64,000 bases of DNA from Acetobacter suratthaniensis (GTDB lineage Bacteria > Pseudomonadota > Alphaproteobacteria > Acetobacterales > Acetobacteraceae): assembly GCF_017377745.1 (NCBI RefSeq), contig NZ_JAFVMG010000011.1, positions 27,082-91,081 of the forward strand, written 5' to 3'. Shown here in pieces: positions 1-64,000 of the stretch (position 1 is the stretch's first letter; the number at the start of each line of letters is the position of its first letter). Position numbers and translations under genes: made by a program. Below the pieces are notes generated by a model. That model was not told where the DNA came from and ran no database searches. It worked only from the letters and a program-made list of their open reading frames with translations.

Positions 1-675
1 ATCCTCATAAACCGCGTACTGCTCCATGTCCTGCGGTGTGCCGCGCATGTGCATGAGCACAATGCCGCATGTATGCCCGGCCAACAGTGGCAGGGCGCCG
101 GGATCATGCCGCAGGGCCGTCACATCGTTGATAACGGCTGCCCCCGCTGCCAGCGCGCGCTCCATCACCAGACCATTGCGCGTATCGACCGACAGGGCCG
201 CCTGCGGCACCGCCTGCCGTAACGCGGTGATAACCGGCCCCACACGCTCCCATTCCTGCGCGGGCGTAATCACCGCCGAGCCGGGCCGCGTGCTTTCCCC
301 ACCAATATCGAGCACCCGGCACCCGGCCGCCACCATCGCCCGGCCTGCCTGCACGGCGGCCTCGGACGTGTCGTGCTGTCCGCCATCGCTGAAACTGTCC
401 GGCGTTGCATTGAGGATACCCATAACCTGAGCCCCCGCAGGCAACCCCGCCGCAGAAACAGGAGCGACAACCCGCGCCAGCTCGCCCTGCCAGCCTGCTG
501 GTATATCAGAAACCGGTCGCGGCGCGGAAAGCTGTGCGCCTTCAATCAGCCTGACGGCTGAAAAAGCAACATCGCCCCCCATAAGCCACTGCGCCGTGCC
601 CTGCCGCACGGCCGTAACGGCCGCATCGCCATAAAGCAGGCCCATGGGTTCCACCAGCCGGTGCCACTGACCCAT
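1..675 (-). CDS. folP: dihydropteroate synthase, truncated by left window edge
   Basis: Makes 7,8-dihydropteroate from p-aminobenzoate and the pterin diphosphate in cytoplasmic folate synthesis. The reading frame stays open from an ATG at 675 to the window edge, so the C-terminus is missing. The family signature MGILNATPDSFSDGG is seen near residues 84-98, followed by DIGGESTRPG (pterin-pyrophosphate binding) and the strand VDTR. About 80 residues precede the signature, an N-terminal extension common in this clade. GGAG upstream of the ATG supports the start. It lies just downstream of ftsH, beyond a strong hairpin, so it may use read-through or its own promoter. Confidence 0.93.
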   Translation of the reverse strand, partial: MGQWHRLVEPMGLLYGDAAVTAVRQGTAQWLMGGDVAFSAVRLIEGAQLSAPRPVSDIPAGWQGELARVVAPVSAAGLPAGAQVMGILNATPDSFSDGGQHDTSEAAVQAGRAMVAAGCRVLDIGGESTRPGSAVITPAQEWERVGPVITALRQAVPQAALSVDTRNGLVMERALAAGAAVINDVTALRHDPGALPLLAGHTCGIVLMHMRGTPQDMEQYAVYED

Positions 676-696
676 GCCCGTACTCCGCTCTCTTAC

Positions 697-750
697 GCCA
701 AAAACAAAAGAACCCGGCCAGCGGCTCCGTAACGGAGCACACTGGCCGGG
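697..750 (-). terminator. Rho-independent terminator after ftsH
   Basis: On the minus strand a long hairpin has outer arms CCCGGCCAG (742-750) and CTGGCCGGG (713-721) and a nested CTCCG/CGGAG stem. It is followed by a T-rich tract, TTCTTTTGTTTTT. It sits between the ftsH stop and the folP start. Confidence 0.85.
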
Positions 751-798
751 CCATAACACTCAGGCTTGATAAACCAACCCGATAAACCCACCGCAGCC

Positions 799-2730
799 CT
801 AGCCGGGCTGTGGCACGGACTGAGAACCCTCTTCCGCCGCAGGGGTGGAAGGCGCGTCCTCTCCGGCGGCAACCTGCGGCACGGAAGCCCGGCGGTTGAT
901 CGGGCCTTTTTCGTCTTCCTCGGCCCGCTCGATCGGCTGACCGCGCATGATCTGACGGATTTCCTCGCCCGACAGGGTTTCAAACTCCAGCAGGGCATTG
1001 GCCAGACTATGAAGCTGATCCACATGGCCATGCAGATAAGTGCGGGCCTGTTCGTAGGCATCCTCGATCAGACGACGGATTTCCTCGTCGATCTCGCGCG
1101 CCGTTTCCTCGGAGAAGTTCCGGCTCGGCCCACCGAAGAAGCTGCCGCCCTGATCGTCATCCACATAGGCGATCATGCCCAGCTTTTCGCTCATGCCCCA
1201 TTCGGTCACCATGCTGCGGGCAACGCGGGTGGCCATTTTAATGTCACCCATCGCGCCGTTGCAGATGTTGTCCTTGCCGTAAACCACTTCCTCCGCCACG
1301 CGGCCACCCATAGCCACAACCAGATGGGCAATGGCGTTGTTGCGGCTCATGGACAGGCGATCATCCTCGGGCAGACGCATGACCATACCCAGCGCACGAC
1401 CACGCGGAATGATGGTGGCTTTATGGATAGGCTCGCTTTCGGGCACCAGCACGGCGGTAATGGCGTGTCCGGCCTCGTGATAGGCGGTACGCTTCTTTTC
1501 CTCATCGCTCATGACCAGCGAGCGACGCTCAACACCCATCAGCACCTTGTCCTTGGCGTTTTCAAACTCACGCATGGATACGGTACGCCGCCCCAGACGG
1601 GCTGCGGCCAGTGCGGCCTCGTTCACCAGATTGGCGAGATCCGCACCGGAGAAACCGGGCGTGCCACGCGCAATGATACGCGGCTCAACATCAGCCGCCA
1701 GCGGCACCTTGCGCATATGCACGCGCAGGATTTTCTCGCGCCCCGAAACATCGGGGTTAGGAACCACCACCTGCCGGTCAAACCGGCCGGGGCGCAGCAG
1801 GGCGGGGTCAAGCACATCCGGGCGGTTGGTCGCGGCAATCAGGATCACGCCCTCATTGCTTTCAAAACCGTCCATCTCCACCAGCATCTGGTTGAGGGTC
1901 TGCTCGCGTTCGTCGTTACCGCCGCCCATGCCCGCACCACGATGGCGGCCCACGGCGTCGATTTCGTCGATGAAGATAATGCACGGTGCGGCTTTCTTGC
2001 CCTGCTCGAACATGTCACGCACGCGGGAGGCACCAACACCGACGAACATTTCAACAAAGTCCGAACCGGAGATGGTGAAGAACGGCACATTGGCTTCCCC
2101 CGCAATGGCGCGGGCCAGCAGCGTCTTACCCGTACCGGGAGGGCCGACAAGCAGCACGCCCTTGGGAATTTTGCCGCCAAGGCGGGTGAACTTCTGCGGG
2201 TCTTTCAGAAAATCCACGATTTCCTGAAGCTCGGCCTTCGGTTCATCAATGCCCGCCACGTCATCAAACGTCACGCGGCCATGTTTTTCGGTCAGCATTC
2301 TGGCGCGCGACTTGCCAAAGCCCATGGCGCGGCCACCGGCACCCTGCATCTGGCGCATCATGAACAGCCATGCGGCTACCAGCAGCAGAATGGGCAGCGC
2401 GTTCAGGAAATAGCGCAGCAGCGGGCTACCATCCTGATCAAGCGGCTTGGCCGAGACCTCAACCCCCTTGCTCACCAGATGCGAGACAAGGGACGGATCA
2501 TCCGGCGCGTAGCTTTCAAACGCCGTGCCATCCTTGAGCGTGCCGGAAATATTGTGGTTCTGCATGACCACCGAGCGAACATGCCCTGCATCCACATCCG
2601 CCACAAAGTCGGAATAGGCGAGCTGCTGCGCGGCGTGCTGAGCACTTCCGGGCTGGAACATGTTCACAAGCAGGAGAAGCACCAGAATGATGCTGACCCA
2701 CAGCGCCAGATTGCGGCCTAAATTATTCAT
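799..2730 (-). CDS. ftsH: ATP-dependent zinc metalloprotease FtsH
   Basis: Membrane-anchored AAA+ protease that degrades misfolded membrane proteins and short-lived regulators; 643 residues, normal for the family. Visible features are an N-terminal membrane segment (about 8-24), a periplasmic domain, a second membrane segment (about 107-124), Walker A GPPGTGKT (196-203), Walker B IIFIDEID (251-258), the second region of homology with RPGRFDRQ, and the zinc-site HEAGH (418-422). The C-terminal tail after about 610 is charged and proline-containing. It follows tilS, as in many alphaproteobacteria. A 651-codon open frame on the opposite strand is a codon-bias shadow. Confidence 0.98.
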
Positions 2731-2846
2731 CGTGCCCGAGTATCCATAGTTCTAGAGCGAGAGCGCGCCCTGTGCTGTATCTTGCCCGCCCATGCTCAGA
2801 AAAAGCAACCTCTCCAGCCTGTAAATGGGTACGAACGCCGCCATTC

Positions 2847-4163
2847 CTAGGGCTGGAAGCAAATATTATCCGGCCCAGCCCCTGACAGGGGGCCATAAAC
2901 TCCCCCGCCGCTCAGCGGGGCTGGGGGGGTAAAAAAGAAAGATGCAGCCTTATATCCGCTGGCATCGGCTGGCATCAGCCCCTCTGGCGCAACCCAGTCG
3001 AGCGCTGGCACGGCCACCCGCACGCCACGCCACCACAGGGCAGGCAAGGTCGCACAGAAAGCCGCAGGCCAGCCCTGCCGTGCGGCCCGAGGCAACCCGG
3101 CACCCGCAGCCGCCACGTAAAGCCCGGCGGAGTCCGCTGTGTTATCGGCCCCCTCTGCTGCCGCCCGGCACGAGTCTGCGGGCACGCTCAGGGTAAAGCG
3201 TCCGTCCCACACGGCACCCGCGCGGGCAGGCATGGCCGGGGCCATTGCCGCCGCCTCACGCAGTAGCCACCAGATATCACGCCAGCGCACCAGCCGCGCA
3301 CCAGCCAGCGTAGCTCCCCCTTGCGCTGGCCCGCCAGCCTGCACCGCAGCGCACAAACGTTCCACCGCATCGGGTGCAGGCGGATACACCCGCCCGCTGA
3401 TACAGCGGATCAGCATGGCCAAAAGCGCTGGTTCGGGCAGGTGCGGCCCCAGTCGCGCCCAGCCCTGCGGCAGCACAGCAACCGTACGGGCCAGCACAGC
3501 CGCGCGCTCGGCCTCACGCGCCATGCGCCCCTCCCCGGCCTCCATCGCCAGACACCAGAATTTTTCGCGCAGGCTCTCATCACCCAGCGCGTGTCTGATC
3601 CGCACCCGCTCGGCCCGCCTGTCCTCATTGGAAGGATCATCCACCCATGCCAGCCCGGCGGCCCGTAGAGTATTGCGCAGCGCCAGCCGCGAAACCCCGA
3701 GCAAAGGCCTTACCAGCCGCAGGTCAGGCAGCAGGCTGATCCAGCCCATACCCGCCAGCCCGTCCGGCCCGCTGCCTGCTGCCTGCCGCATACAGGCGGT
3801 TTCAGCCTGATCATCCGCCTGATGGCCCAACAACAGATCCAGGCACCCTTCCGCCCGGCAGGCCGCACGCAGGGCGGCATAGCGTGCATTCCGCGCACGA
3901 TGCGCAATGCCCGGCCCATACGGCAGGTCTGTCAGTGTCAGAAGGCGGGCGGGTACGCCCATAACCCGCAGGCGCTCGATGGTAAGGGCCGCTTCGGCAG
4001 CGGATTCCGCCCGCAATCCATGGTCCACCACAAAAGCCAGAAGAGAGTGCCGCCACTGGCGGGCAAGCCACGCCAGACACAGGCTGTCACCCCCGCCGGA
4101 AACCGCCAGCGCTACAGGCGGCTGGCCGGGGGCATCCGCCACGAATGGCCCCAACCCCGCCAT
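2847..4163 (-). CDS. tilS: tRNA(Ile)-lysidine synthase
   Basis: Converts cytidine 34 of the CAU-anticodon tRNA-Ile to lysidine using ATP and lysine, so that the tRNA reads AUA. The N-type ATP pyrophosphatase P-loop SGGGDS is at residues 22-27, followed by the HGLR motif (VDHGLRAE) and LLGHQADDQAET. The C-terminal third is less conserved, as in the family. 438 residues. The frame stays open upstream of the ATG with plausible residues but without a good start codon, so the ATG at 4163 is kept. Part of the tol-pal-cpoB-tilS-ftsH run. Confidence 0.93.
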   Translation of the reverse strand: MAGLGPFVADAPGQPPVALAVSGGGDSLCLAWLARQWRHSLLAFVVDHGLRAESAAEAALTIERLRVMGVPARLLTLTDLPYGPGIAHRARNARYAALRAACRAEGCLDLLLGHQADDQAETACMRQAAGSGPDGLAGMGWISLLPDLRLVRPLLGVSRLALRNTLRAAGLAWVDDPSNEDRRAERVRIRHALGDESLREKFWCLAMEAGEGRMAREAERAAVLARTVAVLPQGWARLGPHLPEPALLAMLIRCISGRVYPPAPDAVERLCAAVQAGGPAQGGATLAGARLVRWRDIWWLLREAAAMAPAMPARAGAVWDGRFTLSVPADSCRAAAEGADNTADSAGLYVAAAGAGLPRAARQGWPAAFCATLPALWWRGVRVAVPALDWVAPEGLMPADASGYKAASFFFTPPAPLSGGGVYGPLSGAGPDNICFQP

Positions 4164-4271
4164 ATGTCCGGCAAACCATCGGGGGCAGACAGCCTGCCCG
4201 GAAAAAACAGGCCGCCCCGCAAACAGGACGGAAATACCCCTACCCCCCTAAGCCGTGTGGCCGGGCTGGCA

Positions 4272-5132
4272 TCAACCGCATCCACCGCGCTGGGCATAAA
4301 TGTCCGCCGCGTTACTGACACGCTTGGCAGGCTCAGGAAATTCTGCATGCAGTTTGCTGAGCGCCTGACAGGCGGCCTTCTTGTCACCCAGCGCCAGCAG
4401 CGTTGCGGTCACACCCAGCAGGGCATCAGGTGCGCGGGTGCTTTTGGGAGACAGGCTATAAGCCTCGTAATAGGCCAAAGCCGACTGGCGATACTGCTTC
4501 TGCCCGGCAAGAGACTGCGCCAGCAGGAACTGTGCATCCACCTTGAAAGCGCCCTTGGCGTGCTGTAGGGCCGCCTGCGCGTTTTCATGCGCGGTATCGT
4601 AGTCTTTCTTGACCAGCGCCGCCTTACCCGCCTTGAGCAGATCATCAGGCGTGGTGGGAGCACTTTCGGCCGCCGCTGCAGGTGCGCTGGTGGAGGCTGC
4701 CGTGGAAGCCGCTGCACCGGCAGACGCACCGCCTGCACCATTCTGGGCCGCGAACTGGTTATCGCCAATCTGCTTGGCGAGAGCGGCTGTCTTCTGCTGC
4801 AAATCGTTGGTGAGCTGATCAATCTCGCCACGCATATCGCGCTGCTGCTGTTCCAGCGTGCTCACACGCTCCAGCAACTGCGAAACCAGATCGCCGTTGG
4901 CGGCTGCCCCGCCGGACGATGCTGCGGGTGCCACAATATCGCCCCCGTGAGAGGACTGAACCTGTTCAAGCTCCTGCCTGAGCGCCAGAATCTGGTTCTG
5001 CAAGGCAATGCCTTCGCGGCTGGAAACATCCTGCGCCCAGCCTGCGGGGGCCGTTGTAGCCAGCAGTGCCGCTACACCAAGAGCCGCCAGCCCCTGCCGC
5101 GCACTCTGCCCTGTCGTGAACCTGGCCTTCAT
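4272..5132 (-). CDS. cpoB: Tol-Pal system protein CpoB (YbgF)
   Basis: Periplasmic coordinator that links the Tol machine to peptidoglycan synthesis at division. A Sec signal peptide (about 1-33, ending AGWA) is followed by glutamine-rich heptads around residues 45-60 and 90-130, the trimerising coiled coil. After an Ala/Ser-rich linker comes a C-terminal TPR region (about 165-286) with the family pattern of storing and handling similar-length helices. 286 residues. It lies directly after pal, its usual position, and is separated from it by a terminator-like hairpin that may reduce its expression relative to Pal. Confidence 0.92.
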   Translation of the reverse strand: MKARFTTGQSARQGLAALGVAALLATTAPAGWAQDVSSREGIALQNQILALRQELEQVQSSHGGDIVAPAASSGGAAANGDLVSQLLERVSTLEQQQRDMRGEIDQLTNDLQQKTAALAKQIGDNQFAAQNGAGGASAGAAASTAASTSAPAAAAESAPTTPDDLLKAGKAALVKKDYDTAHENAQAALQHAKGAFKVDAQFLLAQSLAGQKQYRQSALAYYEAYSLSPKSTRAPDALLGVTATLLALGDKKAACQALSKLHAEFPEPAKRVSNAADIYAQRGGCG

Positions 5133-5200
5133 GGGAACCTCTCGCTTGCTTTCCTGTCGGGCAAGGATTTCACCATTGTGCCCGGCAAAATCAAGTACGT

Positions 5201-5239
5201 AAAAACAAAACAGGCCGGGCCTTTGATGGCCCGGCCTGT
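5201..5239 (-). terminator. terminator downstream of pal
   Basis: On the minus strand the arms ACAGGCCGGGCC and GGCCCGGCCTGT (12 perfect pairs, 5228-5239 with 5210-5221) enclose a 6-nt loop and are followed by TTTTGTTTTT. It lies 39 bases beyond the pal stop codon, so cpoB may be transcribed at a lower level than pal. Confidence 0.88.
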
Positions 5240-5277
5240 CAGCCGATCAGATCAGAAATTCAGAAATACTGAAGTTC

Positions 5278-5748
5278 TTACTTAACGGAGGTAATGGCGT
5301 TACGGTTCTGCGCCCAAGCTTCCTCGTTGTCACCAAGAGCCGTGGGACGGTCCTTGCCGTAGGAAATGGTGGAGATGCGCGTGGACGCAACACCCTTGGA
5401 CACCAGGAAGTCACGCGCGGCGTTGGCGCGACGCTGGCCCAGGGCGATGTTGTATTCTTCGGTGCCGCGGTCATCGCAGTTACCGGCGACTTCAACATTC
5501 ACCTGCTGGTACTTCGCCAGCCAGTCAGCCTGCTTCTGCAGGGTCACCTTGGCGTCGTCCTTCAGGCCGCTCTTGTTGAGGTCGTAGAACACGCGGTCGC
5601 CAACGTTGGCAACGAGGTCAGCTTCGCTGCCCGGGACGGGGCCAGACGGGATGCTCGCACCCGTGGAGGCACCGGTGTTCGCCTTTTCATTCGCGCAGGC
5701 TGACAGAAGAGCAACCATACCAAGCGCGGCAACAACTTTCAGTCTCAT
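5278..5748 (-). CDS. pal: peptidoglycan-associated lipoprotein Pal
   Basis: Outer-membrane lipoprotein that binds diaminopimelate of peptidoglycan and interacts with TolB. 156 residues from the ATG at 5748. The lipobox LLSAC follows a short hydrophobic leader, with cysteine as the first mature residue. The OmpA-like domain shows NVEVAGNCDDRGTEEYNIALGQRRANAARDF (quoted in part by its key residues: GxCDxRGTxEYNxxLGxRRA). An in-frame upstream ATG at 5880 exists, but the signal sequence begins at 5748, so the shorter form is chosen. It has its own long upstream region with palindromes. Confidence 0.96.
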   Translation of the reverse strand: MRLKVVAALGMVALLSACANEKANTGASTGASIPSGPVPGSEADLVANVGDRVFYDLNKSGLKDDAKVTLQKQADWLAKYQQVNVEVAGNCDDRGTEEYNIALGQRRANAARDFLVSKGVASTRISTISYGKDRPTALGDNEEAWAQNRNAITSVK

Positions 5749-6099
5749 GTGTCGGATCCTGAGAATTAGCCCCAAAAGGGAGCTATTCGGAGAAAAAAGA
5801 GTTAATAACCTTGTATCCCCGCGTATCCCTTCAGCTCCTCTCCGAATCCCTTCAAAGAGCCGACGAATTTTGGAGACCAATTCGCCCTAAGCCATAGCTT
5901 ATCCGCGAGGTCAAGTTTCATTTCAATTTGTCATGACTGGCATGACAATACTGATACCGAAACGACACAATAATTCTTGAAAACCCGTGTTCATCCCTTT
6001 GAACACACGCAGTTTTGTACGGCCTCGAATGGCGTTTTTCCGCCCTGTCGCCTCACGCGCACACAGCGCGGAGACTCCAAGGCAAAAAAATATTCGTGC
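5749..6099. promoter_or_regulatory. pal upstream region with two perfect palindromes
   Basis: This 351-base gap between tolB and pal carries no convincing gene. Two perfect inverted repeats are present: TGTCATG-N5-CATGACA (5929-5947) and GTGTTCA-N6-TGAACAC (5987-6006). The surrounding sequence is AT-richer than its neighbours. The region presumably holds the pal promoter and the end of the tolB transcript. No regulator can be named from the sequence. Confidence 0.5.
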
Positions 6100-7470
6100 T
6101 CAGCCGTTCAACGGCGACCAGGTCGGGTCAGACGCCTGTTCAGGCGTGGACACCACGCGGTCGTTAAAGCCGGTAATGTCCACCATACCGATCCCGGAGC
6201 TGAATCCGCTACCACCGGCCCCGGCCCGCGTCTGGCGGCAATAAACCAGCACACGCCCGTTGGGGCAGAAGCTCGGGTTTTCAACCGTAAAGCCTTCGGT
6301 CATGATCCGCTCGCCCGTGCCGTCCGGGGACATGACCCCCAGCGAGAAGGCATTGTTGGCAATACGCGTAAAGGCAATCAGATCGCCACGGGGCGACCAG
6401 ACCGGCGTGCCATACGTACCCTGACCATAGGAAATGCGGTGCGCAGCGCCCCCTGTGGCAGGCATGACATAAAGCTGCGGTGCACCCCCACGGTCGGAGT
6501 TGAACACGATCTGTGAGCCATCAGGGCTGAAACTGGGGCTGGTGTCGATCGCACCCGATGCCGTGATCTGCCGCCGCACGCCCGAAGACAGGTCAACCGT
6601 ATACAGGTCGGAGCCCCCATTGCGCGTGACCGACAGCACAACCGTATGCCCGTCAGGCGAGAAATGCGGCGCGAAGGAAATGCCCTGAAAATCACCCAGA
6701 ACCCGCTGCCGTCCAGTGCTGAGGTTGAACAGATACACACGCGGGCGATCATTGGCGTAGGACATGAACGCAATTTCATCGCGCGTGGGGCTGAAGCGCG
6801 GCGTCAGGGTCAGCCAGTGGCCAGCCGTGAGCATACGGCAGTTGGCGCCATCCTGATCCATGATCGCAAGCCGTGTAGTCTGGCGCCCACGCGGGCCATT
6901 GCGCGAAATAAAGGCGATCCGGGTATCAAAATACCCTTTCTCACCCAGCATGCGCTCATAGATCACATCACCCACAATATGGGCGATACGCCGCCAGTTG
7001 GCGGCCGAGGTGGTGTAGGCCGTGCCCTGAATCTGCTGGTGAGCCAGCACGTCCCACAGGCGGATTTCAACCCGCACGGACGAACCGCTACCCGTGACGC
7101 TGCCCGTAACCTGTGCATGCGCGCCCATAGCCTTGGCTGCGGCGAAATCGGGCGTACCCGTATTGGCCCCGCCGGGAATGACGCGGAACAGCCCTGTCGT
7201 GTTCAGGTCGTTGGTCAGCACCTGTGCAATCTGCTGGCCAAGCCCCGCCCCAAGATCAGGAACGATAATGGGGATAGGAGCCGTGCGGGCCTGATCGACC
7301 GTAATTTCGGCCTCGGCCCCCGTGGTGGCCGCGCGGGCGGTACCCTCAAGCGGCACAGCCAGAATACCGGCAGCGGCCAGACCGCCCCCCAGCAGCGAGC
7401 GACGGCCCAGGTTGCTCGCCAGCAGATCGGCGTCCTGATCGGAAATAAGAGGCCGGGTACTTTTCAGCAT
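6100..7470 (-). CDS. tolB: Tol-Pal system protein TolB with Tat-like signal
   Basis: Periplasmic beta-propeller protein that shuttles between Pal and TolA. 456 residues from the ATG at 7470, chosen because GAGGGAGGA lies just upstream. The N-terminal domain (about 60-180) includes the family pattern IPIIVPDLG. The propeller has repeated SPDG/FSPDGS motifs (HFSPDGHTVV, SFSPDGSQIVFNSDRGG, WSPRGD). The leader contains LGRRSLLGG and a hydrophobic stretch ending ARA, which resembles a twin-arginine signal rather than the usual Sec signal. It lies directly downstream of tolA. Confidence 0.95.
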   Translation of the reverse strand: MLKSTRPLISDQDADLLASNLGRRSLLGGGLAAAGILAVPLEGTARAATTGAEAEITVDQARTAPIPIIVPDLGAGLGQQIAQVLTNDLNTTGLFRVIPGGANTGTPDFAAAKAMGAHAQVTGSVTGSGSSVRVEIRLWDVLAHQQIQGTAYTTSAANWRRIAHIVGDVIYERMLGEKGYFDTRIAFISRNGPRGRQTTRLAIMDQDGANCRMLTAGHWLTLTPRFSPTRDEIAFMSYANDRPRVYLFNLSTGRQRVLGDFQGISFAPHFSPDGHTVVLSVTRNGGSDLYTVDLSSGVRRQITASGAIDTSPSFSPDGSQIVFNSDRGGAPQLYVMPATGGAAHRISYGQGTYGTPVWSPRGDLIAFTRIANNAFSLGVMSPDGTGERIMTEGFTVENPSFCPNGRVLVYCRQTRAGAGGSGFSSGIGMVDITGFNDRVVSTPEQASDPTWSPLNG

Positions 7471-7496
7471 GTTTTGTCCTCCCTCTGGCCTGATTT

Positions 7497-8492
7497 TCAA
7501 GGCCTGAACACAAATTTCAACTGCTGGGTCTGTCCGAGCAGTTCCTTGGGAATGGGCAGTTTGGCGCAGGTCGGATTCAGCACCGCGGCCCGGGCGCGTT
7601 CGGCCAGCGCACGGTAAGAGGAATCCGAGTCCATACGCGCCTGGGTTTCGGGCGCGAACTGCACGATACGTGCTTCACCCGTGCCATCGACCGTCACCAC
7701 CAGATGCGCGACAAAGGTCGCGTAATCCTTGGCGGCCGTATCTTCGGTGTAGCAACGCCGCACCTGTGCGCCGATAGCCTTCTGCTGGCCAACACTCAGG
7801 CTGCCCACGATATTGCCCACCGGCGACCCCCCACCACCGGGCGAGCCACCCGCCAGCGGGTTGGCACGGGCCTTGGGCGGGTGCGTCTGCTTCTGATCCG
7901 TGCGGAAGGCATCAAGCGTCGCCAGCAGCGAGTGCGTGTCTGGAACCGATTTCTTGACCTTGTTCGGCTGGGTGATGTGCGAAGGCACCACCATGTCCGG
8001 CACCTGATCGGCCTGCTGCGTAATCGGCGCAGGCGGCGCCACCATAGGAGACGGCTTGACCGGAGCGGGGGGCGAAGGCGGCGTTTTGACAGCCTCGGGC
8101 GATGGTTCCTCCGCCTTGGGGGGCAGCGGCTCGTCAGGCAGCTTTTCCACCTGAGGTTCAGGCGGGGGCGGCACCGGCGGAGGCGGTGGGGGCGGCGGAG
8201 GCGGTTCCTCGTTAGGAACATCCTTCGGCTGATCGGGCGTGGGCGGTGCTTCCTGCGCCTGCGGTGCCGGAGGCTTGGGATTGGTCGAAGGCGCATCGGC
8301 CTTGGCCGAAGGGCCACCGCTGTTATCGGATGGCTCGAACTCCATCTCGACTGGTGCTGGCTGCGGCTCTTCCGGCGGGGGCGTATGCGGCAGCGTGACC
8401 AGCATGGCCACAATCAACGCCACATGCAGCGCGCCCGACGTATAAAGTGAGCGACGGAGCAGAACCTGATCAAACCGCCGTGGCCGTGCCAT
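7497..8492 (-). CDS. tolA: TolA/TonB-like energy transducer
   Basis: Inner-membrane protein that spans the periplasm and links TolQR to TolB and Pal. One N-terminal membrane segment (about residues 15-35 in the 331-residue form) is followed by a very long proline-, glutamate- and lysine-rich spacer (about 40-180) and a C-terminal TolA/TonB fold with GEARIVQFAPETQ. AAGGGA is spaced properly before the ATG at 8492; the ATG two codons upstream at 8498 is also possible. It sits between tolR and tolB as expected. Confidence 0.9.
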   Translation of the reverse strand: MARPRRFDQVLLRRSLYTSGALHVALIVAMLVTLPHTPPPEEPQPAPVEMEFEPSDNSGGPSAKADAPSTNPKPPAPQAQEAPPTPDQPKDVPNEEPPPPPPPPPPVPPPPEPQVEKLPDEPLPPKAEEPSPEAVKTPPSPPAPVKPSPMVAPPAPITQQADQVPDMVVPSHITQPNKVKKSVPDTHSLLATLDAFRTDQKQTHPPKARANPLAGGSPGGGGSPVGNIVGSLSVGQQKAIGAQVRRCYTEDTAAKDYATFVAHLVVTVDGTGEARIVQFAPETQARMDSDSSYRALAERARAAVLNPTCAKLPIPKELLGQTQQLKFVFRP

Positions 8493-8528
8493 GGGCATTC
8501 CCTTAACCTCTGTGCCCTTGAAGCTGGT

Positions 8529-8960
<432 letters not shown>

Positions 8961-8963
8961 GGC

Positions 8964-9683
8964 TTACGCCCTTTCTTCGGACTGGCGCGACAGGATGGCG
9001 GCAAACTCGGCGCCGAAACCATCCAGCCTGTCCTCGAACAGATCCAGACTGTTGCTGATGATGTTGTACGCCACATAAGCGGGAATAGCCGTCACCAGAC
9101 CGATGGCCGTAGCAAACAGCGCTTCGGAAATACCGGGGGCGACAACGCTCAGGTTGGTATTATGTTCAGCGGCAATGGAGCTGAACGAGTGCATGATGCC
9201 CCACACCGTACCGAACAGGCCCACGAACGGCGCAACCGGAGCCACCGTCGCCAGAAAAATCACCCAGCGGCGCAGGCGATCCATCTCACGGGTGATGGTA
9301 ATGCCAATCGCGCGGTCAACCCGCTCCTTCACCCCGCCACGCACCAGATCAACACCCGGAATACGGGCCGAGCGTCGCCATTCGCCCATGGCCGCGCCAA
9401 AAACCGCCGTCATGGGGTTGGTGGGCTTGGCGCCATCCGTGTCGTACAGATCATCCAGACTGCCACCAGACCAGAAGCGATCCTCAAAGCTGGAAGCCTC
9501 GCGATTGATGCGCCGCAGCGTCAACGTCTTGGCGAAAATAATGGCCCACACCACAATGCTACACCCGAGCAGGCCAAGCATCACCAGTTTCACCACTAGC
9601 GAGGCATTGATGAACAACGCCCATACCGACAGATCTCCCGCCGCGCTCACGCCGAGATTCGCCGTATCAACCGCACGATCCAA
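8964..9683 (-). CDS. tolQ: proton-channel protein TolQ (MotA/TolQ/ExbB family)
   Basis: Inner-membrane motor subunit powering TolA. 239 residues with a first membrane segment near 28-50 and the conserved double membrane segment near 140-200, containing [17 protein letters not shown] and SVVAPGISEALFATAIGL (key patterns GLFGTVWGI and PGIxEAL). It heads tolQ-tolR-tolA-tolB on the minus strand. The 122-base gap to ybgC may contain a promoter. Confidence 0.96.
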   Translation of the reverse strand: MDRAVDTANLGVSAAGDLSVWALFINASLVVKLVMLGLLGCSIVVWAIIFAKTLTLRRINREASSFEDRFWSGGSLDDLYDTDGAKPTNPMTAVFGAAMGEWRRSARIPGVDLVRGGVKERVDRAIGITITREMDRLRRWVIFLATVAPVAPFVGLFGTVWGIMHSFSSIAAEHNTNLSVVAPGISEALFATAIGLVTAIPAYVAYNIISNSLDLFEDRLDGFGAEFAAILSRQSEERA

Positions 9684-9805
9684 TAACGCCTCCTGCCTTT
9701 AGCACCCCAACCGGACAAAACAGCCACCGACTCGGGAAAAGCCGATACTGCCCGATACTGCCGCCTGTATTACTGTGTTCCTCAACAAAGCAGAAGAGGC
9801 GCTTT

Positions 9806-10219
9806 TCAGTCCCTGACCGCCAGTTTTCGCAGAAGATCACGCCAGTTGGGCGGAAATCGGGCAGGATGGCCATCACTTGCCCGCACGCAGGCCAGACCCA
9901 CCTCCATTTCCGCAGCGATAACCCCCTCGCGCGTGACGGTCTGGCCCAGTACGCAACTGGCCGCACCCAGCCGCAAAAGCCGGGTTGTGACACATAGAAT
10001 ATCATCCAGACGCAGGGGGCTGCGGTAGGTCAGGCGGGCATCGCGCACCACAAAAACCAGACCATGCTCACGCAAAAGTTCCGAAACCGGCATGCCCATG
10101 GAGCGAATGGCCTCGGTGCGGGCGCGCTCGGCAAAAGCCAGATAGCGCGCGTGATAGACAATGCCCCCCGCGTCGGTATCCTCATAATAAACGCGGAACT
10201 CTATGGCGTGTTCGCTCAT
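9806..10219 (-). CDS. ybgC: acyl-CoA thioesterase YbgC (hotdog fold)
   Basis: Cytoplasmic hotdog thioesterase commonly found first in the tol-pal cluster. 137 residues. The family motif [25 protein letters not shown] supplies the catalytic aspartate (key residues [11 protein letters not shown]). Its start overlaps the ruvB stop by four bases, so translation is coupled to ruvB. The exact acyl substrate is not visible in sequence. Confidence 0.94.
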
Positions 10220-11328
10220 GCCTGATCTCCCACGTGCGGCCCGGCGGAATCGCTTGCCGCCTCGTCATTCAGCCAATCGGACTGGGCACTCTGCCCTGTG
10301 CGAGCACTTTCATCTGGCGGGGGCACCAGCCCCAGATGCCGCCAGCCCCGCTCACCCAGAACACGCCCGCGACTTGTCCGCAGCACCAGCCCTTCCTGTA
10401 TCAGATAAGGCTCGATCACATCTTCCAGCGTATCGCGCGATTCGGCCAGTGCGGCGGCGAGTGTTTCAACCCCAACCGGGCCGCCATTATGGTATTCCGC
10501 AATCCGGCGCAGGTAACGCCTGTCCATGCCATCCAGCCCCAGCGAATCGACCTCAAGCCGTTGCAGGGCGGCATCCACCACCTCGGCCCGTACGGCCTCG
10601 CCCGATGGCACGGTCATGGAGGCAAAATCGCGCACCCGGCGTAAAAGCCGCCCGGCAATACGGGGTGTGCCGCGCGCACGGCGGGCAATTTCCATTGCGC
10701 CATCGGTGGACAGGGCAAAGCCCAGCTTGTCCGCCCCGCGCGCGACAATACGCACCAGCTCTTCGGGCGTGTAGAATACCAGCCGCAGCGGAATACCAAA
10801 ACGGTCGCGCAAAGGCGTTGCCAGCAGCCCCGCGCGGGTGGTTGCGGCCACCAGCGTAAAGGGCGGCAGGTCTATACGCACCGAGCGCGCGGCCGGGCCT
10901 TCGCCAATAATCAGGTCGAGCTGAAAATCCTCCATCGCGGGATAGAGAATTTCCTCAATCGCGGGCTGAAGACGATGAATTTCGTCAATAAACAGCACAT
11001 CGCGCGGCTGCAGGTTGGTCAGGATAGCCGCCAGATCGCCCGCACGCTGGATAACCGGCCCCGATGTGGCGCGAAACCCCACCCCCAGCTCGCGCGAGAC
11101 AATCTGGGCCAGCGTGGTTTTGCCCAGACCCGGCGGGCCATGCAGCAGCACGTGATCCAGCGCCTCGCCACGCTGGCGGGCGGCAGCTATGAAAATGGAC
11201 AGGTTTTCGCGGCTAGCCTGCTGGCCAGTAAAATCGGCCAGTGTTTGCGGGCGCAGTGCGCCATCGGCCGGGTCTTCCTCAAGCCGGGCGGGGTCAACCG
11301 CCCGCTCGGGCATGAACTCCGCCGTCAT
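10216..11328 (-). CDS. ruvB: Holliday junction branch-migration helicase RuvB
   Basis: AAA+ motor that drives branch migration with RuvA. 370 residues. Walker A GPPGLGKT is at about 64-71, Walker [10 protein letters not shown] follows, sensor-1 is VAATTRAG and the arginine-finger region is PLRDRFG. The C-terminal winged helix contains [11 protein letters not shown] roughly 30-residue C-terminal tail beyond the usual end is low in complexity. Four-base overlaps with ruvA and ybgC place it in one operon. Confidence 0.98.
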
Positions 11329-11933
11329 CGCGCCAGATCCTTCAGGCTGTCACGCAGCACGGCATCCAGTGTTGCGCCGGAACCGTGGGCCTCCATCACA
11401 CGGCGCAGCACAGGCAGCGCCTCCACCCGGCGGAAACCAAGCCCGGCCAGTGCGAGCAGGGCATCAGCCTCGATCCCCCCTTCAGGGGTAGCGCTCACGG
11501 GCAGAACAATATCAGCCCCCGCACCGGGCATACGGCCCGCCTTATCGCGCAGTTCGGTAATAATCCGTTCGGCCAGACGCCCCCCGACACCGGGTGCACG
11601 TGTCAGGCTGGCCTTGTCCGAAGCGCTCAACACCGCCACCAGCTCCCCCGCGGACAGCGTGGACAGGATCGCCAGCGCCACCTTGGCCCCGACCCCCTGC
11701 ACCCCTGTCAGCAGCCGGAACCATGCACGCTCGGCACTTTCGGCAAAACCGTAAAGCAGGATTGCGTCCTCGCGCACCACGGTTTCCACCAGAATGCGGG
11801 CTTTTTCGGGCGGGTTGGGCAAGGCTGCCAGCGTGCGGCTGGACGCCGCAAGCAGATAGCCCACGCCATTCACATCCACCACGCAGCTTCCGGTTTCAAC
11901 CTGAATGACCAGACCGCACAGAAACGCTATCAT
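11325..11933 (-). CDS. ruvA: Holliday junction DNA-binding subunit RuvA
   Basis: Tetrameric scaffold that binds Holliday junctions and loads RuvB. 202 residues. An N-terminal OB fold ([26 protein letters not shown] region, about 1-65) is followed by the helix-hairpin-helix motifs [18 protein letters not shown] and [15 protein letters not shown] (about 70-130). The C-terminal RuvB-contact domain ([16 protein letters not shown]) is present. Four-base overlaps on both sides match the operon ruvC-ruvA-ruvB. Confidence 0.97.
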
Positions 11934-12436
11934 GCCATTCTTACCCCAGCCGCAATATGGCGCGCACTGGCGCGATGATGAGCATGGCAGATCGCCACCG
12001 CCAGTGCATCGGATGCATCGGCCCGCGCGACTTCCACCCCCGGCAAAAGGCGGCGCACCATCATTTCAACCTGTGTCTTGTCAGCCGAGCCGGTGCCAAC
12101 CACCGCTTTTTTGACCGCCAGCGCCCCGTATTCCGCCACCACCAGCCCCGCCAGCGCCGGGGCCAGCAAGGCCACCCCACGCGCATAACCCAGCTTGAGG
12201 GTCGCAGCCCCATTCCGGTTAACGTAGGTTTCCTCTACCGCCGCCTCATCGGGGCTATGCCTGTCAATCAGGCCGAGAAGGCTCTCATGCAGCGCCCGCA
12301 GGCGCTCAGGCACGCTTTCGGCGCTGTTGGTAGCGATAACGCCATTGGCAACATGGCGCAGCCTGTTGCCCTCGACATCAATCACGCCCCAGCCGGTAAA
12401 GCGCAGGCCGGGATCAATGCCGAGCAGACGCGCCAC
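11930..12436 (-). CDS. ruvC: crossover junction endonuclease RuvC
   Basis: Resolves Holliday junctions. 168 residues, typical length. The RNase H-like catalytic acids are visible: D in LLGIDPG (residue 7), E in [11 protein letters not shown] (about 68) and the pair in [15 protein letters not shown] (about 138-141). It begins the ruvCAB run three bases after yebC ends. Confidence 0.97.
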
Positions 12437-12439
12437 GGA

Positions 12440-13189
12440 TCAGGACGACAGCTTTTCCGCCAGATCATCCGGCAGATCGAAATTGGCGTAAACATTCTGC
12501 ACATCGTCATGATCGTCCAGAACATCGAGCAGCTTGAACACGCTGCGCGCCTTTTCCTCGTCCAGTGTCACGGTGTTTTCAGGACGCCAGTCCAGCTTGG
12601 CACTTTCGGGTTCACCAAAGCGGGTTTCCAGCGCGTCACGCACAGCAAAGAACGACTCCACCTCGCAGGTGACTTCGTGCCCGGCAGCGGTGCTCACCAC
12701 GTTTTCGGCCCCTGCCTCGATTGCGGCTTCAAGCATGTCATCTTCCGAGGCGGTGGCCGCCGGATACACGATCACACCCAGACGGCGGAACATGAACGAC
12801 ACGGAATTGGCTTCGCCCAGAGAACCGCCGTATTTGGAAAAAGCCGCGCGCACATCGGACGCCGTGCGGTTGCGGTTGTCGGTCAGCGCTTCCACGATAA
12901 CGGCCACACCCGCCGGGCCGTAGCCCTCGTAGCGAATTTCCACGTAGTCATCACCACCCGCGGCCCCGCTAGCCTTCTTGATCGCGCGTTCGATCGTATC
13001 CTTGGGCATATTCACTTCGCGGGCGGCAACAATGGCCGCGCGCAGGCGCGGATTGGAGCCGGGGTCTGGCAGACCGGAGCGCGTGGCCACCGTCAGTTCG
13101 CGGATGATCTTGCCGAACTGCTTGGCGCGCTTGGCATCCTGCGCACCCTTGCGGTGCATGATGTTCTTGAACTGGGAATGACCAGCCAT
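12440..13189 (-). CDS. yebC: YebC/PmpR-family regulator or translation factor
   Basis: Conserved cytoplasmic protein, 249 residues, beginning [27 protein letters not shown] (N-terminal family signature, key part MAGHSxFxNIxHRKxxQD). The family is described as a DNA-binding regulator in some bacteria and as a factor relieving ribosome stalling in others; the sequence does not decide. It immediately precedes ruvC, a widespread gene order. Confidence 0.96.
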
Positions 13190-13237
13190 ATTCCTTAACC
13201 CTGTCTACTATCCTGCCATGCCGCCACATGCCCCTTA

Positions 13238-15964
13238 TCAGGGCACGCGACCGTGGCAATGCTTGTATTTCCGCCCCGAGCCGCACGGACACGGCGCATT
13301 GCGGGGCGTTTCCCCCCAGCTTGAGGGGTCATCCGGCATAATGGCGCTGCCCCCGATGGGGGTTGCCATGACCGGAGCGGTACCCGGCGCCAGCTCGGCT
13401 GCCGTATTGGCGGCAAAGCCCGGCACTTCGGGGTCCGCGTGGATGGCGGCGGTATCCGCGAACGGATCGACGGCCATCGGCGGGGGCGTGACTTCCACCC
13501 GCGCCATAAGTGATGTCACGCGCTGGCGCATTTCCTCCAGCATGAACGTAAACAGCGTGAAAGCCTCATGCTTGTATTCGTTCAGCGGATCTTTCTGCCC
13601 GTAAGCGCGCAGGCCAATACCCTGACGGAGCTGATCAAGCGCATGCAGATGCTCTTTCCAGACCGCGTCATAGGTTGTCAGCAGAACCTGCTTTTCAATA
13701 AAGCGCATCAGATCGGGGCCAATATTGGCCGCCCGTGCCGCCTGTGCCTGCGTGGCGGCCTGACTAATGCGCGAGGCCATGCCCTCGGCATCCATACCGT
13801 CCTCACGCGACCAGTCCGCCAGTGGCAGATCAAGCGCGAAAGTGCGGCTTACCTCCTGTGTCAGCCCTTCAATATTCCACTGTTCGGCAAACGATTTTTC
13901 CGGGATGTGCTGGGCCACCAGCATGTCGATGACATCATCCTGCGCGTCTGCAACGATGGTGGAGACATCTTCCGTCGCCATGAACTCACGGCGCTGGGTA
14001 TACACTTCCTTGCGCTGGTCATTCATCACATCATCATATTTGAGCGTGTTCTTGCGCATGTCGAAGTTGCGGGCTTCGACCTTTTTCTGCGCGCGCTCAA
14101 GCGCCTTGCTCAGCCAGGGATGAACAATGGCCTCGCCCTCCTTCATGCCCATTTTCTGGAACATGCCGCTCATGCGGTCGGAGCCGAAAATCCGCATCAG
14201 GTCATCCTGAAGCGAGATAAAGAAGCGCGAATTACCCGGATCACCCTGCCGCCCGGCACGGCCGCGCAGCTGGTTATCAATACGGCGGCTTTCATGCCGC
14301 TCGGTGCCGATCACGTACAGACCGCCCGCTTCGCGCACAATTTCGTGATCACGCGCGACACGGGTACGGATCGCCTGCTCAGCGGCGTCGCGCTCGGGGC
14401 CTTCGGGGGCATCGCCCAGTTCCTGAGCGATCAGCATTTCCACATTGCCGCCCAGCTTGATGTCGGTGCCACGCCCGGCCATGTTGGTGGCGATGGTAAT
14501 CGCACCCGGCGCGCCCGCCTGCGCGACAATCCCGGCTTCCTTTTCATGGAAACGGGCATTGAGCACATTATGCGGCACGTTTTCGCGCTTGAGCAGCTCG
14601 GACAGAGCCTCGCTTTTCTCAATCGACGTAGTGCCAACCAGAATGGGCTGGCCGCGTTCATGCACCGCACGGATGAGCGTTACCACCGCACCGAATTTTT
14701 CGGCCTCGGTCAGGTAGATTTCGTCATCCTCGTCCTTGCGGGACACGGGGCGGTTGGTGGGGATGGCCACCACATCGAGATTATAGATCTCGGCAAATTC
14801 GTCGGCTTCCGTCATGGCCGTGCCGGTCATGCCCGACAGGCGCGGATAAAGCCTGAAGAAGTTCTGGAAGGTAATGGAGGCCAGCGTCTGGTTTTCCTGC
14901 TGAACCTCGACATGTTCCTTGGCTTCGAGTGCCTGATGCAGGCCATCGGAATACCGGCGGCCTTCCATCATACGGCCGGTAAACTCGTCGATGATAACGA
15001 CCTTGCCACCCCGCACGATGTAATCCACATCGCGTGCGAACAGGGTATGGGCGCGAAGCGACTGCTGCACATGATGCACCACGGCTACGTGGTGCAGGTC
15101 GTACAGCCCGCCTTCGCCCAGCACACCGGCGGCGCGGAGCAGGTCTTCCACCTGTTCGGAACCGCTGTCCGTCAGAATGACGGTGCGGAACTTTTCGTCT
15201 TTTTCGTAGGCTGTCTCATCGCGCACCAGCTCGCTCACCACCGCATCCACCGCGCGGTACAGATCGGAACTGTCTTCCGCCGGACCGGAGATGATCAGCG
15301 GCGTGCGAGCCTCGTCGATCAGGATCGAGTCCACTTCATCGACAATGGCGTGGTGGAAGGGCCTCTGAACCATTTCGTTCAGATGGTACTTCATGTTGTC
15401 ACGCAGGTAGTCGAAGCCGAATTCGTTATTGGTACCGTAGGTGATGTCAGCCGCATAGGCCTGCCTGCGGGCATCATCTGGCATGTTGGGCACGATCACG
15501 CCCGTGGTCAGGCCCAGAAATTCGTAGAGCCGCCCCATTTCGGCCGCGTCACGCGCGGCCAGATAGTCATTGACCGTAACAACATGCACGCCCTTGCCCG
15601 ACAGCCCGCTGAGATAGACGGCCAATGTCGCCACAAGGGTCTTGCCCTCACCAGTGCGCATTTCCGCGATGCGGCCAGCATGCAGCACCATGCCGCCGAT
15701 AAGCTGCACATCAAAATGCCGCATGCCCAGCACACGTTTGGCCGCTTCGCGCGTTACAGCAAAAGCCTCGGGCAGGAGATCGTCCAGCGTGGAGCCATTG
15801 CTCAGACGTTCTCTGAACTCCAGAGTTTTTGCGGCAAGGGCTGCATCATCCAGAACCTGGATCTGCGGTTCAAGCGCGTTGATTTCCTGCACACGGCGTT
15901 GGAAAACCTTGAGTGTCCGCTCATTGGCTGTGCCAAACAGGGCGCGGATGACGCGAGAAAACAT
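13238..15964 (-). CDS. secA: preprotein translocase ATPase SecA
   Basis: Motor of the Sec pathway. 908 residues from the ATG at 15964, where family homology begins ([19 protein letters not shown]). An open extension to 16150 lacks family character. Nucleotide-binding motifs include MRTGEGKT (102-109), [20 protein letters not shown] and [10 protein letters not shown]. The C-terminus has the zinc-binding SEC-C motif [14 protein letters not shown], which contacts SecB and lipid. Its upstream 294 bases are shared with the divergent foldase gene and probably hold both promoters. The 810-codon open frame on the other strand is a shadow. Confidence 0.98.
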
Positions 15965-16258
15965 GAACACCTTTCCGGAACTGAACCGCCTTACGAATGA
16001 TACAGCCATGACGCCTGCCGGACAGGCAATGGCACCAGCGCGCAGGCCTGTCTTGGGCACGGCTTGCTCCGCAAAATAGGACCGGGCCGGTCTGCGGTCA
16101 ACCAACCCCTGCCTTTTGTGCCGAACCTCGCCCCCGCGCGCATGGGCCACACCGGCTGCAAGCGGCAGAGCGGGCGCGCAAGAAACAGGGCTTGCCGGGT
16201 GGGTTAGCCTCCTTCATACAGGGTGGACAGTTTTCAACCTGTGCAAGGTTCTGATTTC

Positions 16259-17206
16259 ATGCGGTTCACGTCCTACGCGTCCGGGCTGGCGGTTGCCACC
16301 CTGCTTGGTTCATCCCTGCTGGTTCATCCCTCCCATGCAGCCGACCCCGCCTCCCCTCCTGCCGCGGCCCCGGCTGCCGACAAGGAAAAGCCGGCAGACC
16401 CGGCCTCCGTTGTCGCAACCGTAAACGGTGAAAAAATCACTCTGGCGGACGTGCAGGAAGCTGCGGGCAGCATTCCCCCACAGATGCGCCAGCTCCCGCC
16501 CAACGTGATCATTCCCATGCTGGTCAACCAGCTGATCGACCAGAAGGCGATCCTGCTCGCAGCACGCAAGGACGGGCTGGACAAGAAGCCGGAAACCCAG
16601 AAGCTGATGACCTCTGCCGCCGACACGGCGCTGCAGAACGCCTGGCTGTCGCAGTCGGTCATGCCGCACCTGACGGATGCGGACATGTCCAAGTACTACG
16701 AAGAAAACTACGCCAACAAGGCGCCTGAAAAGGAAGTGCACGCCCGGCACATCCTGCTCAAGACCGAAGCCGAAGGGCAGGATGTCATCAAGAAGCTGAA
16801 GGCCGGTGCCGATTTCGGCAAGCTGGCCGCCGAGCTTTCCACCGACAAGGGCAGCGCCCAGCAGAACGGTGGCGATCTGGGCTGGTTCAAGAAAGGCGAC
16901 ATGATCCCCGCCTTCTCCGATGCCGCTTTCGCCATGAAAAAGGGTGATATCAGCACCACTCCGGTCAAGAGCCAGTACGGCTACCACGTGATTCAGGTGC
17001 TCGACACCCGCACGGACCCCGTGCCGTCGCTGGATTCCGTGCGTGACAAGATCCGTCAGGCGCTGATCCAGAAATACGTGCGTGAAGCCGTGGATAAAGC
17101 CGCAGCCCACGTCAAGATCGTGCGTTTCGACCCCACCACCGGCAAGCAGCTGCCTAATGCACCCGCCGCACCGGCCGGGGCAGCAGCCGCACCCGCCAAA
17201 AAATAA
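16259..17206 (+). CDS. periplasmic parvulin-type peptidyl-prolyl isomerase (SurA/PrsA-like)
   Basis: Exported foldase, 315 residues. The ATG at 16259 starts a Sec signal (MRFTSYASGLAVATLLGSSL, cleaved near SHA). An N-terminal chaperone region shows VATVNGEKITLADVQEA, a pattern shared by SurA and PpiD relatives. The rotamase domain (about 160-255) has VHARHILLKTE, GGDLGWFKKGDMIPAFSDAAFA and SQYGYHVIQV. The tail is Ala/Pro-rich. Probably assists outer-membrane protein folding; a specific symbol is not assigned. Confidence 0.92.
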   Translation: MRFTSYASGLAVATLLGSSLLVHPSHAADPASPPAAAPAADKEKPADPASVVATVNGEKITLADVQEAAGSIPPQMRQLPPNVIIPMLVNQLIDQKAILLAARKDGLDKKPETQKLMTSAADTALQNAWLSQSVMPHLTDADMSKYYEENYANKAPEKEVHARHILLKTEAEGQDVIKKLKAGADFGKLAAELSTDKGSAQQNGGDLGWFKKGDMIPAFSDAAFAMKKGDISTTPVKSQYGYHVIQVLDTRTDPVPSLDSVRDKIRQALIQKYVREAVDKAAAHVKIVRFDPTTGKQLPNAPAAPAGAAAAPAKK

Positions 17207-17218
17207 GTAACGCATAAA

Positions 17219-17252
17219 CCACCCCCATCGCGGCCATGCCGCAAGGGGGTGG
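17219..17252 (+). terminator. hairpin after the foldase gene
   Basis: Arms CCACCCCC (17219-17226) and GGGGGTGG (17245-17252) enclose a nested GCGGC/GCCGC stem, 13 bases beyond the stop codon. No clear T-run follows, so termination efficiency is uncertain. Confidence 0.6.
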
Positions 17253-17331
17253 CTGGATACGGCACGGGCGGGTATAATCCCGCCCGTCTTCCATTTTACC
17301 CCCTGTCCTTACCGTCCAAGGATTCCGCCTC

Positions 17332-18573
17332 ATGGCGCAGCCTCTGCCTGTTTCTCCGCTTGCTCTTCCCCTGCCTGAACTGGGCCTGGTTCGCGGGGTT
17401 CGTCTGGGGGCCATTGCCGCAGGAATCCGCTACAAAGGCCGCAAGGATCTGGTGCTGGCCGAGTTTGACCCCGGCACCACGGTGGCGGGCGTTTTCACGC
17501 GCTCCAAGTGCCCCGGCGCCCCGGTGGACTGGTGCCGCGCCATCCTGCCCGCAGGCCGTGCGCGCGCACTGGTGGTAAATGCGGGCAACGCCAATGTTTT
17601 CACCGGCCGGGCCGGACGCGAAACCTGCGAGCAGACAGCCCAGGCAGCCGCCACACTCACCCACTGCACGCCGGATGAAGTCTATCTGGCCTCTACGGGT
17701 GTTATTGGCGAAATCCTGCCTGCTCAGCGCATTACCGCAGCCCTGCCCGCCCTGCATGAAGCCCTGAGCGAAACCGGCTGGGAAGCCGCGGCACGCGGGA
17801 TCATGACCACCGACACCTTCCCCAAGGCCGCGCGGCGCACGGCCCTACTGGGCGGGGTTGAAGTCACCATTCAGGGCATGGCCAAGGGCAGCGGCATGAT
17901 CGCGCCCGACATGGCCACCATGCTGTCCTTTGTCGCAACCGACGCCGCCCTGCCCGCGCCCCTTTTACAGGCCATGCTGTCAGCCGGGGTCAAGCGTACG
18001 TTCAACTGCATTACGGTTGATTCCGACACCTCCACCTCCGACATGGTGCTGCTGTTCGCCACGGGTGCGGCAGGGAACGCCCTGCCCGCCAGCACCACGG
18101 CCGATGCCCCTGAACTCGCGGCCTTCCGTCAGGCGCTGGACAGCCTGCTGGAAGAACTGGCCCTGATGGTGATCCGCGATGGTGAGGGTGCGACCAAGCT
18201 CATGACCATTGATGTGACCGGTGCGGTCTCTGACGAATCCGCATGGCGCGTGGCCATGGCCATTGGCAACTCGCCGCTGGTCAAGACCGCTATCGCGGGG
18301 GAAGATGCCAACTGGGGCCGCATTGTCATGGCTGTCGGCAAATGCGGCGAACCCGCAGACCGTGATACGCTGAGCGTTTCCATTGGCGGTGTCTGCATCG
18401 CCCAAAACGGCACCGTGCGGGATGGCTATGACGAAACCCCCGTGGTCGCCCACATGAAGGGGCAGGAAATCGCCATCGCGGTTGATCTGGGACTGGGCGA
18501 AGGCCGCACCCGCGCCTGGAGCTGCGACCTGACCCACGGCTATATCGACATCAACGGCTCCTATCGGAGCTGA
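17332..18573 (+). CDS. argJ: bifunctional ornithine acetyltransferase / N-acetylglutamate synthase
   Basis: Recycles the acetyl group in arginine biosynthesis: transfers it from acetylornithine to glutamate and may also acetylate glutamate from acetyl-CoA. 413 residues. The precursor self-cleaves before threonine 196 in KGSGMIAPDMATML, the family cleavage site. NAGNANVFTG and the C-terminal DPNWGR-like EDANWGRIVMAVGK are also present. Followed after 19 bases by an RDD membrane protein. Confidence 0.97.
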   Translation: MAQPLPVSPLALPLPELGLVRGVRLGAIAAGIRYKGRKDLVLAEFDPGTTVAGVFTRSKCPGAPVDWCRAILPAGRARALVVNAGNANVFTGRAGRETCEQTAQAAATLTHCTPDEVYLASTGVIGEILPAQRITAALPALHEALSETGWEAAARGIMTTDTFPKAARRTALLGGVEVTIQGMAKGSGMIAPDMATMLSFVATDAALPAPLLQAMLSAGVKRTFNCITVDSDTSTSDMVLLFATGAAGNALPASTTADAPELAAFRQALDSLLEELALMVIRDGEGATKLMTIDVTGAVSDESAWRVAMAIGNSPLVKTAIAGEDANWGRIVMAVGKCGEPADRDTLSVSIGGVCIAQNGTVRDGYDETPVVAHMKGQEIAIAVDLGLGEGRTRAWSCDLTHGYIDINGSYRS

Positions 18574-18592
18574 AAACCCGGAGCAGGCTTCA

Positions 18593-19264
18593 ATGTCTAC
18601 ATTTACGCCGCCCCCCGGCTGGGGCTCCCCCCCTGCCACACCCGCCGCGCCAGATAACGGCGCATGGAACAACCCTCAGGCACAGGTCTGGGTTTATGCC
18701 GGGTTCTGGTGGCGTGTCTGGGCCTTTCTGATTGATACCGTGCTGCTTTCCGTTGCGGAAGGCGTGGCGGGGATGTTCGTGGGGCCGGAAATTTCCGTCC
18801 GCTGGCAGGAGCTGCCTTTGTCCGGGGCGGATGGCCAGTCTACCAATGTGGTGGACATCGCAGCACTGGCGGATACCACGCAGCCATACGCGCATATGCT
18901 GCATGGCGTGTCCGTTCTGGTGCCGCACCTGCAAACCGGCAACTGGCAGACCCCCGGCAGCGTCTTGCTGGCCCTGCTGCCAGCACTGTATTTTATCCTG
19001 TTCGAATCCTCGCGCCTGCAGGCCACTCCCGGCAAACAGCTATGCCGCCTGAAGGTTGTCACCCTCACCGGCGAGCGGATTTCGCTACCGCGCGCCGTGG
19101 TGCGGTTTGCCATCAAGGCATTCATTTCTTTCCCGCTCCTGTATATTGGCGTGCTGATGGTGGCCTTCACCCGCCGCAAGCAGGGGCTGCATGACCTGAT
19201 CGCGGGCACGCTTGTTGTCCGCCACGACGCACCGCGCACCGTATCCTTCGGCCCTCGGGGCTGA
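18593..19264 (+). CDS. RDD-family membrane protein
   Basis: 223-residue inner-membrane protein. A proline-rich N-terminus is followed by WWRVWAFLIDTVLLSV, the first RDD helix with its Arg and Asp, then a polar loop and two further hydrophobic segments (LLALLPALYFILFE; FAIKAFISFPLLYIGVLMV). The end RKQGLHDLIAGTLVV is characteristic of the family. RDD proteins are mostly unassigned; some are cation antiporters. A strong terminator closes the argJ-RDD unit. Confidence 0.88.
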   Translation: MSTFTPPPGWGSPPATPAAPDNGAWNNPQAQVWVYAGFWWRVWAFLIDTVLLSVAEGVAGMFVGPEISVRWQELPLSGADGQSTNVVDIAALADTTQPYAHMLHGVSVLVPHLQTGNWQTPGSVLLALLPALYFILFESSRLQATPGKQLCRLKVVTLTGERISLPRAVVRFAIKAFISFPLLYIGVLMVAFTRRKQGLHDLIAGTLVVRHDAPRTVSFGPRG

Positions 19265-19275
19265 ACGCGCACCCG

Positions 19276-19316
19276 CTGGCCCCGGCCCGAACCGATCGGG
19301 CGGGGCCAGTTTTTTT
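19276..19316 (+). terminator. Rho-independent terminator after the RDD gene
   Basis: Arms CTGGCCCCGGCCCGA (19276-19290) and TCGGGCGGGGCCAG (19296-19309) form a near-perfect GC stem followed by TTTTTTT. It lies between the RDD gene and the MscS-type gene. Confidence 0.92.
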
Positions 19317-19341
19317 CCTGTTCCTTCATCAGAAAAAGGAT

Positions 19342-21861
19342 ATGGCACCCATGGGAACCAGCCCGGACCAGACCCGTTTTCTCACGCATCGTGATGCGGC
19401 CCTACCGCCCGATGCCCGCCCCTCCGGCCCTGAAGGACAGAAACGCGTTTCTTCTTCCGGCCTGTTCAGAATGCTTATGCTGCTGGCGGTGTTCTGCCTT
19501 GGCCTGCTGGGCCTGAACACCGGCGCACATGCGGCTGACGCCACGGCCGCAGCACAGGCAAACGGGCTGAGCCAGCAGGATGCCCAGCAGCTTCTGTCCG
19601 TTCTGAACGACCCGCAAAAACGTGCGGACTTTACCCGCACGCTCTCGCTCATGGCCAAGGGGTTACCCGCAGCCCCCGCCACCCCGAAAGCCAACCCAGC
19701 CGCCCCTCCGGTCATGCTGGATACGGATGTGCATTCCGAACTCGGTGTGCTGGGTGACACGGCGCAGTCCTATGTCCAGAACTTCACCAGCCTGTTTACG
19801 GATCTGGGTGCGGTCGGCTCCTGGACGCGCCATGTGATCCATACGCCCGACCTGCGCCAGAAGCTGGTGGATTCCTTCACCCGTGCGTTCCTGATCATGA
19901 TCGTGGCCCTGCTGGCCGAGCGTGGCGCCAGTATCGCCCTGCGGCGGCCGCTGCTGTCCGTAACCCACCATGCCGAGGCCCGCGAGGCCCGTCAGGCCAT
20001 GGCGCAGGCCACAGCCAGTGTTCAGGAAAGCTCATCCGAAAACCACGATGACGCAGACCAGAACTCCATTCAGGCCCGCGAAACCGACCAGAGGCGCGGC
20101 AATGAAGTGCTGCGCTACCTCGTGCGCGTGCCCTATAACGTGCTGCATTTCCTCATCAAGCTCGTGCCGGTGGGCGTGTGCCTGCTGCTGGGCTATCTGG
20201 GGGCGGAATTCCTGACCACCACCGATCAGGCCAGCACGGTCACGCTGACCCTGATCAACGCCTATGCCATCGCGCGTGGGCTGTATCTGGTGGTGGAAAC
20301 CACGCTGGCCCCGCGCTCGCCCGTTATCCGGCTTGTCCCGGCTTCCGACCCCACAGCACGTCTGCTGACCCGCTGGTGGAACGTGCTGGTGGCAGCACCC
20401 TCGCTGGTAATCTGCCTGTCCACACTGGGCAGCGAGTTTGACATGGCCACCCGTGGCGTGGACGCAATGCTGCGCGCGGTGGTGCTGATCCAGCATCTGA
20501 TCATTGCCGCGTTCATCTGGCGTATCCGCACCATTGTCGGCTCAGCCCTTCAGCCTTCGGAAGCCTGGCGGCGCAAGAACGCCCTGTGGGGTTTTGTCAG
20601 TTCACTGGCGCGACTGTGGTGGGTGCCTGTCATGTTTCTGGACATGGCGCTGTGGTTTGTCTGGGCGGCCCATCTCAAGGGTGGCTACCAGTGGATTCTG
20701 CATGGCTCGTTGCTGAGCCTGGTTTTTCTGGTGCTCTCGCGCGTGCTGGCATTGCTGGTCTATGGCCTGCAGGACAGGCTGTTTCGGGTCAGCCCCGAAT
20801 TGCAGGCCCAGTATCCTGACCTGCAGCGCCGGGCTGATTTCTATTACCCCTTCGTGCGCCGGATCATGACGGCGTTCCTGATCCTGATCACCCTGATCGC
20901 GCTGGCCCAGAGCTGGGGTATTCCGGCCCTGCGCTTTTTCAGCGACTCGCCTATCGGCACACGCCTGCTCGGGGCTGCGATCTGCCTTGTTATCGGTATG
21001 GCGGTGGCCGCTGTGGCGTGGGAGCTGGTCAATGGGCTGCTGAACAAGCAGATCACACGCTATGCTTCCTCCGCGCAGGCGGGGCGCGCGGCCCGGCTGC
21101 GAACCATTCTGCCGATTATCCGCACCTTCCTGCTCACGCTCATTATCGTGTTTGTGGCGGTTACCACACTCTCCCAGATCGGGATCAATGTGGCGCCACT
21201 GCTGACAGGTGCAGGTATTCTGGGTGTGGGCCTGTCGTTTGGTTCACAAAGTCTGGTCAAAGACGTGATCACCGGCTTTTTCATGCTGGCTGAAGACGCC
21301 ATACAGGTCGGGGACTGGGTAACAACCGGCGGCGTTGCGGGTACGGTGGAGCATCTTTCCATCCGCACGCTGCGGGTGCGCTCCTTTGATGGCGATCTGC
21401 ACATCATCCCGTTTTCGTCCGTGACCTCCATTGCCAATACCGCGCGTGACTTCAACCAGATTATCGTGCGGCAAACGCTTGATCTGAGCGAAAACTCGGT
21501 CAAGGTCGCGCAGATCATGAAGGACACCATCGCGGCCATGCGCAAGGAAGACGCCTTCGCGCCCATGATCCTGTCCGATTACACTGATCTGGGCGTGGAC
21601 AGTTCCGACCAGAACGGTGCGGTGCTGATCGGCATCATCCGAACAGCGCCGATGATGAAATGGAAAGTGCAGCGCGAGTTCTACCGCCGTATTGCCGCAC
21701 AGATGGCGCAGGCGGGCATCAAGTTCTACACGCCCACCGCCTACACCACCTCGCCTCCGGGTATTCCGATGCACATGGCGCTGGACGCCCTGCCCGAAGC
21801 GGCTTACCCGCATGCCCCCGAGGCCGATACCCCCCCCAAACCCGCCACCCCGGCGGGCTGA
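19342..21861 (+). CDS. large MscS-family mechanosensitive channel
   Basis: 839-residue membrane protein. An N-terminal hydrophobic stretch (about 42-65) may be a signal or anchor; a periplasmic-type region and about eight or more hydrophobic segments follow. The MscS pore and beta domain lie at about 610-705: AGILGVGLSFGSQSLVKDVITGFF, then AIQVGDWVTTGGVAGTVEHLSIRTLRVRSFDGDLHIIP (key patterns GxGxxxGSQxLVKD, GDWV, VExxSIRTxxxR). The length resembles the multi-helix YjeP/YbdG-type relatives rather than minimal MscS. Probably releases osmolytes on hypo-osmotic shock. ATG at 19342 or 19351. Confidence 0.92.
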   Translation: MAPMGTSPDQTRFLTHRDAALPPDARPSGPEGQKRVSSSGLFRMLMLLAVFCLGLLGLNTGAHAADATAAAQANGLSQQDAQQLLSVLNDPQKRADFTRTLSLMAKGLPAAPATPKANPAAPPVMLDTDVHSELGVLGDTAQSYVQNFTSLFTDLGAVGSWTRHVIHTPDLRQKLVDSFTRAFLIMIVALLAERGASIALRRPLLSVTHHAEAREARQAMAQATASVQESSSENHDDADQNSIQARETDQRRGNEVLRYLVRVPYNVLHFLIKLVPVGVCLLLGYLGAEFLTTTDQASTVTLTLINAYAIARGLYLVVETTLAPRSPVIRLVPASDPTARLLTRWWNVLVAAPSLVICLSTLGSEFDMATRGVDAMLRAVVLIQHLIIAAFIWRIRTIVGSALQPSEAWRRKNALWGFVSSLARLWWVPVMFLDMALWFVWAAHLKGGYQWILHGSLLSLVFLVLSRVLALLVYGLQDRLFRVSPELQAQYPDLQRRADFYYPFVRRIMTAFLILITLIALAQSWGIPALRFFSDSPIGTRLLGAAICLVIGMAVAAVAWELVNGLLNKQITRYASSAQAGRAARLRTILPIIRTFLLTLIIVFVAVTTLSQIGINVAPLLTGAGILGVGLSFGSQSLVKDVITGFFMLAEDAIQVGDWVTTGGVAGTVEHLSIRTLRVRSFDGDLHIIPFSSVTSIANTARDFNQIIVRQTLDLSENSVKVAQIMKDTIAAMRKEDAFAPMILSDYTDLGVDSSDQNGAVLIGIIRTAPMMKWKVQREFYRRIAAQMAQAGIKFYTPTAYTTSPPGIPMHMALDALPEAAYPHAPEADTPPKPATPAG

Positions 21862-21949
21862 AAAAGCACGGCGTCTGTTCGGCGCGGCCGGTTTGGGGCA
21901 GACTGGCCGCGCCGCCCTTCATGCGGCGCAGATTGCAGGAAACGCCCTC

Positions 21950-22708
21950 ATGTCCACCATCGCTCCGCCCCCTTCCGCGCCGGAAGGGATGCGGCCCCTC
22001 CTTGAAACCCTTCTGGAAAACCCGCTGGCGCACGATGGTTTCGTGTTCGTGCGGGCCGATACCATGCACACCCTGCTACCGGACCTGGCGCAGTGGGATC
22101 GTTTCGCCGCAAGCTGGGATGATCTGGGTGTGGATCTTTACATGGCCGATGGCGGGCGCTACCGGCGGCGGCGCTATGCCACGTTCTCGCTCAGTGGCGA
22201 GACCATCAGCCGCAAACCCCACCAGCCCCATTACCAGAGCCGCGATTACAATACGCTCAATGGCGGGATTGAGCGCTGGTTTGAACCGTTCCTGCCCGAA
22301 ACCGCCACCAGCCCTGCGCTGGAATCCATTCTCAGGCTGGTATGCCGGGTGGCAACAGACCTTACCCCGCCCACACGCAGGCCCGGCTCATGGCATGCGG
22401 AAACGCACCAGTTCCGTATCGAGGCGCAGTCAGACAGGCCCGGCCACCCCACACCCGAAGGGCTGCACCGCGATGGCGTGGACTGGGTGTGCGTGATCAT
22501 GATCCGGCGTGAAAATGTGGCGAGCGGCGAGACCTCCATTCACGATCTCAACCGCCAGCTTGTGGGCAGCTTTACCCTGACCCAGCCGCTGGACACCGCC
22601 TTCGTCAACGATAACCGCGTGTATCACGGGGTCACGCCGGTTGAACCGCATGATCCCACGCGCCCGGGCTGGCGCGATGTGCTGGTTGTAACCCTGCGGC
22701 ACGAATAA
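21950..22708 (+). CDS. 2OG-Fe(II) dioxygenase-family protein (amino-acid hydroxylase type)
   Basis: 252 residues. The iron-site HxD is at LHRDGVDWVCVIMI, followed by GETSIHDLNRQ, then the distal region VYHGVTPVEP and the C-terminal RPGWRDVLVVTLRHE with the 2OG-binding arginine. This pattern matches the 2OG-Fe_Oxy_2 family, which includes bacterial free L-isoleucine hydroxylases; the substrate here is not known. The ATG at 21950 gives the full domain; open sequence upstream overlaps the MscS gene and is not used. It follows the MscS gene after 88 bases. Confidence 0.82.
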   Translation: MSTIAPPPSAPEGMRPLLETLLENPLAHDGFVFVRADTMHTLLPDLAQWDRFAASWDDLGVDLYMADGGRYRRRRYATFSLSGETISRKPHQPHYQSRDYNTLNGGIERWFEPFLPETATSPALESILRLVCRVATDLTPPTRRPGSWHAETHQFRIEAQSDRPGHPTPEGLHRDGVDWVCVIMIRRENVASGETSIHDLNRQLVGSFTLTQPLDTAFVNDNRVYHGVTPVEPHDPTRPGWRDVLVVTLRHE

Positions 22709-22719
22709 ACCGGGGCAAA

Positions 22720-22744
22720 ACGGGGCCGGTCTGGCCCCGTCTTT
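22720..22744 (+). terminator. terminator after the dioxygenase gene
   Basis: Arms ACGGGGCC (22720-22727) and GGCCCCGT (22733-22740) are perfect and are followed by CTTTC. The hairpin lies between convergent genes and could serve both. Confidence 0.75.
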
Positions 22745-22890
22745 CAGTATCCCGCGTAGGATATGGCGTGCAGGCCAAGGGCGAGAATGCCCAGCACAAA
22801 CAGCATAGCCCCTGCCATCTGTGCGCCTTCGCGCAGGCCAAGGCGTTCGGGTTGCTGGCTCGTGGCCGCCGGTGTGAGTGTCTCACCCAT
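22744..22890 (-). CDS. 48-residue single-span membrane protein
   Basis: A short frame starts MGETLTPAATSQQPERLGLR, continues with a hydrophobic segment (AGAMLFVLGILALGLHAISY) and stops after 48 codons. AAGGAG lies 8 bases before the ATG, an excellent ribosome binding site, and codon use matches the neighbours. It fills the otherwise empty space between convergent genes. The function is unknown. The polar N-terminus of about 24 residues and C-terminal helix suggest a membrane-associated small protein. Confidence 0.68.
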   Translation of the reverse strand: MGETLTPAATSQQPERLGLREGAQMAGAMLFVLGILALGLHAISYAGY

Positions 22891-23139
22891 AAAGTCTGCT
22901 CCTTACCTGTTGCCAGTAACAGCCCCGGCCACAGCGCTGTCATGCGCGTCTTTGGCCTTCTTCACGGGGCTTTGCACCTGACATCCTCAGGCGCGCGACT
23001 TATCCTGTCTTCCTTATCCGGTCCGGGGCGGGCCGCCGTCAAGCACTGGACGCACGCCCCCTGAATACGGCACACAGGAGAGCCTGCCCCGAGGCGGTTT
23101 GCCGCACCGTGGAACGGCCTTGCATTTCATGGAGCTGGC

Positions 23140-23592
23140 ATGACCCGTTTTTTCCGTTTTTCCGCAGCACTGCTCTTGAGCATCAGCCCTGCTCTGGCCA
23201 CACACGCCACCGCAGCACAGCCAGACGCCAAACCCGCAGCCCCCAAAGCCACGGCAACCGCGCACAAGCCATCTTACCCGACAGCCCTTTTCTGCGGCAC
23301 ATGGGCGATGATGTCCGCCGCAGACGCTATCGAAGTGGCGGCAAACCGCGCCATGGGGCCTGCCGCCCGCCTGCTGCTGACCCTGCCGCCCATGTACAGC
23401 CGGGTGGTCAAGCAGGAGCGTTTCAGCCTGACACGGGTTGACGGCTCAAGCTGGACAACCTCCAGCCCGCCCCTAACACTTACCTTTACCCTGCAAACGG
23501 ACAATACAGCGCTGCTGGTCATCAACAGCACGGATGGCCACAAGATGGAGCTGCCGCTCTACCGCGACGACACCCGCACCCAGAACCCCTGA
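23140..23592 (+). CDS. secreted hypothetical protein
   Basis: 150 residues. A Sec signal (MTRFFRFSAALLLSISPALA, ending near THA) is followed by an Ala/Lys/Pro-rich linker and a compact domain (about 45-145) with CGTWAMMSAADAIEVAANRA and several strands ending in MELPLYRDDTRTQNP. No family was recognised. The length and single cysteine give no clue to activity. GGAG occurs ten bases upstream of the ATG. Confidence 0.65.
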   Translation: MTRFFRFSAALLLSISPALATHATAAQPDAKPAAPKATATAHKPSYPTALFCGTWAMMSAADAIEVAANRAMGPAARLLLTLPPMYSRVVKQERFSLTRVDGSSWTTSSPPLTLTFTLQTDNTALLVINSTDGHKMELPLYRDDTRTQNP

Positions 23593-23689
23593 GCCTTCTC
23601 CGCCCGCTCAAACCCCGCACGCGCCGTACCCTGAAAACGGGTCATAGCCCCGCTGGCCCATGGCCTGTTGCGGGGCTGGTGTGCGGCCT

Positions 23690-24565
23690 TCAGGCCTGCG
23701 GGTTCCAGTCGCGCAGGAAGGCTTCCAGTGCGGCATCGGCCTTGCCAATTTTAACCTGAAGCGTGACGTACAGATTACCCGCCTCGCGCTTGCCGTGGGC
23801 CTGCACACCTTTGCCACGCAGGCGCAGCATCGTACCGCTATCGGAACCGGCCGGCACATTCATCCTGACCGTACCGGTCGGAGTGGGCACCATGATGGGG
23901 CCACCCAGAACAGCGGTTTTCAGATCAACCGGCAAGGTTTCGCGCAGGTCAGCCCCATCGCGCGTGTAGGTGGGGTCAGCCAGCACGGTTACGGTAATCA
24001 GGGCATCGCCATCGGGGCCGCCCTGCATGCCGGGGTTGCCCTTGCCGCGCAGGCGCAGCACCTGCCCATCCTCTATCCCCGGCGGAATTTTTACATCCAG
24101 CGTGCTGCCATCAGGCAGGGACACGCGCGATGTCGTGCCGTTAACCGCGTCCTGAAAACTAACCTTGAGCGCATAGGACGAATCCGCCCCCTGCCGTGGC
24201 CCGCCACGGCGGCCACGCGTGCCGCCAAACCCGCCGAACATGCTGCCAAACAGGTCGTTGAAGTTTTCCTCATTGAACCCGCCGCCCGCACCGCCGCCGC
24301 CGTGAAAGCCGCCACCATAGCCGGGGGGGGCGCGCTCCTGACCGGAGGCGTCGATTTCGCCCCGGTCGAAACGCGCGCGTTTTTCCGCGTCAGACAGCAG
24401 ATCATTGGCCTGATTGACCGCCTTGAACTGCTCTTCCGCCTTTTTGTCATCCGGGTTGAGATCCGGGTGATATTTCTTGGCCAGCTTACGGTATGCCTTG
24501 CGGATGTCATCCTGGCTGGCTGTCCTTGCAACACCAAGAACCTCGTAGGGATCACGTCCGCTCAT
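23690..24565 (-). CDS. DnaJ/CbpA-type co-chaperone
   Basis: Type II Hsp40, 291 residues. The J-domain (1-68) has the HPD tripeptide in [11 protein letters not shown] that stimulates DnaK. A Gly/Phe-rich linker (about 85-140) follows, then the C-terminal substrate-binding domains with [20 protein letters not shown] and [17 protein letters not shown]. The CxxCxGxG zinc region of true DnaJ is absent, which places it with CbpA-like proteins. It is transcribed divergently from ubiK across 279 bases that contain no other gene. Confidence 0.93.
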
Positions 24566-24844
24566 GCAACCGGTTTCTCCATCTGCTGCCCATTGGCGGA
24601 ACCTGCGCCGGGCATTGTCTTTACCTTTTTATCCATTGCCTTAGATAATGGGAATGCTCCAGCCCCCGGTCAATGGAGCGCTGCACCGAAATGCTCCCTC
24701 TCCCCCCGCCACAGACGACAGGCATAAAGTTGGGGCGGAACATCTGGGCGCGCCAGCCTTTATCCTTTATAGGTTCAAAGGCAGAACAGGAGATACCAAG
24801 CGCGTGAAGGGCTTGTGTATCCCGGATTGAATGGAGAACCGGCC

Positions 24845-25120
24845 ATGGCTGATAGACCCCGCTTCCTTGACGACCTTGCCGGTGTGGCGGGTGGCGCCGT
24901 TTCCGCCCTGACAGGCGTGCGCGAGGAAATTCACGCCATTGTCCGCAATCGTGTGGATGAAGTGCTGACCACGCTCCAGGTTGTCCGCCGCGAAGAATTT
25001 GAAGTCATGCGCGAACTGGCCGCTCAGGCCCGTATCGGACAGGAAGAGGCCGAACGCCGCCTCAACGCGCTTGAAGAGCGCGTCCGCACGCTTGAACACG
25101 CATCGGCGCATAAGGGCTGA
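24845..25120 (+). CDS. ubiK: ubiquinone biosynthesis accessory factor UbiK
   Basis: 91 residues of the BMFP family. It begins MADRPRFLDDLAGVAGGAVS, which fits the membrane-fusogenic helix, and ends in a coiled-coil half (REEFEVMRELAAQARIGQEEAERRLNALEERVRTLE, about 48-85). UbiK helps assemble or target the soluble Ubi complex. The ATG at 24845 follows GGAG; a GTG/ATG start further upstream is less likely. A UbiH-family hydroxylase lies elsewhere at 46818. Confidence 0.86.
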   Translation: MADRPRFLDDLAGVAGGAVSALTGVREEIHAIVRNRVDEVLTTLQVVRREEFEVMRELAAQARIGQEEAERRLNALEERVRTLEHASAHKG

Positions 25121-25193
25121 ACAGGCCGCAACCCGCCCTTTTGCCAGTGTGTCAATCCGTTCATATCTCATGCAGGCACGGAGAACCGCCACC

Positions 25194-25694
25194 ATGCCAG
25201 CCCTGACGAGCGATTCCACGCCAGTACCCGCCAACCCGCTTGACCTGATGGAACAGGTTATCGGGGGGCTTGGCTGGACATTCGACCGCTGCACCCCCAC
25301 CGAAATGGCCGCCGAAGCCCCGGCACGCTGGTGCGATTACGGCCTGTTTTTTTCATGGTCGGCCGAACTGGGCACGATCCTGTTCACCTGCGCGTTCGAT
25401 CTGCGTGCCGGGGCCACCCGCCGCGCAGCGCTGTACGAGCTGATCGGCCTTGCCAACGAGCAGATGTGGATCGGCCATTTCAGTGTCGATGCGGAAGACG
25501 GCGTGCTGCTGTTCCGCCACGCGCTGCTGCTACGGAACACGCAGGCCGTAGCCGATATTTTTGAAGATATGATCGACATCGCCCTGAACGAGTGCGAGCG
25601 GTTTTACCCCGCGTTCCGTTTTTTCCTGACGGAAAAGCTCTCCGCCTCCGAAGCGTTGGGCATGGCCCTGCTGGACTGTCAGGGCGAGGCCTGA
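25194..25694 (+). CDS. YbjN-domain protein
   Basis: 166 residues with a type-III-secretion-chaperone-like YbjN fold: NPLDLMEQVIGGLGWTFDRC, then YGLFFSWSAELGTILFTCAFD, NEQMWIGHFSVDAEDGVLLFRHALLL and a closing acidic helix. The ATG at 25194 is preceded by GGAG; another in-frame ATG at 25170 is possible. It lies between ubiK and proC, a neighbourhood seen in other alphaproteobacteria. The biochemical role is unknown. Confidence 0.82.
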   Translation: MPALTSDSTPVPANPLDLMEQVIGGLGWTFDRCTPTEMAAEAPARWCDYGLFFSWSAELGTILFTCAFDLRAGATRRAALYELIGLANEQMWIGHFSVDAEDGVLLFRHALLLRNTQAVADIFEDMIDIALNECERFYPAFRFFLTEKLSASEALGMALLDCQGEA

Positions 25695-25728
25695 CAGCAG
25701 GTTTCGCGCGCATGAACAGGATTTTTCC

Positions 25729-26550
25729 ATGAGCACATCCACACAACTGCCCTCTATCCTTCTGGTCGGGTGTGGCAAGATGGGCGGCGCCATGCTCGAT
25801 GGCTGGCTGGCCTGTGGCCTGCCCCCCTCCGCCGTGATTGACCGCCACCGCGACAGCCTGCCCGCGCCGCATATCCTCGTGCCATCGCTCGATGACCTGC
25901 CCGCGGACTTCCTGCCCGATGTCATCATTCTTGCGGTCAAACCCCAAAAAGCCGATGCCACGCTGGAAATGCTGGCGCAGCGCTTTGCCCGCGCCACCCT
26001 GCTCTCCGTCATGGCCGGGCGCAGCATTGCCAGCCTGAGCACTGTTTACACCCGCGCGGCGGCGCAGTCCGCCCCGGTCTTTATCCGCGCCATGCCCAAC
26101 ACCCCCAGCACGCTGGGCGCTGGCATGACCGGCCTGTATGCCCCCGCCGATGCCACACCAGAGCAGAAGCAGCATTGCGACAGCCTCATGCGCGCAGTGG
26201 GAGAAACCGTATGGGTGGATACGGAACAGCAGATCGACGCCGTAACCGGCATTTCCGGTAGTGGCCCGGCCTATGTGTTCCTACTGGCCGAACTGCTTGA
26301 AAAAGCCGGTGTGGAGCAAGGACTGCCACAGGCAACCGCACGCACGCTGGCCCGCGCCACGCTGTATGGTGCTGGACAGATGCTGCACAGCCTGCCAACC
26401 GATGCCGCCGAACTACGGCGCAATGTTACCAGCCCCGGCGGCACTACGGCCGAAGCACTTGGCGTGCTGATGGCCCCCGATGCCTGGCCCGCGAGCACAT
26501 CGCAAGCTGTTGCCGCCGCCGTGCGCCGCGCAGGCGAACTGGCGGGCTGA
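25729..26550 (+). CDS. proC: pyrroline-5-carboxylate reductase
   Basis: Last step of proline synthesis: NADPH-dependent reduction of pyrroline-5-carboxylate. 273 residues. The Rossmann motif is LLVGCGKMGGAM (about 11-22) and the family signature near the C-terminus is ITGSGPAYVF-like ISGSGPAYVFLLAELLEKAG followed by RRNVTSPGGTTAEAL. FIRAMPNTPS is the substrate-site motif. It follows the YbjN gene by 34 bases and is followed by a TetR-like gene. Confidence 0.97.
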   Translation: MSTSTQLPSILLVGCGKMGGAMLDGWLACGLPPSAVIDRHRDSLPAPHILVPSLDDLPADFLPDVIILAVKPQKADATLEMLAQRFARATLLSVMAGRSIASLSTVYTRAAAQSAPVFIRAMPNTPSTLGAGMTGLYAPADATPEQKQHCDSLMRAVGETVWVDTEQQIDAVTGISGSGPAYVFLLAELLEKAGVEQGLPQATARTLARATLYGAGQMLHSLPTDAAELRRNVTSPGGTTAEALGVLMAPDAWPASTSQAVAAAVRRAGELAG

Positions 26551-26602
26551 CCCACCCACCACCGCCGTTCCCTGCCTGACGACTCCACCAGAAAGCGCCA
26601 CC

Positions 26603-27250
26603 ATGACAACCGATCCGTTCGATACAGCCCTTGTAACCGCTGCCCTGTCTTTAGCGGCTGAAAAGGGTTGGGGGCAATTTAGCGTGCAGGAGGCCGCCCG
26701 CGCGGCCGATCTGTCCGAAACCGAGGCGCGGCGGCGTTTTTCATGCAAGACAAAAATTGCACTGGCCCTCGGCCGCATGGCGGATGACGCAGCCCTTGCC
26801 GACGATGCCGGATATGGCTCCACGCGTGAGCGGCTGTTTGACCTGCTGATGCGCAGGCTCGATGTCTTTCAGGCCCATCGGGCTGGCGTGCGCGCCCTGC
26901 TTAAAGCCATGCCTTTCGACCCGCCAATGGTACTGGCACTTGGCGCGGCTACCCTGCAAAGCATGCGCCAGATTGCACAGGCAGCGGGCATTGACGCTGC
27001 CGGGCTGACAGGCATGGCCCGCGCTTCTGCCCTGACCGCACTCTGGACGGCGACCTTCCATACATGGGAAAAAGACGACAGCACCGATATGGGCCGCACC
27101 ATGGCAGCCCTTGATCAGGCACTGGACAAAGCGGGCCGCTGGGGACTGTTTGCCAGCAACGGCACAGAGCCGGAAGACGAGGCCGGATTGCCCGACCTGC
27201 CCGATGACACGCTGGTAGATCAGAACTGGCCGAGCGAAACAACACCCTGA
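26603..27250 (+). CDS. TetR-fold protein (regulator or COQ9-like)
   Basis: 215 residues. The N-terminus has a helix-turn-helix of TetR type (AALSLAAEKGWGQFSVQEAARAADLSETEARRRF, about 13-46). The all-helical remainder includes the tryptophan-rich segment ALTALWTATFHTWEKDD, resembling the ligand/lipid domain of COQ9-type TetR relatives. The acidic C-terminal tail is unusual. With ubiK nearby, a role in ubiquinone metabolism is possible, but a plain transcriptional repressor cannot be excluded. Confidence 0.75.
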   Translation: MTTDPFDTALVTAALSLAAEKGWGQFSVQEAARAADLSETEARRRFSCKTKIALALGRMADDAALADDAGYGSTRERLFDLLMRRLDVFQAHRAGVRALLKAMPFDPPMVLALGAATLQSMRQIAQAAGIDAAGLTGMARASALTALWTATFHTWEKDDSTDMGRTMAALDQALDKAGRWGLFASNGTEPEDEAGLPDLPDDTLVDQNWPSETTP

Positions 27251-27345
27251 GAAATCGAAATCTGACGCTATCGGTCTTTACGAAAGCCGGTGCTTCAGCC
27301 TAAAAGGAAAACCCCGGACAGAATAATTTGTTCTGTCGGGCATAA

Positions 27346-27420
27346 TGGGGCGTAGCCAAGCGGTAAGGCAGCGGATTTTGATTCCGCCATGCGGAGGTTC
27401 GAATCCTCCCGCCCCAGCCA
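27346..27420 (+). tRNA. tRNA-Gln(TTG)
   Basis: A full cloverleaf is visible: acceptor TGGGGCG/CGCCCCA, anticodon stem GCGGA/TCCGC with loop TTTTGAT (anticodon TTG), T-arm GGAGG TTCGAAT CCTCC, discriminator G and an encoded CCA. A small inverted repeat GACAGAA/TTCTGTC (27317-27337) lies just upstream. Confidence 0.97.
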
Positions 27421-27652
27421 CGCTCCTGCTTTTCCAAAAAACATCGCTCAAGCCAGTCCGAGCCGGTTTTCTGCCGTGGTGTCATACCCATTGGCCCTGC
27501 ACGGGTATCTCTGCTCCGTGACTTTTCTTTTTGTCACGATGAGTGCCAAAGTGCTTCCCCTCAAAAACACTGGAGCGGGTCGTACACGCATCTGCCGTGA
27601 CACCGCCCGCGCCGGTCGCCCGTTTTTCCCTCTCCTGTCACGGCCCCCACGC

Positions 27653-28885
27653 ATGTCCGAACCGTCTTCTCCTTCTCTTTTCAGCCAACCGGGGCTGCCT
27701 GCTGTTCTCGGTGGGCGCGCGCTCTCGGCTTTTGCGGCACAAGTACTGGCTGTGGCCGTAGGCTGGCAGATTTACGCCCTGACCCACAGCACTGCAGCGC
27801 TAGGTTTTGTCGGGTTGGCGCAGTTTCTGCCCATGTTCGCGCTGATTTTACCCGCAGGCCACGCCGCCGATCAGCACAACCGCCAGAAAATCGTTCTGAC
27901 CTGCCAGATCATCGAAATGCTGGCGACCGCCGCCACAGCCTATGCGGCTTTCACCCACAACCTGACGCCGGGCATGCTGTATGCGCTGGTGGCGTTGTTT
28001 GGAGCGTGCAAGGCTTTTGAAATGCCTGCCCAGCAGACATTTCTCCCCTCTCTGGTCTCACCCGCCCTGTTTCCCCGCGCCACGGCTCTGTCTGCCTCGC
28101 TGTTTCAGGTAGCCAGCATTGCCGGGCCATCGCTCGGGGGGCTGCTTTACGGTGCGGGGGCAGCGCTCTGTTACAGCCTGTGCGCCGCAGGGTTTGCACT
28201 GGCGGCACTGGCAACAGCCTCGCTGTCCATCACGCGCCCTGCCAAAGCGCGCCAGCCTGCAACACTGGCCAGTGTCTTTGGCGGCATTGCCTTCCTGCGC
28301 CGCAAGCCCGCCATGCTGGGTGCGATCTCGCTTGATCTGTTTGCCGTGCTGCTGGGCGGGGCGACCGCCATGCTGCCGGTTTTTGCCACCGATATTCTGC
28401 ATGCCGGCCCAGTGGCCCTTGGCCTACTGCGCGCGGCCCCCGCTGTGGGCGCGCTGCTGGTTGCCGCCATTCTGGCCCGCCATCCGCTGGGCCGCCATGC
28501 CGGGTTGTGGATGTTTGCAGCCGTAGGCATTTTCGGTCTGGCCACCATTGTCTTTGGCCTGTCCCGTTCGGCGTGGCTTTCCGTCATCATGCTGGCGATC
28601 CTGGGGGGGGCTGATGTTGTTAGCGTGATGGTGCGCGGCGCTCTGGTGCAGCTTGGCACCCCGGATGAAATGCGCGGCCGGGTTTCCGCCGTAAACATGC
28701 TGTTTATCGGCTCATCCAACCAGCTTGGCGAATTCGAAAGCGGAATGCTGGCGTCGCTGGCCGGGCCTGTGGGGGCAGTCGTTCTGGGGGGTGTGGGCAC
28801 GCTGCTGGTGGCAGCGGGCTGGATGTTTCTCTTTCCCGGCCTGCGCAAACTCGACCGGCTGGAAGACATTAGCCCCGAAAGCTGA
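27653..28885 (+). CDS. MFS transporter, EntS-like
   Basis: 410 residues from the ATG at 27653, with about 11-12 hydrophobic segments. The MFS loop motif is seen as GHAADQHNRQKI after the second helix. The segments FEMPAQQTFLPSLV and MRGRVSAVNMLFIGSSNQLGEFESGMLA are typical of the MFS_3 branch that contains the enterobactin exporter EntS. The substrate is unknown; siderophore or drug efflux would fit. The region 27421-27652 after tRNA-Gln is open in this frame but lacks family residues. Confidence 0.85.
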   Translation: MSEPSSPSLFSQPGLPAVLGGRALSAFAAQVLAVAVGWQIYALTHSTAALGFVGLAQFLPMFALILPAGHAADQHNRQKIVLTCQIIEMLATAATAYAAFTHNLTPGMLYALVALFGACKAFEMPAQQTFLPSLVSPALFPRATALSASLFQVASIAGPSLGGLLYGAGAALCYSLCAAGFALAALATASLSITRPAKARQPATLASVFGGIAFLRRKPAMLGAISLDLFAVLLGGATAMLPVFATDILHAGPVALGLLRAAPAVGALLVAAILARHPLGRHAGLWMFAAVGIFGLATIVFGLSRSAWLSVIMLAILGGADVVSVMVRGALVQLGTPDEMRGRVSAVNMLFIGSSNQLGEFESGMLASLAGPVGAVVLGGVGTLLVAAGWMFLFPGLRKLDRLEDISPES

Positions 28886-28920
28886 ACAGCCGGGGGTAAT
28901 CACCCTGTGTCACGGACATG

Positions 28921-28958
28921 AAAAAACCGCGCTGGCTTTAAAACCAGCGCGGTTTTTT
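28921..28958. terminator. bidirectional terminator between MFS and hup genes
   Basis: Perfect arms AAAAAACCGCGCTGG (28921-28935) and CCAGCGCGGTTTTTT (28944-28958) with an 8-nt loop. It carries an A-run and T-run on its two sides, so it can end transcription from both convergent genes. Confidence 0.95.
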
Positions 28959-28995
28959 ATCGGCTCTGCCTGAACAGACGAAATGACAGTATGTG

Positions 28996-29265
28996 TCAGA
29001 CCGCTTTTTTCAGGTTAGGGCTGGCCTTGAAACGTACGGTCTTGCCCGCCTTGACCTTGACGGGTTCGCCCGTGCGCGGGTTCAGCGCCTTACGGGCCTT
29101 TGTCTTGCGAACCGTGAACGTACCGAAAGAAGGCAGGGTAAAACCGCCTTCGCGCTTGAGTTCCTGCACGATCGCGTCAATCAGATCATTGGCGGCCTGA
29201 TTGGCGGCAACACCGGTGCAGTTGATCGAATCCTGGATCACCGCCGCAATAAAGGCTTTGCTCAT
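28996..29265 (-). CDS. hup: histone-like DNA-binding protein HU
   Basis: 89 residues, the usual length. It starts MSKAFIAAVIQDSINCTGVA, with the signature GFTLPSFGTFTVRKTKARKALNPRTGEPVKV (key part GFGTFxVxxRxxRxxxNPxTG) forming the DNA-binding beta arm. It is somewhat atypical at the start compared with HU-alpha/beta. Nucleoid compaction is the expected role. GGGAG lies upstream of the ATG. Confidence 0.96.
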   Translation of the reverse strand: MSKAFIAAVIQDSINCTGVAANQAANDLIDAIVQELKREGGFTLPSFGTFTVRKTKARKALNPRTGEPVKVKAGKTVRFKASPNLKKAV

Positions 29266-29940
29266 CGAGTTTCTGGCTCCCTATTTTTCAGACAGAATTT
29301 TAGAGACAATAATTACCTGGCCGTGACGCCCATACTTTATGGGCTTGTAGTCATGTTTTGCTGAAAAACCAACCCAAAAATGTGGCCGGTTTCGATTCTT
29401 TCCGACAGGGACAGCAGAAAGGACGGTATCATTTTTCAGTATTCATCCCGCCCCATAACGGAAAGGGTATCAAAACCGCTATTTACCGGCGGTTATCCAG
29501 CTTTTCAGGGGAGAGAGCCGCAAGAGCTTTCTGCGTAAAAAATAAATTAATTACTCTTTCTGTTCTCCTTATTATTACAAAAAAATACACCTCCATTGTC
29601 TATTTTTTACTCGTAATAACCCCGGCACCCTGCCTGCCTTTTATGGGGATCTGAGGGGCGTCACAATCAGCGGAAAATATGTTGTATTTTATTTATTCCA
29701 CTATTTTTTATTGACTAATAAAATAAAGCACCATAAAGATTCGTCCCATTGGCGCGCAAAGGGCTGCCACAGCCACCGCGCGCGTTAACACCACGCTGTC
29801 AGGAAAGTTCCCATGACCCCCGCACGAATGCGATGCCCGCCGCGATGTCTCGCGGTTTCAACCAAGCAGGCTTTTCCCTTTCCCGGCTGAGTACAGCATC
29901 TGGCCGGGAGCAGATTTTTCCCGAACCAGGATACAGAACT
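29266..29940. other. AT-rich intergenic region with a possible 25-codon leader ORF
   Basis: These 675 bases are much AT-richer than the surroundings, especially 29520-29740. The left end must hold the hup promoter. A 25-codon frame at 29813-29890 (MTPARMRCPPRCLAVSTKQA...) has AGGAAAG upstream and could be a leader peptide for the next small gene. A 98-codon open frame at 29358-29654 has only a TTG start and no protein-like character. Nothing else is recognised. Confidence 0.4.
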
Positions 29941-30147
29941 ATGCGTGACTCCATCATTCTTGAAATCAACGGCGTTTTTGTCGGCACTGTCATTTCTTCG
30001 GGCAACCCGCGCCAGAAACGCTTTTACGCCGTGCATGAAAGCGTTCATGCCCTGCATAACCACGTTTTTTCAGACCGGGACGATATTCGCCGTCTGATTA
30101 TCGGGCATTTTCATCATTCAGCGCCTCGGATCGCCCAGCCTGCCTGA
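29941..30147 (+). CDS. small hypothetical protein (68 residues)
   Basis: Starts MRDSIILEINGVFVGTVISS and contains YAVHESVHALHNHVF, giving an alternation of strand and histidine-rich helix like a small folded domain. AGGA lies nine bases before the ATG. Its last 50 bases overlap the end of the convergent LysR gene, which is unusual and lowers confidence. No family recognised. Histidines could bind a metal, but that is speculation. Confidence 0.5.
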   Translation: MRDSIILEINGVFVGTVISSGNPRQKRFYAVHESVHALHNHVFSDRDDIRRLIIGHFHHSAPRIAQPA

Positions 30148-31141
30148 GCAGTTCGCGAATGAAAATCTGGAGCACGTTGCGGCTCTGATCAATGGCCCTG
30201 AACGCAATATAATGTTGCGAAACAAAGTAATAGACAGAGGGCTGGATAGGCCGCAACCGGCCCTCGCGCCGGTAGGGAGCGGCGGACTGCTCTGGCAGAA
30301 AGCCAATGAACCGGCCTGAGAGAATCATCATCAACTGTGCTTCCATATGCACAATGCTGCCACTGGCGCGTGGATGGTTGATGCGTTGCAGGTCTTCCAG
30401 TTTGCGATACGCCCGCACGGAAAAACGCGCACGGTCTATCATGTCCTTGGTAATCCGCTCATCCGCCATATCAAAAAACGGATGGCCCTGCCCGCAATAA
30501 AGGGCATGTGGCTCCTCGCATAAAGGCAGATAACGCACACCCGGCGCATGGCGGGCAAACGGGCCAATCGCGACATCCCGCGTGCCATCCGCCACCTGCA
30601 GCTCCAGATCCTGCGGGATCCCCAGTTGCAAATCAACATGCACGGTGGATACCTGATCAATCACGCGGGCCAGCACATCCTGCAAGGCTATATCGGGGTT
30701 GTTGATAATCCCGCCGATACTGCCAATCCGTAGCCGCCCTCCCAGTTCCTGCGGTGCCTGACTGACACGGGCCTGAAAAAGTTCAATACTTTCAAAAAGA
30801 TCCTGTATGGCGTCCAGCGTTTCCTGACCAAAGGCCGTCAGGCGAAAACCCTTGCGCCCCCGCAGGCACAATGCCCCGCCCAGACGCTGCTCAAGCGAGG
30901 CCAGATGCGTGCTAAGCGTGGACTGGCTGAGATTGAGAGCAATCTGTGCCGCAGCAAAGCTGCCGGTTTCAGCCAGAACAGCAAAAACCCGCAACAGGCG
31001 CAGGTCTATATTATCAAGCCGCCTGACACGCGTTGCCCCCGAAACAACGCGTTTGGGCGGAAAGCCCGGCTCCGCAGGCGGTGTCTTGTGCCTGCGGGCC
31101 GGGCCGGAAGAAGGGGAACGCTGCTCTGGATTATCGCTCAT
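30098..31141 (-). CDS. LysR-family transcriptional regulator of the guanidino-compound operon
   Basis: 347 residues. A basic, proline-rich extension (about 1-44) precedes the winged helix LRLLRVFAVLAETGSFAAAQIALNLSQSTLSTHLASLEQRLGG (about 48-90), then the substrate-binding domain. It starts inside the last codons of the first ureohydrolase gene (11-base overlap), so it is co-transcribed as the last gene of the operon and probably regulates it. The inducer is presumably the transported substrate or its product. Confidence 0.88.
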   Translation of the reverse strand: MSDNPEQRSPSSGPARRHKTPPAEPGFPPKRVVSGATRVRRLDNIDLRLLRVFAVLAETGSFAAAQIALNLSQSTLSTHLASLEQRLGGALCLRGRKGFRLTAFGQETLDAIQDLFESIELFQARVSQAPQELGGRLRIGSIGGIINNPDIALQDVLARVIDQVSTVHVDLQLGIPQDLELQVADGTRDVAIGPFARHAPGVRYLPLCEEPHALYCGQGHPFFDMADERITKDMIDRARFSVRAYRKLEDLQRINHPRASGSIVHMEAQLMMILSGRFIGFLPEQSAAPYRREGRLRPIQPSVYYFVSQHYIAFRAIDQSRNVLQIFIRELLRQAGRSEALNDENAR

Positions 31142-32096
31142 TGTTCCTGAAATACAGGATCCGGCCGATGAGATTAAGCAGAAGCTGCGCCGCCAGAATG
31201 GGGGTGATGCGCGCGGGGTCGTAATCAGGGGCGACCTCCACCAGATCAATCCCGGCAATACGGCCACGCGCGGCTAGACCCGCCAGAAACTCCAGCATTT
31301 CATAATACAGGAATCCGCCGTGGCTGGGTGTGCCCGTGCCGGGTGCTATGGAGGGGTCGAACCCGTCAATATCAATCGACACGTAATAGTTCACCCCGGC
31401 GGGAATCCGCTCCAGCAGGGCATCAACCCCCATCTCGCGCACCTGCCGCACGCTCAGAATATCCGAGCCAAACCCACGGGCATCGTCATACCCTTCACGC
31501 GCGGTGGATGACACGTTGCGGATACCGATCTGGGTCATGCCCGTAATATGTGACCGTTCCGCAGCCCGGCGCATGGGGTTGCCATGCCCGTGGCGCACAC
31601 CATGCCGCTCATCCACAAAGTCCAGATGGGCATCTATCTGCACAAGGTGCATGGGCGGCTGGTCATCGAACGCGCGAATACAGGGGATATTGATCGAATG
31701 ATCGCCCCCCAGCACCACCGGCAGCGCCCCTGCGGCCAGAATGGCACGCACCCCGGCTTCTATGCCTGCATGGCTGCGTTCGGTATCGGTGTGGACAATA
31801 TCGGCATCGCCTATATCGACAATCCGGCAGCCCTCTCCGCCCAGATAAACCCGGTCATCCTCATGATCGTACGCGCCCGCATGGCCAAAGGCGAACAGGG
31901 TGGACGCCTCGCGGATACTACGTGGCCCGAAACGCGCGCCAGCACGCCACTGGGTGCCGCCATCAAACGGCGCGCCCAGAATGGCAATATCCGCATCAAT
32001 GGCCGACCAGTCTGTCTGGATCGGGTATTTACCAAAGCTGCAAATACCAACAAACGGCAGATTGAGCCTGCCGCTATCGTAACCGTTAGCGCTCAT
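31131..32096 (-). CDS. ureohydrolase (agmatinase/guanidinase family), first of a pair
   Basis: 321 residues. Binuclear-metal ligands of the arginase fold are all present: GGDHS (130-134), DAHLD (155-159) and SIDIDGFDP (240-248). The loop after DAHLD (FVDERHGVRHGHGNPMRRA) differs from agmatinase and would set substrate choice. ATG overlaps the stop of the preceding ureohydrolase (ATGA). It should release urea from a guanidino compound; agmatine, guanidinobutyrate, guanidine or a substituted guanidine are all possible. No urease is in the window. Confidence 0.88.
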   Translation of the reverse strand: MSANGYDSGRLNLPFVGICSFGKYPIQTDWSAIDADIAILGAPFDGGTQWRAGARFGPRSIREASTLFAFGHAGAYDHEDDRVYLGGEGCRIVDIGDADIVHTDTERSHAGIEAGVRAILAAGALPVVLGGDHSINIPCIRAFDDQPPMHLVQIDAHLDFVDERHGVRHGHGNPMRRAAERSHITGMTQIGIRNVSSTAREGYDDARGFGSDILSVRQVREMGVDALLERIPAGVNYYVSIDIDGFDPSIAPGTGTPSHGGFLYYEMLEFLAGLAARGRIAGIDLVEVAPDYDPARITPILAAQLLLNLIGRILYFRNNER

Positions 32097-33052
32097 GCGC
32101 CCCTCCCCGCAGCAATCGCGCACAGCAGTTCAAACATGATGGTTGCCCCGGCCAGAGAGGTAACACCCCCCACATCAAACGGCGGCGAAACCTCCACAAC
32201 ATCAGCCCCGACAATGTCGAGCCCGTTCAGCCCCCGGATCATGCGCTGGGCCTCCCGCGTAAGAAAACCGCCAGCTTCAGGCGTGCCGGTGCCAGGCGCC
32301 ACGGCGGGATCAAGGCAGTCCACATCGAACGAAATGTAAACCGGGCCATCGCCCACACGCGCACGAATGGCCTGCACGATCCCGTCCGGCCCGAGTTCGG
32401 TCGCCTCGTCCATCAGAATCAGGCGAAAACCGGCATTCCGGGCGTAATCGTAATCACGCGGGGTGTACAATGAGCCACGCAGGCCGATCTGGAGCGTGCG
32501 CTCACAGTCAATCAACCCTTCTTCCACCGCCCGACGGAACGGCGTACCGTGGGTGTAACGGTTCTTGCCGAAATACGAATCCGCCGTATCGGTATGGGCG
32601 TCAAAATGGATCAACCCCACCGGACGCTCCGCCGCAAGGCCACGCAGAATGGGCAGGCTGACCAGATGATCGCCTCCCGCCGCCACAGGAATGGCCTTGG
32701 CAGCGGCAATGCGGGCAAAATGGCGGGTAATCAGGTCAAGACTGTCCATCACGTCAAACGGGTTGACCGGGCAATCGCCTATATCCGCGACTTTCAGCAC
32801 CTCATACGGTGCAATACCATTGGCATTGACCTGCCGCATAAGCGATGAGGCATTGCGCAGTTCACGCGGGCCATGCCGCGCACCTGAGCGGTTGGTGGTG
32901 CCGCCATCATACGGAATGCCGGTAAAGACGACATCATACCCTTCCGGGCTGGTTGCCTGCGGCAGGCGCATGAACGTTGGCACCCCGGCAAAACGCGGCA
33001 CCATGCTGGCATCGGCCACCTGCGTTTCTGTGCCGTGCGGTTGGCTGCTCAC
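32093..33052 (-). CDS. ureohydrolase (agmatinase/guanidinobutyrase family), second of a pair
   Basis: 319 residues. Metal motifs are GGDHL (126-130), DAHTD (151-155) and SFDVDCLDP (241-249); the first has leucine where the usual serine stands, but the histidine and aspartate ligands remain. It is clearly paralogous to, but diverged from, the gene at 31131, to which it is coupled by a 4-base overlap. It also overlaps the creatininase gene by four bases. The two could be separate enzymes or subunits of one heteromeric hydrolase. Confidence 0.88.
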   Translation of the reverse strand: MSSQPHGTETQVADASMVPRFAGVPTFMRLPQATSPEGYDVVFTGIPYDGGTTNRSGARHGPRELRNASSLMRQVNANGIAPYEVLKVADIGDCPVNPFDVMDSLDLITRHFARIAAAKAIPVAAGGDHLVSLPILRGLAAERPVGLIHFDAHTDTADSYFGKNRYTHGTPFRRAVEEGLIDCERTLQIGLRGSLYTPRDYDYARNAGFRLILMDEATELGPDGIVQAIRARVGDGPVYISFDVDCLDPAVAPGTGTPEAGGFLTREAQRMIRGLNGLDIVGADVVEVSPPFDVGGVTSLAGATIMFELLCAIAAGRGA

Positions 33053-33822
33053 AGCCCGAACTCCTTGCGCAGGGCGGCGGAAAGCAGGCGCACGTGGTCA
33101 TCCATCAGCCACTGGCCCTTTTCCGCTGTTGACCCCTGCGCACGCGCCAGCACACCCGAGGCAGGCACCACGCCGGGGCGCAGGGGCCAGCGGTCATAAG
33201 TGGGGAAATCCGCCGGGCCATCTGATGGCACTTTTTCCATATCTACCAGATCCTCGCGCAGCAGCAGCATGAGCGAGGTTTCAAGCAGGCTGGCATGTTC
33301 CAGCTCGGTACCGGGGAACCCATCGGGGAACAGCCTGTCCAGCGTAGAACGCTCGACAAAATCCCAGTATTCCAGCCTCATGGCTACAAAATCCGTAATT
33401 CCGTCGCGGCGCAGTTCGCGCATGGCCAGATCAAGCCCTTCGACAGCAGGCCAGGCATTTTCAAAATGCCCGTTCACCAGCACCAGACGCCGCACGCCGT
33501 TATGCGCCAGACGGCAGACCACATCGCGGATAACCAGAGACAGGGTTGCCGCATCCAGCCCGATACAGCCGGGAAACTGCTCCCCCCCACCCGAGCGGGG
33601 CTGTGATTTGTAGCCATAAGGCAGGGTGGGCGCCACAAGTCCGCCCAGTTCAGCGGCCACACAGTTGGCAACGCCAGTCGGCAGAACCTGATCGACATTC
33701 AGCGGCAGGTGCGGGCCATGCTGCTCGGTGGCCCCCAGCGGCAGAAACACAACCGGATTGCGGGCAATCCGCTGCGCAAAATCAGGCCAACTCAGTTCGG
33801 CAAGCTGAACGGTTTCAGACAT
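33049..33822 (-). CDS. creatininase-family amidohydrolase
   Basis: 257 residues from the ATG at 33822, chosen because AAGGA lies about ten bases before it; an ATG at 33831 is too close. Metal-binding motifs of the family are FLPLGATEQHGPHLPLNVDQVL (E, H and D ligands) and LVNGHFENAW (H and E). The fold hydrolyses cyclic amides such as creatinine or formamide-type intermediates. Linkage to two ureohydrolases and an importer suggests it opens a cyclic guanidino compound before, or processes a product after, urea removal. Confidence 0.9.
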   Translation of the reverse strand: MSETVQLAELSWPDFAQRIARNPVVFLPLGATEQHGPHLPLNVDQVLPTGVANCVAAELGGLVAPTLPYGYKSQPRSGGGEQFPGCIGLDAATLSLVIRDVVCRLAHNGVRRLVLVNGHFENAWPAVEGLDLAMRELRRDGITDFVAMRLEYWDFVERSTLDRLFPDGFPGTELEHASLLETSLMLLLREDLVDMEKVPSDGPADFPTYDRWPLRPGVVPASGVLARAQGSTAEKGQWLMDDHVRLLSAALRKEFGL

Positions 33823-33838
33823 GATGACCATATTCCTT

Positions 33839-33895
33839 CTGTTTTTAAAAACAGTGTTTTTTTAAAGATTCTTGAAGCACTGATTTTTTCAGTGC
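33839..33895. promoter_or_regulatory. two inverted repeats inside the operon
   Basis: The gap upstream of the creatininase gene has a perfect 16-base palindrome CTGTTTTTAAAAACAG (33839-33854) and a hairpin GCACTGA-N5-TCAGTGC (33877-33895). The latter overlaps the stop codon of the SDR gene at 33889. No T-run follows on the minus strand, so processing, attenuation or an internal promoter region are all possible. Confidence 0.45.
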
Positions 33896-34602
33896 ATGGC
33901 GGCACCGCCATCAACACTCAGGCACTGGCCTGTAATGAACGCCGCATCCGCCGAGGCCAGAAACAGGGCCGCACGGGCTATTTCATCAGGCTGGCCAATA
34001 CGCCCCATAGGATTGGCCATGTCCTGCGCACGGGTTTTTTCGTCCTGTGCATCAAAGTTGAGCAGCGGTGTATCCACCGGGCCGGGTGCGATCGCATTCA
34101 CCCTGATACGCGGCCCCAGTTCGCGCGCCCATGAGCGTGTAAGCGAGAGCATGGCCCCTTTGGTAGCGCAGTAGAGAGACGCACCAGCCCGGCCCAGATA
34201 CGCCAGTTCCGATGCAATATTGAGAATGCACCCTCCCGCCCCCATGAACGGCAGGGCCGCCTGCGCCACCAGAACCGGCGCACGCAGATTGACCGCCAGC
34301 GTCAGGTCCAGCGCCTGCTGCGTAATCTGCGCCAGTTCCTGTTCCAGCATGATACCAGCACAGTTCACCACCACATCAAGACGCCCATCCAGCCGGGCAG
34401 CCGCCTGCCGCACCGCATCGGCCACAGCGTGTGGGGCTGCCAGATCAACTGGAATAATCTCGCACGCTCCCGTATCGCCTGCGTTGATATCCAGCCCCAC
34501 AACGCGCCCGCCTTCAGCCTGCCATGCCTGCGCAATGGCCCGCCCGATCCCCGAGGCTGCCCCTGTTACCAGCACATGCTGGCCTGTTTTGCACTCACGC
34601 AT
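33889..34602 (-). CDS. short-chain dehydrogenase/reductase (SDR)
   Basis: 237 residues. The nucleotide motif is TGAASGIG, NAG follows in VVNCAGIML, the catalytic serine is in NIASELAYLG and YCATKGA gives YxxxK. The LDIN after the second strand suggests NAD rather than NADP. It is 11 bases downstream of another SDR in the operon. Its substrate is unknown; an alcohol, aldehyde or imine derived from the imported compound is the simplest idea. Confidence 0.88.
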   Translation of the reverse strand: MRECKTGQHVLVTGAASGIGRAIAQAWQAEGGRVVGLDINAGDTGACEIIPVDLAAPHAVADAVRQAAARLDGRLDVVVNCAGIMLEQELAQITQQALDLTLAVNLRAPVLVAQAALPFMGAGGCILNIASELAYLGRAGASLYCATKGAMLSLTRSWARELGPRIRVNAIAPGPVDTPLLNFDAQDEKTRAQDMANPMGRIGQPDEIARAALFLASADAAFITGQCLSVDGGAAMH

Positions 34603-34613
34603 GATCCCCGCCC

Positions 34614-35372
34614 CTAAAACGGATGTTCGCCACGATCGACGCCAAATGTCTGCCCGGTAATGCTGGCGGCAAAGGGCGATGCCAGAAACAGATACGTGCA
34701 GCTGATATCATCAGGGTTCATAAAACCAGAGAGAGCCTGCCCATCCAGTATCGCCTGCATCAACACGTCTTCTTCCTTGCCCGAACGCTCAGCCATGGCC
34801 GTAAGCGAACGGAGGGATGCCTCGGTTCTCACCCAGCCGGGAGCAACGGCATTCACGCGGATTGCGCGTGGCCCAAGCTCCTTTGCCCATGTTTTTGTCA
34901 GGCCGATAAGCGCATGTTTGGAGGCCACATACGCCCCGAATAGTGGCTCGGCCACACGCCCCCAGATAGACGCCGTGTTAATAATACACCCGCCCGCAAC
35001 CATATGCGGCAGGGCCAGCCGGGTTACATGATAAGTACCCACGATGTTGGTGTGGATCACCTGCTCGAACAGGCTGACGGTCTGCTCATCCTGTGCGGTA
35101 ACAGGGGTCAGGCGCTCCAGCCCTGCATTGTTGACCAGCACATCCACCTGCCCATGATCGCGCAGAATATCGGCCATGGCAGCAGCATTGCCAATATCAG
35201 CCACATAACCACGCGCGCCGAGTGTGGCCGCAACGTCTGGCATGGTTTCATCTTGCGCAACAAGGCTGAGCGAAGCCCCGGCCGCGGCAAAAGCCTGTGC
35301 GATACCAAGCCCTATGCCCCGGCTGGCCCCCGTAATCAGAACTGACCGGCCAGAAAAATCGAACGTATTCAT
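34614..35372 (-). CDS. short-chain dehydrogenase/reductase (SDR), second paralogue
   Basis: 252 residues. Motifs: ITGASRGIGLGIAQAFA (cofactor), VNNAGLERL, serine in NTASIWGRV, and YVASKHA (YxxxK). It differs substantially from the SDR at 33889. The start overlaps the stop of the ABC ATPase gene by four bases, so it belongs to the same transcript. Two different SDRs together suggest two oxidation or reduction steps in the pathway. Confidence 0.88.
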   Translation of the reverse strand: MNTFDFSGRSVLITGASRGIGLGIAQAFAAAGASLSLVAQDETMPDVAATLGARGYVADIGNAAAMADILRDHGQVDVLVNNAGLERLTPVTAQDEQTVSLFEQVIHTNIVGTYHVTRLALPHMVAGGCIINTASIWGRVAEPLFGAYVASKHALIGLTKTWAKELGPRAIRVNAVAPGWVRTEASLRSLTAMAERSGKEEDVLMQAILDGQALSGFMNPDDISCTYLFLASPFAASITGQTFGVDRGEHPF

Positions 35373-36196
35373 GCGCCCTCCTGCCCGGCTTCGCGCAGGC
35401 GACCACGCAAAAGATGAAGAATATCTGTACGGATATGAAAAAATCTTTCACTGTCACGCAAGGTTTCATCGCGTACAGGGCCGACCATGGACAGAATATC
35501 CATATCCGCCATAACCCGCGCGGGCCTGCTGCCGAATACGATAATGCGGTCAGCCAGAAACACCGCCTCTTCCACATCATGGGTTACAAAAATCGTTGTC
35601 TTACCCGATTTTTTCTGGATTTTTCGTAGTTCGTACTGAAGGTCTTCACGCAGGTTGGCATCCAGTGCGCCAAACGGCTCATCCATCAGCAGAACATCAG
35701 GATCAGCCGCGAGGGTGCGGGCAATAGCCACACGCTGGCGCATACCGCCCGAAATACGCGAGGGATAACTGCTGGCAAAGTCTGAAAGCCCCACCAGATC
35801 AAGAAAATATCCCGCTCTTTCGCGTTTCTGTGCCTTTGTCATATCACGGCGGAAACGCATGCCAAACTCGACATTTTTTCGCACGCTCAACCACGGAAAG
35901 GACGAATAGGACTGAAACACCATACCCCGGCGGATATCCGGCCCCCCCACAGGCTGACCCTGTAGCAGAATGCGACCTGATGAGGGCGTATCCAGCCCCC
36001 CGATCATGCGCATGAGCGTGGTTTTGCCGCAGCCCGAAGGCCCCAGAAACACCACGAACTGCCCGGCAGGAATATCCAGTGAAAATGGCTCTTGCACCAC
36101 AGGCACGGCGCCGAACGTTTTTGTTACGGACTCGAAGCGCAGATACGCCCCGGCCTGATCGGGCATGCTGCCCGTATTGCCCAGCGTATTACTCAT
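35369..36196 (-). CDS. ABC transporter ATPase, NitT/TauT type
   Basis: 275 residues from the ATG that overlaps the permease stop. Walker A GPSGCGKT, Q-loop MVFQSYSSFPWLSV, signature SGGMRQR, Walker B LLMDEPFGALD and H-loop THDVEEAV are present. The SSFPWLSVRKNVEFG pattern is characteristic of nitrate/taurine/aliphatic-sulfonate importers. It energises the permease at 36193 and serves the binding protein at 36993. Confidence 0.93.
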   Translation of the reverse strand: MSNTLGNTGSMPDQAGAYLRFESVTKTFGAVPVVQEPFSLDIPAGQFVVFLGPSGCGKTTLMRMIGGLDTPSSGRILLQGQPVGGPDIRRGMVFQSYSSFPWLSVRKNVEFGMRFRRDMTKAQKRERAGYFLDLVGLSDFASSYPSRISGGMRQRVAIARTLAADPDVLLMDEPFGALDANLREDLQYELRKIQKKSGKTTIFVTHDVEEAVFLADRIIVFGSRPARVMADMDILSMVGPVRDETLRDSERFFHIRTDILHLLRGRLREAGQEGA

Positions 36197-36996
36197 GACG
36201 ACTGATACCTGAAAAGAAAGCGATGCAGCAGACGCAGGCACTGATCTGTCAGCAGCCCGATCAGGCCGATCATGATCACACCGGCCATCACCTGATCGGT
36301 TTTCATGAAACGACGCGCTGTCCAGATAACAAAGCCCAGCCCGCTATCCGATGCGACAATTTCTGCAATAATCACATAAGTCCAGCACCAGCCAAGGCTT
36401 ATGCGCATGCTGTCCATAAGCTGTGGCAGCATGGCAGGCAGGGCAACCGTACCCAGTGTCTGGCGTGGCTTGGCTCCTAGCGTATAGGCGGTTTCAAAAT
36501 ACTCGCCCGGTACACGCTTCATGTCGGCGGCCACCATCAACACGAGCTGGAAGAACGTGCCGAGCCAGAGCAGGAAAATCTTGGTTTCCTCCCCCACGCC
36601 AAACCAGATGATGGCCAGCGGTACCAAAGCGGGCACAGGCAGATACCGAATGAAGTCGATCAACGGCTCCAAAAACGCACCGATAATCCTGTATCCGCTC
36701 ATGAGAATACCAAGCGGCACCGCAATAATTGCAGACAGCAGAAATGCCGACCACACCCTGCTGATGGAAATCAGCGCATTGGGCATGGCCACACCATCGG
36801 CACACATGGTCCAGAATGCGCGGGCCACAGTCGCGGGAGAGGGCAGGAAGATGGGCGCTACAACATGCAGCGCCACAATCAACCACCATGCGCCCAGAAA
36901 GCTCATGGCCCCCAAAAGCGCCGCAACCCCAACCGCCATGCGCGGTACTGCGGTACGAAAACGCAGCAGCCCCCCGAAAGAGGATGCCCCGCTCAT
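36193..36996 (-). CDS. ABC transporter permease, NitT/TauT type
   Basis: 267 residues with about six hydrophobic segments. The EAA-like cytoplasmic loop AYTLGAKPRQTLGTVALPAMLPQLMDSMR contacts the ATPase. LGWCWTYVIIAEIVASDSGLG is typical of the SsuC/TauC branch. It overlaps the binding-protein stop and the ATPase start by four bases each. Confidence 0.92.
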   Translation of the reverse strand: MSGASSFGGLLRFRTAVPRMAVGVAALLGAMSFLGAWWLIVALHVVAPIFLPSPATVARAFWTMCADGVAMPNALISISRVWSAFLLSAIIAVPLGILMSGYRIIGAFLEPLIDFIRYLPVPALVPLAIIWFGVGEETKIFLLWLGTFFQLVLMVAADMKRVPGEYFETAYTLGAKPRQTLGTVALPAMLPQLMDSMRISLGWCWTYVIIAEIVASDSGLGFVIWTARRFMKTDQVMAGVIMIGLIGLLTDQCLRLLHRFLFRYQSS

Positions 36997-37979
36997 GGTG
37001 CGGACAGGGCGGAGACAGGCCCACTATTGATGTCGCGCGCGGCATCAAGCTTGACCGAAGCTGCGCCATTTTCAATATTCAGGCCCATGAGGGTATCGAA
37101 AATGCCGTTGATGGGGCCGGGTTTCTGCGGCGTACCCATATAGGCCAGAGCCTGTTCAAGGTCTGTGTATTGCAGGCTGCCATCAATGCTTTTCTGAAAG
37201 TCATCGACAGAAAGATTAAAATGCGGTGCAGCCATGCGCGCGAACTCGGCGCTATGGGTTTTGTGGTAATCCACCGCTTTATAGATGCACGACAGAAAGC
37301 GCGTATATTTGCCGGGATTGGCGGCCAGATCATCATTGCGCGCGATCATGACATCCACAATGTAATCAGGATAATCAGAGGATGATACGAGCTTTCTCGG
37401 ATTGCGTGCCGAATCCACACTCATGATCTGCTGCAAGAAGGGCTGATAGGTTACAACGGCGGCAAGGCTCGTATCGGCAAAAACCGCAACGCTGTCAGAT
37501 GTCAGGATTTCCTTGATCTTCATATCCGACAGCGACATGCCGTGCTTGTGTAGTTCAAGCTGTAAAAGCATGAGGCCGGGCACATTGCTTTCCGATGCAA
37601 TGGTCTTGCCCTTGAGTTCGGTTACATCATGAATGGAGCCATCGGCCACAACGCCATCGCCCCCCATGCTGCGATCAATCGGCCCGATGATAACGCCGGG
37701 GGTATCATTATCCCGTGGGCGGCCCTGATACTCGCTGATGGTGCGCATTTCCATCTCGATACTGCCATGCGCCATGGCGGCCATGACATCGGCGCGTTCA
37801 TCCGCGAATTTCAGATTCACATCCAGCTTGGCATCATGGAAACAGCCCAGATCCTGCGCCACGAAAACAGGCGCAAACCCCGACCACACCGGCGCCATGA
37901 TACGGATCGTATCCTGCGCATAAGCGCCAGTAGAACAGGTCAGCCCCAGAGCAACGGCCAGCACTTTGACAGATTTCAT
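36993..37979 (-). CDS. ABC transporter substrate-binding protein, NMT1/SsuA-like
   Basis: 328 residues. A Sec signal (MKSVKVLAVALGLTCSTGAYA) is followed by the periplasmic fold APVWSGFAPVFVAQDLGCFHDAKLDVNLKF, typical of the NMT1/THI5-like family. ADGSIHDVTELKGKTIA is the usual hinge region. It is the first gene of the operon and its abundance would set uptake specificity. The bound ligand cannot be read from sequence; context favours a small guanidino compound. Confidence 0.9.
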   Translation of the reverse strand: MKSVKVLAVALGLTCSTGAYAQDTIRIMAPVWSGFAPVFVAQDLGCFHDAKLDVNLKFADERADVMAAMAHGSIEMEMRTISEYQGRPRDNDTPGVIIGPIDRSMGGDGVVADGSIHDVTELKGKTIASESNVPGLMLLQLELHKHGMSLSDMKIKEILTSDSVAVFADTSLAAVVTYQPFLQQIMSVDSARNPRKLVSSSDYPDYIVDVMIARNDDLAANPGKYTRFLSCIYKAVDYHKTHSAEFARMAAPHFNLSVDDFQKSIDGSLQYTDLEQALAYMGTPQKPGPINGIFDTLMGLNIENGAASVKLDAARDINSGPVSALSAP

Positions 37980-38169
37980 CTCACACCCACTCCCACAACG
38001 TTACGATAACATATTAATCGCGCGTTTGGTTAAGGTGTATCAAAATATTCCGAACATTATATCGATATTGGCCGATGTATGAGGCCCCTCACACACCCCC
38101 GCCCGCACGGCCCCACAGGGTTGCTGGCCCGCTCTAGCTCACGGCAGAAAACCGGGCATAATAGCCGAC
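37980..38169. promoter_or_regulatory. divergent promoter region with LysR-type palindrome
   Basis: Between the binding-protein gene (minus) and the XseA-like gene (plus). The region is AT-rich and contains the perfect palindrome ATATCGATAT (38059-38068), a reasonable core for a LysR operator. No guanidine riboswitch pattern was recognised. Confidence 0.4.
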
Positions 38170-39225
38170 ATGACTACGCAGATTCGTGCCTTCACAGGTA
38201 TCAGGCCCAATGAGCAGACAACCCTTCTTCGCCCCGCACAGGTGGAACGATTATTTGCCGAAGGTCTGAGCGAGATCACCGCCCAGATCTGCGACTGGGC
38301 TTTTCCCGTCACCCTTGTCGGTATTCTTGGCCACTATCAGGATCGCGCCCCCAAAGCCCCGCGCTATTATCAGGTACCCATTGAGGATCTGGCCGATGGG
38401 TCGGTCATCCTGATGGATATCGACAAGGCGGTGCTGGACAACAGCGGCATTACCACTGGCGATCAGGTGCGGGTGGTCGGCCGGATTGGCGCGAATGTTT
38501 TCCGTGGAGATGTATCACTCCGGCTGAATGCGCTTGCAGTCGCCTTTGATGAAGACCTGCCCGTAAACCGCCGCCGTCAGGAACGCTCGGTGGTTGACCT
38601 GCTGCGCCACCTGCCCCGCAAACACCATATTTTTCCCGACCAGCCCGAGCCGACACTCACCCTCATTCATTCCGCCGCTTCAGAAGCTCGGGTATCGGAA
38701 GATTTTCTGAACGCCCTGCAAGACAGAGTGCCGCCCACCCGGCGCACGATGGTGCCGGTTGCCATGACCGACCCCAACCGTATTGCCGCCGCCATCCGTG
38801 AAGCAAATACGACGATTGTCGCCGTTGTGCGCGGTGGCGGCGCGGCATCGGATTTTCGCGTGTTCGAACATCCAGATGTGCTGGAAGCACTGGCGCAGAG
38901 CCGCGCCTATCGGGTGCTGGGCCTTGGCCATAGCGCAGACAAGACTCTGGCGGAATTTTTTGCCGATCATCACGCCACAACCCCCTCCGCCGCGGGGCAG
39001 TATGTAGGCGATCAGATAGCCAGACTGCGCGCCCTGCACCTGCGCGAACAGCGTGAACTACGCGAGGCGGAACAGCGGCGCGTGGAACACGCCCAGCCAG
39101 CCGCTCCCCCAAGCCCGGCCACGCCCTCTGGCACAGCCCTGCCAGAATGGCTCCAGAACCATACCACCCTGAAACTGCTGGCACTGGGTGCGCTGGTTGG
39201 GCTGGCACTGGCCCGGATGCTCTAA
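38170..39225 (+). CDS. membrane-anchored XseA-like (exonuclease VII large subunit) nuclease
   Basis: 351 residues. An OB fold (about 43-127: FPVTLVGILGHY ... VRVVGRIGANVFRGDVSLRLNAL) is followed by the ExoVII catalytic core. Matches to the known active residues are Asp178 (EARVSEDFL), Arg221 (VVRGGGAASDF), His254 and Asp257 (GLGHSADKTLAEFF), then ATTPSAAG. The long coiled coil that binds many XseB copies in true ExoVII is reduced to one charged helix (about 281-310). After a Pro-rich linker comes a C-terminal membrane helix (LKLLALGALVGLALARML). No xseB is adjacent. A single-strand-DNA nuclease at the membrane is the inference. Confidence 0.8.
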   Translation: MTTQIRAFTGIRPNEQTTLLRPAQVERLFAEGLSEITAQICDWAFPVTLVGILGHYQDRAPKAPRYYQVPIEDLADGSVILMDIDKAVLDNSGITTGDQVRVVGRIGANVFRGDVSLRLNALAVAFDEDLPVNRRRQERSVVDLLRHLPRKHHIFPDQPEPTLTLIHSAASEARVSEDFLNALQDRVPPTRRTMVPVAMTDPNRIAAAIREANTTIVAVVRGGGAASDFRVFEHPDVLEALAQSRAYRVLGLGHSADKTLAEFFADHHATTPSAAGQYVGDQIARLRALHLREQRELREAEQRRVEHAQPAAPPSPATPSGTALPEWLQNHTTLKLLALGALVGLALARML

Positions 39226-39241
39226 CACCACATAACACAAA

Positions 39242-39264
39242 GCCTGCCCGGCAAACGGGCAGGC
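39242..39264. terminator. hairpin downstream of the XseA-like gene
   Basis: Perfect arms GCCTGCCCG (39242-39250) and CGGGCAGGC (39256-39264). On the minus strand it is followed by TTTGTGTT, so it may end the tRNA-Gly transcript as well as the plus-strand gene. Confidence 0.6.
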
Positions 39265-39390
39265 ACAAAAGCCCAAGGCAAAACGCACACGAGACAGCAT
39301 GCCGAAAACGGCGCTGCATTCTGTCAATTTTTTAAAGTGATTATTCTCAATGCCGGAGGATAGAAGGAACTTTTTTCTTCATCCTGAACC

Positions 39391-39419
39391 GCTCCAGATT
39401 TTATAAGGAAATCTGGAGC
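39391..39419. repeat. 11-bp inverted repeat overlapping the tRNA-Gly 3' end
   Basis: GCTCCAGATTT (39391-39401) and AAATCTGGAGC (39409-39419) are perfect complements with a 7-base spacer. The right arm includes the encoded CCA of tRNA-Gly. No T-run follows on the minus strand, so it is not a classic terminator. Confidence 0.7.
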
Positions 39420-39488
39420 GGGCGATGGGATTCGAACCCACGACCCCAACCTTGGCAAGGTTGTGCTCTACCCCTGAGCTACGCCCGC
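39414..39488 (-). tRNA. tRNA-Gly(GCC)
   Basis: On the minus strand: acceptor GCGGGCG/CGCCCGC, D-arm GCTCAGGGGTAGAGC, anticodon stem CAACC/GGTTG with loop TTGCCAA (anticodon GCC), T-arm GTGGG TTCGAAT CCCAT, discriminator T and encoded CCA. Confidence 0.97.
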
Positions 39489-39673
39489 ATTGGATGGCTG
39501 CGTTTTACGGCTGATGCGCGAAGTGCGCAAGAGGGAAAATTGAAAAATCTTTCTTTTTTATCGTCTTCCCGGCTGGCCCCACCCTAAAATGTGTTTTGGG
39601 TGGCGGGTTGGCGTGGTTTTTTATCCCCTGCTAAACAGGGGGCGGCCATTCCGGCAGCAGGAAGGGTAGTATC

Positions 39674-41722
39674 GTGGCTTCATCCGTGTTCCGTTCGCTC
39701 TATCATCAGGGATTCGCCCGGATCGCGGCCTGCACCGTGCCGGTCAGTCTGGCAGACCCCGCCACCAATGCGGAGCGGATTCTCGCACTCGCACAGGATT
39801 GCGCGCGCGAAGGGGCCAGTCTTTGCGTTTTCCCCGAACTGGGCCTGACCGGCTATTCGATAGAAGACCTGATCCAACAGGAAACCCTGCTGGACGCCGT
39901 GGAAACCACGCTGCTCGCTCTGGCCGAGCGCACACGCGACCTGCTGCCTGTTGTGGTGGTGGGGGCGCCCCTGCGCCTGCGCCACACGCTTTACAACTGC
40001 GGGGTGGTTATTCATCGCGGGCGTATTCTGGGGATCGTACCCAAGAGCTTCCTGCCGGATTACCGCGAATTTTACGAAACCCGGCATTTCACGCCGGGAG
40101 CGGGCATACGGGGCGAAACCCTGCCTTTAGCGGGCAGCGCTATTCCCTTTGGGGTCGATCTTTTGTTCGAAGCCACAGACCTGCCGGGTTTGTGTCTGGG
40201 TGTGGAACTATGTGAAGACCTGTGGGTGCCTGCCCCACCTTCCACCATGCAGGCACTGGCGGGGGCCACGGTCATTGCCAATCTCTCGGCCAGCGACATT
40301 ACCGTAGGCAAGGCCGAAACCCGCGCCATGCTGTGCCGCTCACAATCAGCCCGCTGTATCGCGGCCTATCTGTATGCGGCAGCAGGCGAAGGCGAATCCA
40401 CAACCGATCTGGCATGGGATGGCCAGACCGCCATTTTCGAAAACGGCGCCTTACTGGCCCAGAGCGAACGCTTTCCCTCCGGTGCGCGCAGGGTTCTGGC
40501 GGATACAGACCTGATCCTGCTGCGGCAGGAACGCCAGCGCATGACTTCGTTCAGCGCCTGTGCACGCATGCAGGAGCCTGACCGGCACTGGCGGCGCATC
40601 AGCTTCACACTCGCGCCCCCTGTGGACATTCCGGGCCTGCTGCGGCCTGTGGCGCGCTTTCCCTTTGTGCCATCAGACCCCGCACGGCTGGAACAGGACT
40701 GCTCGGAAGCCTTTTCCATTCAGGTTTCCGCCCTTGTGCAGCGGCTGAAAACCAGCGGCGCGCGCGGCATGGTCATTGGCATATCGGGCGGGCTGGACTC
40801 GACCCACGCGCTGCTGGTGGCGGTGCGCGCGGCCGATGCCCTTGGCTGGCCGCGTGAAGCCGTGCGCGGCTACACCATGCCCGGCTTTGGCACCACGGAC
40901 AAAACGCTCGACAGCGCTCTGGCCCTGATGCGCGAGCTGGGTATTCATGCCCAGACACTCGATATCCGCCCAGCGGCCACCCTCATGCTGGGTGAAATCG
41001 GCCACCCCTTTGCCCAAGGTGAGCCTGTGCATGACATCACCTTCGAAAACGTGCAGGCCGGGCTACGGACGGATTTCCTGTTCCGCCTCGCAAACCAGCA
41101 CGGGGGGCTGGTAATCGGCACGGGAGACCTGTCCGAGCTGGCGTTGGGCTGGTGCACCTACGGCGTAGGCGACCAGATGGCGCATTACGGCGTCAATGCC
41201 GGTCTGCCCAAAACGCTCATCCAGCACCTGATCCGCTGGTGCATTGCCTCAGGCCAGTTCGCGCCTAGTGTGCGCAGCGTGCTCGAAACAGTGCTGAACA
41301 CCGAAATTTCGCCCGAACTGATCCCCGCCACCGAAGGAAAAAGCCAGAAGACCGAAGACATTATCGGCCCGTATGCGCTGCATGATTTCACGCTCTACCA
41401 TGTCCTGCGCCACGGCTTTACCCCTACGCGCATCGCCTTTCTGGCCGAACACGCCTGGAGCAATGCACAGGCGGGGGACTGGCCACCCGGTTTCGACCCG
41501 CAGGCGCGCATAGCCTACGGGCTGCCCGTTATCCGCCACTGGCTGGGCATTTTCCTGCACCGTTTTTTTGCCACCAGCCAGTTCAAGCGCTCGGCCATGC
41601 CCAATGGCCCAAAAGTGATGGCGGGGGGAGGGCTCTCCCCCCGGGGAGACTGGCGCGCCCCATCAGACGGCAATGCCCGGCTCTGGCTGGAAAACCTTGA
41701 GCGCGGCGTACCCGAAGCCTGA
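39674..41722 (+). CDS. nadE: glutamine-dependent NAD+ synthase
   Basis: Amidates deamido-NAD+ to NAD+. 682 residues with two domains. The N-terminal nitrilase-type glutaminase (about 1-290) has its Glu-Lys-Cys triad in [24 protein letters not shown] and [11 protein letters not shown]. The C-terminal synthetase (about 340-650) has the P-loop [12 protein letters not shown], and [19 protein letters not shown] at 39674 gives the conserved N-terminus [11 protein letters not shown]. Confidence 0.97.
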
Positions 41723-41817
41723 CCCCGGCCCCACCGCATGCGCCACACGATCCGAAGCAGCCCAGACCCGCAAGGCCGATGGCGCTACCCGGTCTCTTGG
41801 GCTATAAGCGGCTCATC

Positions 41818-42414
41818 ATGACCACATCACGCCAAGCCACGCTCCATCGCGTTACCAGCGAAACCGATATTGCCATCACCCTGAACCTCGATGGTTCGGG
41901 AACGGCCCGGATTGAAACCGGTATCGGCTTTTTCGACCATATGCTGACCGCCCTGGCCAAACACGCGCTGTTTGATCTGGATGTGCGCGTACAGGGCGAC
42001 CTGCATATTGATGGCCACCACACGGTGGAAGATACCGGTATCGCACTGGGGCAGGCGCTCCGGCAGGCACTGGGCGAAAAGCGCGGCGTGCGCCGCTTCG
42101 GCCATGCGGTCGTCCCGCTGGATGAAGCCCTGTGCGAAGCTGTGGTGGATCTGTCAGGCCGGCCTTTCCTGACCTTTGACGCCCGCTTTGACCGCGACCG
42201 TCTGGGCACGCTGGATACCGAGCTGGTAGAGGAGTTTTTCCGTGCCTTTGCCATGTCGGCCATGCTCACCTTGCATCTGAACCAGAAAGCAGGGCGCAAC
42301 TGCCACCATATTGCCGAAGCCGCGTTCAAGGCGCTCGCCCGCGCCCTGCGCATGGCCTGCGAGCCAGACCCGCGCGCGCTGGAGGCGATCCCTTCCACCA
42401 AAGGGGTTCTGTAA
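41818..42414 (+). CDS. hisB: imidazoleglycerol-phosphate dehydratase
   Basis: Histidine biosynthesis, dehydration of imidazoleglycerol phosphate. 198 residues from the ATG at 41818 (an upstream ATG at 41779 lacks family residues). The two manganese motifs are DGHHTVEDTGIALG and CHHIAEAAFKALARAL, with GFFDHMLTALAKH between start and first motif. Monofunctional form. First gene of the local his cluster. Confidence 0.97.
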   Translation: MTTSRQATLHRVTSETDIAITLNLDGSGTARIETGIGFFDHMLTALAKHALFDLDVRVQGDLHIDGHHTVEDTGIALGQALRQALGEKRGVRRFGHAVVPLDEALCEAVVDLSGRPFLTFDARFDRDRLGTLDTELVEEFFRAFAMSAMLTLHLNQKAGRNCHHIAEAAFKALARALRMACEPDPRALEAIPSTKGVL

Positions 42415-42486
42415 CCCGGTGCGGCAGAGCACCACCCTGACCCGGCCCACCCCGGTCAGGGAGGCCCAGACCAGCAGGAGGGTTCG

Positions 42487-43146
42487 ATGACCCAGCCGCT
42501 TTCCATTGCCGTTATCGATTATGAAGGGGGCAACCTTGCCTCCGCCGCACGGGCAGCCGTGCGGGCCTCGGAACTCGCCGGGCTGGCCGCAGCGGTGATC
42601 GTAACCAACGAACCCTCCGAAGTGCGCCGGGCCGACCGGATCATCCTGCCCGGACAGGGCGCTTTTGCAGCCTGCGCCCAAGGGCTGGACGCCACCCCCG
42701 GCCTGAAAGACTCCATCGCCAGCGCCGTAGCGGCGGGTACGCCGTTTCTGGGTATCTGTGTTGGCATGCAGCTCATGGCCGAGCGCGGGCTGGAACATGG
42801 CGTAACCGAAGGTTTTGGCTGGATCCAAGGCGAAATCGCCCCAATGGAAGCCCCCAACCTGCGCCTGCCGCAGATGGGCTGGAACGAACTGACCCTGACC
42901 CAGCCCGACCACCCGCTGGTGCGCGGCCTTGGCCCCGCCCCGCACGGTTATTTCGTGCATTCCTACGCCCTGCGCGGCACACAGAACGATACCCTGCTGG
43001 CCACAACGGAATATGGCGGCGCAGTTCCCGCCATTGTCTGCCGGGGCAACGCGGCGGGCACGCAGTTCCATGTGGAAAAAAGCCAGACTGTCGGACTGAA
43101 AATCCTGGCCAATTTTCTGGCCTGGGAACCAGAAGAGCGCGTCTGA
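42487..43146 (+). CDS. hisH: imidazole glycerol phosphate synthase, glutaminase subunit HisH
   Basis: Supplies ammonia to HisF. 219 residues. Class I amidotransferase triad: Cys in FLGICVGMQLMAERG, His and Glu in GTQFHVEKSQ. AIDYEGGNL at the N-terminus is family-typical. ATG at 42487 follows GGAGGG. Its stop shares a base with the next start (TGATG). Confidence 0.97.
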   Translation: MTQPLSIAVIDYEGGNLASAARAAVRASELAGLAAAVIVTNEPSEVRRADRIILPGQGAFAACAQGLDATPGLKDSIASAVAAGTPFLGICVGMQLMAERGLEHGVTEGFGWIQGEIAPMEAPNLRLPQMGWNELTLTQPDHPLVRGLGPAPHGYFVHSYALRGTQNDTLLATTEYGGAVPAIVCRGNAAGTQFHVEKSQTVGLKILANFLAWEPEERV

Positions 43147-43727
43147 TGCCTGAGAAACTTCGCGTTCAGCGCATTCTAAGCCTGGATGAAGACGACCTGC
43201 AGGCCCTGTGCGAAGTCGTGGATGCCGCCATTTTAGAAGGTGATGGCTTCGACTGGCTGCAACCGCAGGGCCGACAGGTGCTTGAACGCTATTTTCGCGG
43301 GCTGCTGATGGTGCCCGAGCGCATGCTGTTTGCCGTGCGGCAGGATGGCGTGATCATGGGGGGCGCACAGCTTGTCCGCTCTCCGCGCAATAACGAAATG
43401 CAGGCCATGTGCGTCACGCTGGCGCATCTGTTCGTTGCCCCTTACGCCCACCGCGCCCTGCTGGGCGCTGTCCTGTTACAGGAAGTGGAAAGTGCCGCAC
43501 GCAACATGGGCTTTCGCGTCATGAACGCGGATGTACCCGAAAGCCGCACCAGCGCCATTGCCCTTTTGCATCAGGCGGGCTTCACACAATGGGGCAGCCA
43601 CCCGTTTTACGCCCGCGTGGGAGATGACATCCTGCGCGGTCTGTTCTTTACCAAGCCGCTGGACGACACGCCGCCTTTCCGGGTGGACCAGCTTTCTTCC
43701 TCCGCCTCCAGCACCATGCAGGACTGA
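43146..43727 (+). CDS. GNAT-family acetyltransferase inserted in the his cluster
   Basis: 193 residues. The acetyl-CoA-binding region is ALLGAVLLQEVESAARNMGFRVMNADVPESRTSAIALLHQAGFTQWG, typical of GNAT motif A/B. Immediately overlapping hisH and three bases before hisA, so it is co-transcribed with the histidine genes. The substrate is unknown and no histidine-pathway step needs it. Confidence 0.85.
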   Translation: MPEKLRVQRILSLDEDDLQALCEVVDAAILEGDGFDWLQPQGRQVLERYFRGLLMVPERMLFAVRQDGVIMGGAQLVRSPRNNEMQAMCVTLAHLFVAPYAHRALLGAVLLQEVESAARNMGFRVMNADVPESRTSAIALLHQAGFTQWGSHPFYARVGDDILRGLFFTKPLDDTPPFRVDQLSSSASSTMQD

Positions 43728-43730
43728 ACC

Positions 43731-44495
43731 ATGCTCCCCCCTGCCTCCTCCTCCCGCCCTCTCACGCTTTACCCGGCCATTGATCTCAAGGACGGCGCGT
43801 GTGTCCGCCTACGCCGGGGCGAAATGGACGACGCCACCATCTACTCTGACAACCCCGGTGCGCAGGCCCGCGCCTGGCATGATGCAGGCTTTACCCGCCT
43901 GCATGTGGTGGACCTGAACGGCGCTTTTGCCGGGGCTTCGGTCAATGCGGATGCCGTGCGCGCCATTATTGCCGCAACGGATGTGCCAGTACAGCTTGGC
44001 GGTGGACTGCGGGACATGACCGCCATTGCCCGCTGGCTCGAAGCCGGGGTGTCGCGGGTTATTCTGGGATCTGTCGCGGTCAAGAACCCCGCCCTTGTGC
44101 GCGAGGCCTGCAAGGCGTTCCCCGGTCAGGTCGTGGCGGGGATTGATGCCCGCGCAGGCCACGTTGCCACCGAAGGCTGGGCCGAAGTCTCGGATATGCA
44201 GGCAACCGACCTCGCCCTGCGCATGCAGGATGCCGGGGTGGCCGCCATCATCTTTACCGAAATCAGCCGCGACGGCATGCTCGAAGGGCTGGATATTGAA
44301 CAGACAGCCGATCTGGCGCGGGCTGTCAGCGTGCCGGTTATCGCCAGCGGTGGCGTGGGTGCGCTGGAACACCTCATTGCCCTGCGCGATGCCGCACGCG
44401 ATGCGCCGGGCATTGAGGGCGTGATTATCGGCCGCGCCCTGTATGATGGACGGGTAGACCCCGCAGAGGCCCTGCGGGTGCTTGGCGCATGTTGA
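43731..44495 (+). CDS. hisA: phosphoribosylformimino-AICAR isomerase HisA
   Basis: Fourth step of histidine synthesis, an Amadori rearrangement on a TIM barrel. 254 residues. Catalytic Asp in [17 protein letters not shown] and second acid in [15 protein letters not shown]; phosphate-binding [10 protein letters not shown]. An in-frame N-terminal extension of about 10 residues (LPPASSSRP) precedes the barrel. Seven-base overlap with hisF. Confidence 0.96.
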
Positions 44496-45271
44496 AGCTG
44501 CGCGTTATCCCCTGTCTGGACGTCAAGGATGGACGCGTGGTCAAGGGGGTCAATTTTGTCTCGCTGCGCGATGCGGGCGACCCGGTGGAACAGGCCGCCG
44601 TGTACGATGCCGCCGGGGCTGATGAACTGACCTTTCTCGACATTACCGCCAGCCATGAAAACCGCGATACCATTCTGGATGTGGTCAGTCGCACCGCTTC
44701 GCGCATTTTCCTGCCCCTGACGGTGGGCGGTGGTGTCCGCACCACGGATGACATGCGCCGCCTGCTGCTGGCGGGTGCGGATAAATGCGCCATGAACTCG
44801 GCCGCTGTCAGCCGCCCCGAACTCATTAACGAAGCGGCGCGCAAATTTGGCAGCCAGTGCGTGGTAGTGGCCGTGGATGCCCGCCAGACCGCTCCGGGCA
44901 AATGGGAGGTGTTTACCCACGGCGGGCGCACCGCTACCGGGCGTGACGCCATTAGCTGGTGCCAGGAAGTGGCTGAACGGGGGGCGGGCGAAATCCTGCT
45001 GACCTCAATGGACCGCGATGGCACGCGCTCGGGTTTTGACCTTGACCTGCTGCGCGCGGCCACCAGCGCCGTACGCCTGCCCATTGTCGCCTCGGGCGGG
45101 GTGGGCGCCCTTGAGCATTTCGTGGAAGGTGCCGCGGCGGGGGCCACCGGCCTGCTGGCCGCCAGCGTCTTCCATTTCGGGCAGTTCACCATTGCCGAGG
45201 TTAAAACAGCCCTGGCACAGGCCGGGTTGCCTGTTCGCCCATCCCCTGCTCCCTTTCAGGATTTTTCGTGA
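44489..45271 (+). CDS. hisF: imidazole glycerol phosphate synthase, cyclase subunit HisF
   Basis: Cyclase partner of HisH. 260 residues. Catalytic aspartates are in [17 protein letters not shown] (position about 10) and VVAVDARQT (about 130). TLPxxVGGGVRT-like [15 protein letters not shown] binds phosphate. It overlaps hisA and is followed by hisE with one base between. Confidence 0.97.
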
Positions 45272-45272
45272 C

Positions 45273-45746
45273 ATGATCAAGAAAGTCGATACCGCTGTGG
45301 CAAGCCCGGCAGGCAATCAGGGCAAGCGTGGAAAAACCGCCAAACCCGCAAAGCCCACCAAGCACAAGAACGACGCCGTAACCGACCTGACCCGCGAGGC
45401 GGACAGCGCCGTGCTGGAACGGCTTTATGCCGTTGTGCAGAGCCGCAAGGGAGGCGACCCCTCGCTTAGCCACTCGGCACGCCTGCTCTCGCGTGGCACC
45501 TACAAGATCGCGCAGAAATTCGGGGAAGAGGCAGTCGAATGCCTGATTGAAGCCGTAGCAGGCCGTAACGACCACCTTATTGGCGAAAGCGCTGATGTCC
45601 TTTACCATCTCATCGTCCTGTGGGTGGATGCGGGCATCACGCCTGAAGAGGTGTGGGCCGAGCTGCACCGGCGCGAAGGCACAAGCGGCATTGCCGAAAA
45701 AGCCTCGCGGCCCCGGCCGCCCCAGCCAGAAAAGGAAAGCGCATGA
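45273..45746 (+). CDS. hisE: phosphoribosyl-ATP pyrophosphohydrolase HisE with basic extension
   Basis: Second step of histidine synthesis. 157 residues. The alpha-helical NTP-pyrophosphatase core is at about 40-140: [34 protein letters not shown] and [17 protein letters not shown] (metal-binding acids in EExxE and ExxD). It carries a roughly 35-residue lysine/proline-rich N-terminal extension before the core, absent from compact HisE proteins. ATGA overlap with the HIT gene. Confidence 0.94.
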
Positions 45747-46120
45747 GCACGCCTGTTACCGGCAAGGGGCCGTACGACCCACAGAATATCTTCGCGCGTA
45801 TTCTGCGTGGCGAGATTCCGTGCAAGACCGTTTTTGAAAATGAGTGGGTGCTGGCGTTTTACGACATCGCCCCCAAAGCGCCCGTGCATGTACTGATCAT
45901 TCCGCGCAACCCGTATGTGTCGTTCATGGATTTCAGCACAGCTCCGGCTGAGGAAATCGCAGGGGTGATGCAGGCGGCAGGCGAAATCGCCCGTACGCTG
46001 GGGCTGGAAGAAAACGGCTACCGCATCATTACCAACGCGGGCACCGATAGCGGGCAGGAAGTACCGCATTTCCACCTACACCTGCTGGGGGGCAAAGCCC
46101 TGCCCGCGTTCCCGCTCTGA
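45743..46120 (+). CDS. HIT-family nucleotide hydrolase (HINT-like)
   Basis: 125 residues. The histidine triad [11 protein letters not shown] is near the C-terminus and [28 protein letters not shown] at the N-terminus is the HINT pattern. Likely cleaves adenosine phosphoramidates. Downstream of hisE through a 4-base overlap, a common alphaproteobacterial arrangement. Confidence 0.94.
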
Positions 46121-46218
46121 ACCACGCAGGCCGCCCGGCGCGGAGGGATGCAGGGTTATCGCCCTCCCTCCACACGGGCGAGATGGCCCCGCCCAGACGC
46201 TGAACAGGAACCCACGCC

Positions 46219-46821
46219 ATGACAACGCCTATGGATGTTCTTCTCTCCCGCGCTTCCACCGACCGGCTGCAAGACCCGGCCCCCGATCGCGCGCAGCTTG
46301 AGCAGATTCTGGCCACAGCCCTGCGCGCGCCGGACCACGGGCGGCTCCAGCCGTGGCGTTATGTGATCGTTCAGGGGGAAGCACGCTCCATTCTGGCGGA
46401 AAACGTGGTGGCCAGCACACTGCGCGTTGCCCCGCAAACCCCGCAGTTTAACCTCGATAAACGCCGCCAGCGTATGGCCACCATGCCCATGACCATCGTG
46501 CTGGGCATGCACCTGCACCCCGAGCATAAAATTCCGCTCTGGGAACAGGAAATGAGTGTGGCGGCAGGGGCCATGAACATCCTCAATGCGCTGCATGCGC
46601 TGGGTTTTGGTGGTATCTGGGTTTCCGGCCCCATAACGCAGGACCCGGTTCTGGCCGCGCAGTTCGGGTTTGAAGCGCCCCACCGGCTGGCGGGCTTTGT
46701 GTTTGTTGGCACGCCGGATAATCCGCTGCCCGCCCCCACCCGGCCAGACCCCGCAGGCTTTATGGCGGTATGGGATGGCACGCCGCCTGTCTTCGGTCAG
46801 GACAGGAACCACGCACCATGA
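46219..46821 (+). CDS. nitroreductase-family protein (YdjA-like)
   Basis: 200 residues. The flavin-binding start LLSRASTDRLQDPAPDRAQLEQILATALRAPDHGRLQPWRYVIV and the later AAGAMNILNALHALGFGGIWVSG (key pattern GxxxxNxxxAxxxxGxGxxW) are typical of small YdjA-type FMN reductases. The native substrate is unknown. It overlaps the next gene by four bases and is therefore co-transcribed with a ubiquinone-type hydroxylase. Confidence 0.9.
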   Translation: MTTPMDVLLSRASTDRLQDPAPDRAQLEQILATALRAPDHGRLQPWRYVIVQGEARSILAENVVASTLRVAPQTPQFNLDKRRQRMATMPMTIVLGMHLHPEHKIPLWEQEMSVAAGAMNILNALHALGFGGIWVSGPITQDPVLAAQFGFEAPHRLAGFVFVGTPDNPLPAPTRPDPAGFMAVWDGTPPVFGQDRNHAP

Positions 46822-48038
46822 CCGACAGGCAGAAAAACACCCGGCCCTCCACACCCGGCACGGCTGATGTTGTGGTGATCGGCGGTGGCCCTGTCGGGCT
46901 GGCGACAGCGCTGATGATGGCCAAGGCCGGTCTGCGCACCACCGTTCTGGAACGTGGCCCCAGACATCTATGGGAAGAACCGGGGTTTGACGGGCGCGAA
47001 ATCGCTCTTACGCATGAATCCGTACGCCTGCTGCAACAGGCCGGAGCATGGGAGTTCATTCCCCCCGCCGTAATCTGCCCGCTCAAGGAAGCGCGGGTGG
47101 AAACCGGACAGTTCCGCCACCCCCTGCGGTTTGACACGCAGGGCCACGGTGTGGAGGCGCTGGGCTGGCTGGTTTCCAACTGCCTGATCCGCCGCGCACT
47201 GTTTGCCGCCGCCAGCCGCCAGCCGGGGCTGACGCTACAGGCTGGCACCGAGGTCGATACCATCCGGCAGGGGCAGGATTACGCCGCCATTCATTTTGGC
47301 GAAAACCAGATCAATGCGCGCCTTGTTGTGGGGGCAGATGGCCGCTTTTCCCCCACCCGCAGGCGGGCGGGTATTGGCGCCATCATCCATGATTTCGGCC
47401 GCTCCATGCTGGTCTGCCGCATGGCGCATGACTCCGTACACCACAATGTCGCGCTGCAATGGTTTGACGAAGGCCAGACCATTGCGCTCCTGCCCGTCAA
47501 TGGCCGGGCCTCATCGCTGGTGCTGACACTGGAACCCGCCGAGATACAGCGGCTGCAAAACCTCCCGCGAGAGGCGTTCAATGCTGAAATTACGCAGCGC
47601 GTAGGCCAGCGACTTGGCACCATGCGGCTTGTCAGCACGCGCCATGTCTACCCGCTCAAGGGCGTATATGCACACCGCTTTACGGCCCGCAGGCTGGCCC
47701 TTGTGGGCGATGCCGCCGTGGGTATGCACCCCATTACCGCACATGGCTTCAATCTGGGCTTAAAGGGCCAGAAAACGCTGGTCGATGCTGTAACCGCAGC
47801 CGTTGCCCGGACGGGAGACGCCGGGAATGCACAGGGGCTGCGCCAGTTCGAGCGCCAGCACCGCATGGCCACGGCTCCTCTCTTTGCTGGCACAAATGGC
47901 ATTGCCTCGCTCTATACCCATGACGGGCCACCGTTCCGTCAGATCCGCGAGGCGGGTCTGCGGTTGGCCGAGCGTTTCACTCCGTTCAAAAAAGCCGTTA
48001 CGGGCCTGCTGATGGACCGCGAACCCTCAACACCCTGA
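46818..48038 (+). CDS. UbiH/UbiM-family FAD-dependent hydroxylase
   Basis: 406 residues. N-terminal FAD fold VVVIGGGPVGLATALMMAKAG, a DG motif in LVVGADGRFSP and the GD motif LALVGDAAVGMHPITAHGFNLGLKG, which matches the ubiquinone-hydroxylase branch (UbiH/F/L/M). UbiM-type enzymes occur in this bacterial group, so that is the preferred reading, but which ring position it hydroxylates is not decided by sequence. Start overlaps the nitroreductase stop. Confidence 0.88.
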   Translation: MTDRQKNTRPSTPGTADVVVIGGGPVGLATALMMAKAGLRTTVLERGPRHLWEEPGFDGREIALTHESVRLLQQAGAWEFIPPAVICPLKEARVETGQFRHPLRFDTQGHGVEALGWLVSNCLIRRALFAAASRQPGLTLQAGTEVDTIRQGQDYAAIHFGENQINARLVVGADGRFSPTRRRAGIGAIIHDFGRSMLVCRMAHDSVHHNVALQWFDEGQTIALLPVNGRASSLVLTLEPAEIQRLQNLPREAFNAEITQRVGQRLGTMRLVSTRHVYPLKGVYAHRFTARRLALVGDAAVGMHPITAHGFNLGLKGQKTLVDAVTAAVARTGDAGNAQGLRQFERQHRMATAPLFAGTNGIASLYTHDGPPFRQIREAGLRLAERFTPFKKAVTGLLMDREPSTP

Positions 48039-48097
48039 ACGCCTGCCCCTGCCCCGCACGGGCGGGGGCAAGAGACACGCTCGGGCTCCCTGCCCGG

Positions 48098-48547
48098 TCA
48101 TGCCTTTTTGGCACGTGCGGCCTCTCGCTCAATCCATGCGGCAATAACCGCCAATACATAAACCTGCTGCGCCGCATCAAGGGCAACGCCTTGTGGCAGG
48201 CCATGCCATTTGTGCAAGCACCCCCGGCAGCATGTTGCCGTGGCGTGCTGCGCGACAAAAACCGGATGACCTTTCCACGGTGTCTGCCGTCCATCCCGCG
48301 CGGGGTGGGCCGGAGCCAGACGCTTTGCAATAAAATCCTGCCCGTGAAGCAGAACAGCCCTTTCGCCTTTTTCCTCCAGATAGGCACGCTCCTGCACACC
48401 CAGATGAAAACGGCTCCGAAAGGCCGAACGGGCCAGCCGCTCCCACAGATCAGGGGCAATGGCTGGTAACGCCTCTTGTAACGGTGGTGGCGGCAGGGCC
48501 AGCGCAAACAGATCGTCCTGCTGTGCGGGTATGGGCTTGCGTGTCAT
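48098..48547 (-). CDS. DUF4186-family protein
   Basis: 149 residues. The family core is LWERLARSAFRSRFHLGVQERAYL, FIAKRLAPAHPARDGRQTPWKGHPVFVAQHATATCCRGCLHKWHGLPQG (key parts RSRFHLG, GHPVFxAQHATATCCRGCL, KWHG). The two cysteines and several histidines suggest a metal site. No activity is known to me. It is convergent with the hydroxylase gene and separated from it by a GC-rich hairpin near 48042-48072. Confidence 0.9.
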   Translation of the reverse strand: MTRKPIPAQQDDLFALALPPPPLQEALPAIAPDLWERLARSAFRSRFHLGVQERAYLEEKGERAVLLHGQDFIAKRLAPAHPARDGRQTPWKGHPVFVAQHATATCCRGCLHKWHGLPQGVALDAAQQVYVLAVIAAWIEREAARAKKA

Positions 48548-48671
48548 GCCTGCCCATATGGGGTGACAGAACAGAGGATTCCAGTCTTAACCATAGACTA
48601 TTACAAAAACTGGCACTCTGCTCTTTGCCACCATTATGAAAAACGTTCGGCCATTACAACACTGGCAGTTA

Positions 48672-49226
48672 TCAGCAGCCTTTAATAATGTTATCCGAAA
48701 CAAGGCCCGCTTTGATTTTGTCGGCTATCGCATCTGCTGATTTTACATCATTTTTTTGCCAGACATCGCCAAAATGCCATTTTGAAGCATTGTAATTAAA
48801 TTCAGACACCCACACGCTTTTATTTGTTGCCACATCAAGTATCCGGGCTTTTATGACTTGCGAGGAAAGATATGGCCCCTGAAACAGGACAACATTTCTA
48901 TTGCTTAGAATCAGAACTTTATCTGCATGATTTTCAGAAACAAATTTCGTAATTTCACTGCCCATATCAAGAGACATTTTATTTGTACTGAAATTGAATG
49001 TATCAATGTGACATGTTTTCAAATTTTCATGGAGTGCGTGCGCTATGAGCGTTCCCTGATTCGATCCCGCATCAGTCGACATGGCATTTAAAATAACAAT
49101 CCTTTTTGAATCTCCAGAAAATTTACTATCATGTATTGATCCCGTCTCATGAATGGTGCCACTGCATCCTGTCAAAGCAACGAGCGGCATTAAAAATAAG
49201 AATTTTTTAATCATTTTTTCTATCAT
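48672..49226 (-). CDS. AT-rich hypothetical lipoprotein
   Basis: 184 residues. A basic leader with a hydrophobic core ends in the lipobox LTGC (MIEKMIKKFLFLMPLVALTGC), then mature residues RIVILNAMSTDAGSNQGTLI, and a C-terminal helix. Base composition is far more AT-rich than the neighbours, a sign of transfer. Start is ATG 49226 or 49214; an open extension to 49364 is not used. The fold may resemble small envelope lipoproteins but no family was recognised. Confidence 0.7.
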   Translation of the reverse strand: MIEKMIKKFLFLMPLVALTGCSGTIHETGSIHDSKFSGDSKRIVILNAMSTDAGSNQGTLIAHALHENLKTCHIDTFNFSTNKMSLDMGSEITKFVSENHADKVLILSNRNVVLFQGPYLSSQVIKARILDVATNKSVWVSEFNYNASKWHFGDVWQKNDVKSADAIADKIKAGLVSDNIIKGC

Positions 49227-49424
49227 TCTTCTGTGTTTAATGAAATTTTTCCATACCACACAATGAGTTAGCCCTATAGAAAAAATTTCCTGACCATATG
49301 TTTCAATACAGAACATCCTGAATATTCCAGAACGTTTTTCGAATATGACGCGGCAGCACACCACTTACAGAACAGGGTATCCCGCACGCTTCATATTATA
49401 TCGACACTAATATCGCCTATATCC

Positions 49425-49829
49425 TTAACCGCCCGGATTATTAGCGCTATAGGCGGCGTGCATGGCTGCCAGCAGGCCGCTGTCGGGCGTGCCGAGGGGC
49501 ATCTGGTACAACCGGCCTTCCACACGGCGTGACAACAGGCCCCATGCCTGCGCGCCATCATGGGAAAACATGATTTCAAGCTGATTATCCGCACAGTCAT
49601 GCGGTTTGCACAAATGCCCGACAAGGTAAGCCTTGCCATTGAATGTGACATTACCCATCGGGGTGGATACCGCCGCCGCCTTGCTCACCCATTCGGGCAG
49701 TTCCGTCATTGCGTGATAGGCTTTGGAAAAATTCGGCCTCTGGACCATATCTGCCGTGTTAGGCAGATCCTCCGCCCATGCGGGGGCAGCGCTGCACAGG
49801 GCTGCCAGCACAATCATTACCTGACGCAT
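49425..49829 (-). CDS. Ivy-type lysozyme inhibitor
   Basis: 134 residues. Sec signal (MRQVMIVLAALCSAAPAWA) followed by a domain containing VGHLCKPHDCADNQLEIMFSHDGAQAWGLL; the CKPHDC loop with its disulfide is the lysozyme-active-site plug of Ivy proteins. Periplasmic; protects peptidoglycan from lysozymes. The ATG at 49829 is chosen for the signal peptide. Adjacent to the haem locus but transcribed as a separate unit. Confidence 0.85.
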   Translation of the reverse strand: MRQVMIVLAALCSAAPAWAEDLPNTADMVQRPNFSKAYHAMTELPEWVSKAAAVSTPMGNVTFNGKAYLVGHLCKPHDCADNQLEIMFSHDGAQAWGLLSRRVEGRLYQMPLGTPDSGLLAAMHAAYSANNPGG

Positions 49830-49936
49830 GTCTGTTTTTCTCCCCAGTTTCTGGGCAGAGTGTCCGCCAGACACGCGCAAAGGTAAAGAGGTCAGGCAGG
49901 CAAACGCTCCCGACAGCCTGACCTCTCTGGCCGTGT

Positions 49937-50254
49937 TCAGGCCTCGACGTTCTGCAACACGGTAAAGCCTTCAAACACCGGCCCGCCAATGGTCAGCTTC
50001 GCCCCTTCTCCGGCGGTCGCGTGCGCCTGACGGAACTGCTCGGACTTGGTCCAGTCAATAAACGCCTGCTCCGATGCCCAGATGGTATGGGAAGCGTACA
50101 GCACGTGGTCTTCTCGCTCCGGCCCTTTGAGAAACTGGAAAGATACAAAGCCCGGCACGGTACGCAGCAGCACCTCGCGGTCAAGCCACCGGGCCATGAA
50201 GGCCTCCTGCTTGTCGGGCGCAACCTTGAAACGGTTCATGGCGATATACGTCAT
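49937..50254 (-). CDS. IsdG-type haem-degrading monooxygenase (antibiotic-biosynthesis monooxygenase fold)
   Basis: 105 residues from the ATG at 50254, which follows GGAGA. Numbered from this start, Asn7 (MTYIAMNRF), Trp59 (HTIWASEQAF) and His78 (FRQAHAT) fall at positions equivalent to the catalytic Asn, Trp and His of IsdG/IsdI. It begins four bases after hmuV ends, at the end of the haem import operon. It should open imported haem and free iron, perhaps alternatively to the haem oxygenase at 55513. Confidence 0.85.
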   Translation of the reverse strand: MTYIAMNRFKVAPDKQEAFMARWLDREVLLRTVPGFVSFQFLKGPEREDHVLYASHTIWASEQAFIDWTKSEQFRQAHATAGEGAKLTIGGPVFEGFTVLQNVEA

Positions 50255-50258
50255 CTGG

Positions 50259-51077
50259 TTATTCTCCATACTGTTCAGAAAAATCATGGCCCACAATATC
50301 ATGCGGCACCACAAAAGGGCGGCCGGTACGCGCATGCACAGGCACATGCTCCGTTTCCAGCCCGAACACATCGCGCAGCAGGGTGGCAGATACGATCTGC
50401 TCCGGTCGGCCATCCGCTTCTATCCGCCCGTTACGCAACACAACAATCCGGTCGGCCACGCAGGTAGCCCAGTTGAGATCATGCAGCACCATCAGGCATG
50501 CACCACCTTGGCGGGCATGCGCACGGGCCACGTTCAGCACCAGCCCTTGCCGGGCCAGATCCTGCGCGGATACGGGCTCATCGAGCAAAAGCAGGCCATT
50601 ACCCGCCGCCGCACGCAGTTGCACCAGCACCCGGGCATAATGGGCACGCTGGCGCTCCCCCCCCGAAAGGCTGGTAATGTCCCGCTCGGCCATCGGTAGC
50701 AGGCCAACCAGTTCCAGTGCAGCATGGACATGGGCCGCCAGAGCCGAGGCAGAACAGGCACGGCCCGCATGCAGCCCCCCCATAGCGGCGAGTTCCCGCA
50801 CGGTAAAACGCGCATGGGCCGGGCTGTTCTGGGCCAGCATGGCGCGTAATCCGGCCTTGCGGGCATCGGACAGGGTTGCGAGGTCATGTCCGCCCAGCAA
50901 AACCCGGCCACTGACTGGCGCCACCAGCCCTGCGGCCAGACGCAAAAGCGTACTCTTGCCCGCACCATTGGGGCCGATGATGACCACCACCTCCCCCCGC
51001 GCAACGCTCAGGCTGACATCATCGAGCAGAAAACGCCCGTTCGCGCCAAATGCGACATGCTGCATATCCAGCATCAT
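50259..51077 (-). CDS. hmuV: haem ABC transporter ATPase HmuV
   Basis: 272 residues. Walker A GPNGAGKST, Q-loop MLAQNSPA, signature LSGGERQRAHYARVL, Walker B LLLDEPVSAQD and H-loop LHDLNWA are present. The pattern GRVLLGGHDLATLSDARKAGLRAML is typical of HmuV/BtuD-like importers. Start overlaps the permease stop by four bases. Together with HmuU and HmuT it imports haem across the inner membrane. Confidence 0.94.
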   Translation of the reverse strand: MMLDMQHVAFGANGRFLLDDVSLSVARGEVVVIIGPNGAGKSTLLRLAAGLVAPVSGRVLLGGHDLATLSDARKAGLRAMLAQNSPAHARFTVRELAAMGGLHAGRACSASALAAHVHAALELVGLLPMAERDITSLSGGERQRAHYARVLVQLRAAAGNGLLLLDEPVSAQDLARQGLVLNVARAHARQGGACLMVLHDLNWATCVADRIVVLRNGRIEADGRPEQIVSATLLRDVFGLETEHVPVHARTGRPFVVPHDIVGHDFSEQYGE

Positions 51078-52102
51078 GAAAGCCGGTCTGTCTGCTGGCT
51101 GCGGGCAAGCAGCCAGACAAAAACCGGCGCGCCGATGGCCGCCGTAACCACGCCAACCGGCACATCGGACGGAATGGCAATAATGCGGGCCAGTGTATCC
51201 GCCACCAGCAGCAGCGCAGCCCCCAGCAGCGCGCTGGCAGGCAGGAGAACTCTGTGATCCGGCCCACTGACCAGTCGGACAAAATGCGGCACCACCACCC
51301 CTACAAATCCGATCACCCCTACAAATGAAACAATCGGCCCGCAGGCCAGCGCCACACAGAACATAGCCAGACGCCGTGTACGCTCGACAGGGCAGCCTGT
51401 CAGGGCGGCATCCTCATCGCCCAGCAGCAGCACGTTTAGCCCCCCGGCTATCCGCGCCATGATAAGGGCCGCAGGCAACAAAACAGGCAGCAGCACCGCA
51501 ATTTGTGGCCACGCCGCACCTGACAGGCTGCCCATGGTCCAGAACGTCAGATCACGCAAAGCCGTGTCATTGGCACGAAAAACCAGAATACCCGTCAGCG
51601 CGCCCGAAAATGCGCTCAGCGCCACCCCTGCCAGAATAATGAGCGTAGGAGAAGATGCCCGCCCACGCGATGCAAACAGATACAGCACCACTGTACTGGC
51701 CAACGCCCCCGCAATACCCCCGGCAGGCACAGCCCAGTGTGCGACAAGCCCGGCCCCTGTCCCGGCATTACCCAGCACAATCACCAGTGCTGCCCCCAGA
51801 GCAGCACCGGATGAAACCCCCGTCAGCCCCGGATCAGCCAGAGGATTGCGAAACATCCCCTGCATAACTGCCCCCGATGCCGCCAGCGCCGCCCCCGTAA
51901 GCAAAGCCAGCACAGCCCGAGGTGCACGGATCTGGCTGATAACAAGCCAGTTAGCCCGGGCCGCCTCCGAGTGGGGGTTTGTCCATAAAGCGCCGGGGCC
52001 AAAGCCTGTCGCCCCGATCATCAGTGCGCAAAGCAGGGCGACAAGCAGCAGAGCAGACAGCCCTCCCAGCACCAGCCCGGATGCGGGCCGGATAACCTTC
52101 AT
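51074..52102 (-). CDS. hmuU: haem ABC transporter permease HmuU (FecCD family)
   Basis: 342 residues with about nine to ten hydrophobic segments. FecCD signatures are RAPRAVLALLTGAALAASGAVMQGMFRNPLADPGLTGVSSGAALGA and the C-terminal FVGVVVPHFVRLVSGPDHRVLLPASALLGAALLLVADTLAR (key patterns RxPR, GAxxQGxxRNPLAxPxxxG, GFxGxxxPHxxR). Four-base overlaps on both sides. Confidence 0.95.
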   Translation of the reverse strand: MKVIRPASGLVLGGLSALLLVALLCALMIGATGFGPGALWTNPHSEAARANWLVISQIRAPRAVLALLTGAALAASGAVMQGMFRNPLADPGLTGVSSGAALGAALVIVLGNAGTGAGLVAHWAVPAGGIAGALASTVVLYLFASRGRASSPTLIILAGVALSAFSGALTGILVFRANDTALRDLTFWTMGSLSGAAWPQIAVLLPVLLPAALIMARIAGGLNVLLLGDEDAALTGCPVERTRRLAMFCVALACGPIVSFVGVIGFVGVVVPHFVRLVSGPDHRVLLPASALLGAALLLVADTLARIIAIPSDVPVGVVTAAIGAPVFVWLLARSQQTDRLS

Positions 52103-53031
52103 GCTGGAGACACCGCCTCGATCATGCCTGCCAGCTTCAGCGCGGCTTCGGGCGTGCGGGGGCCAAAGCCCAGCAGTTCCTCGCCTTCCAGAGCAATAAT
52201 GGCATCATGCTTGGCGGCGGGTGTCATCCTGAAACCGGGATCTGCCAGAATATCCCTGTGCAGAGCAGCGGAATCCTGCGCCATGATCAGAATAACATCA
52301 GGCTTGAGTGTCAGGAGGGCTTCATGCTCCACCACTTTGTAACCCTGCATGGCCTGCCCGGCATTGATAGAACCTGTCAGGCTGATAATGGCATCCGCCG
52401 CTGTGCCACGCCCTGCCACCATGGGGTGTCCGTTTGTCATACGCATAACAAACAGCACACGCCGGGGCGTCGTGTGTGTGGCCCGCCATTGTGCCAGTGT
52501 AGCAAAGCCTTTTTCAATACGGGAAACCAGCTCCTTACCCTGCGTATCCGCCCCTACAAGACCGGCCAGAAACGCCGTGCGCCCTTCAATAGCCTCCACC
52601 GAAGGCGTGGCCTCCACAAACACCACCGGCACACCCGATGCCACCAGTTGATCCATGGCAGCCGGAGGGCCAGCATTGTTCATGGCAAGGATCAGATCAG
52701 GCTGGAGCGAGAGCACCCCCTCGGCGGATACTGTGCGCATGTAGCCAATGGATTTCTTGTCTTTCAGCGCCTGTTCAGGCCAGGTGGAGGTTGTATCCAC
52801 CGCGATAATACGCGCCTGCGCCCCCAGATCGTACAGGGTTTCGGTAATGGTGCCGCCAATGCATACGATACGGCGGGCCGCCCCCACCACCACACGGCGG
52901 CCCCGGCAGTCGGTGACGGTCAGTGCATCCTGCGCGTGAGCAACCAGCCCCCCCCATGACGTTGCCACGTAGGTGACACCGGCAAGGGACATCAGTTTTC
53001 TGCGTGAGACAATAAGGTGTTTTTCAGTCAT
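52099..53031 (-). CDS. hmuT: haem-binding periplasmic protein HmuT with Tat-type signal
   Basis: 310 residues. The leader contains VSRRKLMSLAG, a near-ideal twin-arginine motif, and ends near VAHA, rather than an ordinary Sec signal. The mature protein has RIVCIGGTITETLYDLGAQARIIAVDTTSTWPEQA, typical of cluster-III haem and siderophore binding proteins. ATG overlaps the receptor stop by one base. It receives haem from the receptor and delivers it to HmuU. Confidence 0.93.
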   Translation of the reverse strand: MTEKHLIVSRRKLMSLAGVTYVATSWGGLVAHAQDALTVTDCRGRRVVVGAARRIVCIGGTITETLYDLGAQARIIAVDTTSTWPEQALKDKKSIGYMRTVSAEGVLSLQPDLILAMNNAGPPAAMDQLVASGVPVVFVEATPSVEAIEGRTAFLAGLVGADTQGKELVSRIEKGFATLAQWRATHTTPRRVLFVMRMTNGHPMVAGRGTAADAIISLTGSINAGQAMQGYKVVEHEALLTLKPDVILIMAQDSAALHRDILADPGFRMTPAAKHDAIIALEGEELLGFGPRTPEAALKLAGMIEAVSPA

Positions 53032-55358
53032 CAGAAATCTATCCTTGCTGTCACCTTGAACGAGCGCCCAGGCTGGCTGTAGTAGCGCATATCAAGCGAG
53101 CTTGAACTCTGGCCATAAGGCAGGGCGGCGGCGTTGTAGTAACGTTTGTCAAAGACATTGTACATTCCAGCCTGAATCCGCAGGGACTTATAGAAGGCGG
53201 GGCTGTACCAACCCGTCATATCAAACAGGACATAACCGGGTGTTTTCCATTGATCCTGAAGTGATCCCGAGGAGGTAATAAATTTTGCGTTATCTCTTGA
53301 AAGTGCGAAGGTTCCAGAAAGATCGGCCCCCCAGCGTTCGGTTTTATAACCAAAACCAATAATGCCGCGAAATGGTGCCACAGAGGCCAGATGGAAGTGC
53401 CGGTCGGTATCCTGCCCATCGGAATAGGCGAATGACCCCCATGTATGCCAGTGATCGTCGAAATCCCAGTTGACGCTGGCTTCCACGCCATAAATACGCA
53501 CATTCGACAGGTTGGTGTATCCATAGCACAGATAATACCCTGAGCAGCCGGAAATACCCTGCATATCAATATAGTTTTTGTAATAATTATCAAAAAATGT
53601 AACGTTGGCACCACGCTTTTCGTTGCCATATTTTACCCCGACTTCCCAGCCCTTGCTGCTTTCGGGCTTCAGATCCGGGTTACCCACCACCTGATAAAAT
53701 GGCGGTGTGCTGTAATTGAGGTATTCCTCCGTGGAGGATGGCGCCCGATAGGCCTGCGAATACAGGGCATACAGTGTCACATCACGCGCCACTTTCGCCT
53801 CTATCAACACTTTGGGCGAAAAATGCGAACCATGCGCCCCGTGGGGGAGGCCCGTATAACCGGCATTGGCCTGATAGGAGGCCGTATTGGCTGGATCGCG
53901 CTGAAAGTAATCGAACCGGAATCCCGGTGTAATATGCAGCCAGTCAGCCCCCCTAAACCCGATACGATCCTGCACGAGTGCGCCCATATCCGTACCATGA
54001 ACTTTAGGCATATCGGAAAAATTGTTGTGGAGATAAGGGCTTGATACCGCCCGCTCACCTGTCTGGGTCTGATAGGTGTCGCTCAGGAATACCTCGCCAC
54101 CATAGGTCAGGTCGTGGCGGAATGGCCCGGTCACAAGATGATTTGTGGCAGACCCCCTGACACCATAGGACTCGACCGGCAGGGTCAGATGCTCATGAAA
54201 ATAAGAGCGCGGGCTGGCGCTATCGCTATTGGTAATGTCGGTATCGGTCTGGATACTCTGCCAGTAGGCCAGAAAATGCGCCTCGCTGAACAGCGCGTTC
54301 GGGGTTTCGCTTTTATAATCATAATCGAACGATACGCGTGAGCGCTGGTTTTCGCTGCGGGTATCATAGCGATTGGTCGCCGTTTTTTCCGATGTGCGGG
54401 TGCGTTCATTATACTGGCGGTCATACCATTCGCCAGTCAGGGTAACTCTGTGACCACCTTCGAAATAATGCCTTATTTTTCCAAGGAAACTACCCTGCTG
54501 ATACCATGCCGGGTTTTTTTCCGTGCGGGTTGTTCCATACCCGCCTACCGTGCCCATATTGCCGGTTTCGCTACCGTTCTGGTAACCACCCTGCAAAAGG
54601 AAAACCGTATTATTATACCGTGCGGCAAACGCCTGATTAAGCAGGGCGGCCTCGGCCGCACCATTATAGGTGGCTTTGGTAATGCCACCGAACGTCTTGC
54701 CGGGTTTGAGAATATCCTCAGGATCAAGCGTGCGCAGGGCGATAACCCCACCCAGTGACCCGGTGCCGAAAAAGCTGGAATCGGCACTTTTTACAACATC
54801 AATCGCACCTAGCGAGTTGAAATCAAAACTGGATACCCCACCCTGTGCCGTGCTGAATGAACCGGCATACGCGCCATCATTCGCCCACGGCATGCGAATA
54901 CCGTCAATGGAGGTCAGGATACGGTTCTGATCCAGCCCGCGAATATTAATGCTTGAATTGCCTTCGCTATAATTAACCGAGGCATCGACACGGCGGGCAT
55001 AGTCTTCAAGATTATCGATCTGCCTGTCGCGGAATGTCTTGAACGTGGTGGTTTTGGTCAGAACCGATGCCTTGCCCACCGCACTATGATCCTGATCGGG
55101 ATCAAACTTCATGGACTCAATAATATCAGCCTTCCCCCGCACCCTGACAGGAGAAAGGGCAATGGGTTTAGCCTGAGGCTGAACGGGCGGTTGCGCGCGG
55201 GCGCTGGCTTGTGGAGTTGTTGTGGCCTGCCCTGCCGAAACAGGGGCCGGCTTTGCGGTCTCGGCCCGTGCGGTGGGAACAGACGCGCAGAAAAATACAG
55301 TCGTCATCAGGATATAATGCCGATGACTGACGTTTTGCTTCGAAAAGAAGCTAGGCAT
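53031..55358 (-). CDS. hmuR: TonB-dependent haem receptor
   Basis: 775 residues. Signal peptide (about 1-32, ending ARA), a low-complexity Pro/Ala stretch, the plug with INIRGLDQNRILTSIDGIRMPWAND, then the 22-strand barrel ending in aromatic KVTARIDF. The haem-receptor boxes YRAPSSTEEY and GNPDLKPE (FRAP/NPDL type) are present. First gene of the minus-strand haem operon, placed behind Fur-box-like sites. Confidence 0.93.
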   Translation of the reverse strand: MPSFFSKQNVSHRHYILMTTVFFCASVPTARAETAKPAPVSAGQATTTPQASARAQPPVQPQAKPIALSPVRVRGKADIIESMKFDPDQDHSAVGKASVLTKTTTFKTFRDRQIDNLEDYARRVDASVNYSEGNSSINIRGLDQNRILTSIDGIRMPWANDGAYAGSFSTAQGGVSSFDFNSLGAIDVVKSADSSFFGTGSLGGVIALRTLDPEDILKPGKTFGGITKATYNGAAEAALLNQAFAARYNNTVFLLQGGYQNGSETGNMGTVGGYGTTRTEKNPAWYQQGSFLGKIRHYFEGGHRVTLTGEWYDRQYNERTRTSEKTATNRYDTRSENQRSRVSFDYDYKSETPNALFSEAHFLAYWQSIQTDTDITNSDSASPRSYFHEHLTLPVESYGVRGSATNHLVTGPFRHDLTYGGEVFLSDTYQTQTGERAVSSPYLHNNFSDMPKVHGTDMGALVQDRIGFRGADWLHITPGFRFDYFQRDPANTASYQANAGYTGLPHGAHGSHFSPKVLIEAKVARDVTLYALYSQAYRAPSSTEEYLNYSTPPFYQVVGNPDLKPESSKGWEVGVKYGNEKRGANVTFFDNYYKNYIDMQGISGCSGYYLCYGYTNLSNVRIYGVEASVNWDFDDHWHTWGSFAYSDGQDTDRHFHLASVAPFRGIIGFGYKTERWGADLSGTFALSRDNAKFITSSGSLQDQWKTPGYVLFDMTGWYSPAFYKSLRIQAGMYNVFDKRYYNAAALPYGQSSSSLDMRYYSQPGRSFKVTARIDF

Positions 55359-55393
55359 CGCAGGTCACGTCCTTTTCGTTGCGCTGTGCGTTT

Positions 55394-55465
55394 ATGATTA
55401 TCATTCGCATCTGCGACGCTAAACGCGATCCTGTCAATATTTGATTTTGATTCTCATTTGCATTA
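55394..55465. promoter_or_regulatory. Fur-box-like sites in the divergent haem promoter
   Basis: Two sites resemble the iron-box pattern of GATAATGATTCG/ATTATCATT type: ATGATTATCATTCGCAT (55394-55410) and TTGATTCTCATTTGCATTA (55447-55465). They lie between the haem receptor (minus) and haem oxygenase (plus), so one regulator could control both units under low iron. Matches are by eye and not scored. Confidence 0.55.
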
Positions 55466-55512
55466 TTTTAGGGATGGAGAATACGTCTGCTCATACACAA
55501 GGATGTCGCTCC

Positions 55513-56091
55513 ATGTCGGAAACGCTCACCCCCACCCCGCTTTCATCACGGCTAAGAGCCGAAACCGCAGCACAACACCAGCAGCTTGATGATGAAATCA
55601 CGGCCCGGAACCTGTTCGGCTCCGCTCAGGGCTACCGCGACTTTGTCCGTCTGCAGTACCGCTTCCACCGCGATCTTGATCCAGTGTACCGCAACCCTCA
55701 GCTTGCCGCCTTTATTCCCGACCTGCAAAGCCGCAACCGTTTTACCCATATCACGCAGGACATGGCCGATCTCGGTCTGGACGCCCCCGTACAGGATACA
55801 CGCCACGGGCCTGAATTTTTCGCCAGCCTGCCAACACAAACAGCCATCGGCTGGCTGTACGTAGCCGAAGGCTCGAAGCTCGGGGCCAATATTCTCGATA
55901 AACTGGCCCAGAATCTTGGCTATAGCGCCACTTTTGGGGCGCGCCATCTTGCTCCCGATCCGGCTGGCCGTGGCCCATCATGGCTGGCGTTCAAAAACAT
56001 GCTGGATGACACCGCCATCGATCCCGATGCGTGCATTCACGGCGCCCGCGATGCCTTTGCCCATATGGCGCGCTACCTTGCCGGGCCGTAA
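55513..56091 (+). CDS. haem oxygenase (HmuO/BphO type)
   Basis: 192 residues from the ATG at 55513 (AAGGA upstream). The proximal haem ligand is His22 in AETAAQHQQLDD; the distal helix is seen as GWLYVAEGSKLGANIL. Converts haem to biliverdin, iron and CO, using electrons from a reductase. It is divergent from the receptor and forms the first gene of a unit with exbB-exbD-tonB. Confidence 0.92.
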   Translation: MSETLTPTPLSSRLRAETAAQHQQLDDEITARNLFGSAQGYRDFVRLQYRFHRDLDPVYRNPQLAAFIPDLQSRNRFTHITQDMADLGLDAPVQDTRHGPEFFASLPTQTAIGWLYVAEGSKLGANILDKLAQNLGYSATFGARHLAPDPAGRGPSWLAFKNMLDDTAIDPDACIHGARDAFAHMARYLAGP

Positions 56092-56145
56092 CTCCCTCCC
56101 CTTTACCAAAGCAGAAATGCGCGAACAGCCCTGAGGTAAAAAACC

Positions 56146-56880
56146 ATGCTGACCCTGCCCCCTCCCCAGTTCTCTCCATGGGACATGTTTGCCGGTGCCG
56201 GGCCTGTTGTGCGGGGTGTGATGATCCTGCTGGCACTGGCCTGCCTGCTGACATGGACAATCTTCATCGCTAAATCGGTTGAACTGCTCCGCACACGCCG
56301 CGCTCTCAGCCTTGCCGCACGCCAGATGGAACAGGCCAACTCTCTGGAACAGGCAGGAGAAATAACCTGCCAGAAAAGTGTCGCTCATACGCTACTCATG
56401 GCCGCTGGGGCCGAGCGTATGCGCTCGCACGATATTCCCGAAGATCGTGACGGCATAAAAGAGCGTACAGTGCTGCACCTTGAACGCCTTGAAGCCGCGG
56501 AAGGCCGCAGGCTCATGCGTGGTACCGGCCTGCTGGCCACCATTGGCGCAACCGCCCCTTTCATTGGTCTGTTCGGTACTGTGTGGGGTATCATGACCGC
56601 CTTTACCGGCATTGCCGCCAGCAAGGCGACAAGTCTGGCAGTGGTCGCCCCCGGCATTGCCGAAGCCCTGCTGGCAACAGCTCTGGGGCTGGTTGCGGCT
56701 ATTCCCGCAGTGGTCATTTACAACCTTCTCGCCCGCCAGACAGCAGGCTGCCGCGCACAGGTGGCCGACCTGACAGCGCTTGTCATGCGCCTTGTTTCAC
56801 GGGATCTGAGCCACATGCAGGCGTTAACCGCGCGTGGACAGGTCGTGCATCTGACACCCTCGCGTCTTGCCGGTGAATGA
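56146..56880 (+). CDS. exbB: ExbB-type proton-channel subunit
   Basis: 244 residues. First membrane segment near 22-40; conserved double segment with [23 protein letters not shown] and [25 protein letters not shown] (key GLFGTVWGI and PGIAEALxATAxGL). Encodes part of the motor that drives TonB at this locus, distinct from TolQ at 8964. Followed by exbD through overlapping or 8-base spacing. Confidence 0.94.
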
Positions 56881-56888
56881 GGCAGGCC

Positions 56889-57350
56889 ATGATCCATATC
56901 CGCCACGCTGATGAAACGCCGCATGAAGCCAGCGAAATCAACGTTACGCCCTTTATTGATGTCATGCTGGTGCTGCTGGTCATTTTCATGGTGACGGCAC
57001 CACTCACCACGGTAAACGTGCCGGTGGATCTGCCCTCCTCGACGGAAAAACCGGCGCCACGGCCTGATAATCCGGTTTTTCTGACCATCCGTGCCGATCA
57101 CTCCCTGGCACTGGGCGAAGACAGCATAACGCCCGACACCCTGCCCCCGGCACTGGATACCGCCACCCATACCAATAAGGACGAGCGTATTTTCCTGCGC
57201 GCAGACAAAACCGTGGATTATGCGACCCTGATGCAGATCATGGATCAGTTAAGGGCTGCGGGTTATCTCAAAGTCGCTCTTGTCAGCCAGCAGGGGCAGG
57301 CAGAAGAGCAGGCGACACCGCTCCCCCCCACACAGGCCAACCAGCCATGA
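56889..57350 (+). CDS. exbD: ExbD-type proton-channel subunit
   Basis: 153 residues from the ATG at 56889, preceded by GAGG; an ATG at 56877 overlapping the exbB stop is an alternative. INVTPFIDVMLVLLVIFMVTAPL holds the membrane aspartate (quoted key part DVMLVLLVIF). Overlaps tonB by four bases. Works with ExbB and TonB. Confidence 0.93.
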   Translation: MIHIRHADETPHEASEINVTPFIDVMLVLLVIFMVTAPLTTVNVPVDLPSSTEKPAPRPDNPVFLTIRADHSLALGEDSITPDTLPPALDTATHTNKDERIFLRADKTVDYATLMQIMDQLRAAGYLKVALVSQQGQAEEQATPLPPTQANQP

Positions 57351-58219
57351 GCGACACAGCCGACTGGCCGCGCGAAGGGCTGCCACACCCCCCATCCGTT
57401 GTTGAGTGGATGGCCTTTAGCGATTGGCAGCATAACCGGCAACGCCTGATCCTGCGTGAAGAATCCCGGCGCTGGGCTGTCTCCTTTCTGGCCACTCTGG
57501 CTCTGGCTGGCACCGGCCTGTTCTGGGAGCTGCACCGGCCCCACCCGGTCATACAGTTGCCTGAACAGCCTCCCGCCGCGATTGCTCTTGATCTCGCCCC
57601 GCTACCAGCCGCCGCTCAGGCCCCTGCGACCGACAGCCCGACCGCACCCCAACAGACACAGGCTGCCGCCAAACCGGTTCCAACCGAGCCGCCCAAAGTA
57701 ACGGCTCCTCCTTCTCCTGCTCCGCATCCGGTTATCTCTGCCGCCAAGCAGGAAAAAACGCGCGCCCCGCGCAAGAAGCCCAAACAACCAGCCCCACAGA
57801 CCAGAGCACCCGATACCAGCGCCCCACCTGCTGCCGCCACGCATGCGCCACCGCCCTCAGACACCCCAACCACACCTGTTGCTGCAACCGCTGCACCGGG
57901 AGGAGCCTCTGCCCAGACCACGCACGACCCACAGACATGGCAGAGCGCACTCCTCAATCAGCTTGAAAAGTTTCGCCGCTACCCATCCGAAGCCGTGAAT
58001 GCGCGTGAAGAAGGCACCCCAAGAGTAACCTTCTCGATGGACAGGCAGGGACATGTATTGTCGGTCACGCTGGCCCAGACTTCGGGCCATGCCCAGCTTG
58101 ATCAGGAAGCCCTGGCACTCCCCACACGCGCACAGCCTTTACCGCCTCCGCCAGAGGCAATTCCGGGCAACCCCGTAACCCTTACGGTACCCATAGAATT
58201 CACCCTCTCACGGAACTAA
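57347..58219 (+). CDS. tonB: TonB energy transducer
   Basis: 290 residues. A cytoplasmic N-terminus of about 45 residues, one membrane segment (FLATLALAGTGLFWEL), a very long Pro/Ala/Thr/Lys spacer (about 65-190) and the C-terminal TonB fold with FRRYPSEAVNAREEGTPRVTFSMDRQGHVLSVTLAQTSGH (key YP-A-G-V-F-D-G-V-S-G). Should energise the adjacent haem receptor. Confidence 0.92.
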   Translation: MSDTADWPREGLPHPPSVVEWMAFSDWQHNRQRLILREESRRWAVSFLATLALAGTGLFWELHRPHPVIQLPEQPPAAIALDLAPLPAAAQAPATDSPTAPQQTQAAAKPVPTEPPKVTAPPSPAPHPVISAAKQEKTRAPRKKPKQPAPQTRAPDTSAPPAAATHAPPPSDTPTTPVAATAAPGGASAQTTHDPQTWQSALLNQLEKFRRYPSEAVNAREEGTPRVTFSMDRQGHVLSVTLAQTSGHAQLDQEALALPTRAQPLPPPPEAIPGNPVTLTVPIEFTLSRN

Positions 58220-58261
58220 GGGCGCCAATAGGCCACGTGGCGCACTTAACACCAGCCCCTT

Positions 58262-58537
58262 TTACTGGGGCAGATCGGGGTATTTGATATGCACATGCTC
58301 GGATATGCCACCATCCCATATGCCACCCTTTGTCGTATCCGGGGTATCGGGATGCGCAACCTTGACTTTACGGGCAATGCCGCCATCCCACACTCCGCCT
58401 TTTGTCGTATCGGGTGTGGATGGATGGGCAACTTTGACATGCTGGGCAATACCCGCATCCCATGTATCTGCATGGGCCGTGTGCGTAACAGCAAGCCCAA
58501 GAACCAATGCGCAAGCATAGTATGTTGTTTTCATCAT
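58262..58537 (-). CDS. small secreted protein built of 24-residue repeats
   Basis: 91 residues. Sec signal (MMKTTYYACALVLGLAVTHTAHA) then a mature part made almost entirely of repeats beginning WDGGI and ending TPDTTKGG: residues 26-49, 50-73 and a partial copy 74-91. Each copy has a basic/histidine centre (QHVKVAHP, RKVKVAHP, EHVHIKYP). AGAGGG precedes the ATG. No family recognised. It follows the tonB gene convergently, at the edge of the island; function unknown, with metal or polyanion binding a guess. Confidence 0.72.
   Translation of the reverse strand: MMKTTYYACALVLGLAVTHTAHADTWDAGIAQHVKVAHPSTPDTTKGGVWDGGIARKVKVAHPDTPDTTKGGIWDGGISEHVHIKYPDLPQ
58319..58462. repeat. two in-frame 72-bp tandem repeats
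   Basis: DNA units 58391-58462 and 58319-58390 encode the first two protein repeats and remain recognisably similar, with a degenerate partial third unit at 58265-58318. Recent internal duplication is likely. Confidence 0.75.
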
Positions 58538-58833
58538 ACCGCCCTCTTTTAACAGAACTGTAACAGTATTTATTTACGAACAGCCTGCATTCAAGGTTCG
58601 ATTATTAAAACTTATTATATACTAACCTTTTACGCATACGCGCATGACGCATTCAACATGGCTCAGACCGCACTATTCCCGAGAAATAGAGCGGACCAAC
58701 CACAACAATCGTAAAGAAAAAGAGGGGAATACCTCGCGCCATAGCAGCGCGGAAAACGGCCTTACAGGTTAGCGAAAGCCTGGGCACTTGCCCGGCTTTT
58801 GACCTGAAAACCACCTGAATCTTTTGGAAAGAT
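58538..58833. other. intergenic region left of the island border
   Basis: No convincing gene. An AT-rich stretch (58560-58625) lies upstream of the repeat protein. A hairpin AGCCTGGGC/GCCCGGCT near 58779-58800, followed by TTTT on the plus strand, may have been the terminator region of the interrupted tRNA-Lys gene. Confidence 0.35.
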
Positions 58834-58878
58834 TGGTGGGCGCACAAGGACTCGAACCTTGGACCCGCTGATTAAGAG
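58834..58878 (-). other. 3' fragment of tRNA-Lys(CTT): island attachment site
   Basis: On the minus strand the sequence reads from the anticodon loop CTCTTAA through stem TCAGC, T-arm CAAGG TTCGAGT CCTTG, acceptor TGCGCCC and ACCA. The expected 5' partner GCTGA and everything before it are missing: the bases preceding the loop are TGTGT. This is the usual footprint of an integrase using a tRNA 3' half as core site. Everything to the right is then island, and the intact tRNA-Lys should lie at its other end. Confidence 0.78.
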
Positions 58879-59082
58879 ACACAGACCCCGAGATACCGTT
58901 AAGACGCAGGGAACCGCAAGGAGACGAAAAAACGGCTGTTTTTGGCGGGTCTATAAAAAGTGATGATGCAGGGTGACGCAACGAGCCGCACGGATTACCT
59001 TTTCAAATGACTCCGGATTGACTCCGGAAAACGGCATCAGCGGGTGCAGGAGGGGGACAGGTGCCAAAAATTCGGGCCGGGT

Positions 59083-59208
59083 TACACCAAATGCGGTGTA
59101 ATAGGTGTATCAGGTGTAACACTCATATATATTATATTGATTTTATTGGGTTTTTTGGCCCTCAGACTGCTACACCTCTCCATTCCGTGAGGTGTAGCAG
59201 GTGTGACA
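59083..59208. repeat. 9-bp iteron-like array GGTGTAnnA upstream of integrase
   Basis: Direct copies with 9-base spacing start at 59095, 59104 and 59113, and two more at 59191 and 59200. Inverted TACACC copies occur at 59083 and 59171. The 59169-59198 segment is a perfect inverted repeat, GCTACACCTC-N10-GAGGTGTAGC. A direct repeat TGACTCCGGA (59008-59017, 59019-59028) lies nearby. The arrangement resembles integrase-arm or replication-initiator sites of satellite elements. Confidence 0.6.
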
Positions 59209-59227
59209 AATGCACCGGAGGGGCCGC

Positions 59228-60530
59228 ATGAAGCTGACAAAATCGGAAATAGACGCCCTCACCTGCCCGCCGGATAAGCGAGACGTGATGTTTACCGATA
59301 GTGAGGTGAAAGGCTTTGCCGTGCGGGTAAACACCACCGGCACCAAGACTTTCCTGTTCAACTACCGCTTTGCCGGCAAGCCCAAACGGCTGGTGCTGGG
59401 GCAGTATGGAGCCTTAACACTGGCACAGGCCCGCAAATTGGCCGAGGCGGCACGGGGCCGCGTTATGGCGGGCGGAGACCCTGCTGGCGATAAAAAGGCA
59501 CAGGTGCAGGAGTATCAGGCGCAGGTGGCCGAGCAGGCCGCACAAGCTGCCGCCAATGCCTTAACGCTGGATGTGCTGATAGACTGCTGGCTTGCCGGGG
59601 CATTGCGTGACCGGGCGGCCAGCTACCGGCGCGATGCCCTGCCCCACCTGCTTGACCGTGCAGCCCACGCCATTACGCAAGCGGAGGTGCAGGCCCGGTT
59701 GGATGAAATAGCCGAGGACCACCCGACCACAGCCCGCCGACTCCATGCCTATGGCCGGGCCATGTATGGCTGGGCGGGCAAACGCGGACTGGTGCCAGAC
59801 AACCCGTTCTCTGCCGCGATTGTGGAAGGCCGCGAAGTCTCCCGCGACCGGGTATTGTCCGATGGGAGTTGGGGGAGTTCTGGCGGGCTTCTGGCCTGCA
59901 GCCTTACCCGTTTGGCCCGTTCTTTCGCTTGCTGGTGCTGACCCTCCAGCGCAGGAATGAGGTGGCGGGGATGCAATGGAGCGAGATAGCCCCCGACCTT
60001 TCAACCTAGACCATTCCGGCCGAGCGGGCCAAGAACGGCAAAGCCCATATTGTCCACCTGTCCGAACCCGCCTGGCAGGGCTGCACCGGCAAACCGACCC
60101 CAAGACCGGGGCCATATCGCCCTTGGTGTTTACCAACACGGGCAGAACGCCCATTTCCGGCTTTTCCGCTGCCGTGGCACGGCTGGAAGCCCTGATTATG
60201 CGTGAACGGACCGAGCAGGCCACCAGTGGGCAAAAAAAGCGGGAAAAAAGCCCCTCCACCCTGCAAGCTACAGTGGGGTGGCGGTTGCATGACCTCCGCC
60301 GCACGGGTGTAACCGTAATGGCCCGGTTAGGCATTGGCCCCCATGTGGCCGATAGAGTGCTGAACCATACGGAGGGCACCATTAAAGGTGTTGCAGCCGT
60401 TTACCAGCGCCATGAGTTCCTGACAGAGCGGGCGGCGGCGCTGGATGCGTGGGCCCAGCATGTGCTGGGTGTGGCTTCTGGAGTGGGAATCGAACCCACG
60501 ACAAGGAATGTGGTGATGCTGAATCTTTAA
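59228..60530 (+). pseudogene. decayed tyrosine integrase (DUF4102/P4 type)
   Basis: The N-terminal DUF4102-type arm domain (MKLTKSEIDALTCPPDKR ... DSEVKGFAVRVNTTGTKTFLFNYR) is intact from ATG 59228. The frame then shifts near 59865 (continuing as ELGEFWRASGLQPYPFGP), hits a TAG at 60007 in place of the family tryptophan codon (PDLST*TIPAERAKNGK), and shifts again near 60075 before LHRQTDPKTGA. The catalytic residues survive in pieces: Arg in LQRRNEVAG, HDLRR, LNHTEG and Tyr in VAAVYQRHEF. The element is probably no longer self-mobile. Confidence 0.88.
60472..60510 (-). other. second tRNA 3'-end-like fragment at the integrase end
   Basis: On the minus strand a T-arm GTGGG TTCGATT CCCAC (60483-60499) is preceded by ATTCCTTGTC and followed by TCCAGAAGCCA. 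This looks like the variable-arm/T-arm end of a tRNA (leucine-type is possible). It overlaps the last codons of the integrase, giving it the tail SGVGIEPTT. It may be the attachment site of this integrase or of another element. Confidence 0.42.
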
Positions 60531-60657
60531 AAAAAATGACACTTATTCAGCATAGTTTTCAAGTGCCTTTAGAATATCTATGTTTAGATTATCTTATATG
60601 TTCAACTACCTCACCCCATGAATCAATTAAATTAATCATTTATTAGAAATTATATTT

Positions 60658-61701
60658 TCATTTTATTTTTTGGTTCGATTGAAATTTTTCAAATAAATTT
60701 TCTACAAATTTAAATATTTTCTCATCCCCCCTATTATCTATTTCTTGGCTTCGAAGAGAAACTGTTGTTTCTCCTTTTTTGAGAATAAAATTTCTTTCAA
60801 CACTAGATATTTTCTCACAAATATTTTTTATCAAATCTAAATCATTTGAAAAAATAGCCACCTCCAATGATGAAAACATTATTTCTACATTTGTCATTTC
60901 ATTATGAAAATATTTTATTTCATTTAAAGATGATCTATACCCTTTGAAAAAGAAAAAAGCTATAATTTCACTACAAAGGACAATAGAAGATTTTTGAATG
61001 TATTTAATAATATCCCAATTATCATGAATTTTACTTATGTTTATCTCATGTAAATCTGAATTCATTATTGATGTAATTATAAAAATTAACCCAAAAAGTG
61101 AAAAAGATAATCCAATTAAAATATTTTTAGATGCCGTTTTCTGCATAAAATCTATAGATTTTGATATTCTACTTATTATTTCATTTTTATTATCTTTTAT
61201 AATCGATATTTTTGTTTTATTTTCCAGCTGATTCCTGAATTTTTGTTCTATTATTTTATATGTATTCCTTTTTATTTCATACTTAAGCTCCAGCTCTAAT
61301 TTGCTTTCAATATCTTTCTTTCTATTTTCATACTTTAAAATATCACATCTGTTTGTTATTTCTTGAATTTTGCTGTTTATTTTATTTATATCTTCTGATT
61401 TCCGTATATGTTTTAGCTCTATTTTTATTTTTGCCATTTCATCTAATAGTTCTTTTGTTTTTAATTCAATAATTGAATTTTTTGCATTGAAATAATTTCT
61501 AAAATGTATTTGAATTATGCCAAATATATACTTATATGGGAAAATTATTGCTAACGTTGAAATAACTGCCAACAAAATATCATAAGATAATACATGCTCT
61601 ACATGCCCATTTTTAGGCTGATAGATTATTTTAAACATAATTGACATTACAGAAATGCCAATTGCTATTCTTCCGACAATATTACTAAATAAATTATTCA
61701 T
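60658..61701 (-). CDS. very AT-rich membrane protein with coiled coil
   Basis: 347 residues. Two N-terminal membrane segments (about 10-25, 42-62), a long Lys/Glu/Ile-rich coiled-coil region (about 80-190), then two more membrane segments (about 193-213, 238-252) and a soluble C-terminus (about 260-347). Lysine, isoleucine and asparagine dominate, completely unlike the window's other proteins. It starts one base after an XRE regulator ends. No family recognised; the architecture would fit a membrane effector of phage defence or a toxin, which is inference only. Confidence 0.75.
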   Translation of the reverse strand: MNNLFSNIVGRIAIGISVMSIMFKIIYQPKNGHVEHVLSYDILLAVISTLAIIFPYKYIFGIIQIHFRNYFNAKNSIIELKTKELLDEMAKIKIELKHIRKSEDINKINSKIQEITNRCDILKYENRKKDIESKLELELKYEIKRNTYKIIEQKFRNQLENKTKISIIKDNKNEIISRISKSIDFMQKTASKNILIGLSFSLFGLIFIITSIMNSDLHEINISKIHDNWDIIKYIQKSSIVLCSEIIAFFFFKGYRSSLNEIKYFHNEMTNVEIMFSSLEVAIFSNDLDLIKNICEKISSVERNFILKKGETTVSLRSQEIDNRGDEKIFKFVENLFEKFQSNQKIK

Positions 61702-61702
61702 G

Positions 61703-61933
61703 TCAAATATTCCCTTTTATCAATCTCACCCCAGCCCCTCCGCCGTTTTCGGGGATGAACTCGACCCCGGCGGCTTCTAGTGCGGAGCGAATAGCTTCTA
61801 TTGTGGTGGCTTTGAGTTCTTCGCCTCGTTCAAAGCGGGCAATGGTATCAGGCGAAACACCTGCTTCTTTAGCAAGGTCTCGCACTCCCCAGCCAATAGC
61901 TGCACGGGCCATTTTACATTGAACAGCTAACAA
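61703..61933 (-). CDS. XRE-family transcriptional regulator
   Basis: 76 residues. The helix-turn-helix spans LAVQCKMARAAIGWGVRDLAKEAGVSPDTIARFERGEELK (about 2-41) and is followed by IRSALEAAGVEFIPENGGGAGVRL, the usual tail of short alphaproteobacterial XRE proteins. The likely start is TTG at 61933, because homology begins at once; ATG at 61912 would cut the first helix. Base composition is GC-rich, unlike the next gene with which it forms an operon. Confidence 0.82.
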   Translation of the reverse strand: MLAVQCKMARAAIGWGVRDLAKEAGVSPDTIARFERGEELKATTIEAIRSALEAAGVEFIPENGGGAGVRLIKGNI

Positions 61934-62077
61934 AATCCGAACCCTGCTACGATTTTTCTATTGCAGATTTATCGTAACTGTGTTCGGATAATAGGGCAAT
62001 GCAATTTGCGGCCAAATGGGGAGCTTGGACCCTCCCACACTTGGCCTGACCACAACCGCTCGTATCAGGAGACGGTA

Positions 62078-62323
62078 ATGGCTAACCACGCCTATACCAT
62101 GCCCGGCAAATGCTTGGCAGTGCTTACCCTTGCTCGCCTGCATGGCGATGCTCTGGCCGCCATTGGCGCGGCTAGCCTTTGTGTGCTGGCTCTGGCTGGC
62201 GCTCTGCACCCAGAACACCTGCAAGCCCCCTCCGGCCAACAGGCACACTACACACAGCCCCGGCACAAACCCGCTAAGCTTTACATGGCCTGCCTGCTCC
62301 CCAAAACGGAGGTAGCAGAATGA
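62078..62323 (+). CDS. island small membrane protein (81 residues)
   Basis: Starts MANHAYTMPGKCLAVLTLAR behind GGAG, has a hydrophobic segment (DALAAIGAASLCVLALAGAL) and a polar, histidine-containing tail. The stop overlaps the next ATG (ATGA). First of four coupled small genes. No family recognised. Confidence 0.6.
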   Translation: MANHAYTMPGKCLAVLTLARLHGDALAAIGAASLCVLALAGALHPEHLQAPSGQQAHYTQPRHKPAKLYMACLLPKTEVAE

Positions 62324-62765
62324 GCCAGATACAGCCTGCCCCCATGGGCTTGTCCCGCCGTGGTGCCCTTGCCTCCGTATTGGCTGCCACAGTGGCCACC
62401 ATGCCCGTTATGGCCTGCGCCACTACCACCATGCGGATAGCGCCGCTCTGGCCCTCTGTGCCGCGTTCTGGCGGGTGCACGGGCGCATTAGGGCAATGGA
62501 TGCAAACCCGGAGTTGCCCTACGGCTCGCCCGAGCAAGAGCGTTTTGAGGCGGAGTTAGCAAAGCTGTGTTGGCAGGAGGCCGACATTCTAGACCAGCTT
62601 GCCAACACCCCAGCCCGCACCACGGCAGGCCAGCAGGGCAAGGCATCCATCCTGCAGGCCATTCTCCCCACCGCCCTTGCCGACTTTGATCTTGGCGCGG
62701 AATGTGAGGAAATCCGGCTGGTCATGAGCCTGCTGGATGATCTAGCCGGAGGGCAGGCAGCATGA
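62320..62765 (+). pseudogene. frameshifted Tat-signal protein
   Basis: The ATG at 62320 follows a strong GGAGG and opens with a twin-arginine-type leader (GLSRRGALASVLAATVATMP). Around 62430-62440 the protein-like sequence moves to another frame, where HADSAALALCAAFWRVHGRIRAMDA continues to a stop at 62763-62765. Read together, the two halves match the layout of the neighbouring Tat-signal protein at 62762, so this is most simply one gene with a single frameshift. A sequencing error is an alternative. Confidence 0.6.
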
Positions 62766-63190
62766 GCAAGCAAGCCCCCACACAAACCGGCCTATCCCGC
62801 CGCACAGCACTGGCCGGGGTTCTGGCCCTTGCCGGGAGCGCAGCCCCCGCTCTGGCGGCTCCTGTGGAGCCAGATGATGCGGAATTGCTACGGGTGGTTC
62901 AGGCCGGGCTGGAAGCCGATGCAGCCTTTTGCCAGCTATCCGAGGCATGGGCCGATGAAATTGACACCCCACCGCATGTGGAAGCTCAGGAGCACGCTCT
63001 AGTAGATGCCCTGTCCGATAAATGGGATGAGGCCGGGAGCCTGCAAGCCCATACGTTGGTTGGGCTGCAGGCCAAAGCCCGGCTGGCCCTTACCGCCATG
63101 CCCCTTAACCGCAACCGCACAGTCAGCCCCGGTGCTCCGGACTATCTTATGTGGTCGCTCTGCCGTGACCTGCTGGGGGTGGCAGCATGA
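62762..63190 (+). CDS. small protein with twin-arginine-type signal
   Basis: 142 residues. SRRTALAGVLALAGSAAPALA is a textbook Tat or Tat-like signal, with cleavage after ALA. The mature part is mostly helical (PDDAELLRVVQAGLEADAAF ... SDKWDEAGSLQAHTL ... GAPDYLMWSLCRDLLG). Four-base overlaps at both ends. Resembles the frameshifted protein upstream in layout, suggesting tandem duplication. No function known. Confidence 0.65.
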   Translation: MSKQAPTQTGLSRRTALAGVLALAGSAAPALAAPVEPDDAELLRVVQAGLEADAAFCQLSEAWADEIDTPPHVEAQEHALVDALSDKWDEAGSLQAHTLVGLQAKARLALTAMPLNRNRTVSPGAPDYLMWSLCRDLLGVAA

Positions 63191-63879
63191 TAGCCATGCA
63201 ACAGCCCTCCGCTGCTTCCCTATTACCAATTCCCGTTTTGTTCCCCATCGTGGAGCCAAGCGCGGCTAGGTTTGGCCGCCGAACGCCTGCCCCCCATGAC
63301 AGGCCCGCCGCGCTCCCTTCCTATACTCATGGGGGTAACCGGCGTGGGGCGGTTGTGTGGGAAATGTATACCCTTCCTTCAACGGAAGACCGGCTTAAAA
63401 ACGGTATCAGACTTTCTGATTGTTACCATGCCTTTGCGCTTCTTGATGATTGGATAGAAGACAATTTTAATGGCATGAGCCGAGCAATGTATGATTGTAT
63501 ATTTTCAGGATATATTCCGGAACGCGCCTTTTATTTTCCAGACAAAGTAAGGGGATTTTTGGGGCCTACAGATTTAGTGCCTGCACCTTTACAAGAGTTT
63601 GAACAATACCGTTATGCAATCTATCAAGACATAAAATCTCTTCTAAAAAGTGGGCGGATAACAGCTTACGGAAAAGAAAAAATTACGGATGAAAAATGGC
63701 AAATAATACCTTGCCAGTATTTTTCCCTTGAATGCGAAATATCGTTTCATAAAAACAAAGTCACCGTAGAAGGCGTAAGCTTCCTTGATGTGCGGATAAC
63801 CTGCCTTGAAGGCCTACCTATCTGGTGTGCCATGGTGGCCTACGGTGACCAAGAGCTAGGCTCAGGACCTATTAATTGA
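63187..63879 (+). CDS. hypothetical protein, possible recombination chimera
   Basis: 230 residues. The first 58 (MIAMQQPSAASLLPIPVLFP ... YTHGGNRRGAV) are proline- and alanine-rich in GC-rich DNA and coupled to the upstream gene. From about residue 60 the DNA becomes clearly AT-richer and the protein looks globular (LSDCYHAFALLDDWIEDNF, YRYAIYQDIKSLLKSGRITAYGKEK). The second part could be its own gene from the ATG at 63364. No family recognised. Confidence 0.55.
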   Translation: MIAMQQPSAASLLPIPVLFPIVEPSAARFGRRTPAPHDRPAALPSYTHGGNRRGAVVWEMYTLPSTEDRLKNGIRLSDCYHAFALLDDWIEDNFNGMSRAMYDCIFSGYIPERAFYFPDKVRGFLGPTDLVPAPLQEFEQYRYAIYQDIKSLLKSGRITAYGKEKITDEKWQIIPCQYFSLECEISFHKNKVTVEGVSFLDVRITCLEGLPIWCAMVAYGDQELGSGPIN

Positions 63880-63932
63880 TTGAACTGAGCGACAGGTTGT
63901 GATTCACAGGCTTGCCGATGGAAGGTGGGTCT

Positions 63933-63998
63933 ATGAGTGATGTGTTTATGCTGTCTGAGCGCTACGGCGTGTCGTCAGTTAAGCAGGATGATGATTGA
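63933..63998 (+). pseudogene. possible transposase N-terminal remnant
   Basis: A 21-codon frame starts MSDVFMLSE, which resembles the opening of IS5-type transposases common in acetic acid bacteria, then departs from that pattern (RYGVSSVKQDDD) and stops. GGAAGGTGG lies upstream. The window ends here, so the assignment is weak. Confidence 0.25.
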
Positions 63999-64000
63999 GA

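Follow-up and report, generated by a model that had tools for sequence, protein, structure and literature searches.

A nine-gene operon of Acetobacter suratthaniensis and its possible role in guanidino-compound breakdown via creatinine-like lactams

Introduction

Guanidine riboswitches and newly described ureohydrolases show that guanidino compounds are real nutrients, and the breakdown of substituted guanidines is still largely open. The closest described systems are the use of free guanidine by the ureohydrolase GdmH, for which control by a guanidine riboswitch is frequent but not obligatory, the guanidino acid ureohydrolases GpuA and GbuA of P. aeruginosa, the creatininase-creatinase pathway and the guanidine carboxylase pathway. 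We know of no partnership of GpuA or GbuA with short-chain dehydrogenases (SDRs) and a creatininase-fold enzyme. The creatininase family also comprises IolN, a hydrolase which acts after dehydrogenases. The specificity residues of GdmH were identified as Thr105 and Trp313 (N. inopinata numbering; PMC11410670). For GbuA, R72 was proposed to contact the substrate carboxylate, and human AGMAT, a member of the GbuA group annotated as agmatinase, was described to take guanidino acids as substrates but to hydrolyze neither agmatine nor guanidinoacetate nor creatine (PMC9772407); hence, an agmatinase annotation can mislead. In metformin hydrolase, the metal ligands are retained in just one of the two subunit types (PMC11399263).

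Organization and conservation of the operon

The window analyzed here comprises 64,000 nucleotides of the A. suratthaniensis genome (assembly GCF_017377745.1, contig NZ_JAFVMG010000011.1, positions 27,082 to 91,081). On its minus strand nine intact ORFs occupy positions 30098-37979 in the order BP, PERM, ATP, SDR1, SDR2, CRN, URE1, URE2, LysR, and the profile matches agree with the families which the original prediction had assigned to these same-strand genes. The importer consists of a NitT/TauT-type substrate-binding protein (NMT1/THI5-like; BP, 36993..37979; PF09084, 58 bits), an ABC permease (PERM, 36193..36996; PF00528, 87.7 bits) and an ABC ATPase (ATP, 35369..36196; PF00005, 108.4 bits). 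These are followed by two short-chain dehydrogenases, SDR1 (34614..35372; PF13561, 168.8 bits) and SDR2 (33889..34602; profile match and motif residues), a creatininase-fold metal hydrolase (CRN, 33049..33831; PF02633, 191.7 bits), two ureohydrolases, of which URE1 has a GTG start (32093..33052; PF00491, 312.5 bits) and URE2 starts with ATG 32096 (31131..32096; PF00491, 268 bits), and a LysR-family regulator with the probable start ATG 31141 (30098..31141; PF00126 and PF03466). The predicted chaining of the first four genes by 4-base overlaps was recovered at all three junctions, namely BP/PERM (36993-36996), PERM/ATP (provided that ATP starts with ATG 36196) and ATP/SDR1 (35369-35372); CRN and URE1 overlap likewise (33049-33052), as do URE1 and URE2 when the latter starts with ATG 32096. 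Gaps of 11 and 57 bases separate SDR1 from SDR2 and SDR2 from CRN, respectively, and LysR, given its probable start, overlaps URE2 by 11 bases. The longest ORF of the ATP gene begins at GTG 36241.

A sequence search of the PDB returned no match for BP; its AlphaFold model (pLDDT 87) was matched best by Foldseek to TauA (6ssy, TM ~0.7, 16% identity, E 9.5e-19), and BP is thus predicted to have the NitT/TauT binding-protein fold. Residues D102, S104, G106, G107, D108 and G109 are invariant in all 13 aligned relatives. The profile and fold matches of BP scatter over taurine, sulfonate, thiamine-precursor, nitrate or bicarbonate binders and single out no ligand.

The search for the nine-gene order in other genomes, which had been proposed along with the original prediction, revealed an identical order in all six other same-genus genomes with a CRN match (loci L123-L128), and the operon is therefore considered to be more than a chance arrangement. 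As at least 20 listed same-genus genomes gave no CRN match, its distribution within the genus is patchy. Near-complete gene sets were identified in L130, L131 and L139, and relatives of the LysR regulator (50-68% identity) were found near CRN in L006, L123-L128, L130, L131, L139 and L154. BP had no plasmid match at 1e-40, and a 256-residue partner protein encoded in L131 (3845-4615) had no Pfam or NCBIfam match. Among the papers listed by searches of open-licence PubMed Central, none was found, judged by title and abstract start, to describe the gene combination or the intermediates suggested below.

The dehydrogenase pair and its hydrolase partners

The SDR1 motifs TGxxxGIG, NNAG and S-Y-K are kept in the window protein and in 13 of 13 aligned relatives (at least 48% identity, taken from 23 matches). 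SDR2 retains S-Y-K and, where beta-2 ends, an Asp, as do all 16 aligned relatives (at least 48% identity, from 29 matches), and its top NCBIfam match is glucose 1-dehydrogenase with 195.9 bits, which is below the cut-off of 215. Thirteen plasmid records were identified to carry SDR1 (E 1e-55 or better); a CRN gene lies in the same cluster in two of these, and the remaining eleven (seven from Ensifer adhaerens) show URE2 and a PuuE-like hydrolase at opposite flanks. Direct reading of L151, L162 and L155, the last being from outside the 13 records, gave the order URE2-SDR1-SDR2-PuuE-like. While the position after SDR1-SDR2 is occupied by a protein akin to the PuuE allantoinase family in these three loci, the proteins of L151 and L155 score far below the PuuE cut-off (83.5 and 68.6 versus 424.6 bits). 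SDR1 and SDR2 are not accessory but form a pair that is conserved alongside a hydrolase of the cyclic-amide type, either CRN or a PuuE-like protein. A cyclic-amide role is backed by the exchange of CRN for the unrelated PuuE-like hydrolase beside the same pair. To our knowledge, the pair lies outside the known guanidine and creatinine routes, in agreement with the original prediction, which had found no place for the SDRs in them.

Proposed pathway and length of the carbon skeleton

As a tentative model, which may well prove wrong, we suggest that the operon serves the import of a small guanidino alcohol or aldehyde and its conversion via a creatinine-like lactam into a guanidino acid and, ultimately, urea. 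Initially, BP, PERM and ATP, judged by their families and the fold of BP, would import the guanidino compound. SDR1 is expected to oxidize the alcohol to the aldehyde, which may cyclise on its own guanidine nitrogen, and SDR2 would convert the cyclic carbinolamine thus formed into the lactam, comparable to the aldose 1-dehydrogenases that turn lactols into lactones. SDRs are a promiscuous family, and the order in which the two act is for this reason a guess. Next, CRN, with its creatininase-family metal ligands, would open the lactam, and URE1, a member of the ureohydrolase family with its metal ligands present, would cleave the presumed guanidino acid into urea and an amino acid, whereas URE2 perhaps releases urea from a second guanidino acid. 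Finally, urea could be passed on to the urease or the urea carboxylase of the host: the only urease alpha match in the whole genome (G000:C56) lies outside the window, in line with the earlier statement that the window holds no urease gene, and a urea carboxylase gene is present elsewhere in the host genome. Of the guanidino-compound uptake and hydrolysis operon originally predicted, uptake, hydrolysis and urea as end product are retained, and the link to GdmH, which is discussed below, is given up.

A two-carbon skeleton is favoured, with guanidinoethanol or guanidinoacetaldehyde being converted via glycocyamidine, which is demethyl-creatinine, into guanidinoacetate and then into glycine and urea. 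NtaA-type enzymes take off N-carboxymethyl groups as glyoxylate, and the NtaA-type partner seen at related loci would suit guanidinoacetate, which is a hint of a two-carbon unit. In the plasmid locus L154, the module is accompanied by an HpaI-type aldolase and a PLP enzyme, and this pair could yield guanidinoacetaldehyde from 4-hydroxy-2-ketoarginine.

URE1 shares 61% identity with GpuA (3nip), 48% with GbuA (3nio) and 40-41% with the agmatinases 4dz4 and 7lol; its metal ligands H129, D152, H154, D156 and D243 are present, and R72, T157 and Y161 (GbuA numbering) match GpuA. In a midpoint-rooted tree of 126 sequences, URE1 falls into a 93-member clade with 3nip and 3nio (support 0.869), within which support drops to a weak 0.454 and 0.376 at the nodes closer to GpuA, and the E. 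coli and Burkholderia agmatinases lie outside this clade. Judged from sequence, URE1 groups with the guanidinopropionase/guanidinobutyrase group, apart from agmatinases and GdmH, even though both ureohydrolases pass the agmatinase cut-off of TIGR01230 (185.7 bits for URE1 and 185.9 for URE2 versus 174.3). A tight clustering with agmatinases, which had been named as speaking against the original prediction, was not found for URE1, so the prediction is not refuted on this point. URE2 belongs to a separate, uncharacterised clade of 17 URE2 sequences only (support 0.998), keeps the metal ligands, has Ala at position 72 and shares 37% identity with the agmatinase 1wog, which lies outside the clade. 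Two adjacent ureohydrolase genes are also a feature of metformin hydrolase; however, both URE1 and URE2 keep their metal ligands, and a heteromer with a dead subunit was set aside.

The proximity of URE1 to GpuA and GbuA would suit a longer skeleton handled by the same oxidise-lactamise-hydrolyse logic, i.e., 3-guanidinopropanal via dihydroisocytosine to 3-guanidinopropionate or 4-guanidinobutanal via N-amidinopyrrolidinone to 4-guanidinobutyrate, a version which we regard as unlikely, yet as one to be kept in view. The two-carbon version is weakened by human AGMAT, which takes longer guanidino acids and is inactive on guanidinoacetate (PMC9772407), and Thr174 of CRN may give more room than the Trp174 of creatininase. 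The longer skeleton is opposed by the resemblance of CRN, which is greatest to an enzyme opening a five-membered ring, and the NtaA-type partners and the L154 aldolase would better fit a two-carbon unit.

Sequence and genomic neighbourhood set CRN apart from ordinary creatininases

CRN shares 48.6% identity with the P. putida creatininase, keeps all of the metal ligands (E34, H36, D45, H120 and E122) and scores above the creatininase equivalog cut-off of TIGR04448 (342.9 versus 235 bits), but possesses Thr174-Glu175 where the Pseudomonas enzyme has Trp174-Asp175. The CRN clade is separated from the Pseudomonas creatininase with a support of 0.989, the CRNs of L156 and L142 being placed outside the main clade with weak support, and none of the best 120 of 1685 CRN homologues (E 1e-40) has Trp174, the metal ligands being present in every one of them.

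The genomic neighbourhood was compared for 38 CRN genes, comprising that of the window, the genome-search matches, L006, L007 and the plasmid loci L154 and L156; G342:C6 (contig edge) and L153 (truncated, without SDR) were left out. SDR1 or SDR2 (at least 40% identity) lies within 7 kb of 21 of the 24 genes without Trp174, the exceptions being L006, L147 and L149, and a creatinase lies within this distance of none; the 14 Trp174 genes show the reverse (SDR1/SDR2 0/14, creatinase 10/14). Nine of the 24 loci are without a ureohydrolase within 7 kb. Seven of the 24 derive from the genus of the window; another genus (g68) contributes eight, together with five of the 14 genes that have Trp174. Three of the 23 plasmid records that gave a CRN match were looked at: L154, L156, which leans to the SDR side as it was chosen for its SDR match, and L153 (an Ancylobacter plasmid), whose truncated CRN piece has neither SDR nor ureohydrolase nearby. 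When L154 and L156 are omitted, the counts for the genes without Trp174 are 19/22 for SDR neighbours and 0/22 for creatinase. No creatinase was found within 7 kb of the window CRN, nor, at 1e-60, in any of the seven operon-bearing genomes of its genus. Based on these comparisons, CRN is assigned to a different clade than the creatininases found beside creatinase and is, by sequence and neighbourhood, no ordinary creatininase.

These data also bear on a reading in which the operon scavenges creatinine, CRN yielding creatine, a ureohydrolase releasing sarcosine and urea from it and the SDRs being bystanders. The equivalog match, the identity to the P. putida enzyme and the complete metal ligands would agree with it, and since the genome of the window is without creatinase at 1e-60, creatinase would have to be replaced. 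Human AGMAT of the GbuA group is, however, inactive on creatine (PMC9772407). Moreover, Trp174 is lost across the CRN clade, four genomes (G068, G270, G294 and G354) hold a Trp174 creatininase near creatinase plus a window-type CRN, and the SDR pair is linked to CRN in most loci and also found with the unrelated PuuE-like hydrolase. With Trp174 lost and the neighbours, SDRs and ureohydrolases, differing from those of the known pathway, creatinine degradation was set aside as improbable.

Quite improbable is the breakdown of a guanidino-cyclitol or -sugar, in which the SDRs would oxidize a carbon ring to a diketone and CRN would perform an IolN-like C-C cleavage prior to ureohydrolysis. The precedent of IolN and the HpaI-type aldolase of L154 fit this reading, but CRN reaches only 59.3 bits against the IolN model NF041098 (cut-off 245), far less than its creatininase score, for which the IolN route was set aside; furthermore, Pfam and NCBIfam profiles revealed no kinase, isomerase or dehydratase in the nine-gene set, and the PuuE-like substitute is kin of cyclic-amide hydrolases.

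Relation to guanidine utilization

A reading in which free guanidine is hydrolyzed in the manner of GdmH and the remaining genes have tasks of their own can claim the NitT/TauT-type importer adjoining a ureohydrolase and the Thr105 kept in URE1, but is hardly credible and was dismissed together with the originally predicted link, as the specificity residue Trp313 is Thr in both ureohydrolases, URE2 has Gln at 105, the identity to two GdmH structures is 30-34%, the operon holds additional SDRs and CRN, and no guanidine riboswitch was matched by Rfam (E up to 1) in 29900-38400.

A Guanidine-I riboswitch was detected in three of eight other loci scanned, the scanned loci L117, L130, L131, L156 and L170 giving none. 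In G187, a stretch of about 16 kb holds, besides SDR2-CRN, a NitT-type importer, an NtaA/DmoA monooxygenase and a UAAP1/UAAP2-carboxylase-AtzF-like gene set, which follows a Guanidine-I riboswitch and is located about 15 kb away from SDR2-CRN. In G270 and G424, Guanidine-I precedes a guanidine-carboxylase-type operon, and CRN-SDR2 are located on other contigs. The guanidine carboxylase pathway thus comes near SDR2-CRN in G187 but is no part of the window operon: in the genome of the window, UAAP1/UAAP2, which we take to be of the CgdA/B type, the carboxylase and an AtzF-like gene lie elsewhere (L170).

With somewhat less confidence than the pathway of the window operon, we consider a wider reading conceivable, namely an uncharted catabolic logic across several alphaproteobacterial families, in which paired SDRs would make creatinine-like lactams from guanidino alcohols or aldehydes, a cyclic-amide hydrolase with one of two unrelated folds, that of creatininase or that of PuuE, would open the ring, and the guanidino acid would be handed either to a ureohydrolase, yielding urea, or to an oxygenase and a riboswitch-controlled guanidine carboxylase, by way of guanidine. 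Should the window operon work as proposed, direct ureohydrolysis and guanidine carboxylation would be joined by a further route, some genes annotated as creatininase or agmatinase which travel with dehydrogenases would be accounted for, and the enzymes would be directly testable with defined substrates. G187, G270 and G424 are CRN genomes without URE1 at 1e-60; in G411 and G474, URE1 and an NtaA-type gene are both present, so these two are not strict alternatives. HMMs were run only on UAAP1/UAAP2 of L166 and L170 and on the desaturase of L130, and the names of the AtzF-like genes and of the UAAP and desaturase-like genes in L167 and L168 rest on visual inspection.

Gene order and conservation of the operon

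On the minus strand of the window (G000:C3:27082-91081), from 37979 down to 30098, nine genes, all of them intact, encode in this order the binding protein, permease and ATPase of a NitT/TauT-type importer (BP, PERM and ATP), two short-chain dehydrogenases (SDR1 and SDR2), a creatininase-fold metal hydrolase (CRN), two ureohydrolases (URE1 and URE2) and a LysR regulator, whereby 4-base overlaps are found at five junctions, given that ATP starts at ATG 36196 and URE2 at ATG 32096. Within the order, 19 of 395 genomes contain a CRN match with E 1e-60 or better, and within the class 11 of 385; with the threshold at 1e-30, five of 200 genomes from the family do so. Each count includes the genome of the window. 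One named CRN homologue, at 83%, is that of Acetobacter sicerae. The nine-gene order is identical in all six other same-genus genomes with a CRN match (loci L123-L128), and no such match is listed for at least 20 genomes of the genus, hence the distribution of the operon within the genus is patchy. Variants comprise L131 with a divergent LysR and a gene for a 256-residue protein ahead of BP, L130 with a more distant LysR, and L139 from a different family, which is missing URE2. L118 and L132 combine URE1, an SDR, an amino-acid permease, SDR1 and CRN, the ABC importer being absent.

The creatininase-like hydrolase

CRN shares 48.6% identity with the creatininase from P. putida and, by alignment, retains E34, H36, D45, H120 and E122, with Trp174-Asp175 being replaced by Thr-Glu. 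In the same alignment the deposited chain 3a6e possesses Phe at position 174, which implies that this residue had been singled out earlier. Trp174 is absent from the best 120 of 1685 CRN homologues (111 TE, 7 TD, 1 VE, 1 IE), and the window's clade received a support of 0.989 in a tree of 38 CRN genes and the P. putida enzyme, with L156 and L142 grouped outside of this clade at a support of 0.152. On its sequence, CRN classifies as a distinct kind, apart from P. putida creatininase.

Genes within 7 kb were compared for the same number of CRN genes (38; 24 without and 14 with Trp174), a sample weighted towards two genera. SDR1 or SDR2, counted at 40% identity or more, neighbours 21 of the 24 genes lacking Trp174 (exceptions: L006, L147 and L149) but none of the 14 possessing it, whereas a creatinase accompanies none of the former and ten of the latter, nine of these at 60% identity or more. 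A ureohydrolase was found within this distance of 15 of the 24. Both CRN kinds co-occur in genomes G068, G270, G294 and G354, which are also the only four of 18 searched genomes with a non-Trp174 CRN where a creatinase was identified at 1e-60; none was found at this threshold in the seven operon-bearing genomes of the window's genus. As the neighbours differ, four genomes carry both kinds and creatinase is rare or absent, creatinine is unlikely to be the purpose of the window's CRN. At L006:8741-9968 (Paramesorhizobium deserti), BP residues 16-174 are followed, after a 2-base gap, by CRN residues 35-258, and PERM, ATP, SDR1 and SDR2 were not found at this locus, apparently the relic of an internal deletion or a misassembly.

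The SDR pair and its ring-opening partners

The catalytic motifs of SDR1 and SDR2 are retained in all aligned relatives, and SDR2 also possesses an Asp of the kind that usually indicates NAD. SDR1 homologues reaching E 1e-55 or better occur in 13 plasmid records. Two of these (L154 and L156) carry CRN in the same cluster; in the other eleven, judging by coordinates, SDR1 is flanked by URE2 and, on the opposite side, by a PuuE-like 'polysaccharide deacetylase'. For L151 and L162, and for L155 from outside this set of 13, direct reading of the locus gave URE2-SDR1-SDR2-PuuE-like. Against the PuuE profile, whose cut-off is 424.6, the hydrolases of L151 and L155 reach 83.5 and 68.6 bits, respectively, and are for this reason classified as relatives, not allantoinases. 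The occurrence of two unrelated hydrolase folds beside this one SDR pair points to a cyclic amide which the SDRs make or to which they at least lead.

Further PuuE-like hydrolases, sharing about 48-54% identity with the one in L151, occur in L159, L160, L164 and L165, each with a urea-carboxylase-associated protein plus an amidase and/or a cytosine permease; these clusters perhaps represent another cyclic ureide pathway. An amidohydrolase, a D-hydantoinase (528.7 bits, cut-off 393) and an arylmalonate-decarboxylase-like protein join CRN and the importer at L134:4466-14270, a stretch with no ureohydrolase match. Rieske oxygenases adjoin CRN or the operon at L140:7091-8431 and L131:633-1934; their best NCBIfam match is glycine betaine monooxygenase, under the cut-off, and relatives at 1e-60 occur in five of 18 CRN genomes, which do not include that of the window. 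In L142 an argininosuccinate lyase gene lies beside SDR1-SDR2-CRN.

The ureohydrolases

The original prediction had drawn a comparison with the guanidine-hydrolysing GdmH, which is not borne out by the alignment, as Trp313 of GdmH (PMC11410670) is absent from both URE1 and URE2. All metal ligands are retained in both. URE1 is 61% identical to guanidinopropionase (GpuA) and 48% to guanidinobutyrase (GbuA), and its tree clade includes these two enzymes (support 0.869; nearer nodes weak), with the E. coli and Burkholderia agmatinases outside. It possesses GbuA Arg72, which could contact the substrate carboxylate (PMC9772407), as well as the Tyr of GpuA at GbuA position 161. URE2 falls into a separate, 17-member clade (support 0.998), where position 72 is occupied by Ala or Ser, next to Phe157 and Arg161 as further features. 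Against the guanidino-acid reading counts that URE1 and URE2 pass the agmatinase equivalog cut-off; furthermore, human AGMAT, a member of the GbuA group, is described as inactive on guanidinoacetate in PMC9772407.

URE2 relatives were found in 66 plasmid records, mostly rhizobial and roseobacterial, with 66-79% identity among the matches listed. In the one Rhizobium leguminosarum plasmid record examined for it, the relative lies behind an amino-acid-type ABC importer, with no SDRs; an argininosuccinate lyase gene as well as an amino-acid ABC importer accompany the relative at L163:7980-13161 (Variovorax plasmid).

Proposed pathway

The simplest chain giving every conserved gene a job would start with the import of a guanidino compound, whereupon SDR1 would oxidize an alcohol to the aldehyde, which may close on its own guanidine to yield a cyclic carbinolamine. 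SDR2 would convert the latter into a lactam, CRN would open the lactam to the guanidino acid, and URE1, perhaps also URE2, would release amino acid and urea. This chain would be analogous to that of aldose dehydrogenase and lactonase. A two-carbon skeleton is favoured, since CRN is similar to an enzyme that acts on a five-membered ring, an NtaA-type enzyme could convert guanidinoacetate into guanidine and glyoxylate, and the L154 cluster additionally encodes a PLP enzyme and an aldolase of the HpaI type, which could supply guanidinoacetaldehyde from a 4-hydroxyarginine derivative. The host could use urea, as both urease alpha (187.6 bits, contig C56) and a complete urea carboxylase (1810 bits, C4) are encoded in its genome. 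A second URE1-like gene (47% identity) is also present on C56, about 9 kb away from that of urease alpha (G000:C56:80882-91535). In open-licence PubMed Central, judged by title and abstract start, no description of the route was found, be it as gene combination or by its intermediates, and the operon looks like known enzyme families in a new order.

A guanidine link outside the window

In genome G187, a Guanidine-I riboswitch (89.7 bits, cut-off 63) heads UAAP1, UAAP2, a carboxylase and an AtzF-like gene, next to which the opposite strand encodes a NitT-type importer, an NtaA/DmoA monooxygenase and a desaturase-like protein; the stretch, about 16 kb as a whole, continues with LysR, the 256-residue protein, SDR2 and CRN. 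The riboswitch was also identified in G270 (87.7 bits), preceding importer and UAAP-type genes, and in G424 (91.6 bits), preceding UAAP-type genes, with a carboxylase in both and CRN-SDR2 on contigs other than the riboswitch locus. The carboxylase loci examined were those of these three genomes and of the window's genome, the latter showing no riboswitch. URE1 homologues at 1e-60 are absent from three of 18 genomes, namely G187, G270 and G424, and an NtaA-type gene is present in four of the 18 (G187, G424, G411 and G474), so that G411 and G474 carry both and G270 neither. In Salipiger (L156) the same NtaA-type protein (76% identity) is encoded directly ahead of CRN and two SDRs, and the annotation of this stretch shows no ureohydrolase.

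Desaturase-like membrane proteins are encoded near SDR2-CRN or guanidine-carboxylase genes at L117:6678-7685, L130:13544-14617, L167:14040-15050 and L168:2635-3642; that of L130, the sole copy scanned, weakly matches the guanitoxin arginine hydroxylase GntB (19.8 bits, cut-off 380). The 256-residue protein (L131:3845-4615) belongs to a family without Pfam or NCBIfam match which in several genomes lies near SDR2-CRN, the operon or a guanidine-carboxylase cluster, and homologues at 1e-10 were found in 11 of 18 CRN genomes, including that of the window (G000:C45:122016).
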